Shown here piece by piece: positions 1 through 37,409 of a stretch of DNA of 37,409 nucleotides. The notes under the pieces were generated by a model. The model saw only the letters and a list, made by a program, of their open reading frames with translations, had not been told where the DNA came from and searched no databases. A program made the translations under genes and the position numbers. Every line of letters starts with the position of its first letter. The stretch's first letter is position 1. The stretch is from an uncultured Lachnospiraceae bacterium (GTDB lineage: Bacteria > Bacillota > Clostridia > Lachnospirales > Lachnospiraceae): assembly GCA_947175055.1 (NCBI GenBank), contig CAMWLJ010000028.1:1-37409 (forward strand). Direction: 5' to 3'.

Positions 1-72
1 CAGGTATGATATTATCATAGCATAAAAAGGCAGAAAAGGAAAGCTTGTACAAAAGCAGCCGGCCAAGAAACT

Positions 73-525
73 TTGCCATGTGGAAGCTATGGCTTTGAAG
101 CGACCGCTCAATGCACATCAACTGGAAGATATTTTCGAGTGCCAATACCCAGTGATAAAATCCACGGGCAAAAGGTAAGGGTCAAGTGTCCTTTTTGCGA
201 AGAATTTATTCTGGGAGATGTTTCAGACAAGAGAAATCAACATATTGTCTTTGCGGATGTACGGCATGCCGAGGATCCATATTTTCATTATTCGCTTTAT
301 TTCCAGGCGAGTTATCGGGGGAAAACTATTTGGGCATTGAACAGAGAGCACTTGCAATATCTGATTGATTATTTGTCGGCGGACATACGTACAGTCCAAT
401 CCGATTTTCATGACACTTACAAGACAATGCGGTCTCAGTCCGATATGCTCCCAACTTTCATGAAAACAGCAAAGAATAGAGACAGAATCGTTAAACTGCT
501 TGCCAAACTGAAAGCGAAGGGATAA
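73..525 (+). CDS. Small zinc-ribbon-like hypothetical protein, start probably damaged
   Basis: The 150-residue frame carries a CPFCE half of a zinc ribbon and, where a second CxxC would be expected, only one cysteine (CTSTG). The rest is hydrophilic and ends in a Lys-rich tail. I do not know a function; similar small proteins, as far as I recall, sit in integrative elements of Clostridia. The only in-frame start is a TTG at 73 with no convincing ribosome site. An ATG at 89 opens MAL in another frame, and one extra T in the TTT at 94-96 would join that ATG to the conserved body (MAFEATAQC). A one-base deletion at the 5' end is therefore likely, and the gene may be broken or weakly translated. 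It converges on the FtsX permease gene. Confidence 0.5.
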   Translation: MPCGSYGFEATAQCTSTGRYFRVPIPSDKIHGQKVRVKCPFCEEFILGDVSDKRNQHIVFADVRHAEDPYFHYSLYFQASYRGKTIWALNREHLQYLIDYLSADIRTVQSDFHDTYKTMRSQSDMLPTFMKTAKNRDRIVKLLAKLKAKG

Positions 526-555
526 ACAGCCTGTCCATATAGCGCTGGTCGGATA

Positions 556-2949
556 TCATCTTAATAATTCTATCACCGACAATTTATTTTGATATTTTAA
601 TGCCGCTTCTGTAATAGTAACGTTACATAAAATGACAATGATACAGTAAAGACCGGCAATACCTGACGGAAACTGATAATTCAAATAGCTCATCAGGCTG
701 CTTTTCAGAAAAATGCAAACAGCATATCCGATACCACCGCCAATAGCGAGTGATAAGACAAGTCCGATAGATACCACGATCAGACCTTCATAATGTATCA
801 TTGAGGAAAGCTGCTTTTTTGACATTCCTACAGAGCGCATAAGTGCAAACTCTTTACGCCTTGTTACGATACCAGTCATTATAGTATTCAGTAAATTCAT
901 TACTGAAAAACAACCTATGAATATGATTGCAGCTGCAAGAGCAAATTTTGTCCCCTGCAGGAAATTTTCGTTTTGCGCGATAGCCGCCGAAAGAGTGACA
1001 ACATCTAAACGCGGATTTTCTGCTAAAATCTGTTCTATTTCTTTTTCCGCCTGTTGTTCAAAATCATCCCCGACACGGATTACATATTGATACGTTAAAT
1101 TACTGTTTGCAATTTTTCTCATAGAATCAACTGGCAGCAATAACATATCAATCTTATCCCCATTGTTTCCAATTTTATTTTCATCAAGAATTGCTGCTAT
1201 CTCAAATTGCATATCCTCACTATGATTTCCATCGAAAACCTTTAATGTGATAGATGCACCGACCTCTGGGTGTACACTGAAAATTTCTTCAAAATCATTT
1301 GGTCTGCCAATAATAAGCTGATTTTGCGATACTAATTTCTCGTAATCAGGAATTCTCCCGTCTGAAACACAATTCTTTATTAATTCCATATCATCCTGTA
1401 CAAATCCCACAATTTCTGTATCCGACTCTGCTTCCTTTAAATCGGTAGATACAGGGAGATGCCAATCATCTGCAATTTCTGTTACACCGGAAACATTGGC
1501 TAACGCATTATATATTTCATCTGTAAACGGGCTTTCTGTTTGAACCTTCTCCAAAGCATTTTCACGCAGTTCCTGATTCGTAAATCCTATAACAAACTGA
1601 CCTCTTGTAAAACCAGATAAAGCCATCTCTCTCGCATCTACAGAGGAAAGGACAGATGACAGCCCCAATAGCAATACCCCTGTCAGGATAAGGGAACTTA
1701 TCGTCAACATATTCTTTTTCCTGTAACGAAAAATTTGGGTTTTCGCTAAAGAATACGTGGATAACCTGCGTTTTTTTGTATGTTTGTGCAAATTGTTATC
1801 TGCTTCATAACGAGAAGCTTCTATGGGCGAAATCGTTGATGCTGTCTTTGCCGGCTTTCTAATTGACAAGCGCACTGTGATATAGGCTAATACTACAACT
1901 AACGGACAAACCCACACCATATTGCTTATTCTGAATCCTTGTGGAACTAAAACATAAGATAATAGAGTTCCTGTTATCAGTCCAATCGGAATTGCAGCCA
2001 ATGTAAGTGAAGAACCTTCCTGAAACACAAGACGTTTTATCTGTTTTGCTGTCATGCCAATAGTACGTAATTGACCGTACTTCTTAATTGAACTGATAAT
2101 CGAAATATAGAAAATGCAATAAATCACCAGTATGCCTGCCAAGATAATAATTGCAAGGGCCACAACTGCTGCAGCAATCATCAGCGCAGAAGGCTGACTG
2201 AGTTTAACAAAAGCTTCATTAACAGATGGCGGCTGTTCTATTCCAGCGTCTGCGGCTATTTGTGCTGCTATATCTTCAATATTTCCATGATTCGATAAAA
2301 CATCCTTCTTGATCCGAAACATGGTCGCTGGCGGGAAATTCTCCCATCCGTTTATTGCCACAAAATATTCTTCTGAAACAACAGCTGCATATAAAGTTCT
2401 TTCTGTCCCACTTGCCGCCGTTTCCAAATAACCAGATATGACAAAATCTGCTTTTTTATGTCCATCAGAAACAGGCAATGAAATAATATCTCCAATCCCG
2501 GCATCTGTTTTTTGACTAAGCAGATACTCTTCCTCAATTATGATTTCATTTTCTGCTTCAGGCATTTCCCCCTCAGAGACAGATAACCCATTTAAGGTAA
2601 GACTGTCTTTATCTGAGTAAGAAACATTCAAACGGTTCTCACCAACTTTTATGCTTCCTATCGCAGCGGACAGCCCTGGCAATTCTATACGTGAATCCGT
2701 TGATATTTTTTTATACTGTTCTTTTGTCATGCCGGAAATAAGAACATGATAGGAACCCGTAATGCTATTGCCGCCATTCTGATTCACGTTAATAATCCCT
2801 GAAACCAGAAGCAATACAGCAGTCATGAGAAACGCAGCCAGTGCAATAGCAACAACAGTAAGCCCTTTTTTTAATTTGTCATGCTTTAACTGCGCAGAAA
2901 CAATTTTATCTATAACACGGCTGGTATCATTTTCAAATGGTAAAGTCAT
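556..2949 (-). CDS. ABC transporter permease, two FtsX domains
   Basis: This 797-residue membrane protein is the permease of an ATPase/permease pair of the MacB/BceB/LolCDE superfamily, which act as mechanotransducers or exporters for antimicrobial peptides and lipophilic compounds. An N-terminal membrane segment (about residues 28-52) is followed by an extracytoplasmic domain. A first FtsX block lies around 255-375, a second large extracellular domain around 430-670, and a second FtsX block with the typical RRKEFALMRSVGMS turn before the last helices. The start ATG has a GGAGG site and lies 11 bp after the ATPase gene. Co-location with a sensor kinase and regulator suggests a stress-responsive resistance module. 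The ligand cannot be read from the sequence. Confidence 0.88.
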   Translation of the reverse strand: MTLPFENDTSRVIDKIVSAQLKHDKLKKGLTVVAIALAAFLMTAVLLLVSGIINVNQNGGNSITGSYHVLISGMTKEQYKKISTDSRIELPGLSAAIGSIKVGENRLNVSYSDKDSLTLNGLSVSEGEMPEAENEIIIEEEYLLSQKTDAGIGDIISLPVSDGHKKADFVISGYLETAASGTERTLYAAVVSEEYFVAINGWENFPPATMFRIKKDVLSNHGNIEDIAAQIAADAGIEQPPSVNEAFVKLSQPSALMIAAAVVALAIIILAGILVIYCIFYISIISSIKKYGQLRTIGMTAKQIKRLVFQEGSSLTLAAIPIGLITGTLLSYVLVPQGFRISNMVWVCPLVVVLAYITVRLSIRKPAKTASTISPIEASRYEADNNLHKHTKKRRLSTYSLAKTQIFRYRKKNMLTISSLILTGVLLLGLSSVLSSVDAREMALSGFTRGQFVIGFTNQELRENALEKVQTESPFTDEIYNALANVSGVTEIADDWHLPVSTDLKEAESDTEIVGFVQDDMELIKNCVSDGRIPDYEKLVSQNQLIIGRPNDFEEIFSVHPEVGASITLKVFDGNHSEDMQFEIAAILDENKIGNNGDKIDMLLLPVDSMRKIANSNLTYQYVIRVGDDFEQQAEKEIEQILAENPRLDVVTLSAAIAQNENFLQGTKFALAAAIIFIGCFSVMNLLNTIMTGIVTRRKEFALMRSVGMSKKQLSSMIHYEGLIVVSIGLVLSLAIGGGIGYAVCIFLKSSLMSYLNYQFPSGIAGLYCIIVILCNVTITEAALKYQNKLSVIELLR

Positions 2950-2960
2950 TATTCCACCTC

Positions 2961-3626
2961 CTATGCCTTAATTTTTCCATCTTCAATTCGTACGATTCGG
3001 TCGGCAAGCTGCGCTATTTCCTGATTGTGGGTAATCATTACAATGGTCTGATTAAATTCATTACCTGTACGTTTCAACAACCCCAATACATCAGCACTGG
3101 TATGGCTATCAAGATTTCCTGTCGGCTCATCCGCCAATACGATCGCTGGCTTTGTGACAAGCGCACGGGCAATGGCTACCCTCTGCTGTTGACCGCCTGA
3201 AAGATTGTTTGGCATATTACAAAGCTTATCCTCCAACCCTAACATGGAAACAACCTCATTCATGAATTTCCGGTCTACCATATCGCCATCCAATTCCACT
3301 GGAAGAACAATATTTTCATACACATTCAGAATGGGAACAAGATTATAGTTCTGGAAGATAAAACCGATGTTGCGGCGACGGAAAACAGTAAGCTGTTCAT
3401 CATTCATTTCTGCAAGTTCTTTATCCCTGATGCGTACAGAACCAGATGTCGGAATATCAAGCCCTCCCATCATGTGCAGCAAGGTAGATTTTCCGCTGCC
3501 AGAGGTGCCGACCACCGCCACAAATTCCCCTTGTTCCACCGAAAAAGCCACCCCATCAAGGGCTCGGGTAATGTTCGGCTCGGCTCCATAATATTTTTTC
3601 AGATCTGTTGTCTGTAAGATATTCAT
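2961..3626 (-). CDS. ABC transporter ATP-binding protein, MacB/BceA type
   Basis: A 221-residue ATPase with Walker A GTSGSGKST (residues 40-48), Q-loop in FIFQNYNLVP, signature LSGGQQQR (142-149), Walker B IVLADEPTGNLD and the switch histidine in ITHN. This is the full-length, stand-alone subunit that pairs with FtsX-type permeases and powers them from the cytoplasm. Its partner is the next gene downstream. About 45 bp before the ATG is a 23-bp element nearly identical to one before the regulator gene, so this gene pair is probably switched on by that regulator. Confidence 0.93.
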   Translation of the reverse strand: MNILQTTDLKKYYGAEPNITRALDGVAFSVEQGEFVAVVGTSGSGKSTLLHMMGGLDIPTSGSVRIRDKELAEMNDEQLTVFRRRNIGFIFQNYNLVPILNVYENIVLPVELDGDMVDRKFMNEVVSMLGLEDKLCNMPNNLSGGQQQRVAIARALVTKPAIVLADEPTGNLDSHTSADVLGLLKRTGNEFNQTIVMITHNQEIAQLADRIVRIEDGKIKA

Positions 3627-3658
3627 ATGAATACCGCCTTTCTTTGTTTTACAGGCAT

Positions 3659-3693
3659 ACTATAAAATTGAAATGTTGCAGAAATGTCCTAAA
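3659..3693 (-). promoter_or_regulatory. Promoter and OmpR-type direct-repeat operator of the ABC transporter
   Basis: On the minus strand ACATTTC occurs twice with an 11-bp period (ACATTTCTGCA-ACATTTC), the spacing bound by OmpR/PhoB regulators. A -10-like TATAGT (3659-3664) lies 12 bp downstream of the second repeat's start. The 23-bp block 3671-3693 matches 5495-5517 at 22 of 23 positions. Both lie 44-45 bp before a start codon. Confidence 0.7.
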
Positions 3694-3736
3694 CGTCATG
3701 GAAATATTCTTTGAATTGCTTCAATTTCAGGACATT

Positions 3737-4768
3737 TTATTTTTTTGGCAGAAAGACGGAAAACGTAGAGCCGTTTCCAACGTTGGAAGTAACCCGGATA
3801 TAGCCGCCTTGCATGGTAATAATCTCACGGGCAAGGTAAAGACCAATGCCTATCCCATCTATGTCATGTACTGCTTCCTCCCGATAGAAGCGTTTGAAAA
3901 TCGCTGCCTGTTCTTTTTCAGGAATACCCCTGCCTGTATCTTCAATGTCTATCTTAAAATACATTTCCCATTCCTGCACGTTCACGCGAATACTGCCATA
4001 AACAGGGGTGTATTTCACCGCATTATCCAAAATATTATATAATGCTTCTGCCGTCCAACGGCTATCATGGTAAAAAGTCAGATTGTCCGGGCAATCCACA
4101 AACAAAGTAATCTGCTTTCTCTCAAGCGGCGCAAGAACGCTGTTTAATGCAGCGGTAAGCGTGTCTGTGAAAGGAACTTTTTTCTTTTCCAAAGTGATAA
4201 CGCCCGTTTCAAGCCGAGAAGTCTTTACCATTGCCTGAATAAGGAAATCCAGTTTATCAAGCTGGCTTCCCGCAGCCTGCAGAAACTCTTTCTGCTTTTC
4301 TTCTGTCATTCTCCTTGCCAAAAGAGTATCGTTTATCATTTTAAGATTTGAAATCGGTGTTTTTGTCTGATGTGAAATGTCTGACAAAAGGGACTGCAGC
4401 TCTGCCTTTTCTTCCTCTACCTTATGGCGGTTTATCTGCATGATATTGTAGAGCCGTTCCAGTCGGTGTGAAATGCGGGAGAAAGAAGTTTCCGCTTCCA
4501 AATCTGTAAACGGTCTTTCACTTCCACTTATCATATCGTCAAGCGTCCTGCATAAGCTGTTTGTAAATTCAGAAATCTTTTTTTGAAAGAACTTCAGGAA
4601 AAAAAATCCCCATGTAAAAAAAGTAATGGTCAGAAGCAATCCATAAAGTGCAAGAGTGCTGCTGTCAGTAAAGAAATAAAGAGTTAAAAGCAAAAAAGCT
4701 GAAGTAGAAGCAGCCCCCATTATCACTAACCGTAGAAATTTTCGGACTGATATATTTTGCAGTTTCAT
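3737..4768 (-). CDS. Membrane sensor histidine kinase
   Basis: This 343-residue kinase has two N-terminal membrane helices (about 13-33 and 40-61) with a very short loop between them. Then come a linker, a HisKA motif SDISHQTKTPISN with H133, and a HATPase_c domain with N-box (ILDNAVKYT), G1 (DTGRGIPE) and G2 (GIGIGLYLA). Short-loop kinases of this kind usually sense through a partner, often an FtsX-type transporter, rather than through their own extracellular domain. The gene overlaps the regulator gene by 4 bp, so translation is coupled, and the pair forms a two-component system. Confidence 0.92.
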   Translation of the reverse strand: MKLQNISVRKFLRLVIMGAASTSAFLLLTLYFFTDSSTLALYGLLLTITFFTWGFFFLKFFQKKISEFTNSLCRTLDDMISGSERPFTDLEAETSFSRISHRLERLYNIMQINRHKVEEEKAELQSLLSDISHQTKTPISNLKMINDTLLARRMTEEKQKEFLQAAGSQLDKLDFLIQAMVKTSRLETGVITLEKKKVPFTDTLTAALNSVLAPLERKQITLFVDCPDNLTFYHDSRWTAEALYNILDNAVKYTPVYGSIRVNVQEWEMYFKIDIEDTGRGIPEKEQAAIFKRFYREEAVHDIDGIGIGLYLAREIITMQGGYIRVTSNVGNGSTFSVFLPKK

Positions 4769-5451
4769 TTCTGTTCACCACCAATCCATTGATAACCCAT
4801 GCCGTAAGCGGTTTTAATATACTTGTGTCCATCGACTTCGATTTTTTTACGGATACGGCTGATTATAGTAGTCAGTGTATGTTCATCCACAAAGTCGCCG
4901 TCAATATCCCACAATCTTTCCAAAAGCTGTCTTTTCGTCAAGATCAACCTGTCATTCTTAGTAAACAGGAATAAGGCACGGTATTCCTTTGGTGTGAAAT
5001 CTACAGGATTGCCATCCAGTGTCGCACACTGTTCGGAAAAATCAATTTTAAGAAAACCATCCTCGTATAAGTCATGGCGTGGTTGATGCTGTTCTATGGT
5101 TTCAAATACAGCGGCTATCTTCTTACAAAGCACTGCTACAGAAAAGGGTTTTGTTATATAGTCAGATCCACCGGCCTCATACCCCTTTAGCATATCACTT
5201 TCCTTATCATTGGCGGTTAAAAAAATAACGTAAGTCTCTGGATATTTTTCTTTCAATTTACTGCAAAAATCAAGCCCGTTTCCATCAGGAAGTTTGACAT
5301 CTAACAAAGCAAGATGATATTCTTCCTTTAATAAACTGACTGCCAAAGAATACGAATATGCAGAAACAACCTCATAACCATCTGATATAAGATTATAAGT
5401 AAGGGTTTTATTTAATAAAGTATCATCTTCAACAATAATGATTTTTTTCAT
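4765..5451 (-). CDS. OmpR-family response regulator
   Basis: A 228-residue regulator: receiver domain (1-120) with the acidic pair ED at 8-9, phospho-acceptor D51 in LLDVKLPDG, T79 and K101; then a winged-helix DNA-binding domain (about 130-225) with the FTPKEYRALFLF and GMGYQW hallmarks. It should be phosphorylated by the adjacent kinase. It likely binds the direct repeats in front of its own gene and of the ABC transporter gene. Confidence 0.93.
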   Translation of the reverse strand: MKKIIIVEDDTLLNKTLTYNLISDGYEVVSAYSYSLAVSLLKEEYHLALLDVKLPDGNGLDFCSKLKEKYPETYVIFLTANDKESDMLKGYEAGGSDYITKPFSVAVLCKKIAAVFETIEQHQPRHDLYEDGFLKIDFSEQCATLDGNPVDFTPKEYRALFLFTKNDRLILTKRQLLERLWDIDGDFVDEHTLTTIISRIRKKIEVDGHKYIKTAYGMGYQWIGGEQK

Positions 5452-5482
5452 GTATACATGTCCGCTCCATTATTTTAAATGT

Positions 5483-5517
5483 ATCATACTATCCAAATGT
5501 TGCAGAATTGTCCTAAA
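5483..5517 (-). promoter_or_regulatory. Promoter and direct-repeat operator of the two-component system
   Basis: The minus strand reads ACAATTCTGCA-ACATTTG, two half-sites 11 bp apart, followed by a -10-like TATGAT (5483-5488) at the same offset as in the ABC promoter. This implies autoregulation by the encoded regulator. Confidence 0.68.
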
Positions 5518-5854
5518 ATCCTTTTTTTATGAGGAAATCAGCAGATTCTGCTCAAACATTTCTGACATTCCAAATCGTGTGTATTTATTATATCCGTTTG
5601 AACAGATGGTATCAATCGCACAATTAGAAATACATGCCCTACCCTCACTGAGGGTACCATAAAAGATTAAATCTCTTATGACAAGACAATACTCTCCGAA
5701 AAAACAGCAGAGATTTTCTCCCTGCTGTCAGATATACCAAAGCCGGCACTGACGGGGATTCTGGCGATGTATGCGCAGTATCGGGTAAGACGGGTGCGGT
5801 AAGCAGCGAAAGAATCTATGTGATTGATGACTGTATATGGTAAACGATGATCAG
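5518..5854. other. Intergenic region with gene remnants
   Basis: No intact gene is seen between the regulator promoter and the terminator at 5855. Two short plus-strand stretches read like the tails of lost genes. One ends in QLEIHALPSLRVP at about 5660. The other covers about 5682-5801 and reads SLLSDIPKPALTGILAMY before a stop. Neither has a start with a ribosome site, and I cannot name either. The region separates the AT-richer ABC/two-component block from the recombinase, so it may be a decayed junction. Confidence 0.4.
5640..5656. repeat. Perfect 8-bp dyad
   Basis: TACCCTCA-C-TGAGGGTA is a perfect inverted repeat with a single central base. No U-tract follows, so it is more like an operator than a terminator. 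No cognate regulator is evident. Confidence 0.4.
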
Positions 5855-5893
5855 AGGAATACTCCTGTAACAGAGCGGGGTATTCCTTTTTTT
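5855..5893 (+). terminator. Rho-independent terminator
   Basis: An 11-bp stem (AGGAATACTCC paired with GGGGTATTCCT, one G-U) with an 11-nt loop and a run of seven T. It insulates the recombinase gene from upstream plus-strand transcription. Confidence 0.85.
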
Positions 5894-5963
5894 GTTTTAT
5901 TTGTTCGACATGCAGTAAATTGACGGAAACTTGGTATATTAAATGAAAAAAGGGAGTGATCGC

Positions 5964-6566
5964 ATGGAAAATACAATCTATGGTTATATACGGGTTTCCA
6001 CACGGGAGCAGAACGAGGCAAGGCAGCAGATCGCACTGCGGAATTTTCCGGTTTTGGAAGAAAATATTTTTATGGATAAGCAGAGCGGCAAGAACTTCGA
6101 TCGGGTGGCGTATCGAAAACTGATCAGGAAAATGAAGAAGAGGGATGTTCTTGTCGTACAGTCGATCGACAGGCTGGGGCGCAATTATGAGGATATCCTG
6201 GAGCAATGGCGGATCCTCACCAGAGAAAGGAAAGTCGATATCGTGGTGTTGGATATGCCGCTGTTGGACACGAGAGACAAGAGCCGGGATCTGACGGGGA
6301 CATTTATCGCAGATCTGGTACTGCAGATCCTGTCCTATGTGGCGCAGAATGAGCGGGAGAATATCAGGAAGCGCCAGGCCGAAGGCATCGCCGCGGCCAG
6401 GGAGAGAGGCGTGCATTTCGGAAATCCAGGGAAACCACTGCCGGAGACGTTTGAAGAGGTGGCAGGAAGGTGGCGAAGGAAAGAAATCGATATCTGTGAA
6501 GCATTGGAAGAACTGAAGATAGGACGTACGTATTTCTACAAATACGTAAAACTGTTGGGTCTTTAG
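5964..6566 (+). CDS. Serine recombinase, resolvase/invertase family, candidate invertase of the Pel promoter
   Basis: A 200-residue small serine recombinase. The catalytic domain has Y8-I-R10-V-S12-T with nucleophile S12 and the arginine cluster SIDRLGR (67-73). The long E helix covers about 125-150 and a C-terminal helix-turn-helix about 163-198. Size and layout match Gin/Hin/Tn3 resolvases, not the large integrases. The ATG at 5964 is preferred over the in-frame one at 5943 because AGGGAG precedes it. Only about 20 bp downstream lies the first of two inverted sites with a 2-bp centre, the geometry this enzyme class cuts. I infer it inverts the promoter of the following Pel operon. No other mobility gene is nearby, which argues against a transposon resolvase. 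Confidence 0.9.
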   Translation: MENTIYGYIRVSTREQNEARQQIALRNFPVLEENIFMDKQSGKNFDRVAYRKLIRKMKKRDVLVVQSIDRLGRNYEDILEQWRILTRERKVDIVVLDMPLLDTRDKSRDLTGTFIADLVLQILSYVAQNERENIRKRQAEGIAAARERGVHFGNPGKPLPETFEEVAGRWRRKEIDICEALEELKIGRTYFYKYVKLLGL

Positions 6567-6579
6567 GATATCCGAAAAT

Positions 6580-6608
6580 AAAAAAATCCGCCAAAGTACA
6601 CTTCGGCG
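6580..6608 (-). terminator. Intrinsic terminator formed by the left inversion site
   Basis: Read leftward, CGCCGAAG-UGUA-CUUUGGCG forms an 8-bp stem with a tetraloop, followed by GA and seven U (A-run 6580-6586). It lies about 55 bp downstream of the leftward promoter and just outside the recombinase stop codon. In the present orientation it would end that transcript before it runs antisense into the recombinase gene. Confidence 0.65.
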
Positions 6609-6609
6609 A
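6587..6609 (+). repeat. Left inverted repeat, putative recombinase site
   Basis: The 23 bp match the reverse complement of 6735-6757 at 22 positions (18 consecutive identities). Inside is a dyad, CGCCAAAGT-AC-ACTTCGGCG (6589-6608), with 9-bp arms matching at 8 positions around a 2-bp centre. The asymmetric centre AC would favour inversion between oppositely oriented copies. Confidence 0.8.
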
Positions 6610-6746
6610 ACTGATTACATATTAGAAAAACATACAAAATTATCTTTAAACTTATATCAAACTTATATACATTATATTCACTTTCTCAGACAGTGTCAAC
6701 GAAATTCTGACTTTCTTGTTTGAAACGCAACCAGTCGCCGAAGTGT
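6598..6746. other. Invertible promoter segment (phase switch), present in apparent OFF orientation
   Basis: About 147 bp lie between the two crossover centres (6598-6599 and 6745-6746). The segment is AT-rich, has no gene, and holds a perfect sigma-A promoter pointing left, away from pelD. After inversion the -35 would map to 6645-6650 and the -10 to 6668-6673, pointing right, with a leader of about 120 nt to the pelD start at 6800. The switch lies between a serine recombinase gene and the Pel operon. Seen: repeats, promoter, orientation. Inferred: inversion and ON/OFF states. Confidence 0.75.
6671..6699 (-). promoter_or_regulatory. Perfect sigma-A promoter inside the invertible segment, pointing left
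   Basis: On the minus strand: TTGACA (6694-6699), a 17-bp spacer, TATAAT (6671-6676), all 12 consensus bases. Transcription would start near 6664 and run toward the terminator at 6608-6580, giving an RNA of roughly 80 nt in this orientation. Confidence 0.85.
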
Positions 6747-6757
6747 ACTTTGACGGA
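6735..6757 (-). repeat. Right inverted repeat, putative recombinase site
   Basis: The partner of 6587-6609. Its dyad is CGCCGAAGT-GT-ACTTTGACG (6736-6755). One arm carries a mismatch that weakens a hairpin, and no U-tract follows, so an inverted promoter could read through into pelD. Confidence 0.8.
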
Positions 6758-6799
6758 TCGAAAACTGCAAAATATCGGAAAAATGAGAGGAAGATATAC

Positions 6800-8947
6800 T
6801 TGAAAACAGCATATATCGGTACAAAGGACCAATTGGCAGAAGCTTTTATCGAGCGGATGAATAAAGAAGGGAATGATGTCTATTTTCTATCCGCCGGTGA
6901 TCTTAAAAAGCGGAGCGCAGAGAGATGGAAATATAGATTTTATAAGATATCGCTGTATGGTGACAGCTATCGTAAGACACTGCAGTCGATCCGGCCTGAC
7001 TGGGTGGTGTTTGCCGGGACGCATTTTATGGACTGTATTTATCAGGAGGAAGAAGAGGAGGATGTCACCTTACTGACTCGTACCCTGCAGATCCTGTCAG
7101 ACAGGAAAGACGTGCACTTTCTGCTGCTGTCTTCTACGGAGGTCTATGGAAACACGGAGGAGAAAGCGGATGAGCAGCAGGCGGGCATGCCCGCAGGCGA
7201 AAGAGGAATGCGCTTTGTGAGGGAAGAACAGCTGCTGCAGATTTATGGAAGACAGTACGGGTTTCACTGTGCAGTGATCAGGTCCTCGCAGTTGTACGCA
7301 GACCTGGCTGTGGAAGGGGCAGAGGACTTATTGGGCAGAGGATTTACTGAAGTCGGCATCGGAAGGAAAGGAACGGCCCTGCCCAATGATATTATGCAGC
7401 CGCTGCATGTGTCGGATCTGGTGGATGCTGTCAAACGGGTGATGGATGCGGAGAAACAGGGTGTATATAATGCCGTCAGCAGTTTTGAGATCACCAGAAA
7501 ACGTTTGTACGAGCTGATCAGACAAAGACTCGATGCCCCGGATACGAAGATACAGTGGGAAGAGACAGACAGAAAGAGCATTGCGGATAACAGCCGCCTG
7601 AAAAAGGAGACCGAGTGGACAGACTTTCATAGATTGGAGGATCAGCTTGCCGAGGGCAGGATATCCTATGAGGCCAGGGCAGCAGAGCGCAAGAGGAAAA
7701 GAACAGGCAGGATACCGGACGCAGTGCAAAAGACAATAGAGAATATTGTGGTATTCGTCATTTTCTTCGCCGTCACTTATATGAGTGCGCCGCACAGTCT
7801 GTTCTCGCAGATCGAGTGGCTGACGATCTATGTGATATTGATCTCGGTATTTCTCGGCATACGGCAGAGTGCGCTGGCTGTCATCATGGCGAGTGCGGCA
7901 TATCTGTTTATCCAGGATCTGAATATTCTCAGTATGACAAATTTCTACTCTTATGCAGGCAGTGTGCTTAAGATCATGGAATTCGTATTTCTCGGGCTGA
8001 TCGTCAGTTATACGACTGACATGCTGCGTGAGGAAGTGCGGGATACGCGCAGAGAGCTGCTGATGCGGGAAGAAGAGTATGAAGAACTGAAAACGATCAA
8101 TGATGAGAATGTCATGATCAAGAATGAATATGAAGAGCGCATTCTGGATTCCAAATCCGGCTTTCCAAAGCTGTACCGCGTTGTCAGCCGGCTGATGGTC
8201 CTGCAGCCGGAGCGGATATTCATGGAGATCGTACATATCGTATCCGAAATGGTGCATACGGATACTGTGGCCGTTTACCGGGTGAAGGAAGACAGTCCGT
8301 ATCTGCGGCTGATCAACGCGCTAAACGAGGGGTCGGTGCAGGAGGGGAAATCCTGGAATCTGTCTGCCTACCCGGATATCCAGGCTTCCGTCAGCGCCGG
8401 GGAATTGTACCAGGGTGATGTGTGGAAAGGGGAGCCGGCGGTCGTTCTTCCGATCTTGTACCAGGGGAAGTGCGTTTCGGTGATCCTGATCAAGACGCTT
8501 CCTTATACAAGCCAGACTCTATATTATGTCAACCTGCTAAAAACCCTTTCGCTCCTGCTTCGCGAAGCTGTCGGACGTGCGTTGGATCATGAAGAGCTGG
8601 TAAGGGAAGATACTTATATACAGGGGACGGATGTCATGAAACCGGCTCCTTTCCGCAGGAATATCCTTCTGGCCGGGGAAAGGGCCGAAAAGAAACTGGC
8701 GGAGTATTGTGTGGTGCAGATCACAGGTGCGGATAACTTTGAAGACAGATGCAGGAAGGCGGAAGGCCGGCTGCGTACGACGGACTGTCTCGGTACCGAT
8801 GAAGACGGTAATCTCTATGCCCTGTTAAATAATACCGGTACGGGGGACGTGGAACATCTGAGGAGACGGTTTGAGGAGTGTGGCATGGCGGCAGTGGTCA
8901 CGACCACATTCGAGGATTTGGAGGAAACGGAATGGAAGGGGTTTTGA
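6800..8947 (+). CDS. pelD: PelD-like c-di-GMP receptor fused to an SDR-like domain
   Basis: A 715-residue protein taken from the TTG at 6800, which has GAGAGGAAG at the right distance; the same frame runs upstream into the invertible segment without a ribosome site. Residues 1-290 resemble an NAD(P)-dependent epimerase (AYIGTKDQL, SSTEVYG), but the YxxxK catalytic pair is missing. Four membrane helices lie at about 314-330, 340-356, 357-372 and 393-410, then a coiled coil (410-450), a GAF domain (about 460-590) and a degenerate GGDEF domain. The latter keeps R659-T-T-D662, which fits the RxxD I-site through which PelD binds c-di-GMP. PelD is the membrane receptor that activates Pel polymerisation by PelF. 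It is the first gene of the operon and, I infer, the first target of the promoter switch. Confidence 0.85.
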   Translation: MKTAYIGTKDQLAEAFIERMNKEGNDVYFLSAGDLKKRSAERWKYRFYKISLYGDSYRKTLQSIRPDWVVFAGTHFMDCIYQEEEEEDVTLLTRTLQILSDRKDVHFLLLSSTEVYGNTEEKADEQQAGMPAGERGMRFVREEQLLQIYGRQYGFHCAVIRSSQLYADLAVEGAEDLLGRGFTEVGIGRKGTALPNDIMQPLHVSDLVDAVKRVMDAEKQGVYNAVSSFEITRKRLYELIRQRLDAPDTKIQWEETDRKSIADNSRLKKETEWTDFHRLEDQLAEGRISYEARAAERKRKRTGRIPDAVQKTIENIVVFVIFFAVTYMSAPHSLFSQIEWLTIYVILISVFLGIRQSALAVIMASAAYLFIQDLNILSMTNFYSYAGSVLKIMEFVFLGLIVSYTTDMLREEVRDTRRELLMREEEYEELKTINDENVMIKNEYEERILDSKSGFPKLYRVVSRLMVLQPERIFMEIVHIVSEMVHTDTVAVYRVKEDSPYLRLINALNEGSVQEGKSWNLSAYPDIQASVSAGELYQGDVWKGEPAVVLPILYQGKCVSVILIKTLPYTSQTLYYVNLLKTLSLLLREAVGRALDHEELVREDTYIQGTDVMKPAPFRRNILLAGERAEKKLAEYCVVQITGADNFEDRCRKAEGRLRTTDCLGTDEDGNLYALLNNTGTGDVEHLRRRFEECGMAAVVTTTFEDLEETEWKGF

Positions 8948-9822
8948 CAGCACTGTTGGTCGGGAATCTCATCGCTGCGGTGGTCTTTGTCGTCGTAAAG
9001 GCGGTGCGGAAGGAAGGCGTGGGCATCGTAGTCTTCTTTCTGTTTCTTCCGCTGCTTAGTTTCGTGCTTTACTTTTTCCCGCGTATGCTAAGCCGCCTGT
9101 TTGGTGAGGAAAAGTATGACAGGGACTCGCTTGTCGGCCGTAACAGCATCAAAAAGATGGTGGAGCATCCGAACATAGAGGAAGAGCTGAATGTCGTGCC
9201 GGTGGAGGACGCCATGGCCATCAATGAGAACCGGGAGAAACGGGAACTTCTTCTGCGGCAGCTGAAGAAGGATATCAATGAAAACTATAAGGCGCTCCTG
9301 GCGGCGGAAAGGGATGAGGATTCCGAGTCCGTACATTATGTTGCCGCCACCAAGATGGAGGTCTATCGGCTTCTGCACCAGCAATGGATGGAGAACAGCC
9401 GGGCTTATGAGGAAGATAAGGACGACGATGGTAAATTCAGGGAAGCCTGCGGATCTTTGCGAAAGATGCTGGAGAGCCAGGTTCTGTCCGGCAGAGAACA
9501 GGAGATGTACAGGAAGAAATACTGCAGCCTGATGGAGGCGCAGGTTTTGATCGACGAGAGCGTGCCCACGGATTTGGATTATGAGAACTGGCTGGCCTGT
9601 CTTATCGAACTGGGACGGTTTCAGGCGGCGGAACAGCTTTGGGACCAAAGGCGCGAGAGGCTGCAAAGTGAGAACAGTTATATGAAGATGACAGAACTGT
9701 TTTACCGGAGGAAGGAAAAGGATAAATTTCGTGATTGTATCGCAGAACTGCAGAAAGACAGGATGGTAAGGCTTTCTGCGCAGGGGCTGGAGAGATTGCG
9801 GTACTGGATGCAGAGAGGATAA
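8932..9822 (+). CDS. pelE: PelE-like membrane protein
   Basis: A 296-residue protein that starts with two adjacent hydrophobic helices (about 4-24 and 29-50), followed by a soluble alpha-helical domain rich in charged residues, as expected for TPR-like PelE. PelE helps hold the PelD-PelF-PelG membrane synthase complex together. The ATG at 8932, preceded by GGAGGAAACGG, is chosen over an earlier in-frame start. It overlaps the pelD end by 16 bp, which indicates coupled translation. Assignment rests mainly on position between pelD and pelF and on this architecture, since PelE sequence is weakly conserved. Confidence 0.72.
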   Translation: MEGVLTALLVGNLIAAVVFVVVKAVRKEGVGIVVFFLFLPLLSFVLYFFPRMLSRLFGEEKYDRDSLVGRNSIKKMVEHPNIEEELNVVPVEDAMAINENREKRELLLRQLKKDINENYKALLAAERDEDSESVHYVAATKMEVYRLLHQQWMENSRAYEEDKDDDGKFREACGSLRKMLESQVLSGREQEMYRKKYCSLMEAQVLIDESVPTDLDYENWLACLIELGRFQAAEQLWDQRRERLQSENSYMKMTELFYRRKEKDKFRDCIAELQKDRMVRLSAQGLERLRYWMQRG

Positions 9823-9826
9823 GAAG

Positions 9827-11527
9827 ATGCTGTCATGGAAGAGATTGCTGTATGTGGTGCTGATCGTAACCGTCGTCAGTGGTGTCTTTATGCTCTATAA
9901 CGTGAATGAGGAGCGTATGAGACATGTCCGGATCAAAAACGTGCAGGAAGAGCAGAGGGAATTTGTCGGGACGATGCAGAGAACTGATGGGACAGGGCCA
10001 CAGGTATGGATCATAGGAGACAGCGGGAAAGAGATCTATGAGGATATATATCGGAACAGCCTGCAGATCTTTGGAGACCTGCACTATACAGTCAGAGAGG
10101 AAAACCGGCTGGATCCGGAGAAACTAGAGCAGGATGCACTGGTAGTCTTCTGTGACGAATCAGTGGGCAGCTATGCTGATTTGAAAGAACTGGGAGAATT
10201 TATATCCCAGGGCGGAAAAGTGATCCTGGCGGCAGGGCTTCCGGAGGGCAATGTGGATTCTTATCTGTGGCCGCTTCTGGGTATCCGTGAGAAGTCCGTG
10301 CGGGAGAATTATAACAGGCTTTGCTTCGAGGAGGCGCTTCTGCCCGTGCAGGCGGAAGAAATGGATTATGCAGGATATGCGCTGTCCACATGGCTTAAGG
10401 TAGACGAAAGTGCAAGGGTATATATCCGGGATGGAGACAGTGGCGTTCCGGTATTGTATACCTGTGAGTATGGCGCGGGGAAGATCTGCCTGATCAACGG
10501 TACTTTTCTTGCAGATATTCATTGCGCAGGACTTTTGACAGGGGCAGCCGGGACGGTGCAGGAAGATATGCTCTATCCGATCTTGGGGAGCAAAACGGTA
10601 TTCCTGGATAATTTCCCGATGATAACATTTATCAATGACAAGCTTTGCATGCAGATGTACGGCTGTTCCACAGAAAGCTTTGTCAGAGATGTGGTGTGGC
10701 CCGAACTGCAGGGAATGTCGCTTCGGACAGGTACGCCGTATACTTCCAGTGTCCTGGCGGCGGCTTCGTCGGATCAGAGTTTTCCCAAGATCAATGACAG
10801 CCTGTTTACCACCATTGGCAGGTCGGCGCTGCAGTATGGCGGGGAGTTGGCCTATGCGGCAAACTGCAGGGAGGATGAAGCCGTTTACTTTAACCAAAGC
10901 TTTATTGAGGAATTCCGGTCTGTCTTTACCAATTATGAGATTCGGGGACTGGCTTTGCAGAACGGGTATTTCTCGGAAAGTATGCTGCATATTCCCAATG
11001 CGAAGATCAGGGTGGTGCGGACGACGCTCGGTGCCAATGGATCAGGATTTTCCAGCGATAAGGAATATCTGGAATTTCCGGCAGCGACCGTGGGTAATTC
11101 GATGGAAGAAGGAAATCTGCTTGCGATCTCTTCTGTTCTGGCGGCTTACGGCATGGTATCGCATGTGTTCGATATCAATACGTTGATCGCGGAGGACGAG
11201 AATACGGCATCCTGGGATGTGGATAAGCGGCAGATCGGGCTGTTTGAGAAAGAGATCTTAAAGAGTGTTCCATGGCTGGAAGGAAGAGTGCTGTCCCATA
11301 TGCCGGATATTGTCAGAAGCTATCTGCATCTGGATTATACCTGGAAGAAAGATAAGAACAGGGTGGAAGTAGACTGCGGCAATGCGGTCAGGGGGCAGGC
11401 ATTTTTCTTCAGGACTGACGGCAGGATCCGGGAGGCGGAAGGGTTGACCTATGAGGAAGCAGGCAATGGCTATTACATACTGCGCGTGCTGCAAAGCCAT
11501 GCGGTCATTATTATGGAGGAGGAATAA
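9827..11527 (+). CDS. DUF2194-like protein at the PelA position
   Basis: A 566-residue protein with one N-terminal membrane anchor (about 8-25) and an extracytoplasmic body. The first half (about 50-250) resembles a glutamine-amidotransferase/hydrolase-like fold (VWIIGDSGKEIYEDI, FISQGGKVILAAG). The second has the position of a polysaccharide deacetylase but lacks its signature: FLDNFPM (259-265) stands where a DD metal pair is expected, and no HxxxH is seen. In Gram-positive Pel clusters this slot is usually held by a PelA deacetylase. It may be a non-catalytic homologue or work through other residues. It starts 4 bp after pelE. Confidence 0.65.
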   Translation: MLSWKRLLYVVLIVTVVSGVFMLYNVNEERMRHVRIKNVQEEQREFVGTMQRTDGTGPQVWIIGDSGKEIYEDIYRNSLQIFGDLHYTVREENRLDPEKLEQDALVVFCDESVGSYADLKELGEFISQGGKVILAAGLPEGNVDSYLWPLLGIREKSVRENYNRLCFEEALLPVQAEEMDYAGYALSTWLKVDESARVYIRDGDSGVPVLYTCEYGAGKICLINGTFLADIHCAGLLTGAAGTVQEDMLYPILGSKTVFLDNFPMITFINDKLCMQMYGCSTESFVRDVVWPELQGMSLRTGTPYTSSVLAAASSDQSFPKINDSLFTTIGRSALQYGGELAYAANCREDEAVYFNQSFIEEFRSVFTNYEIRGLALQNGYFSESMLHIPNAKIRVVRTTLGANGSGFSSDKEYLEFPAATVGNSMEEGNLLAISSVLAAYGMVSHVFDINTLIAEDENTASWDVDKRQIGLFEKEILKSVPWLEGRVLSHMPDIVRSYLHLDYTWKKDKNRVEVDCGNAVRGQAFFFRTDGRIREAEGLTYEEAGNGYYILRVLQSHAVIIMEEE

Positions 11528-11530
11528 GCT

Positions 11531-12955
11531 ATGCGCGTGTGCCTGATCTGTGAAGGATGTTATCCTTATGTGCCGGGCGGTGTCTCAGGCTGGATCCAGA
11601 CTTTATGCAGTGCTTTCCAGGACGTGGAGTTCGTGGTCTGGGCACTTGCGACGACCAGAGAGGAGATGTCCGAGTATTCTTATAACATTCCCGGGAACGT
11701 GAAGGAGATCCGTACGGTCTATCTGGGAGACGAAGCATTCCGTAAGACGCATCATAAAGTCATATTGTCTGAGGAAGAGAAGGCTGTACTGAGAAATCTG
11801 GTCGTGGAATCGATGGATAAGATCGACTGGATCGCTATTTTGGAGCTGATCGGGAAATACCGGCGGTACCTGGGGGATATCCTGCTGAGTGAATCCTTTT
11901 TCGAGATCTGTCTGGAGGAGTACTTAAGACAGGGATCCAGGAAAGTGTTTAATCATTTCCTGTGGAATTTCAGAGGTATTTATTTTCCGCTGATGTATAT
12001 TCTGTCGGAGGAGATCCCCAAGGCAGACCTTTACCATGCCGTATCCACCGGCTATGCGGGCATTATGGGAAGCTGTGCCTCCTACGTGGAGAAGAAGCCT
12101 TTTCTATTGTCAGAGCATGGGATCTATACAAGAGAGCGGGAGGAAGATATCATCCGTTCCCATTGGGTGGAAGGAGATTTTAAGGAGATATGGATCAACT
12201 TTTTCAAGAAACTCTCCTACATAGCGTATCGGCAGGCGGGCCGGGTCACCAGTCTGTTTGGGGTCAGCAGGTCTTTACAGGTGGAATTGGGTTGTCCGGC
12301 CAAGAAGGCCGTGACCATCCCGAACGGTGTGGACGTCAGGGAATATGACGGATGTCGAAGTAAGAGGAAGGCGTCGTCGGAAGAGGTTACGATCGGGGCG
12401 GTCTTAAGAGTGGTGCCGATCAAAGATGTGAAGACAATGCTGCTGGCATTCGATCTTGTCAAACAGTCGGTTCCCGGAGCACGGCTGAAGATCATGGGAA
12501 ACTGCGGGGAAAATCCGTCGTATTATGAAGAGTGCCTGGAACTGATGGAAGAGCTTGGCACTGCAGATGTTGCGTTTCTGGGGCAGGTGAACGTGAAGGA
12601 ACACTTTCCGGATATCGATCTGCTGCTTCTTTCCAGCATCAGTGAAGGGCAGCCTCTGGCAATGCTGGAGGGAATGGCGGCACAGATCCCTTATGTCGCC
12701 ACGAATGTGGGAAGCTGCAGGGCGCTGCTGGAAGGGGAGGAAGGAGATTCGCTTGGCAGCGCCGGTATCGTAGTGCCTGTCATGAACAGTGAAGCGATGG
12801 CGGATGCGGTCATCCGCTGTATCAAAGATCCGCAGCTGCGCAGGCGCATGGGCAGGATCGGCAGAAAGCGGGTGGAGATGTATTACAGTAAAAGCGCGAT
12901 GCTGGAGGCATTCCGTAAGCTTTACATGGATCTTGGGGAAGAGAAGGAGGCATAG
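11531..12955 (+). CDS. pelF: PelF glycosyltransferase (GT4)
   Basis: A 474-residue GT-B enzyme that polymerises the Pel chain in the cytoplasm from a UDP-sugar; PelF uses UDP-GalNAc/GlcNAc in characterised systems. The N-terminus has the family hallmark EGCYPYVPGGVSGW, the mid region SEHGIYTRERE (from residue 194), then the nucleotide-binding half with TIPNGVD and the retaining EX7E motif E372-GQPLAML-E380. The full length matches PelF. The ATG follows GGAGGAGG and lies 3 bp after the previous stop. Confidence 0.92.
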   Translation: MRVCLICEGCYPYVPGGVSGWIQTLCSAFQDVEFVVWALATTREEMSEYSYNIPGNVKEIRTVYLGDEAFRKTHHKVILSEEEKAVLRNLVVESMDKIDWIAILELIGKYRRYLGDILLSESFFEICLEEYLRQGSRKVFNHFLWNFRGIYFPLMYILSEEIPKADLYHAVSTGYAGIMGSCASYVEKKPFLLSEHGIYTREREEDIIRSHWVEGDFKEIWINFFKKLSYIAYRQAGRVTSLFGVSRSLQVELGCPAKKAVTIPNGVDVREYDGCRSKRKASSEEVTIGAVLRVVPIKDVKTMLLAFDLVKQSVPGARLKIMGNCGENPSYYEECLELMEELGTADVAFLGQVNVKEHFPDIDLLLLSSISEGQPLAMLEGMAAQIPYVATNVGSCRALLEGEEGDSLGSAGIVVPVMNSEAMADAVIRCIKDPQLRRRMGRIGRKRVEMYYSKSAMLEAFRKLYMDLGEEKEA

Positions 12956-12961
12956 GGGACG

Positions 12962-14347
12962 ATGGCAGGAATTGGATTTGAACTACGGAAGATCTACGGG
13001 AGGAAGACACTGGTATCGAATATCTGGGGGAGTATTTATGCGACCATGACAGCCATCGGTCCGTCTGTTCTGGCAGCTGCCTTATTCCTGGCATTGAAAT
13101 TTCTGATGGACAGGGCTGGGATCCCTGAGCTTGAGAACCGCTTTTTTGTTTCTTCTTTTACCTATATTTTCCTAATCTCCATATTGATTTCTGCTTTATT
13201 CAGTACCACGCTGTCGCGGTATATTTCTGACTGCGTGTTTCAGAAAGCAGAGCAGGAGATCTCTGCCTCGGTCTTCGGGACGCTGGCATTGGGGACGGTC
13301 CTGTCAGGCATCCTGATGTTTCTGTTATGCGTGGGCATGTATGTTTACAGTGCCGTACCGCTGTACTTTCTGGTCATTTATTATTGTCTTGGGGTGCTGG
13401 TGACGAATACCTACAATATCATGACTTATGTGTCGGCGCTGAAGCAATATAAAGAAGTTACCTTCAGTTACTTTGTAGGGTTGTTGCTGGCAGCGGTCAT
13501 CTATATGGCCTGCACCGGGATCTTTCACTGGCCGGTCGTATTGGCAGCCTATCTGTCACTGATGTGCGGTTATTTTCTGGTGGTCTTCCTGCTGGTCTTC
13601 TGGTGCGTGAAGGCCTTCGGAAAGCCGGGGGCAAAGTATTTTGCCTGGCTTACCTATTTTGTCAGGTATCCGAAGCTGACCATCAGCGGTTTTAGTTATA
13701 TGCTGGGATTCTATGTGAGTACGATGATCTACTGGGCATTTTCCGATATGAGAGAACAGGTCAGTATCTTTAGTACGGCGCCGGTGTACGATCTGGCAGT
13801 ATTTCTGGCGATTGCCGTCAATATGTCTGCGCTGGTCATTTTTGTAGTGAAGGCGGAAACGGCTTTTTTCGAGAAGTATGTGGCATATCTGTCTGCGCTG
13901 AATCAGGGGTCTTATGCCAGGATCGAGAAGGAGCGGGAGAATATGAATAATACGATCCGCTATCAGCTGTTCTTTGTGTATGAGGTGCAGCTGATCATCA
14001 CGGTGGTCCTGATCTGTATGGCAAATGTGTTCTTCCCTTATCTGAATATCAGTGCACAGGTGCTGAATATGTTCATGATCCTGAGCATGGGGCTGTACAC
14101 GGTATTTAGCATGTATTTTACGGTTGTTTTCCTGTATTATTTCGAGGATCACACCGGCGCCTGCATCGGGCCTTGTGTATTTCTTCTGGTCACAGTGCTG
14201 CTGGCGGTGCTGGCATGCATATTTGGCCGGCTGTTTTATGCGCTGCCGTTATTGATCGGTGGACTGTGCGGGTGGATCTTGTCTTTCTGGAGGCTCAGAT
14301 ACCGGCTGGCACATTTGAATGCATATCTGATGTGCCGGGGAGATTGA
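12962..14347 (+). CDS. pelG: PelG polysaccharide transporter
   Basis: A 461-residue integral membrane protein with about 12 hydrophobic helices, a MATE/MOP-flippase-like relative that forms the inner-membrane conduit of Pel export and binds PelD/PelE. The N-terminus MAGIGFELRKIY is the typical PelG opening. The gene follows pelF by 6 bp with a GGAGG site. Confidence 0.92.
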   Translation: MAGIGFELRKIYGRKTLVSNIWGSIYATMTAIGPSVLAAALFLALKFLMDRAGIPELENRFFVSSFTYIFLISILISALFSTTLSRYISDCVFQKAEQEISASVFGTLALGTVLSGILMFLLCVGMYVYSAVPLYFLVIYYCLGVLVTNTYNIMTYVSALKQYKEVTFSYFVGLLLAAVIYMACTGIFHWPVVLAAYLSLMCGYFLVVFLLVFWCVKAFGKPGAKYFAWLTYFVRYPKLTISGFSYMLGFYVSTMIYWAFSDMREQVSIFSTAPVYDLAVFLAIAVNMSALVIFVVKAETAFFEKYVAYLSALNQGSYARIEKERENMNNTIRYQLFFVYEVQLIITVVLICMANVFFPYLNISAQVLNMFMILSMGLYTVFSMYFTVVFLYYFEDHTGACIGPCVFLLVTVLLAVLACIFGRLFYALPLLIGGLCGWILSFWRLRYRLAHLNAYLMCRGD

Positions 14348-14422
14348 CAGTCATGCGGCCGCTTACGTATACGGATTTGACAGGAAAGGGAAGCAGAAAC
14401 GGGAATAGGGATAGGTATTGTT

Positions 14423-16165
14423 ATGAAACGATGGAAGATCAATGAGAAAGCGGCTTTAGTATTGGTGACCGTGGCGGCGGCAGGTTTGTTCGGGGTTCTG
14501 TATGCCAACTCCCTGATCCCGGTCGAGGCGCCGGAGGGCGGCGCCGGGGGCAGCCGGCTGGAGACCTGGGAGATAGCGGACAGCGATCTTAACGGGGCAG
14601 GGCTGCATGAGGACAAAGGGATCTATGAACAGGACAGCAGCATCTATGATGTGTACATCAGCGTATTCCCGACCAAGGATGAAAATGGGCAGATGCTGGA
14701 TCTCTCGGCATTTGCGCTTCACACGGCCAGGGATCACAGCTATAATCCGGTGCTCAACTGCAATATACAGATCCTAAAGGAGGGAAAGAAACCGGATCCG
14801 CTGTTGGATCTGGATCACAAGAATGCGACCATACGCGTCAGAGGAAATTCTTCCAGAGGGGCCACTTATAAGAGTTATAAGGTGAAGCTGGAAGAGGAAG
14901 CGGGCACCTTTTTCGGGCAGAAAAATCTGAATATCAATAAACATTCCTCGGATGTATCCAAGATCTCGACGAAGCTGCAGACGGATCTGCTGACACAGAT
15001 CGACGACATTGCGGGATACCGGACCTACTTTATGCGGCTGTGGATCAGGGACGCCTCTCTTCCGGAGGAAGAGCAGGAATTCGTCTATTATGGACTGTAC
15101 ACGGAGACCGAACAGCCTAATAAGACTTATCTGGAGACAAGGGGCTTAGGAAGCAATGCGGCCATGTATAAGGCAAGCGATTTCAGTTTTGCCATGAACG
15201 ATGTGCTCTTGAACGTGGACGATCCGGCTTATTCGGAGGAAGCGTTTGAGACGGTGCTGGCGATCCGGGAAGGATCGGATCATGAGAAGCTGCTGGAGAT
15301 GCTTGCGGCTGTCAATGATACGACCACGGACTTTGCGGAGATCTTCGGGACCTATTTTGACGAGGATAATTATCTGACGTGGCTCGCCTTTAATATATTG
15401 ATGGGAAACGAAGACATTACGAACCACAATTATATCCTGTACAACCCTGACAATGCTCTTACATGGTACTTTATCCCATGGGATTTTGACGGGGCACTCC
15501 GATTCGGGGAACACAGGTCAACTTTCAGCCAGCCGGATTCCCTGCGGGGCATCCAGATGCTCAATGTCGGAATTCTGCACCGCAGGTACCTGCGCCTGGA
15601 AGGAAGCATCGGCAAGCTGGATGATAAGATGAAGGAACTGCTTGCCAATGTGATGACCAAAAGCCGCGTGAACGGGCTGATAGATTCCTATAAACCGGTA
15701 TTGGAGAAGACTATGCCGTTTTACCCGGATATAGATCTTCTGGATATGGAGCCGGATGAACTGTTCTCTTATATAGACGGTATTTACAGTGGGATCCTGG
15801 ATAATTATGAGGCGTTTCATAAGGCGGCCGCTTATCCGTCTCCCATGTTCGTAGCGGCGCCTGAGCGGCTTGCAGACGGTTCCCTTAGATTTGCATGGGA
15901 GGCGTCCTATTCTTACCAGGGACGCCCGATCACCTATGACCTCCGGGTCTATGAGGATGCCGGGATGCAGAAGCTGCTCTTTGAACAGACCAAGATCGCG
16001 CAGACGGAATATATTATGCAGAGAGGTTTGGCGGAGGGGACTTACTATCTTCAGGTGACGGCAGAGGACGATCTTGGGAAAGAACAGCTTAGTCTGGAAC
16101 ATGTACAGAATACAGAACAGTTTGTGTTCGGGCTGCTGGAATTTACGGTCCCTGCAGCGCCATGA
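14423..16165 (+). CDS. CotH-type kinase-fold protein, membrane anchored
   Basis: A 580-residue protein with an N-terminal membrane anchor (about 9-27) and an extracytoplasmic CotH domain. Visible motifs are RGNSSRGATYKSYKVKL (from R140), YGLYTETEQ, NHNYILY and the acidic motif IPWDFDGA (D354, D356). A fibronectin-III-like domain follows at about 470-575. CotH of Bacillus is a protein kinase of spore coat proteins, but outward-facing CotH proteins occur in many cell-surface loci. Its position between pelG and a VTC-domain gene suggests modification or anchoring of the polymer or of a wall protein; the substrate is unknown. The start has a weak ribosome site, and 75 bp separate it from pelG. 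Confidence 0.85.
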   Translation: MKRWKINEKAALVLVTVAAAGLFGVLYANSLIPVEAPEGGAGGSRLETWEIADSDLNGAGLHEDKGIYEQDSSIYDVYISVFPTKDENGQMLDLSAFALHTARDHSYNPVLNCNIQILKEGKKPDPLLDLDHKNATIRVRGNSSRGATYKSYKVKLEEEAGTFFGQKNLNINKHSSDVSKISTKLQTDLLTQIDDIAGYRTYFMRLWIRDASLPEEEQEFVYYGLYTETEQPNKTYLETRGLGSNAAMYKASDFSFAMNDVLLNVDDPAYSEEAFETVLAIREGSDHEKLLEMLAAVNDTTTDFAEIFGTYFDEDNYLTWLAFNILMGNEDITNHNYILYNPDNALTWYFIPWDFDGALRFGEHRSTFSQPDSLRGIQMLNVGILHRRYLRLEGSIGKLDDKMKELLANVMTKSRVNGLIDSYKPVLEKTMPFYPDIDLLDMEPDELFSYIDGIYSGILDNYEAFHKAAAYPSPMFVAAPERLADGSLRFAWEASYSYQGRPITYDLRVYEDAGMQKLLFEQTKIAQTEYIMQRGLAEGTYYLQVTAEDDLGKEQLSLEHVQNTEQFVFGLLEFTVPAAP

Positions 16166-16241
16166 CCTGCCGGGAAGGACACAGATCCCCATACGGAAGA
16201 GGGATTTTCAGCGCAAAAGCAGCGCAGAAATGGGGGAAAAC

Positions 16242-16952
16242 ATGAAATATCTTGGGCACAAGCTGCGCCATGAGATCAAGTACTATATCAATGACAGTGT
16301 CTACCACACGCTTCGGAACAGACTTAATGCAGCAGCCGAGGCGGACCCTCATATGAGAAGCGAAGACGGCTATCTGGTCAGCAGCCTGTATCTGGATGAT
16401 ATCTATCATTCGGCGTGGGAGGAAAAGGAGGCCGGCATTCAGTTCCGTAAGAAATACAGGGTAAGGTGTTATGACAGAATGGATGACAGGATCAGTCTGG
16501 AATGTAAGCGGAAGTACGGAGAGTATATAGCGAAAGAAAGTATGCTGATCGACCGCGGACAATACGATGCCATGCTGGCAGGCGACTATGATCATTTCCT
16601 GTCCTGCCAGAACCCTTTGGGCAGAGAACTCTATGTCCTGCATCACACGCGTCTGCTGCAGCCTGTCGTGGCGGTAGAATATCTGCGGGAGGCGTATGTG
16701 ATGGAGCAGGGCAATGTGAGGATCACTTTTGATAAGGATATTTCGGTATCTGTCAGTAATCACGATCTCTTTTCCGATCACTATGAGGTCAGAAAGGTAT
16801 TGGATCCGGGAATCATGGTCCTGGAGGTGAAGTTTGACGAATACCTGCCGGATATGATGTTCCAGATCCTGAAGACAGCGATGACAGACAGATGTGCCGT
16901 TTCCAAATATGTGATGTGCAGAAAAGAAAAAAGGAGGGTTTTGTTCAGGTGA
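16242..16952 (+). CDS. VTC-domain (polyphosphate polymerase-like) protein
   Basis: A 236-residue tunnel-fold domain of the VTC family. Key residues seen: HEIKYYI near the start, RKKYRVRCYD (RxR), LECKRK (ExK), VLEVKFD and SKYV at the end, corresponding to the basic/acidic tunnel residues of yeast Vtc4. Vtc4 makes polyphosphate from ATP. Bacterial forms in exopolysaccharide operons next to CotH and DUF4956 have no settled role. The ATG at 16242 has GGGGG before it; the frame extends upstream but overlaps cotH, so the longer start is unlikely. Confidence 0.85.
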   Translation: MKYLGHKLRHEIKYYINDSVYHTLRNRLNAAAEADPHMRSEDGYLVSSLYLDDIYHSAWEEKEAGIQFRKKYRVRCYDRMDDRISLECKRKYGEYIAKESMLIDRGQYDAMLAGDYDHFLSCQNPLGRELYVLHHTRLLQPVVAVEYLREAYVMEQGNVRITFDKDISVSVSNHDLFSDHYEVRKVLDPGIMVLEVKFDEYLPDMMFQILKTAMTDRCAVSKYVMCRKEKRRVLFR

Positions 16953-17614
16953 GTACATTTTCCGATATTTTTAAAAAGGGATTCCTGGAAGAGGCCGGTA
17001 ATCTTACGATCAACGGATTTGCGATGTCGATGCTGGCGGCATTTCTGTGCGGCATGATCGTATATGCCGTTTACCGGGGATTTTACAAAGGGGTCATCTA
17101 CAATAATAACTTCAATATTCTTCTTGTGATGACAAGCTTAGTCACCTGTTTCATGGTCATTGTGATCAGCTCCAACGTGGTGCTGTCCCTTGGTATGGTA
17201 GGTGCGTTGTCCATCGTGAGATACCGCACGGCAGTGAAAGACCCGCTGGATGTGGGATTTCTGTTCTGGACCGTGGCGGTAGGCGTGACCTGCGGGGCGG
17301 GGCTTTATCTCATATCCATCCTGGGAACGGTGTTTGTTGCGGGTGTCTATATTATGCTGGTGAAGATAAGAAATAAGAAGCATCAGTACCTGCTGGTCGT
17401 GAAGTACCAGGACAGTGCGGCGGAGGAGGTCAGAAGACAGATCGAGCCGGTGAGAAAGGTATTAAAGAATAAGACGGCTTCAAAGGGAATGACGGAACTT
17501 ACCTATGAAGTAAGAATGCGGGGAGAAAACACTTCTTTTGTTACGGCGCTTTCCGCCATCAAGGGTGTGACGACCGCTGTACTGGTTGAATTTACGGGAG
17601 ACTATTTTGAATAA
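16949..17614 (+). CDS. DUF4956 membrane protein
   Basis: A 221-residue protein starting at a GTG (16949) that overlaps the VTC stop (GTGA), with AAGGAGGG upstream. Four hydrophobic segments lie in the first 150 residues, including SLGMVGALSIVRYRTAVKDP, the conserved core of DUF4956. A soluble C-terminal domain of about 70 residues follows. DUF4956 proteins regularly sit next to VTC-domain genes, so they likely form one membrane complex, for example a channel or anchor for the VTC product. The function is not established. Confidence 0.85.
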   Translation: MSTFSDIFKKGFLEEAGNLTINGFAMSMLAAFLCGMIVYAVYRGFYKGVIYNNNFNILLVMTSLVTCFMVIVISSNVVLSLGMVGALSIVRYRTAVKDPLDVGFLFWTVAVGVTCGAGLYLISILGTVFVAGVYIMLVKIRNKKHQYLLVVKYQDSAAEEVRRQIEPVRKVLKNKTASKGMTELTYEVRMRGENTSFVTALSAIKGVTTAVLVEFTGDYFE

Positions 17615-19130
17615 GAAGAAATGGGGTATCGTCCTGCTCTTCCTTGGGACCTTTGCATTGGTCTTCCTGTTATTTATGGTGATGGGGCGGGAAGAACACT
17701 GGCTTTTTGAGGAATCCGACAGAAGCCTCGACAACCCGGACAGGGGCTTCTACATTCAGATCAAAAGCAGCCGCCCTGATAAGATAGCAGATGCCGCGAA
17801 GGAAGTTCGGGTGATCCTGCTGTCTTTTGATATAGAGGAATATGTACAGGAAGAGCTTCCGGAGAAGAAAATGGAAGAACTGAAAAGCGCATTGGATACG
17901 GCCAAAAGGGAGCAGGTGGCAGTGATCTTCCGGGCGGCCTACGGCTTCCACCGGGATGTTGTAGAGCCTGACAGGATAGAAAGAATGGCAGGACATATCG
18001 CACAGATCTCGGAAGTGCTGAATGCTTATCCGGAGCAGATCCTGGTCGTGCAGGCCGGCATGTTTGGGGCTTACGGAGAATGGCATGCCAGCCGGTATCT
18101 GGAAGGCACGGAGGAAGAGCAAAGGCAGAACAGGCTGTATCTTCTGAGACAGTGGGACACGTATCTGGATCCGGGGATCAAGGTGGCAGTGCGCCGTCCC
18201 AGATTTGTGCGGGAAGCCATGGCGGAGCAGATCCTGACAGGCAGGCTGGGGATCCATAACGATGCGCTCCTTTCCAACAGCAGTGATATGGGAACTTATG
18301 ACGATCCGGGCATGGGGCGGGCAGAGGAACTGCAGTGGGTGCAGACATATCTGAAGGGCCAGGTGAACGGCGGAGAAATGCCGATACCAGGAAAGCTGAA
18401 CGATCCGCAGAACGCAGATCATGAATTCCGAAAACTGTATATAAGCTATCTGAACCTGAGATATAATGAGGAGATCATCTCCCGGTGGGCCGGGATGACG
18501 ATGGAAGGACAGGATGTGGACGCCAGGCATTATCTGGGCAGCCGTCTCGGATATCGTCTCTTTGTTTCGGAACTGGATGTGAGAAGCGTCTGTTTTGCGG
18601 GGGAATTGTCCGGCAGAGGGATACGGATGCAGATCCGTCTGTGCAACACCGGTTATGCACCGCTTCCGGATAGATACAGGGTTTTCCTAACGGTGGAAGA
18701 CAAGACGAAACAGTTATGCGATGAAGTGGAGATGCCGGAACTGTATGAGATCGCCGGCGGCCAGAGTGTCAGGAAGGAAGTGTATGTCAGAATACCGGAT
18801 GAATTCCTGGCGGGGAAAGAAAAGATCGTTGTCGGACTGAAGATAGCGCCGGACAGGACTATGACGGACAAAAGAGACTGTGTGGAACTGGCAAACGATG
18901 GGTTTGTCTACGATAACGGAAACAACAAATTGTTGTATATGCAAAGGGAAGGTAAGTTATGCTTCAAGACGGTGAGACAGGAAAACGCCTCCGAGGTTGT
19001 CGTCGGAGACGTTTTCTTTAACTCTCTCATAGGAAAGAGCCACTATCTTCATATTGAAAGTATGGTCTGCGGATCAAAGCAGCTTCTCGCCGTTCTCCTG
19101 CATCTTCATGGCGCGGACTTTACAGGATAA
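17607..19130 (+). CDS. DUF4874/DUF4832 secreted glycosidase-like protein
   Basis: A 507-residue protein with an N-terminal membrane anchor or signal (about 5-26). Next comes DUF4874 with the hallmark [10 protein letters not shown] and a TIM-barrel-like region ([16 protein letters not shown], with candidate acids), and then a beta-rich DUF4832 domain. The fold suggests a polysaccharide-acting enzyme outside the cell. It could fill the hydrolase role that PelA has in Proteobacteria; that is inference. I chose the TTG at 17607, which has ACGGGAG upstream and overlaps the DUF4956 stop by 8 bp. The last 60 residues look unlike the family, cover a terminator hairpin and run over the argG 3' end, so the reading frame may be artificially extended. 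Confidence 0.75.
18981..19016. terminator. Hairpin terminator between the Pel operon and argG
   Basis: GAAAACGCCTCCGA pairs with TCGGAGACGTTTTC (13 of 14 pairs) around an 8-nt loop. The A/T-rich outer stem lets it act in both directions. It lies inside the 3' end of the DUF4832 reading frame. Confidence 0.6.
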
Positions 19131-20297
19131 GCCGAACAGGTTGATGAAGCCTTCCGCGTCGTGGTGATCGTACATATCGCCGGTGGTGAAAGAAGCGATA
19201 CTCTCATTATAGAGCGTGTACGGGGAAGTGGTGCCGGCCTTGATGATGTTGCCCTTGTAAAGCTTGAATTTCACTTCGCCGGTCACATACTTCTGGGTGG
19301 ATTCGATGAAGGCCTGGATCGCCTCGCGGATCGGGGTGAACCATTTGCCTTCGTAAACGATCTGCGCAAATTTGCTGCCCAGGTCTTTTTTCAGTGCATA
19401 GGTGTCACGGTCAAGGATCAGTTCCTCCAGCTGCTGGTGCGCTTCGTAGAGGATGGTGCCGCCGGGAGTCTCATAGACACCGCGGGACTTCATGCCCACC
19501 ACGCGGTTTTCCACGATATCGATGATGCCGATGCCGTGTTTGCCGCCCAGCTCGTTCAGGGTGGAGATGATCTCGGATACTTTCATCTGCCTGCCGTTTA
19601 CGGAAGTGGGGATACCCTTTTCAAAAGTCATGGTAACGTATTCGCCCTCGTCGGGAGCCTTCTCCGGTGTGGTACCGAGAACAAGCAGGTGCTCGTAGTT
19701 AGGCTCATTGGAAGGATCTTCCAGCTCCAGGCCCTCATGGCTGATGTGCCACAGATTACGGTCGCGGCTGTAGCTTGAGTCGGCGGAGAAGGGCAGGTTA
19801 ATGCCGTGCTGCTTGCAGTATTCGATCTCTTCCTCACGGGAGTTCATGGTCCATTTCTCATTCCGCCAGGCAGCGATGATCTTCAGGTCAGGCGCCAGTG
19901 CCTTGATGCCCAGCTCGAAACGGATCTGGTCGTTGCCTTTGCCGGTAGCGCCGTGACAGATAGCGGAAGCGCCCTCTTTGCGGGCGATCTCCACTAATTT
20001 CTTGGCGATCACGGGACGGGCCATGGAGGTACCCAGCAGATATTTGTTCTCATACACCGCATTTGCCTGTACGCAGGGCATGATGAAATCGTCGCAGAAT
20101 TCGTCTGTCAGGTCTTCAATATAGAGTTTGGAAGCGCCGCTGGACAGAGCACGATCTTCCAGTCCGTCAAGCTCCTCGGCCTGACCGCAGTTGCCGCATA
20201 CGCAGATCACTTCGTAATCAAAATTTTCTTTTAACCAGGGGATGATCGCGGTGGTGTCCAGTCCGCCTGAATAAGCAAGAACAACTTTTTCTTTCAT
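19074..20297 (-). CDS. argG: Argininosuccinate synthase
   Basis: A 407-residue enzyme that joins citrulline and aspartate with ATP to give argininosuccinate, the penultimate step of arginine synthesis, in the cytoplasm. The N-terminus has the PP-loop AYSGGLDTT; further motifs are [25 protein letters not shown] and [15 protein letters not shown]. The ATG at 20297 follows AAGGAG; an in-frame start 24 bp upstream has no site. No argH follows, so the gene is monocistronic here. An ARG box 346 bp upstream and a long structured leader suggest arginine control. Confidence 0.97.
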
Positions 20298-20370
20298 GGT
20301 GTAATCTCCTTTGTTTTTCAATTTTGTTTGCCCGGCCGGCGTGCCGCATGGGCATTCATGCTATGATAGT

Positions 20371-20505
20371 CGATCACTCCGAGCCCTTGGCTCTCGCGTG
20401 ATCGCCGCCAGTATTCGTACTCCGGCCTGTCGGCCTCCATACTCATACCGGCTAGCCCGTCCGATGTCTGCATGGCGGTGCGTGCAAGCACGCTCATCCA
20501 TACAG
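20371..20505 (-). ncRNA. Structured 5' leader of argG
   Basis: The GC-rich stretch between the ARG box and argG folds into three hairpins in series: CGATCAC/GTGATCG around GAGCC/GGCTC (20371-20404), GCCAGTAT/ATACCGGC around GGCC-TGTC-GGCC (20407-20452), and CTGCATG/CATACAG around GCGTGC-AA-GCACGC (20468-20505). I do not recognise it as a known riboswitch or T-box. Short frames over it on both strands lack ribosome sites. It may be a cis-acting leader, a small RNA, or a palindromic repeat element. Confidence 0.45.
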
Positions 20506-20642
20506 CCGCCGTCCGGGACTCTCATAGTAATATACAGCATGGCAGTGTAGAATGCAAGTGTGATTTTATGCATTTTTAAGACAAATATTTCTTATTTTTT
20601 ATGCAAAAAGTAGAATGAAAACTGTATAATATGCATAGTTAA

Positions 20643-20656
20643 TGAATTTTTATTCA
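20643..20656. promoter_or_regulatory. ARG box (ArgR operator)
   Basis: TGAATTTTTATTCA fits the ArgR/AhrC half-site pattern TGAAT-W4-ATTCA exactly. It lies upstream of argG and 20 bp before a promoter facing the other way, so it could act on either gene. Confidence 0.6.
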
Positions 20657-20676
20657 AAACAGCCTTTAAATGCTCC

Positions 20677-20705
20677 TTGACAGTACAGTTTATGGGGAGT
20701 AGAAT
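20677..20705 (+). promoter_or_regulatory. Sigma-A promoter for the His/Cys repeat protein
   Basis: TTGACA (20677-20682), a 17-bp spacer and TAGAAT (20700-20705); the transcript would start near 20712, 70 nt before the gene. Confidence 0.75.
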
Positions 20706-20781
20706 GAGGGAAACAAGGGAATATATGGGTTATATAGTAGGTTATGAGAACCTTTGCAGAACATAAGGAGGGTTATTTGTT

Positions 20782-21315
20782 ATGTGGTTGAAGAAAGCAG
20801 CAGTGTTGGGAATGGCGGGTACGATGCTCTTTGCGGCAGCTGTTATGCCGGTTTCGGCGCATGGCCATCATGGCAGGAAGGCAGCAACAGGATGCGGATA
20901 TGATCATGAGCATCTGTGTGCGGTCTGTGCAGTGGAAGATTGTACAAGAGTTGGCTGGCATGTGCATGACGGCGATACCTATTGTGGATACGATCATGTG
21001 GATGGGTATTGTGACGGTACTTGTGATGCGGTCAGAGTCTGTGCGGTGGAGGATTGTACACAGACGGGACACCATGTCCATGACGGGAAGAGCTATTGTG
21101 GCTATGTTCATGAGAGTGGGTATTGTGACGGTACCTGTGACAGTATTGAGGTCTGCGCGGTGGAAGGATGTACGAAGACGGGCCGGCATACGCATGACGG
21201 AGAGACTTACTGCGGTTATGCACACAGCAGTGGATACTGTGACAGTTCCTGCGTACAGACTGGGAATGCAGGTTCGGGCAGAAGGGGATGCAGAGGACAT
21301 CATGGGCATCATTGA
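20782..21315 (+). CDS. Secreted His/Cys-rich repeat protein, putative metal binder
   Basis: A 177-residue protein with a signal peptide (residues 1-26, cleavage after VSA). The mature part starts with a His cluster (HGHHGRK), followed by a partial unit (GCGYDHEHLC) and three units of 38 residues beginning at C49, C87 and C125. Each unit carries CAVE(D/G)CT, a GxHxHDG core, YCGYxH and GYCDxxC. The tail ends HHGHH. Dense conserved Cys/His pairs suggest zinc or other metal binding or disulfide-linked knots outside the cell. I do not recognise a named family. The ATG follows AAGGAGGG; the gene has its own promoter and terminator. Confidence 0.8.
   Translation: MWLKKAAVLGMAGTMLFAAAVMPVSAHGHHGRKAATGCGYDHEHLCAVCAVEDCTRVGWHVHDGDTYCGYDHVDGYCDGTCDAVRVCAVEDCTQTGHHVHDGKSYCGYVHESGYCDGTCDSIEVCAVEGCTKTGRHTHDGETYCGYAHSSGYCDSSCVQTGNAGSGRRGCRGHHGHH
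20926..21267 (+). repeat. Three tandem 114-bp coding repeats
   Basis: Units at 20926-21039, 21040-21153 and 21154-21267 encode the 38-residue Cys/His repeats. They have diverged at DNA level but are well conserved in protein, so selection acts on the protein. Confidence 0.75.
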
Positions 21316-21406
21316 GTAATGGGAAGGCTCAGTGAATCAAGGAGGACGGTTTGCCGGGCAGGACATTTGTTACATCAAGATCACACTTGAATAGAATATA
21401 AGGAAG

Positions 21407-21458
21407 CCTTACAGATTTACAGAGCAAAAGTTCGGAATCTGTAAGGTTTTGTTTTTTT
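21407..21458 (+). terminator. Rho-independent terminator
   Basis: A perfect 11-bp stem (CCTTACAGATT with AATCTGTAAGG), 18-nt loop and a T-rich tail (TTTTG then seven T). It ends the His/Cys repeat gene. Confidence 0.88.
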
Positions 21459-21576
21459 AATAATTGTGTTACAATGGTCTTAATGAGCGGGCAATACATT
21501 TGTGCGCAGAGAGAGTCGGTGCGGGATGCCAATGGGCGAACGGCAGCCTGTATAGGAAAAGGATAGGAACAGCAAC

Positions 21577-23301
21577 ATGGAAAGCAGTAAGAATAGGGAG
21601 ATTCAGGATCGAGTCATAGAAGAGCAGGAGAGGCGGATCAAGATGCTGGAGCAGGAGAAAGCAGCTTTGAAAGAGGCCCTTATGGCGGCGGAGGAAGCAA
21701 ATAAGGCTAAAAGCCGTTTCCTTTCTAATATGTCCCATGACATCCGTACACCAATGAATGCCATTATGGGTATGACATCTATAGGATTATCACATATTGA
21801 TGAGAAAGCACGGGTGCATGACTGTCTTGGCAAGATTCAGACAGCAGCGGGCCACCTGATGAGTCTGGTGAACGATGTGCTGGATATGTCCAGGATCGAT
21901 AGCGACCGTTTGACACTGAATGAAGAACCTTTCTCTCTTGCAGACCTGATTCATGACATTTCTGTTATTGTCAGGCCACAAGCGGCCCAGAAGAAGCAGA
22001 CGTTTAAGATAGAGATCGGACGCATTGAGGAGGAGGATCTGATCGGGGATCCTTTACACTTAAGACAGATTCTGGTCAATATCATCGGGAACGCCGTGAA
22101 ATATACCCAGGAGGGCGGAGAAATACAGGTGCGGTTTGCACAGCGCTATGTGACTGCCAAACTGCAGCAGGAGAGCGGGATAGATAAGGTCGTTGAAGGG
22201 GCAGCAGTGGATGTGCCGGCTGCCGGCAAAGTATGGCTGGATTTTTATTGTAAAGATAATGGTATGGGGATGAGCCAGGAGTTTCTGCAGAAGATCTTCG
22301 TACCTTTTGAGCGGGTGCACAGTGAGGCGACCAGTAAGATAGAAGGCACTGGGCTTGGCATGTCTATTGTCAAGAACCTGGTAGAGCGGATGGACGGGCA
22401 GATCCTTGTAGAGAGTGAAGAGGGCGTGGGCAGCAGCTTTACGGTACATCTTCCGATGATCATGGCGCCGCGGGAGACGGCGTCCCTGCATCTTCCGGAA
22501 GGGGCGTCCGTGCTCATTGCGGAGAATCGGAAAGAGCGGGCCGGCCAGATGGCCAGATATCTGCGGGAGGCGGGGCTTGTTCCGGTACATCAGGAGAAGG
22601 GAGCACAGGCAGTTACATGGCTGACACAGGCGCAGTATGAGGGACATATGCCCTGTGCCCTGTTGTTGGGAGAGGAATTGTCAGATATGCAGGTGTTACA
22701 TCTGGCTTCCCATGTGCGGCAGCTGGCCGGCAAAGAGTTTCCGATCCTGCTCGTGTCCGAGGCGGACTGGGTACAGCTGGAATACCGGGCGACAAGAGCC
22801 GGAATTAACGGGTTTGTGCCCTGTCCCTTGTTTAAGAGCAGGCTTCTCGGAACGCTGGCAGAGCTTTTGGGAGGAATGGGTGCCGGCGAGGATCCGGCAC
22901 AGCGGGAACTGGATTACAGTGGATATCGGATTCTTCTGGTGGAGGATATTGAATTGAATCAGGAGATCGCGGTAGAACTTCTGTCCGTGACCGGTGTGCA
23001 GGTAGAGGTGGCAGATGACGGCGCGCAGGCGGTCGAGAAGTTTCAGAATTCGTCGGAGGGTTATTATGACCTGATCTTCATGGATATCCATATGCCGGTG
23101 ATGGACGGCTACGAAGCTACAAGGCGGATACGCGGGATGGATAGAACGGATGCTGCAGCCGTGTGGATCGTTGCCATGACTGCGGATGCGTTCGTGGAGG
23201 ATGTGCGGCAGGCGAAAGAGTCGGGCATGAACGAACATATCTCGAAGCCCGTAGAACCCAGCCGCCTGCAGGAGATACTATACAGGCAGTTTTCCGGTTA
23301 A
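21577..23301 (+). CDS. Cytosolic hybrid sensor histidine kinase
   Basis: A 574-residue kinase without membrane helices. A coiled coil (1-45) leads into HisKA with NMSHDIRTPMNAI (H54), then HATPase_c (NAVKYT, DNGMGMS, GTGLGMSI; to about 300). A degenerate receiver lies at about 307-430; it starts VLIAENRKE and lacks a clear phospho-aspartate. A complete receiver covers about 450-572, with D503 in FMDIHMPVMDG and K near the end (SKPVEP). With no sensory domain, the signal must come from a partner. No DNA-binding output lies beside it; the next gene, 67 bp on, encodes an HD-GYP-like protein. Confidence 0.9.
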   Translation: MESSKNREIQDRVIEEQERRIKMLEQEKAALKEALMAAEEANKAKSRFLSNMSHDIRTPMNAIMGMTSIGLSHIDEKARVHDCLGKIQTAAGHLMSLVNDVLDMSRIDSDRLTLNEEPFSLADLIHDISVIVRPQAAQKKQTFKIEIGRIEEEDLIGDPLHLRQILVNIIGNAVKYTQEGGEIQVRFAQRYVTAKLQQESGIDKVVEGAAVDVPAAGKVWLDFYCKDNGMGMSQEFLQKIFVPFERVHSEATSKIEGTGLGMSIVKNLVERMDGQILVESEEGVGSSFTVHLPMIMAPRETASLHLPEGASVLIAENRKERAGQMARYLREAGLVPVHQEKGAQAVTWLTQAQYEGHMPCALLLGEELSDMQVLHLASHVRQLAGKEFPILLVSEADWVQLEYRATRAGINGFVPCPLFKSRLLGTLAELLGGMGAGEDPAQRELDYSGYRILLVEDIELNQEIAVELLSVTGVQVEVADDGAQAVEKFQNSSEGYYDLIFMDIHMPVMDGYEATRRIRGMDRTDAAAVWIVAMTADAFVEDVRQAKESGMNEHISKPVEPSRLQEILYRQFSG

Positions 23302-23368
23302 CGGATATGGCGAAGACAAGGGAAATGACGTGACATAGTCAGTAACAGAGGGGAAGAGGCGGGAAGGA

Positions 23369-25261
23369 ATGCAGCCTTATCAGGAAGAATATATTGTAAA
23401 TTTAAGAGAGATCGCGGCTTTGGCGGCGCGGAAGAAGACGGAAGGTCACTCCTTTGAGAGCTATGAGGCCGGGCTGTCCAGGAACCGGCTGCAGATCGTG
23501 CAGAAAGTAGAGCGCAACATGGAACTGCTCCGAGCGGGCCTTTTTCCACTTCTTGATCACCTTCTTGAGGCAGGAGAGGAAGAGCTACAGGATCTGCAGG
23601 AATTTGCCGGCAGCCTGTTTCAGGTCGGTGAGGAATTGGACGTCGGCCTGTTCTGCCAGATCCATCAGGCGCTGCTTAACTGTGCGCGGCTGAAGAAGGA
23701 CAGGAATGGTATGATCCGGGAACTGTACTGGCTGGGAATCGGACGGAATAATCGGTGCAGCAAGCTGATCGGGCTGGAATATTCTGTGGTAGAGAACTAT
23801 ATTTTTGAAATGCGGCTTTGTTTTACGGAGGCGGGCGCATATCTGAAATATTTTGATGAGATCGAGGATTCTGAGACCAGGGGGTATATTCTGCGCGCCC
23901 GGGCCAATACGGCACTGGGGCAGTATGCATCAGCCAGTGAGAAGATCCAGCGGGTCAGGCAGACGCTGCAGATCCTGCAGGATCATTATTATCAGGACAA
24001 AGAACCGGAGCTTCCATGGGAACGTTACATTTTCATGGCTCACAGGCAGATGGCCAGTAGTATATCTTACAGCAAGGACAATGTCATGACCGCGGAAGAT
24101 GTGGAGGCGGTCATGGAATCAGTCTATATCGTTTACCAGGCACATATGCAGGAGGCGGCCGAGCGTGGAGAACACCCACCGATCCATTCAGCATTTAACT
24201 ACTATGCGATCTCTTATTACTGTGGACTTGATACTTTTGACGGTCTGCTAGCCAAGACGGAACATTTGATGGATACGACGGAGCTTTCCGATTTTTCTTC
24301 GGAAAATATGTATGGGCTTATTTCTCTGCCGGCGTTTTACCTGCAGTATTTGAAACAGTTTCCGGAACGGATTCCGGGGAAGACGGCCTATATCGAGAAT
24401 TTGTATCGGAGGATATTGAATTATGTAGAAGTGTTTCCCGATGCGCCGGAGAATGAGATGCTTTTCCTGTATCTGCGTCAGCTTGCCAATAATTATATCG
24501 AGACAACTGACAGCATTCCTTACGGTGTGTTTTTATTGAAGCTCATCATGCGGTTTGCGCCGGATATCTACATCCAGTCCTATATTGTGGCAAAAGCCGC
24601 GGCAGTTCTTTGTGAGATCCTTATGGAGGAAGAACCCGGATTTTTTGATGATATCGAGGAGATCAGGAAGATAGAAGATCCGCAGGAGAAACGACACGAA
24701 GTCAGGAAATTTGCGATGACATGTGGTCTTCTGCATGATGCGGGCAAGATTAATTTCATTAACCTGTATGCCCAGGCAGGACGGCAATGGTTTGAAGAAG
24801 AGTATGAAATGACACGTCTGCATACAATAGTCGGAGAGAGCTGTCTGCGGGAATGTGCTTCTACACGCCGATATGCGGCTGTAGCGCTGGGACACCATAG
24901 TTGGTACGATGGTTCCCGTGGCTATCCTGCCGTCTATGAAAGGTTGGAGTGCAGTTCGCGTCAGATGGTTGATGTGGTCAGTCTGGTTGATTGGCTGGAA
25001 AATGTAACTGATGCTCAATGTATGTTTACGGGTGTGCGGATGACCTTTGATGCAGCAGTGAAAACCGCTGTCAGCCTGGAAGGAAGGCGCTTTTCGCCGT
25101 TGCTTACGACAAGGCTGCGGGATGGACAGATCGTTGCAAAGCTGGAGAAGGCTTTTGCAGAGGGAAGAAGAGAAGCCTGTAAGCAGCTGTATGAAGAAGG
25201 CACAAGTCCGGAATACTCGGCGCAGCCCATTGAGCAGCTGTTTCTGATGAAGAGTTACTGA
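23369..25261 (+). CDS. HD-GYP-like phosphodiesterase with a large helical N-terminal domain
   Basis: A 630-residue soluble protein. The first 430 residues are helical, TPR-like in texture, with no known motif. The C-terminal domain has H456-D457-A-G-K, LHTIVGE, and H509-H510-SWYDGSRGYP, close to the HHExxDGxGYP signature of HD-GYP enzymes, which hydrolyse c-di-GMP. The glutamate after the His pair is replaced by serine, so activity needs proof. It probably shares a transcript with the preceding hybrid kinase. Given the PelD receptor encoded 15 kb away, it could lower the c-di-GMP signal for Pel production; that is inference. Confidence 0.8.
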   Translation: MQPYQEEYIVNLREIAALAARKKTEGHSFESYEAGLSRNRLQIVQKVERNMELLRAGLFPLLDHLLEAGEEELQDLQEFAGSLFQVGEELDVGLFCQIHQALLNCARLKKDRNGMIRELYWLGIGRNNRCSKLIGLEYSVVENYIFEMRLCFTEAGAYLKYFDEIEDSETRGYILRARANTALGQYASASEKIQRVRQTLQILQDHYYQDKEPELPWERYIFMAHRQMASSISYSKDNVMTAEDVEAVMESVYIVYQAHMQEAAERGEHPPIHSAFNYYAISYYCGLDTFDGLLAKTEHLMDTTELSDFSSENMYGLISLPAFYLQYLKQFPERIPGKTAYIENLYRRILNYVEVFPDAPENEMLFLYLRQLANNYIETTDSIPYGVFLLKLIMRFAPDIYIQSYIVAKAAAVLCEILMEEEPGFFDDIEEIRKIEDPQEKRHEVRKFAMTCGLLHDAGKINFINLYAQAGRQWFEEEYEMTRLHTIVGESCLRECASTRRYAAVALGHHSWYDGSRGYPAVYERLECSSRQMVDVVSLVDWLENVTDAQCMFTGVRMTFDAAVKTAVSLEGRRFSPLLTTRLRDGQIVAKLEKAFAEGRREACKQLYEEGTSPEYSAQPIEQLFLMKSY

Positions 25262-25295
25262 GAAATTGGATTAATTTATTAAGGAGGATACTGTC

Positions 25296-27275
25296 ATGGC
25301 AGCAAGTGAGTATACATCAGCGTTAAGACAGGGACGGCGCAGTTATCGGGCAGCGCTTACAAGAGGTGAATATCCTTATCTCCCGGTATTGGATGATATC
25401 ATGTCCTATACGGAGATAGCTGGAATGGAAAATATAGGGATCATGGATATTCCGCTATCCAAGATCGTAGGGACGAAGACGGTTGGGCGGTCGAATGCAT
25501 TCGCGGATAATTTCATGCCGCTGCTTCCGGAAGAGTCGGAATTTGGTATGAAGTGGGCAGCAGTTTATAAGCATCAGATCGAGGATGGGATCAGCGATCC
25601 GATCGTAGCTTTTGAATTCATGAATCAATTCTATGTGCAGGAGGGTAACAAGCGAGTCAGTGTTATGAAATATCTTAAGACGTACAGCATTGCGGCCGTG
25701 GTCACCCGTTTGGTGCCCAAGAAGACGGACGATAAGGAAAACCGCCTGTACTTTGAATTTCTGGACTTCTATGAGGTGTCGCGCAGTTATGATGTCTGCT
25801 TTACCAAGGAGGGTAGTTATAAGAAGCTTTTGAAGCTCATGGGGAAGAAAGAGGATGAAGTGTGGTCTGATGACGACAGGATGAATCTGCATTCGGCCTG
25901 TTATAATTTTGAGCGGGCATTTATCAAGGAACATGGAGAGAACCTGGATATCAATGTCTCCGATGCGTTCCTGATCTATGTGGAGATCTACGGTTATGAT
26001 AAGGTGAAGGGGCAGACGGAGAATGAGATCGTAAAAGCGCTCCAGAAGATGTGGACAGAGATCACATTGGCCGATCAGGGCAGTCAGGTAGAACTTGTTC
26101 AGAACCCGGAACAGACGAAGGCGACTCTTTTCAACAAGCTGATCTCGGCGGGGGTCCCGGATTCTTTGAAGGTGGCGTTCATCTATACAAAGACCATAGA
26201 GACTTCCAGTTGGGCCTATGCCCATGAGCTTGGCAGACATTATCTGGAACAGGCATTCGAGGGCCGGATCAAGACAATGGCCTTTGATAAGGCGGACACG
26301 GAAGCCGAGGTGGAAGCGGCCATCGAGCTGGCAGTCACCGCAGGCTGTGAACTGATCTTCACTACGGCGACACAGATGGTGAACCAGAGTGTTCGTTCCG
26401 CGATCCAGCATCCGAAGGTAAGGATCTACAACTGTTCCATCATGATGTCGTACTCCTCGATCTGCACATACTATGCACGGATGTATGAATCCAAATTCCT
26501 GTTAGGTGCGATCGCGGCAGCCCTGTCCAGGACAGACAGGTTGGGCTATGTGGCGGATTATCCGATCTACGGAGAGATGGCCAACATCAACGCATTCGCA
26601 TTGGGAGCCAAGATGATCAATCCCTTTGTGGAGGTGCATTTGGCGTGGACCAAGGTCAAAGGGACGGATGCGAGAGAGAAGCTGAATCAAGAGGGAATCT
26701 TTTTCATTTCCGATAATGATATGATCACGCCGGGGAATGCCTCGAGGCAGTACGGCATTTATCTGAAAAAGGAAGACGGCATGCTGGAGAATCTGGCTAC
26801 CCCGATCTGGCACTGGGGCAAGTTCTATGAACAGATCGTCAGAAACCTCTACAGCGGCGGCAGCACGGAGGCAGACACACAGAAAGGAAAGAAGGCAGTC
26901 AACTACTGGTGGGGCATGTCTGCGGATGTGATCGATGTGATCTGCTCAAAATCTATGCCACATGGTACCAACAGGTTGATCGAGTTTTTGAAGAATTCTA
27001 TCCGGGCGGGGGCTTTCCATCCGTTTGACGGTCCGATCTATGCGCAGGGCGGTGTAGAGCAGTGTGAGAAAGGAAGAAGCCTGCAGCCGGATGAGATCAT
27101 TACCATGGACTGGCTGGCCGAGAATGTGGTAGGACAGATTCCCGATCTGGATGAACTGACAGAGGAAGCCAGGGCATTGGTAGAGTTCCAGGGAATCAGA
27201 GTTGATGAATCCGACACGGAGAAAAGTGCCGTTGTACGGAAAGACGTACCGGTAGAGAACGGAGGAACCGCATGA
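25296..27275 (+). CDS. Cytosolic ParB-like/BMP fusion protein
   Basis: A 659-residue protein without a signal peptide or lipobox. Residues about 40-130 resemble a ParB/Srx-like fold (IPLSKIVGTKTVGRSNAF, then VQEGNKRVSVMKYL). Residues about 285-580 are a basic-membrane-protein (BMP/PnrA-like) periplasmic-binding fold (VAFIYTKTIETSSWAYAHELGR, GCELIFTTATQM). BMP proteins usually bind nucleosides outside the cell for an ABC importer; here the domain must act inside. It might sense a nucleoside or similar ligand. The gene follows the HD-GYP gene by 34 bp with its own AAGGAGG and overlaps the phosphoesterase gene by 4 bp. Confidence 0.82.
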   Translation: MAASEYTSALRQGRRSYRAALTRGEYPYLPVLDDIMSYTEIAGMENIGIMDIPLSKIVGTKTVGRSNAFADNFMPLLPEESEFGMKWAAVYKHQIEDGISDPIVAFEFMNQFYVQEGNKRVSVMKYLKTYSIAAVVTRLVPKKTDDKENRLYFEFLDFYEVSRSYDVCFTKEGSYKKLLKLMGKKEDEVWSDDDRMNLHSACYNFERAFIKEHGENLDINVSDAFLIYVEIYGYDKVKGQTENEIVKALQKMWTEITLADQGSQVELVQNPEQTKATLFNKLISAGVPDSLKVAFIYTKTIETSSWAYAHELGRHYLEQAFEGRIKTMAFDKADTEAEVEAAIELAVTAGCELIFTTATQMVNQSVRSAIQHPKVRIYNCSIMMSYSSICTYYARMYESKFLLGAIAAALSRTDRLGYVADYPIYGEMANINAFALGAKMINPFVEVHLAWTKVKGTDAREKLNQEGIFFISDNDMITPGNASRQYGIYLKKEDGMLENLATPIWHWGKFYEQIVRNLYSGGSTEADTQKGKKAVNYWWGMSADVIDVICSKSMPHGTNRLIEFLKNSIRAGAFHPFDGPIYAQGGVEQCEKGRSLQPDEIITMDWLAENVVGQIPDLDELTEEARALVEFQGIRVDESDTEKSAVVRKDVPVENGGTA

Positions 27276-27904
27276 AGATCCTGGTACTTGCCGATCAAAA
27301 ATCAAAATATCTGTACGATTTCTATGAGCCGGATAAATTGAAAGATATTGACTTGATCATATCCTGCGGCGATCTGTCGCCGAATTATCTGTCCTTCTTC
27401 GTGACACTCTGCAACGTGCCGCTGCTGTATGTCAGGGGTAATCACGATGACAAATACGAGAAAACGCCTCCGGAGGGATGTATCTGTATTGAAGACGAAG
27501 TCTTTGTATATGAAGGAATCCGAATTCTCGGTCTTGGAGGCTCCATGGAATATATTCCGGGAGCCAGTAACCAGTATTCGGAGAGGAAGATGCGTAAACG
27601 GGTGCGCAAGCTGCGCTATAAATTGTGGAGGCACAGGGGCTTCGATATCCTTGTGGCTCATGCGCCGGCTTATCAGGTGAATGATCTGGAGGACTTGCCC
27701 CATCGGGGCTTTAAGGTCTTCCGGACGCTGTTGGAGAAGTATGAACCCAAGTTCTTCTTCCATGGACATGTACATGCCAACTACAGCAGGAAATTCAAGC
27801 GGCACGATAATTTTGGCAAGACGACCATCGTCAACGGCTTTGAGTATTGTATCGTGGAGTATCCGCCTTCGCAGGGAGATGGGACAGGCAGTTCCCCTGC
27901 ATGA
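27272..27904 (+). CDS. Calcineurin-like metallophosphoesterase
   Basis: A 210-residue cytosolic phosphoesterase: GD (D34), GNHDD (56-60), AHAP (H130) and GHVH (165-168). The first motif is D8-Q-K where D-x-H is usual, so one metal ligand is changed. The ATG overlaps the stop of the BMP fusion gene (ATGA), a sign that the two work together, perhaps on a nucleotide-like ligand. Substrate unknown. Confidence 0.87.
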   Translation: MKILVLADQKSKYLYDFYEPDKLKDIDLIISCGDLSPNYLSFFVTLCNVPLLYVRGNHDDKYEKTPPEGCICIEDEVFVYEGIRILGLGGSMEYIPGASNQYSERKMRKRVRKLRYKLWRHRGFDILVAHAPAYQVNDLEDLPHRGFKVFRTLLEKYEPKFFFHGHVHANYSRKFKRHDNFGKTTIVNGFEYCIVEYPPSQGDGTGSSPA

Positions 27905-27963
27905 GACGGGGATCGCTCCGTTGGTGGAGGGCATAACCTTCAGACGATGACAGTATAGTGGCT

Positions 27964-28368
27964 TTAGAGAAGCGACTCCACTTTCTCTACCGCGTTGCGG
28001 ATATAGTCTCCTATAGGGGCTTCGACAAGGCCCGCGATATAGTGGTTACAGCGGCTGACCGGGATCAGGATCTTGAAAGCGCGGCTGGCGCTGACCGCGG
28101 TGGCGATGGCCGGGGTGATCTCCCCTAAGAGGGCATTGGCGAACACGATGCCGATAGGTCCTACGATGATATCAGAGTCGGCGGCGTTGACGATCACCGC
28201 ATTGTCGCCGGTGGCCCCATAGTCTGCCCCTGCTTTGAGCATGGCAGCGGTGGCGGTGCTGTTGGTGCCGATGGCGTATAGTTCCAGTGTTTCATGTTTT
28301 TTCTTAAGTTGTTCGATGACGGTGCGGCCGATGCGGCCGCCCTGTCCGTCTATGATGGTGATCTTCAT
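27964..28368 (-). CDS. DUF3842 protein
   Basis: A 134-residue protein with an N-terminal Rossmann-like MKITIIDGQGGRIGR and a conserved mid-region (GPIGIVFANALLGEITPA, ISRCNHYIAG-like end). It matches the clostridial DUF3842 family, whose function is unknown. The ATG has AAGGAG upstream. The 3' end faces the phosphoesterase gene with 59 bp between. Confidence 0.85.
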   Translation of the reverse strand: MKITIIDGQGGRIGRTVIEQLKKKHETLELYAIGTNSTATAAMLKAGADYGATGDNAVIVNAADSDIIVGPIGIVFANALLGEITPAIATAVSASRAFKILIPVSRCNHYIAGLVEAPIGDYIRNAVEKVESLL

Positions 28369-28427
28369 CTGGTTTACTCCTTATTTTACAATAGATACTA
28401 GGGTGTCTTTTAGATTCCAGTATTTTT

Positions 28428-28456
28428 CTTATAGGAAAGTACTCCGGGCATTACAA
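28428..28456 (-). promoter_or_regulatory. Putative promoter of the DUF3842 gene
   Basis: The minus strand has TTGTAA (28451-28456), a 17-bp spacer and TATAAG (28428-28433), about 60 bp before the ATG. Confidence 0.5.
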
Positions 28457-28497
28457 GAGTGCGTAAGCACGGGTTTTACGAATGTGGAATTTATCTT

Positions 28498-29514
28498 TTA
28501 CTGTATCAGGGCGGGACAGCTCTGTCTTGCCACGTACGGTGTCGGAAAGGTAATGCTGGTAGGGGTATATTTAAAGTTGGTAAGAGAGTCCGACAGTATT
28601 TTCAGGCACTCTTCGGCCATATCTTCAAGTGGCAGGCTGATCACGGAGAGAGAAGGGATACAGTATTCTTCCTGCTCGGGTCTTCCGCTGCCCACACTGA
28701 TGACCTCGATCTGCTCGGGAATGCGGATTTTCTTCTCATAGAAAGCCTTCAGTGCGCCCAGTGCAATGCTGTCGGAGGTGCAGAAGAGGCAGTCCGGCAG
28801 AGGGTTTAAGTCGCACAGCGTGAGGGCTCCGAGATAGCCGCCTTTCATGGAGTCTTCCACCATAACGGAGACGGGCCGTTCCATGGCGGATTCGCTGACC
28901 TGGAACTCGAAGACATTTGTTCTGATATTCATCCCGGAAAAAGTGGCGGGAGACTTTAAAAGGGCCGGATGCTTTTTGCCATGCGCGGCGAATATGTCGG
29001 CCGGCAGAAGGCCGATCGTCTTGTCATCCATGTTCACGGTTGCGTATTTTGAAGAGTATCTGTTATACAGAACGATCGGAATGTGAAAATCATTGGCTTC
29101 CAGATATTCCATATCGGTTTCCGACGGATTGCAGATGATGATCGCGTTGGTGGTAAGTACGGATTCCTGCGTCAGCGCATCCTGCAGATGATTGTTTTCA
29201 TAGGGAACGATGGAAAGCTGGAACTGGTAGTTGTTTTCCATGATGGCGATCTGCAGTCCTTTCAGGAACCGGGAGAGCAGATGAATCCGGTTATCGGACA
29301 CCCAGTAGAGGGAGATATTTGCCTTTGCGGAAAGGCTTCCCCGCAGTATTTTGGCCTGGATATTCGGCTTATACCCCATTTCCTTGGCGGCGTTCATGAT
29401 CCGCTGCTGCGTTTCCTTCTTGATCTTTCGTCTGTCACCGTTTCCTTTCAGAACGATGGAGACGGTACTGGGAGAAAGTTCCAATCTGGCAGCGATGTCC
29501 TTGATGGTAGTCAT
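28498..29514 (-). CDS. LacI-family transcriptional regulator
   Basis: A 338-residue repressor-type protein: N-terminal helix-turn-helix (TTIKDIAARLELSPSTVSIVLKG) with hinge MGYKPNIQAKIL, then a PBP-like ligand domain up to VARQSCPALIQ. I chose the second ATG (29514), because GGAGGAA lies between it and the ATG at 29526. It is divergent from the peptide-type ABC operon, where two LacI-style dyads flank the promoter, so it likely represses that operon until its ligand arrives. Confidence 0.93.
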   Translation of the reverse strand: MTTIKDIAARLELSPSTVSIVLKGNGDRRKIKKETQQRIMNAAKEMGYKPNIQAKILRGSLSAKANISLYWVSDNRIHLLSRFLKGLQIAIMENNYQFQLSIVPYENNHLQDALTQESVLTTNAIIICNPSETDMEYLEANDFHIPIVLYNRYSSKYATVNMDDKTIGLLPADIFAAHGKKHPALLKSPATFSGMNIRTNVFEFQVSESAMERPVSVMVEDSMKGGYLGALTLCDLNPLPDCLFCTSDSIALGALKAFYEKKIRIPEQIEVISVGSGRPEQEEYCIPSLSVISLPLEDMAEECLKILSDSLTNFKYTPTSITFPTPYVARQSCPALIQ

Positions 29515-29618
29515 AGTTTCCTCCATTACGAAGTGTATACAGTCTTGATTATTTGCCTTATAACGGTCGTTTGCGAACAGTGCAGCAGTTTCGCAGAGTC
29601 TCCCAAGGCATTAACTAT

Positions 29619-29647
29619 ACAATAAACGAGATACATAAGAAATGCAA
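29619..29647 (-). promoter_or_regulatory. Putative promoter of the LacI-family gene
   Basis: The minus strand has TTGCAT (29642-29647), 17 bp and TATTGT (29619-29624), leaving a leader of about 100 nt. Confidence 0.45.
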
Positions 29648-29712
29648 GCTTATGCACAAACTTATGGGAAATAGATATGTCTGTAAAGAAGAGACATAAC
29701 AAATATACGACC

Positions 29713-29729
29713 TTGTATAAAATATACAA
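29713..29729. repeat. AT-rich dyad between the divergent genes
   Basis: TTGTATA-AAA-TATACAA is a perfect 7-bp dyad 46 bp before operator O1. It could be a further regulator site, though AT-rich sequence makes chance dyads likely. Confidence 0.35.
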
Positions 29730-29773
29730 TATCAAAATAGAGTTTTTGTTTATAACATATAAATATGGATAAA

Positions 29774-29787
29774 GTACAACGTTGTAT
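29774..29787. promoter_or_regulatory. LacI-type operator O1
   Basis: TACAACGTTGTA (29775-29786) is a perfect dyad with the central CG typical of LacI-family sites, directly upstream of the -35 box. Confidence 0.65.
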
Positions 29788-29788
29788 A

Positions 29789-29816
29789 TTGACAAATAGA
29801 CAAAACGGAGTATAAT
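29789..29816 (+). promoter_or_regulatory. Sigma-A promoter of the ABC uptake operon
   Basis: TTGACA (29789-29794), a 16-bp spacer and TATAAT (29811-29816): a strong promoter, bracketed by the two operators. Confidence 0.85.
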
Positions 29817-29826
29817 TGCAACATAA

Positions 29827-29840
29827 GTACAACGTGGTAC
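29827..29840. promoter_or_regulatory. LacI-type operator O2
   Basis: GTACAACGTGGTAC shares its left half and CG centre with O1 and lies just downstream of the expected transcription start. The centres of O1 and O2 are 53 bp apart, about five helical turns. Confidence 0.65.
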
Positions 29841-29867
29841 TAAAACAAACTTACAGGAGGATATAAA

Positions 29868-31524
29868 ATGAAGAAAAAGATGTTAGCAGTACTACTTTCT
29901 GCAGCCATGGCAGTTACGGCGCTTACAGGCTGTGGAAATTCTTCTGACAATGTGTCAGAAGGCACGACAGAGACCGATGCTGCCGGAACCACCGAAGAAA
30001 CACCCGGGGGGGGGTATTGAGGAGAGCGAGGAAACAGCAGTAAATGAGACTGCCGAAGGCGAACCTAAGTATGGGGGAACGCTTCGCTTTGGCTATGGTA
30101 ACAGTATAGCGACGCCGGGTTATACGCCCATGGCAACCGCCAATGCGTATCTGTATTACCTGACGCTTGCTTATGAAAATCTGATCACGTACGATAACGA
30201 TGGCCAGATCATTGGAAAGCTTGCAACAGAGTGGGTGATCGATAATGATGAACCCAGTATTACGTGGACGCTTCGCGAAGGTGTGGAATTTGCCGACGGT
30301 ACGCCGTTTAACGCAGAAGCCGTTAAGGTTAACATTGAAGAATATCAGGCTAACAACAGAACAGAGACTGCAAATGTCAAGAGCTGTGAAGTGATCGATG
30401 ACACCCATATCAAGATGATCCTGGAGTCGGTCAATTCGTCTACCCTGGAGTCAGTCGGGTATTTCGTATTCTATATGAGCCCTGATGTGCTAAGGAATGA
30501 CCGGGCGAGCCTGGATACTTCTACATGCGGCACAGGCCCTTTCCAGCTGACAGAATTTGAGAATAATGCGTATGCGATCTATTCAAAAAACGAGAATTAC
30601 TGGCAGGAGGGTCTGCCCTATCTTGACAGTGTGTCGATCACTACGGTCACCGAGGAGACGACCAAGAGTACGGCATTCCAGGCCGGTGAGTATGACATGA
30701 TCGATGCCTCTTCACCGACGATCCTGCAGGAACTGGACGGTGCAGGGATCTACTTGACGGAGAAGAATGAGAACGGTATGGGCGTTGGTACGCTCGGACT
30801 GATTCCAAACAGTGCGATCGATAGTCCCTGGGCGGATGAGCGTGTACGGCGCGCATTATGCTATGCGATCGACGTTGATGCGATCAACGCTGCATTCCAG
30901 CTTGGAACAGCGCAGCTGACAGACCAGTGGGCAGCCCCTGGCGCAGTAACCTATAATGACGATTTGAATCATTTTAAATATGACCCGGAACGTGCGAAGG
31001 AATTGTTGGCAGAGGCCGGTTATGCAGACGGTTTCACGACAAACCTCGTGACGATCAGTACCCTTTCGGATGCGTTTACAGCGATCGCCAATATGCTTGA
31101 GGAAGTGGGCATTCATTGTGAGATCCAGTTAGTAGACGGTTCCACACAGAACCAGATGTATATGGACGGTACCTGGGAAGGCCTCATGCCTCACTGGACG
31201 ACGGTATCCCCGGATCTCGGACTGTATATGGGACGACATCTGGATTACGACGGTGCTTACTACGCGAAGGGTATCCAGCATCCTGACAAAGAGATGAATC
31301 TTCTGGAAGAGATCCGTACCTGTACGGACGAGACGGAAAGAAGAAATCTTGAGAAGGAACTGCAGAAGGCTATTTACGATGCAGAAGAGGGTTCTTGCCT
31401 GTTCGGAAGACCTCTGTATATCAGCCCGTCTATCATGTATAAATATGACTACGTCATGAATGACAGGGCAAAAGAAGCTTTTGCATCAGCCTGGGATCTG
31501 TCCGGGTGCTGGCTGGATAAATAG
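29868..31524 (+). CDS. Family 5 solute-binding lipoprotein, interrupted by a poly-G frameshift
   Basis: The gene starts at the ATG at 29868 (AGGAGG upstream) with a lipoprotein signal (MKKKMLAVLLSAAMAV, lipobox LTGC). After an acidic linker ending ETPGGGY this frame stops at 30020. The mature protein continues in the +1 frame (GIEESEETAVNETAEGEPKYGG) to 31524, with full OppA/DppA-type domains (YGGTLRFGYGN, ITWTLREGVEFADGTPFNAEAV). The break falls in nine G (30006-30014); eight G would restore one protein of about 550 residues. It may be phase variation, transcript slippage or a base-calling error. An intact product would capture peptides or similar ligands at the membrane for the permeases that follow. 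Confidence 0.88.
30006..30014 (+). repeat. Poly-G tract causing the frameshift
   Basis: Nine consecutive G within the linker that follows the lipobox. The frame stays open only with 8 (or 11) G. Confidence 0.9.
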
Positions 31525-31589
31525 TTGATTTCACATCCCTGTACAGGATCGTGCACTTATGCGTACTGTCCCGTACAGGGATGAATCAA
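31525..31589 (+). promoter_or_regulatory. Intercistronic hairpin after the binding-protein gene
   Basis: CATCCCTGTAC pairs with GTACAGGGATG (11 bp), extended by TTGATT/AATCAA with a TCA bulge between. It starts directly after the stop codon and has no U-tract. Such stems often protect the upstream binding-protein mRNA or damp readthrough, so the binding protein outnumbers the permeases. Confidence 0.6.
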
Positions 31590-31620
31590 TCCTTTAAACA
31601 GAATGAAAAGGAGTGAAACT

Positions 31621-32571
31621 ATGAGTTCAAATCTGTTAAAAATGATCGGTAAGCGTATCGTACAAAGCTGTATCACCATCGTCATTGTAACCTTGTTTGT
31701 CTTTACCCTGATCCAGATGGTTCCCGGCAATCCGGTGGCAAATTATCTGGGAGCGACTGCCAGTGCCGAACAGATTGAGTATTATACGCATCTGTATGGT
31801 TATGACAGACCAGTCGCGGTACAGTACATAAGCTGGATCACTGGACTGTTTCGCGGTACTATGGGACAGTCGATCAGTTATCAGTCGGAGATCGCGGATA
31901 TTCTGCTTCCGAGGCTGTTAGTTACATTATCCATGGTAGTGCCTGCTTTTATCATCGGCGTATTGCTTGGTGTCTTTCTTGGTATTCTTGCCGCGCAGAA
32001 AAGGGGAAGCTGGGTTGACAGCCTGATTTCCTTTTTCTCAAATATAGGTGTTTCCATTCCCATGTTCTGGCTGGGTATGATGGGAATGCTGGTTCTTGGT
32101 TTAAAACTTCATATTCTCCCGACATCGGGGTATGTACCGATCGAACGAGATCCCGGGGATTGGCTGAAGCACATGATCATGCCGATCATCGTCATGAGTC
32201 TGGGTGTTATGGCGTCCTTCATGAGGCTGGCGCGTTCCTCTATGCTGGAAGTGATCAGACAGGATTATGTTACGACAGCGAAAGCGAAAGGGGTAGATAA
32301 GAAATCCGTCACGATCAAACATCAGTTGAGAAATGCACTGATTCCGATCGTAACGGTGATGGGAAGCCGCCTGGGAACAATGGTGGGCAGCACTGTCCTG
32401 ATCGAAAGCCTGTTTGTGATACCGGGGCTTGGAAGTGTGATGATGAATGGTATCAGTAACCGTGATTTCATGCTTGTAGCAAACGGCGTGCTGATCATCT
32501 CCATTTTCGTGGCTGTCTGTAATCTGGTGGTGGATATCTTATACGGGATCATAGATCCCCGGACTCGATAG
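31621..32571 (+). CDS. ABC transporter permease, OppB/DppB type
   Basis: A 316-residue permease with six predicted helices. The N-terminus matches DppB (RIVQSCITIVIVTLFVFTLIQMVPGNPV), and the EAA loop reads DYVTTAKAKGVDKKSVTIKHQLRNALIP. The ATG at 31621 has AAAAGGAG before it; the in-frame ATG 18 bp upstream has none. It forms the channel with the next permease. Confidence 0.94.
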   Translation: MSSNLLKMIGKRIVQSCITIVIVTLFVFTLIQMVPGNPVANYLGATASAEQIEYYTHLYGYDRPVAVQYISWITGLFRGTMGQSISYQSEIADILLPRLLVTLSMVVPAFIIGVLLGVFLGILAAQKRGSWVDSLISFFSNIGVSIPMFWLGMMGMLVLGLKLHILPTSGYVPIERDPGDWLKHMIMPIIVMSLGVMASFMRLARSSMLEVIRQDYVTTAKAKGVDKKSVTIKHQLRNALIPIVTVMGSRLGTMVGSTVLIESLFVIPGLGSVMMNGISNRDFMLVANGVLIISIFVAVCNLVVDILYGIIDPRTR

Positions 32572-32583
32572 GAGGGATGAATA

Positions 32584-33513
32584 ATGGAGAAAAACAAAAA
32601 GAGCGTATTATCCAGGCTGAGATCCTCCCGCATCTTTCGAGTTATGTTCGGGCGAAAGCTGATCGTAGTCTGCAGTGTTATGTTGGTAGTGATGTTTCTA
32701 TTGGCGATATTTGCGCCGCTGGCAGCGCCGTATGATCCCAATAAGGATGACTTGTATAATGTGCTGAAAGGAAGCACGGCAGAGCATTTATTGGGAACGG
32801 ATTCAAATGGGAGGGATGTTTTAAGCCGCATTATTTATGGCGGCCGGATTTCCTTTACAGTAGGCGTGGTAGCGGTGGTGATCTCGAGTGTGATCGGTAT
32901 GGCGCTGGGATTGATCTCCGGGGTGATCGGCGGTGCCGTTGACACAGTCATTATGCGTGTGATGGATGCCATGATGGCGGTACCGATGCTGATCCTTGCA
33001 TTGTTTCTGGGGGCTATTCTGGGACAGGGACTGGGCAATGTATGCCTGGCTATCGGTATATCCATGGTGCCCGGGTATGCCCGTATCACGAGAGGACAGG
33101 TGCTGACGGTGCGTAATGCCGATTATGTTACGGCGGGTAAGCTTTGCGGGGGTTCCTGGGTCAGAAATACGATCGTACATGTATTCCCGAACTGCCTGTC
33201 TGCCAATATTGTTACTATGACCTCCAGCCTGGGCGGCGCGATATTGGCGGAAGCCAATCTGAGTTTCCTGGGGATGGGGATTTCCCCGCCGACGGCGAGC
33301 TGGGGTGCTATGGTAAGCGGCGGCTATAAGTATCTTTCCACACAGCCGATCATTGCGATCGCTCCGGGTGTAGCGATCATTATCGTTGTATTGTGCTTTA
33401 ATATGGTAGGAGACGCCCTGCGTGATGCGTTGGATCCCAAGCTGCGAGGTACTTTGGGAAAAGGCAGAAAGAGAGAGAAGCAGAGCAGGAAGGGGCGTGA
33501 TCGCTATGCATGA
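32584..33513 (+). CDS. ABC transporter permease, OppC/DppC type
   Basis: A 309-residue permease with the OppC N-terminal segment, HLLGTDSNGRDVLSRIIYGGR and the EAA loop NADYVTAGKLCGGSWVRNTIVHVFPN. GGAGGG lies before the ATG, 12 bp after the first permease. The Lys/Arg-rich C-terminus overlaps the next gene by 8 bp. Confidence 0.94.
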   Translation: MEKNKKSVLSRLRSSRIFRVMFGRKLIVVCSVMLVVMFLLAIFAPLAAPYDPNKDDLYNVLKGSTAEHLLGTDSNGRDVLSRIIYGGRISFTVGVVAVVISSVIGMALGLISGVIGGAVDTVIMRVMDAMMAVPMLILALFLGAILGQGLGNVCLAIGISMVPGYARITRGQVLTVRNADYVTAGKLCGGSWVRNTIVHVFPNCLSANIVTMTSSLGGAILAEANLSFLGMGISPPTASWGAMVSGGYKYLSTQPIIAIAPGVAIIIVVLCFNMVGDALRDALDPKLRGTLGKGRKREKQSRKGRDRYA

Positions 33514-34489
33514 AAAGTTACTTGAGATCAAAGATCTGAGTGTAGAATATGAGACGGAAATATCCACGGTCTATGCAGTAAACGGCCTTGATTTGGAAGT
33601 GGGATATGGAGAGACTTTAGGGCTGGTGGGAGAGACCGGCGCCGGCAAGACATCAACGGCGCTCAGTGTGATCCGGCTTCTGCCGGAGGGGATCGGTTTC
33701 GTGACCGGCGGATCCATCACCCTGGATGGGGTTGATATGCTGGCAGCATCGGAAGAGAAGCTGCGCAGTATGCGCGGTGCTACAGCATCCATGATCTTCC
33801 AGGATCCAATGTCCGCATTGAATCCTGTTATGACAGTCGGAGCACAGATTCTGGAAGTATTGAAGATTCATCATCCGGAGCAGAGCAAGAAGGATCTGGA
33901 GGCCAGAGTTGATGAGATGATGGAGTTAGTAGGGATTCCGGCTAACAGAAAGGAAGAGTATCCGCACCAGTTCAGCGGCGGTATGAAACAGCGTATCGTG
34001 ATCGCGATCGCACTCGCATGTGAACCGAAGCTGATTCTGGCAGATGAGCCGACTACAGCGCTGGACGTAACGATCCAGGCACAGATGCTGGGACTGATCA
34101 ATGATCTGCAGAAACGTCTTGGTACGGCAATGATACTGATCACCCATGATCTTGGGGTAGTAGCCCAGACGTGTGAGAAGGTGATCGTCATGTATGCGGG
34201 GGAGGCGATAGAGTACGGAAGCGCGGAAGATATTTTTGAGACAGACATGAGACATCCATATACGGAAGGGCTGTTCAACGCTATCCCCAAGTTGAACGAG
34301 GAGAGTGCGCGCCTGGAAGCGATCGACGGAATGATGGCGAATCCGACAGTGAAAATACAGGGGTGCCGATTTGCTGACAGATGCAAGCATGCTACGGAGC
34401 GGTGCAGGCAAAAGCAGGAGATGCGGGAAGTCAGTAAGGGGCATATTATCAGGTGTTGTCTATACGACAGACAGCAGGCAAATGTATAA
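33506..34489 (+). CDS. ABC transporter ATPase, OppD/DppD type
   Basis: A 327-residue ATPase: Walker A GETGAGKT (42-49), signature FSGGMKQR, Walker B LILADEPTTALD and the C-terminal oligopeptide extension with cysteines (GCRFADRC, CRQKQ, RCC) that can carry an iron-sulfur cluster in this family. The ATG at 33506, with an AGGAAGGGG upstream, is preferred over a longer frame lying within the permease gene. Confidence 0.94.
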   Translation: MHEKLLEIKDLSVEYETEISTVYAVNGLDLEVGYGETLGLVGETGAGKTSTALSVIRLLPEGIGFVTGGSITLDGVDMLAASEEKLRSMRGATASMIFQDPMSALNPVMTVGAQILEVLKIHHPEQSKKDLEARVDEMMELVGIPANRKEEYPHQFSGGMKQRIVIAIALACEPKLILADEPTTALDVTIQAQMLGLINDLQKRLGTAMILITHDLGVVAQTCEKVIVMYAGEAIEYGSAEDIFETDMRHPYTEGLFNAIPKLNEESARLEAIDGMMANPTVKIQGCRFADRCKHATERCRQKQEMREVSKGHIIRCCLYDRQQANV

Positions 34490-34512
34490 CACTGGAAGGA
34501 GGAGGTGAAGCC

Positions 34513-35469
34513 ATGGAAGATAAAATACTTGTTGAAGCCAGGAATCTGAAGAAATATTTCAAGGCCGGAGGAGGTCAGCTTCATGCAGTTGACGGCGTGA
34601 ATTTTAAGATCCGTAAAGGGACGACACTGGGCGTGGTAGGAGAAAGCGGGTGCGGTAAATCGACGCTTGGCAGAGTGCTTCTGCGATTGTATGATGTGAC
34701 GGACGGCCAGATCCTTTATGACGGAACAGACATCACTTCGATGAATGCGAAGGAACTTAAGCCGATTCGTGCCAGAATGCAGATGATCTTCCAGGATCCA
34801 TCCGGAAGCTTGGATCCGCGTAAGAGCGTGAAAGAACTGATCGGGGAACCGTTGAAGATCTATAAGGCATATAACGGTAAAGCCGATTATGATGCAAAGA
34901 TAGCTGAGATCATGAAGACGGTAGGACTGAATGAAATGTATGCGGACAGTTTCAGCCACGAGCTGGACGGTGGCAGACGGCAGCGTATCGGGATCGGACG
35001 AGCGCTGGCTATGAATCCGGAGTTTATTATCTGTGATGAGCCGGTGTCGGCGCTGGATGTCTCCATTCAGGCGCAGATTCTGAATCTGCTGATGGATCTT
35101 CAGGATGAGAAAGGGTTGACCTATGTTTTTATCACTCATGATCTGAGTGTGGTAAAACATATCAGCCATGAGATCATGGTAATGTATCTAGGGCAGTGTG
35201 TGGAGTATGCCAGGACGGCAGATCTGTTTGCCAATCCAATGCATCCGTACACGCAGGGACTGCTGAATGCCGTGCCGATTCCCAGTCTGAAAGCAAAGAA
35301 GCTTTCTACACAGGTGATGCGCGGAGAACTGACGAGTCCTATCGATCCGGCGCCGGGATGTCGCTTTGCGGCAAGATGTCCCTATGCAACAGAAAAATGC
35401 CGGGGGAAGGATATAGCGCTCACGGAAGTGGAACCGGGACATTTTGTGAGCTGTAGAAAAGTATTATAG
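34513..35469 (+). CDS. ABC transporter ATPase, OppF/DppF type
   Basis: A 318-residue ATPase with Walker A GESGCGKS (43-50), a variant signature LDGGRRQR in place of SGGQRQR, Walker B FIICDEPVSALD and a Cys-bearing C-terminal region (GCRFAARCPYATEKC). It is the partner of the preceding ATPase. The ATG at 34513 follows GGAGGAGG. Confidence 0.94.
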   Translation: MEDKILVEARNLKKYFKAGGGQLHAVDGVNFKIRKGTTLGVVGESGCGKSTLGRVLLRLYDVTDGQILYDGTDITSMNAKELKPIRARMQMIFQDPSGSLDPRKSVKELIGEPLKIYKAYNGKADYDAKIAEIMKTVGLNEMYADSFSHELDGGRRQRIGIGRALAMNPEFIICDEPVSALDVSIQAQILNLLMDLQDEKGLTYVFITHDLSVVKHISHEIMVMYLGQCVEYARTADLFANPMHPYTQGLLNAVPIPSLKAKKLSTQVMRGELTSPIDPAPGCRFAARCPYATEKCRGKDIALTEVEPGHFVSCRKVL

Positions 35470-35520
35470 GTAATGTCGTTCATTATAGACAGACAGGAAG
35501 AAAAAGGTTAGGAGGAGAAT

Positions 35521-37227
35521 ATGACTGATCAGGAAAAGGCGGCCAGGATGCAGGCCGAGATGGAAGAGCGGATCCGTCTGGGAGCATTGGGGATCAGGGC
35601 AGAGTTTGATGCCTGCCCGGTCATGGGAGAAGCGTTTAAGTACGTGGTGGAAGAGTGCTTCCTGCCGATGCCGGATGGGGTAAAGCTGCACACGACGATC
35701 TACAAGCCGGTCGGGAAGCACACCTTTCCGGTATTGATTCAGAGAAGCTGTTATCCGTCCCAGATGGAAATTTATAAAGTATACGGAGAAGAACTGGCCA
35801 GGCGTGGCTATGGCTATGTTCTGCAGGTCTGCCGGGGGACGGGCAGGAGCGAAGGCGAATGGGAACCGAATGTGAACGAGCGCCGGGACGGACTGGCAGC
35901 ACTTGGCTGGCTGAATGATCAGGAATGGGCGGAGAGTATCGGCTATTTCGGGGCAAGTTATCTTGCTCTGACAGGCTGGGCCATTGCGGATGCGGTTCCG
36001 GAGAAGGTCAAAGGCATGATGTTGACTGTATATGGCACCGACCGCTTTAAGTCAGCCTATGAGAAGAGGCTGTTCCGGCATGATGTGCTGACCGGGTGGA
36101 GTATGGCCAATGCAGGCCATCCGGTGGATGCTGATTATCTGGAGAGCTGCAGATATAAGCCGCATGCAAAGGTAGACGAGGCTTTGTGGGGCGGCAGACT
36201 TGCGTGGTATCAGGACTGGATCCATGCGGTAGAACGTGATGACGCCTACTGGCAGCAGGGGTGGTGGAAACAGCTTATGGATATCCCGGCTAAGACCAGG
36301 GTGCCGATCTATATTGTGGAGGCCTGGTATGATCATCACTTCGGTAGTGCCATGAATACCTGGAGCGCATTAAACGAGGAGACAAGGGAACACAGCTGGC
36401 TGGATATTGGCTGTTGGAATCATATGTCTGCAGACTGCATCGAATGGGGGCAGCAGGAACATCTCGAAAACGGGGATGTGAAGCGGGTCCTGGAATGGTT
36501 TGATCTGCTCCTTAAACAGAAGAAGATGCCGCAGAAGCGGATCCGCACTTACGTGATGCGGGAAGACCGCTGGCAGGAGCATAAGGCATGGCCGCTTCCC
36601 TCAGAGAACATTAGGAAATATTATCTTGCAGAGGACAAGAGTTTAAGTTTGGAGCCGGGAAAGGCAGGGGAGATCGCTTTTATCTATGATCCTGAGGATC
36701 CCTGTCCCTCCCACGGGGCGGAGAGTGTGCTGACGACGATTACGGAGGCGGGAACGCTGCTGCAGCCGGCACCGGATTATCGGTCTGACGTGGTAAGTTT
36801 TGTCAGTAGGCCGCTTATAGAGAAGCTGGAGATCGCGGGGCGGATCAAGGTACGCCTTCAAGTGAAGACAGATGTGGAGGACACTGCTTTTTCGGCAAAG
36901 CTGTGTGAAGTCTTTCCGGATGGCAAGGCATATAATATCCGCAGCGGGATTACCACCATTGCGGCAGATCTGCCGGAGGGGGCAAGCTACATACCCGGAG
37001 AGCTGACGGAGGTCTGTGTGGACTTCTGGGATATCGTGTGGACACTGCAGCCGGGAAGTTGCCTGCGGCTGGATATTTCGTCCTCTGATTTTCCGCAGTA
37101 TGCTGTCCATAGTAATTATGCGGGCATCTGGTCGGATCAGAAGGAGAGCAGGATTGCCCATCAGGTGATCTGTATCGGCAGCGGGGAATGCTGTCTGGAA
37201 CTGCCGGTGATGGCGGCTATGGAGTAA
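35521..37227 (+). CDS. CocE/NonD-family hydrolase (X-Pro dipeptidyl-peptidase-like)
   Basis: A 568-residue alpha/beta hydrolase without a signal peptide. The catalytic triad is visible as S146 in GYFGASYLA, D271 in WYDHHFG and H301 in CWNHMS, with spacing like cocaine esterase. A C-terminal jelly-roll domain follows (about 370-560). Members are X-Pro peptidases, cocaine esterase or glutaryl-acylases. As a cytosolic enzyme encoded after a peptide-type importer, it probably hydrolyses the imported amide or ester. GGAGG precedes the ATG. Confidence 0.9.
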   Translation: MTDQEKAARMQAEMEERIRLGALGIRAEFDACPVMGEAFKYVVEECFLPMPDGVKLHTTIYKPVGKHTFPVLIQRSCYPSQMEIYKVYGEELARRGYGYVLQVCRGTGRSEGEWEPNVNERRDGLAALGWLNDQEWAESIGYFGASYLALTGWAIADAVPEKVKGMMLTVYGTDRFKSAYEKRLFRHDVLTGWSMANAGHPVDADYLESCRYKPHAKVDEALWGGRLAWYQDWIHAVERDDAYWQQGWWKQLMDIPAKTRVPIYIVEAWYDHHFGSAMNTWSALNEETREHSWLDIGCWNHMSADCIEWGQQEHLENGDVKRVLEWFDLLLKQKKMPQKRIRTYVMREDRWQEHKAWPLPSENIRKYYLAEDKSLSLEPGKAGEIAFIYDPEDPCPSHGAESVLTTITEAGTLLQPAPDYRSDVVSFVSRPLIEKLEIAGRIKVRLQVKTDVEDTAFSAKLCEVFPDGKAYNIRSGITTIAADLPEGASYIPGELTEVCVDFWDIVWTLQPGSCLRLDISSSDFPQYAVHSNYAGIWSDQKESRIAHQVICIGSGECCLELPVMAAME

Positions 37228-37330
37228 ACTGTATTGTCGTGAGAGCGGCGTTATGGTAAATAAATGTGACTGCGAGGCCGGGAGCCGACCGGTCACACCA
37301 ATAAAACTTAGAAAAGGAAGGGTAAAAGCG

Positions 37331-37409
37331 ATGAAGAAGATTGCGATTGGCGGTGGCCAGGGCTTTTGGGGCGATTCCCCGGATGCTGCGCTCCATATGC
37401 TGCGTCATG
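37331..37409 (+). CDS. AtuA-like (DUF1446) protein, 5' end only
   Basis: The first 26 codons, MKKIAIGGGQGFWGDSPDAA and on, cut by the window end. The opening matches the DUF1446/AtuA family (acyclic terpene utilisation), which acts in carboxylic-acid catabolism. AGGAAGGG lies upstream. It is likely the next gene of the uptake/hydrolase operon, handling the acid released by the hydrolase. Confidence 0.7.
   Translation, partial: MKKIAIGGGQGFWGDSPDAALHMLRH

What the first reader, a model, noticed from the sequence alone, without database searches (positions are those of the whole stretch)
6587..6757. Invertible promoter (phase switch) in front of a Pel polysaccharide operon
A serine recombinase gene is followed by two inverted 23-bp repeats (22 of 23 identical) that bracket a perfect sigma-A promoter, and then by the nine-gene Pel-type operon. 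The promoter points away from the operon, so the assembled state is OFF; inversion would place TTGACA at 6645 and TATAAT at 6668, facing pelD. Invertible promoters of surface structures are known (for example Bacteroides capsules and C. difficile switches). I know of no described serine-recombinase switch of a Gram-positive Pel operon.
Basis: partly seen in the sequence, partly recalled or inferred. Interest (0 to 1): 0.95.

Follow-up and report, generated by a model that had tools for sequence, protein, structure and literature searches.

The report
Flip switch for a biofilm operon
A gut bacterium appears to turn its Pel biofilm-sugar genes on and off by flipping a tiny piece of DNA that carries their promoter, using an enzyme encoded right beside it, and related species hold matching pieces in either orientation.

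Summary
A serine recombinase gene (5964-6566) ends 19 nt before a 24-nt inverted repeat (23 of 24) bracketing a 12/12 consensus promoter that points away from a nine-gene clostridial Pel operon. Each repeat is a near-palindrome, RAAGT-AC/GT-ACTTY, with non-palindromic centres in opposite orientation, as a serine invertase needs. Computed inversion puts TTGACA at 6645, facing pelD. The left repeat plus a T-run resembles a terminator for the outward (OFF) transcript.

In related loci flanks are collinear but the segment is reversed: L122/L124 86% identity inverted (z 20.9; direct 1.5); second Pel operon type L047/L048 74% (z 11.9; direct 0.5). A site pair follows the recombinase in 35 of 73 family loci, 0 of 2698 control windows.

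Limits: no reads, same-species pair or expression data. All three window-type pel loci are OFF; 35 of 41 pelD upstream regions examined lack such sites. Promoter inversion is a known mechanism; I found no phase-variable Pel operon in the listings searched. Relatives also sit before a cellulose-like operon and an adhesin-like gene with tandem c-di-GMP riboswitches.

The parts
5964..6566 (+). serine recombinase (putative DNA invertase), 200 aa; S12 aligns with S9 of Sin
   Evidence: Pfam Resolvase 105 bits; phmmer to Sin 2r0q E 1.7e-25, to a chain named DNA-invertase, 4m6f, E 7.9e-16; motifs YGYIRVS, DRLGRNY, NERENIRKRQ present
6586..6609 (+). left recombination site (20-mer 6589-6608, central dinucleotide AC at 6598-6599)
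   Evidence: inverted repeat; family core AAAGT-NN-ACTTT
6599..6745 (.). segment predicted to invert (between the site centres)
   Evidence: computed inversion; reversed homologues in related loci
6671..6699 (-). promoter TTGACA-17-TATAAT pointing away from pelD (OFF); maps to 6645-6673 plus strand after inversion
   Evidence: TTGACA invariant and TATA(A/C)T in 11 of 11 aligned cassettes
6575..6612 (-). intrinsic-terminator-like site for the OFF transcript: left-site hairpin plus T-run
   Evidence: 12 pairs plus T-run; fold -15.2 kcal/mol, z -4.5
6735..6758 (-). right recombination site (20-mer 6736-6755, central dinucleotide GT at 6745-6746); no T-run after it on the plus strand
6800..8947 (+). 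pelD-like: epimerase-like domain, membrane region, weak GAF, C-terminal RxxD; TTG start after GAGAGGAAG
8935..9822 (+). pelE by position (no family match above cut-off); start uncertain
   Evidence: layout in PMC7112168
9827..11527 (+). pelADA-like (DUF2194)
11531..12955 (+). pelF, glycosyltransferase
   Evidence: NCBIfam PelF 374 bits, cut-off 100; Pfam DUF3492
12962..14347 (+). pelG, exporter
   Evidence: Pfam PelG 320 bits
14423..16165 (+). cotH-type kinase
   Evidence: Pfam CotH 185 bits
16074..16952 (+). VTC-domain (polyphosphate polymerase-like); start uncertain
16892..17614 (+). DUF4956 protein; start uncertain
17586..19130 (+). DUF4832/DUF4874 protein; start uncertain

Best explanation
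A cis-encoded serine invertase reversibly flips a 147-bp segment that carries the promoter of the pel operon. (1) A recombinase dimer binds each dyad site (inferred from site symmetry and family-wide co-variation). (2) It cuts at the two central bases, AC on the left and GT on the right, and exchanges strands; because the centres are in opposite orientation the outcome is inversion (inferred). (3) OFF, as assembled: the promoter fires outward and its transcript of about 90 nt should stop at the left-site hairpin plus T-run (predicted). (4) ON: the promoter sits at 6645-6673, reads through the right site, which has no T-run, and gives a leader of about 120 nt to pelD (predicted). (5) Cells therefore split into Pel-producing and non-producing states (inferred), with c-di-GMP acting on PelD as a second layer (shown for B. 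cereus in PMC7112168; here only an RxxD motif was seen). Shown here: anatomy, and homologous segments in both orientations in related loci. Not shown: catalysis, live switching, transcription, Pel polymer.
For: Anatomy. Reversed segment between collinear flanks: L122 vs L124 (recombinases 80% and 78% identical to the window's): plus/plus alignments of 74% (which also runs across the segment) and 93%, and a plus/minus alignment of the segment, 83% over 198 bp, E 3e-46; sites excluded, 86% inverted, z 20.9, against z 1.5 direct. Second Pel operon type: L047 vs L048 74% inverted, z 11.9 against 0.5 direct; L048 vs L098 72%, z 11.9 against 1.0; L045 vs L048 72%, z 6.6 against -0.1; their left flanks are plus/plus at about 80%. 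Family: a site pair downstream of the recombinase in 35 of 73 loci with at least 500 nt there (from the best 80 of 199 relatives), 0 of 2698 control windows. Centres inverted in 33 of 38 pairs found without requiring it, 3 palindromic, 2 mismatched, 0 direct. Outer half-site bases co-vary with the recombinase C-terminal part (Mantel r 0.65) more than with the N-terminal part (r 0.35), each with 0 of 5000 permutations reaching it. The T-run is kept in L118, L119 and, shorter, L121. Second-type Pel loci: G094 and G100, which have a recombinase of 91% and 86%, have two clear sites; G099 (87%) one clear and one weak site; G022 and G030, whose best recombinase is 59%, one and none.
Against: No reads or same-species pairs were available, so inversion is inferred from differences between species. 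All three window-type pel loci (window, L118, L119) are OFF. Two of nine close recombinases (L123, L125) have no detectable site pair. Of 41 pelD upstream regions examined (40 fetched plus the window, some cut short by contig ends), 6 carry a site with at least 9 of 10 core bases and 3 a linked recombinase. The left site of L047 has 8 of 10 core bases, was missed by the scan and was picked by eye. 38 of 73 family loci show no pair under the strict rule. No terminator-like site was found on the plus strand between the recombinase gene and pelD, so OFF may leak. The nearest solved relative by sequence is the resolvase Sin.
Confidence: 0.88

Rival explanations
1. A frozen switch: once invertible, now locked OFF at the window-type locus, pel being expressed by read-through or silent.
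For: 3 of 3 window-type loci are OFF. L119's two sites match each other at only 13 of 20 positions. At the second-type locus G022 has one detectable site and no close recombinase, which looks frozen ON.
Against: In the window the two sites, their inverted centres and the recombinase motifs are in place, and no promoter-like match lies in the 41 nt between right arm and pelD.
Confidence: 0.08
2. The promoter makes a small RNA ending at the left hairpin; the second repeat is incidental.
For: Promoter plus terminator-like site define a transcript of about 90 nt.
Against: No Rfam match at this place at gathering thresholds. The same cassette faces the target side in L124, L047, L045 and L098.
Confidence: 0.03
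3. The recombinase is a resolvase or mobile-element recombinase and the repeats are its resolution or end sites.
For: Best solved match is Sin/Tn552 resolvase.
Against: Site centres are inverted; 0 of 38 family pairs are direct. No transposase among the 20 window proteins scanned. Between species the segment is collinear or reversed, not absent, in most compared loci, G030 being the exception.
Confidence: 0.03

Closest known systems
Mpi serine invertase and the capsule promoters of Bacteroides fragilis (recalled; cited in a reference list seen)
   Same: serine recombinase, inverted repeats around a promoter in front of a polysaccharide operon
   Different: the window protein reaches 46.6 bits on NCBIfam's Mpi model, cut-off 272; here the invertase is encoded next to the switch, in Clostridia, and the operon is Pel
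Hin/Gin invertases (recalled)
   Same: serine chemistry, dyad site with a two-base centre, gene beside or within the switch region
   Different: segment of 147 bp with the invertase gene outside it; a Fis enhancer was not looked for
cwpV switch of Clostridioides difficile
   Same: clostridial surface locus; intrinsic terminator in the OFF transcript
   Different: tyrosine recombinase RecV; the promoter lies outside the inverted region (PMC2784873, passages)
Gram-positive Pel operons (pelDEADAFG)
   Same: gene content and order with cotH, polyphosphate polymerase, DUF4956, DUF4832 (PMC7112168, passages)
   Different: 'recombinase' and 'phase vari' occur 0 times in that paper's main text
gut invertons catalogued by read mapping (Jiang 2019, not held, recalled; PMC11892184 and PMC5903667, passages)
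   Same: short intergenic invertible elements near surface genes, also in Clostridia
   Different: no Pel target in the passages I saw; 'serine' occurs 0 times in PMC11892184

Membership tests
small serine recombinase | Resolvase catalytic domain with nucleophilic serine and arginines | tested here: met
   PF00239 over cut-off; aligned with Sin; motifs; which residues are catalytic is recalled
DNA invertase with dyad sites | two inverted dyad sites with non-palindromic centres in opposite orientation | tested here: met
   AC left, GT right
DNA invertase with dyad sites | catalysed inversion | not testable with these tools
   needs an assay
invertible promoter (inverton) | promoter between inverted repeats, facing the target in one orientation | tested here: met
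invertible promoter (inverton) | both orientations occur in one population | tested here: inconclusive
   both orientations found between species in homologous loci; no within-population data
Mpi family | NCBIfam NF009949 cut-off 272 bits | tested here: not met
   46.6 bits
Hin/Gin family | Fis-bound recombinational enhancer | not tested
   not looked for
Gram-positive Pel operon | pelF and pelG with pelD, pelE, pelADA upstream | tested here: met
   PelF and PelG by models; pelADA-like by DUF2194; pelD by architecture; pelE by position only
c-di-GMP receptor PelD | c-di-GMP binding | tested here: inconclusive
   RxxD invariant in 7 of 7; no solved PelD matched by sequence; binding not tested

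The most novel reading that the evidence does not exclude
A clade of portable serine-invertase cassettes in gut Lachnospiraceae puts c-di-GMP-controlled surface programmes under a heritable ON/OFF switch: two different Pel operons, a GT2/PilZ cellulose-like operon, and an adhesin-like protein with accessory Sec genes behind tandem c-di-GMP-I riboswitches. In genomes such as G094 and G099 one invertase would serve two Pel operons, one beside it and one elsewhere, which are found in opposite states (first OFF, second ON), so a clone could take up to four matrix states.
Probability: 0.4. Interest if true: 0.75.

Novelty: new member of a known kind. Interest (0 to 1): 0.64.

Why it matters
Pel is treated as a matrix polymer set by c-di-GMP and transcription factors. 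A DNA-inversion switch would make it a bet-hedging trait in gut commensals, heritable within a lineage and readable from ordinary sequencing reads. It also gives a recognisable signature (core AAAGT-NN-ACTTT pair, the first site starting 13-117 nt after the end of the recombinase match) with which similar switches can be sought in Clostridia genomes without read data.

Tried and rejected
Small RNA reading: no Rfam match at the site and cassettes facing the target side elsewhere; set aside. Resolvase or transposon-end reading: site centres inverted, none direct in 38 pairs; set aside. Switch as a general feature of Lachnospiraceae pel operons: rejected. A pelD match was found in 73 of 397 family genomes at E <= 1e-30 and in 6 of 77 genus genomes; upstream regions were fetched for 40 of these loci, not all. 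Of 41 with the window, 6 have a site with at least 9 of 10 core bases, all in the window's genus; two more (L061, L068) have 8-of-10 hits only. L057, L058, L077 and L080 are under 1.4 kb. Regulon in the window's own genome: the only pattern hits were the two switch sites (reversed-pattern control 1 hit), in an 81% complete assembly. c-di-GMP riboswitch as a standard part: of 23 sources searched only L122 and L124 have one, so the c-di-GMP theme rests on a different link at each kind of target.

Assembly breaks at switches: contigs end within 250 nt downstream of the recombinase match in 6 of 80 loci and upstream in 1 of 80. Suggestive only. L050 has a perfect 26-nt repeat pair before pelD but no recombinase in the stretch and no promoter match of 10 or more of 12 between the repeats; left open. 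L126 (67% identity) has a site pair but only a 9-of-12 promoter and was left out of the ON/OFF count. PelD could not be confirmed through solved structures by sequence; no structure prediction was run.

Literature searches: no phase-variable Pel operon or serine-recombinase switch of a Pel operon in the titles and abstract starts listed. Listings were capped (for example 20 of 554, 12 of 74, 12 of 72); two searches returned nothing. The library lacks most subscription journals; Jiang 2019 was not held.

Full report
What is there. A 24-nt inverted repeat (6586-6609 and 6735-6758, 23 of 24) is the only one of score 15 or more with spacing 60-400 in the window, and in 2000 dinucleotide shuffles of 6567-6800 the best score was 13 against 21 observed. 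Between the arms lies a 12/12 promoter on the minus strand. Upstream, ending at 6566, is a small serine recombinase; downstream, from 6800, a nine-gene operon with PelF and PelG over curated cut-offs and the accessory genes described for clostridial Pel clusters in PMC7112168 (passages only).

Each arm is itself a dyad with a two-base centre, AC on the left and GT on the right, the arrangement that lets a serine recombinase invert rather than delete (recalled mechanism). And on the minus strand the left arm forms a 12-pair hairpin followed by a T-run, so the outward transcript should stop after about 90 nt. Computed inversion gives the promoter at 6645 facing pelD with a leader of about 120 nt.

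Comparative test. Nine close recombinases were found: the window's and eight others of 77-91% identity (L118-L125). Seven of the nine have a site pair with a promoter of at least 11 of 12 matches between; L123 and L125 do not. Orientation relative to the side away from the recombinase: window, L118, L119, L120, L121 and L122 OFF, L124 ON. L122 and L124 are the key pair: plus/plus alignments of 74% (one that also runs across the segment) and 93%, and the segment plus/minus at 83% over 198 bp, E 3e-46; sites excluded, 86% inverted with z 20.9, direct z 1.5. Both have tandem c-di-GMP-I riboswitches after the switch. From contig length and position I take L118, L119, L120 and L121 to be G094:C73, G099:C9, G100:C12 and G206:C11.

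A second Pel operon type in the same genus (PelD 23% identical) has the same cassette without an adjacent recombinase in the stretch fetched: G100 (L048) OFF, with a degenerate second cassette upstream also OFF; G099 (L047) ON, its left site weak and picked by eye; G022 (L045) ON with one detectable site; G094 (L098) ON as judged from the left flank only, the contig ending 29 nt past the right arm and no pelD on it; G030 (L046) without sites. L047 vs L048 shows collinear flanks on both sides and a reversed segment; L048 vs L098 a collinear left flank and a reversed segment. The window's segment matches L047 inverted (z 7.8) and L048 directly (z 5.2); against L122 and L124 it shows little similarity either way. 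In total, of 11 cassettes with a promoter of at least 11 of 12 matches, 7 are OFF and 4 ON, not counting the degenerate L048 copy. At this locus G094 and G100 (recombinase 91% and 86%) have two clear sites, G099 (87%) one clear and one weak, G022 and G030 (best recombinase 59%) one and none.

Family test. Of 199 relatives the best 80 were kept; 73 have at least 500 nt downstream, and 35 of these carry a core site pair within 800 nt; 0 of 2698 control windows from the same loci do. In a second scan that did not require it, 33 of 38 pairs have inverted centres, 3 palindromic, 2 mismatched, none direct. In 35 recombinases (38 before removal of near-identical ones) outer half-site similarity follows C-terminal similarity (r 0.65) more than N-terminal (r 0.35); 0 of 5000 permutations reached either. 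The pairs were chosen on the core and on a minimum arm match, so the outer bases are not wholly free of selection. 38 of 73 show no such pair under this rule; their sites may differ or be absent.

Targets. Close clade: pel (window, L118, L119); VTC-DUF4956-CotH-GT2/PilZ-MBOAT, a cellulose-like operon (L121; its first ORF as called starts inside the switch, so its true start is probably later); an alpha-L-fucosidase-family protein after a 134-aa ORF and a further promoter-like site (L120, target uncertain); a pentapeptide-repeat protein running off the contig (L122); a 2121-aa protein with SecY-family and Asp1 genes (L124), whose adhesin-type NCBIfam matches are below cut-off. Wider family: one downstream protein, usually the first, was scanned for 20 loci; 10 look glycan-, envelope- or transport-related (one below cut-off), 8 do not, 2 had no match.

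What is not shown. No reads, no same-species pair and no expression data. All three window-type loci are OFF. Of 41 pelD upstream regions examined 6 carry this kind of site, all in the window's genus. G206, which has a 77% recombinase and the L121 switch, has a pel operon without sites (L049). Transcription from the recombinase gene could leak into pelD.

Known or new. Promoter inversion by serine recombinases is known (Hin, Mpi; recalled), and Clostridia carry invertons (PMC5903667, passages). The protein is not an Mpi by the curated cut-off. I saw no phase-variable Pel operon in the capped listings. I file it as a new member of a known kind: a new target, a distinct invertase clade with its own site, and a possible shared invertase for two Pel operons.

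Noticed in passing
L052 (G405:C4:28602-30711), L207, L208: Two divergent pel operons (pelD, E, F, G found on both sides, pelADA on one) with a tyrosine recombinase gene between them, the whole flanked by 27-nt inverted repeats (L052 340-366 and 1730-1756), and a 10-of-12 promoter-like site facing one pelD. It looks like an independent A/B selector between two Pel operons.
   Followed up: partly
L122 11440-11762, L124 11313-11635: Tandem c-di-GMP-I riboswitches between the invertible promoter and a large downstream gene: phase switch and second-messenger control in series.
   Followed up: partly
G000:C49, L105 5507-5703: The window's genome has a second recombinase of this family (60%) with a site pair before a glycosyltransferase / galactofuranosyltransferase-like / UDP-galactopyranose mutase operon.
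   Followed up: partly
L140, L141, L143: A relative of the recombinase with identical sites in three records of different genera; the downstream gene scanned in L140 is of the rRNA adenine dimethylase family. Promoter-like site in the same orientation in all three.
   Followed up: no
L050 3167-3360: Perfect 26-nt inverted repeats of palindromic arms, 142 nt apart, about 680 nt before another pelD; no recombinase seen in the stretch.
   Followed up: no
L048, upstream of pelD in G100: Two tandem copies of the promoter cassette, the outer with a degenerate site, both OFF.
   Followed up: no
window 20361-20527: Clostridiales-1 RNA (Rfam RF01699, 107 bits) on the minus strand, upstream of the argininosuccinate synthase gene.
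   Followed up: no
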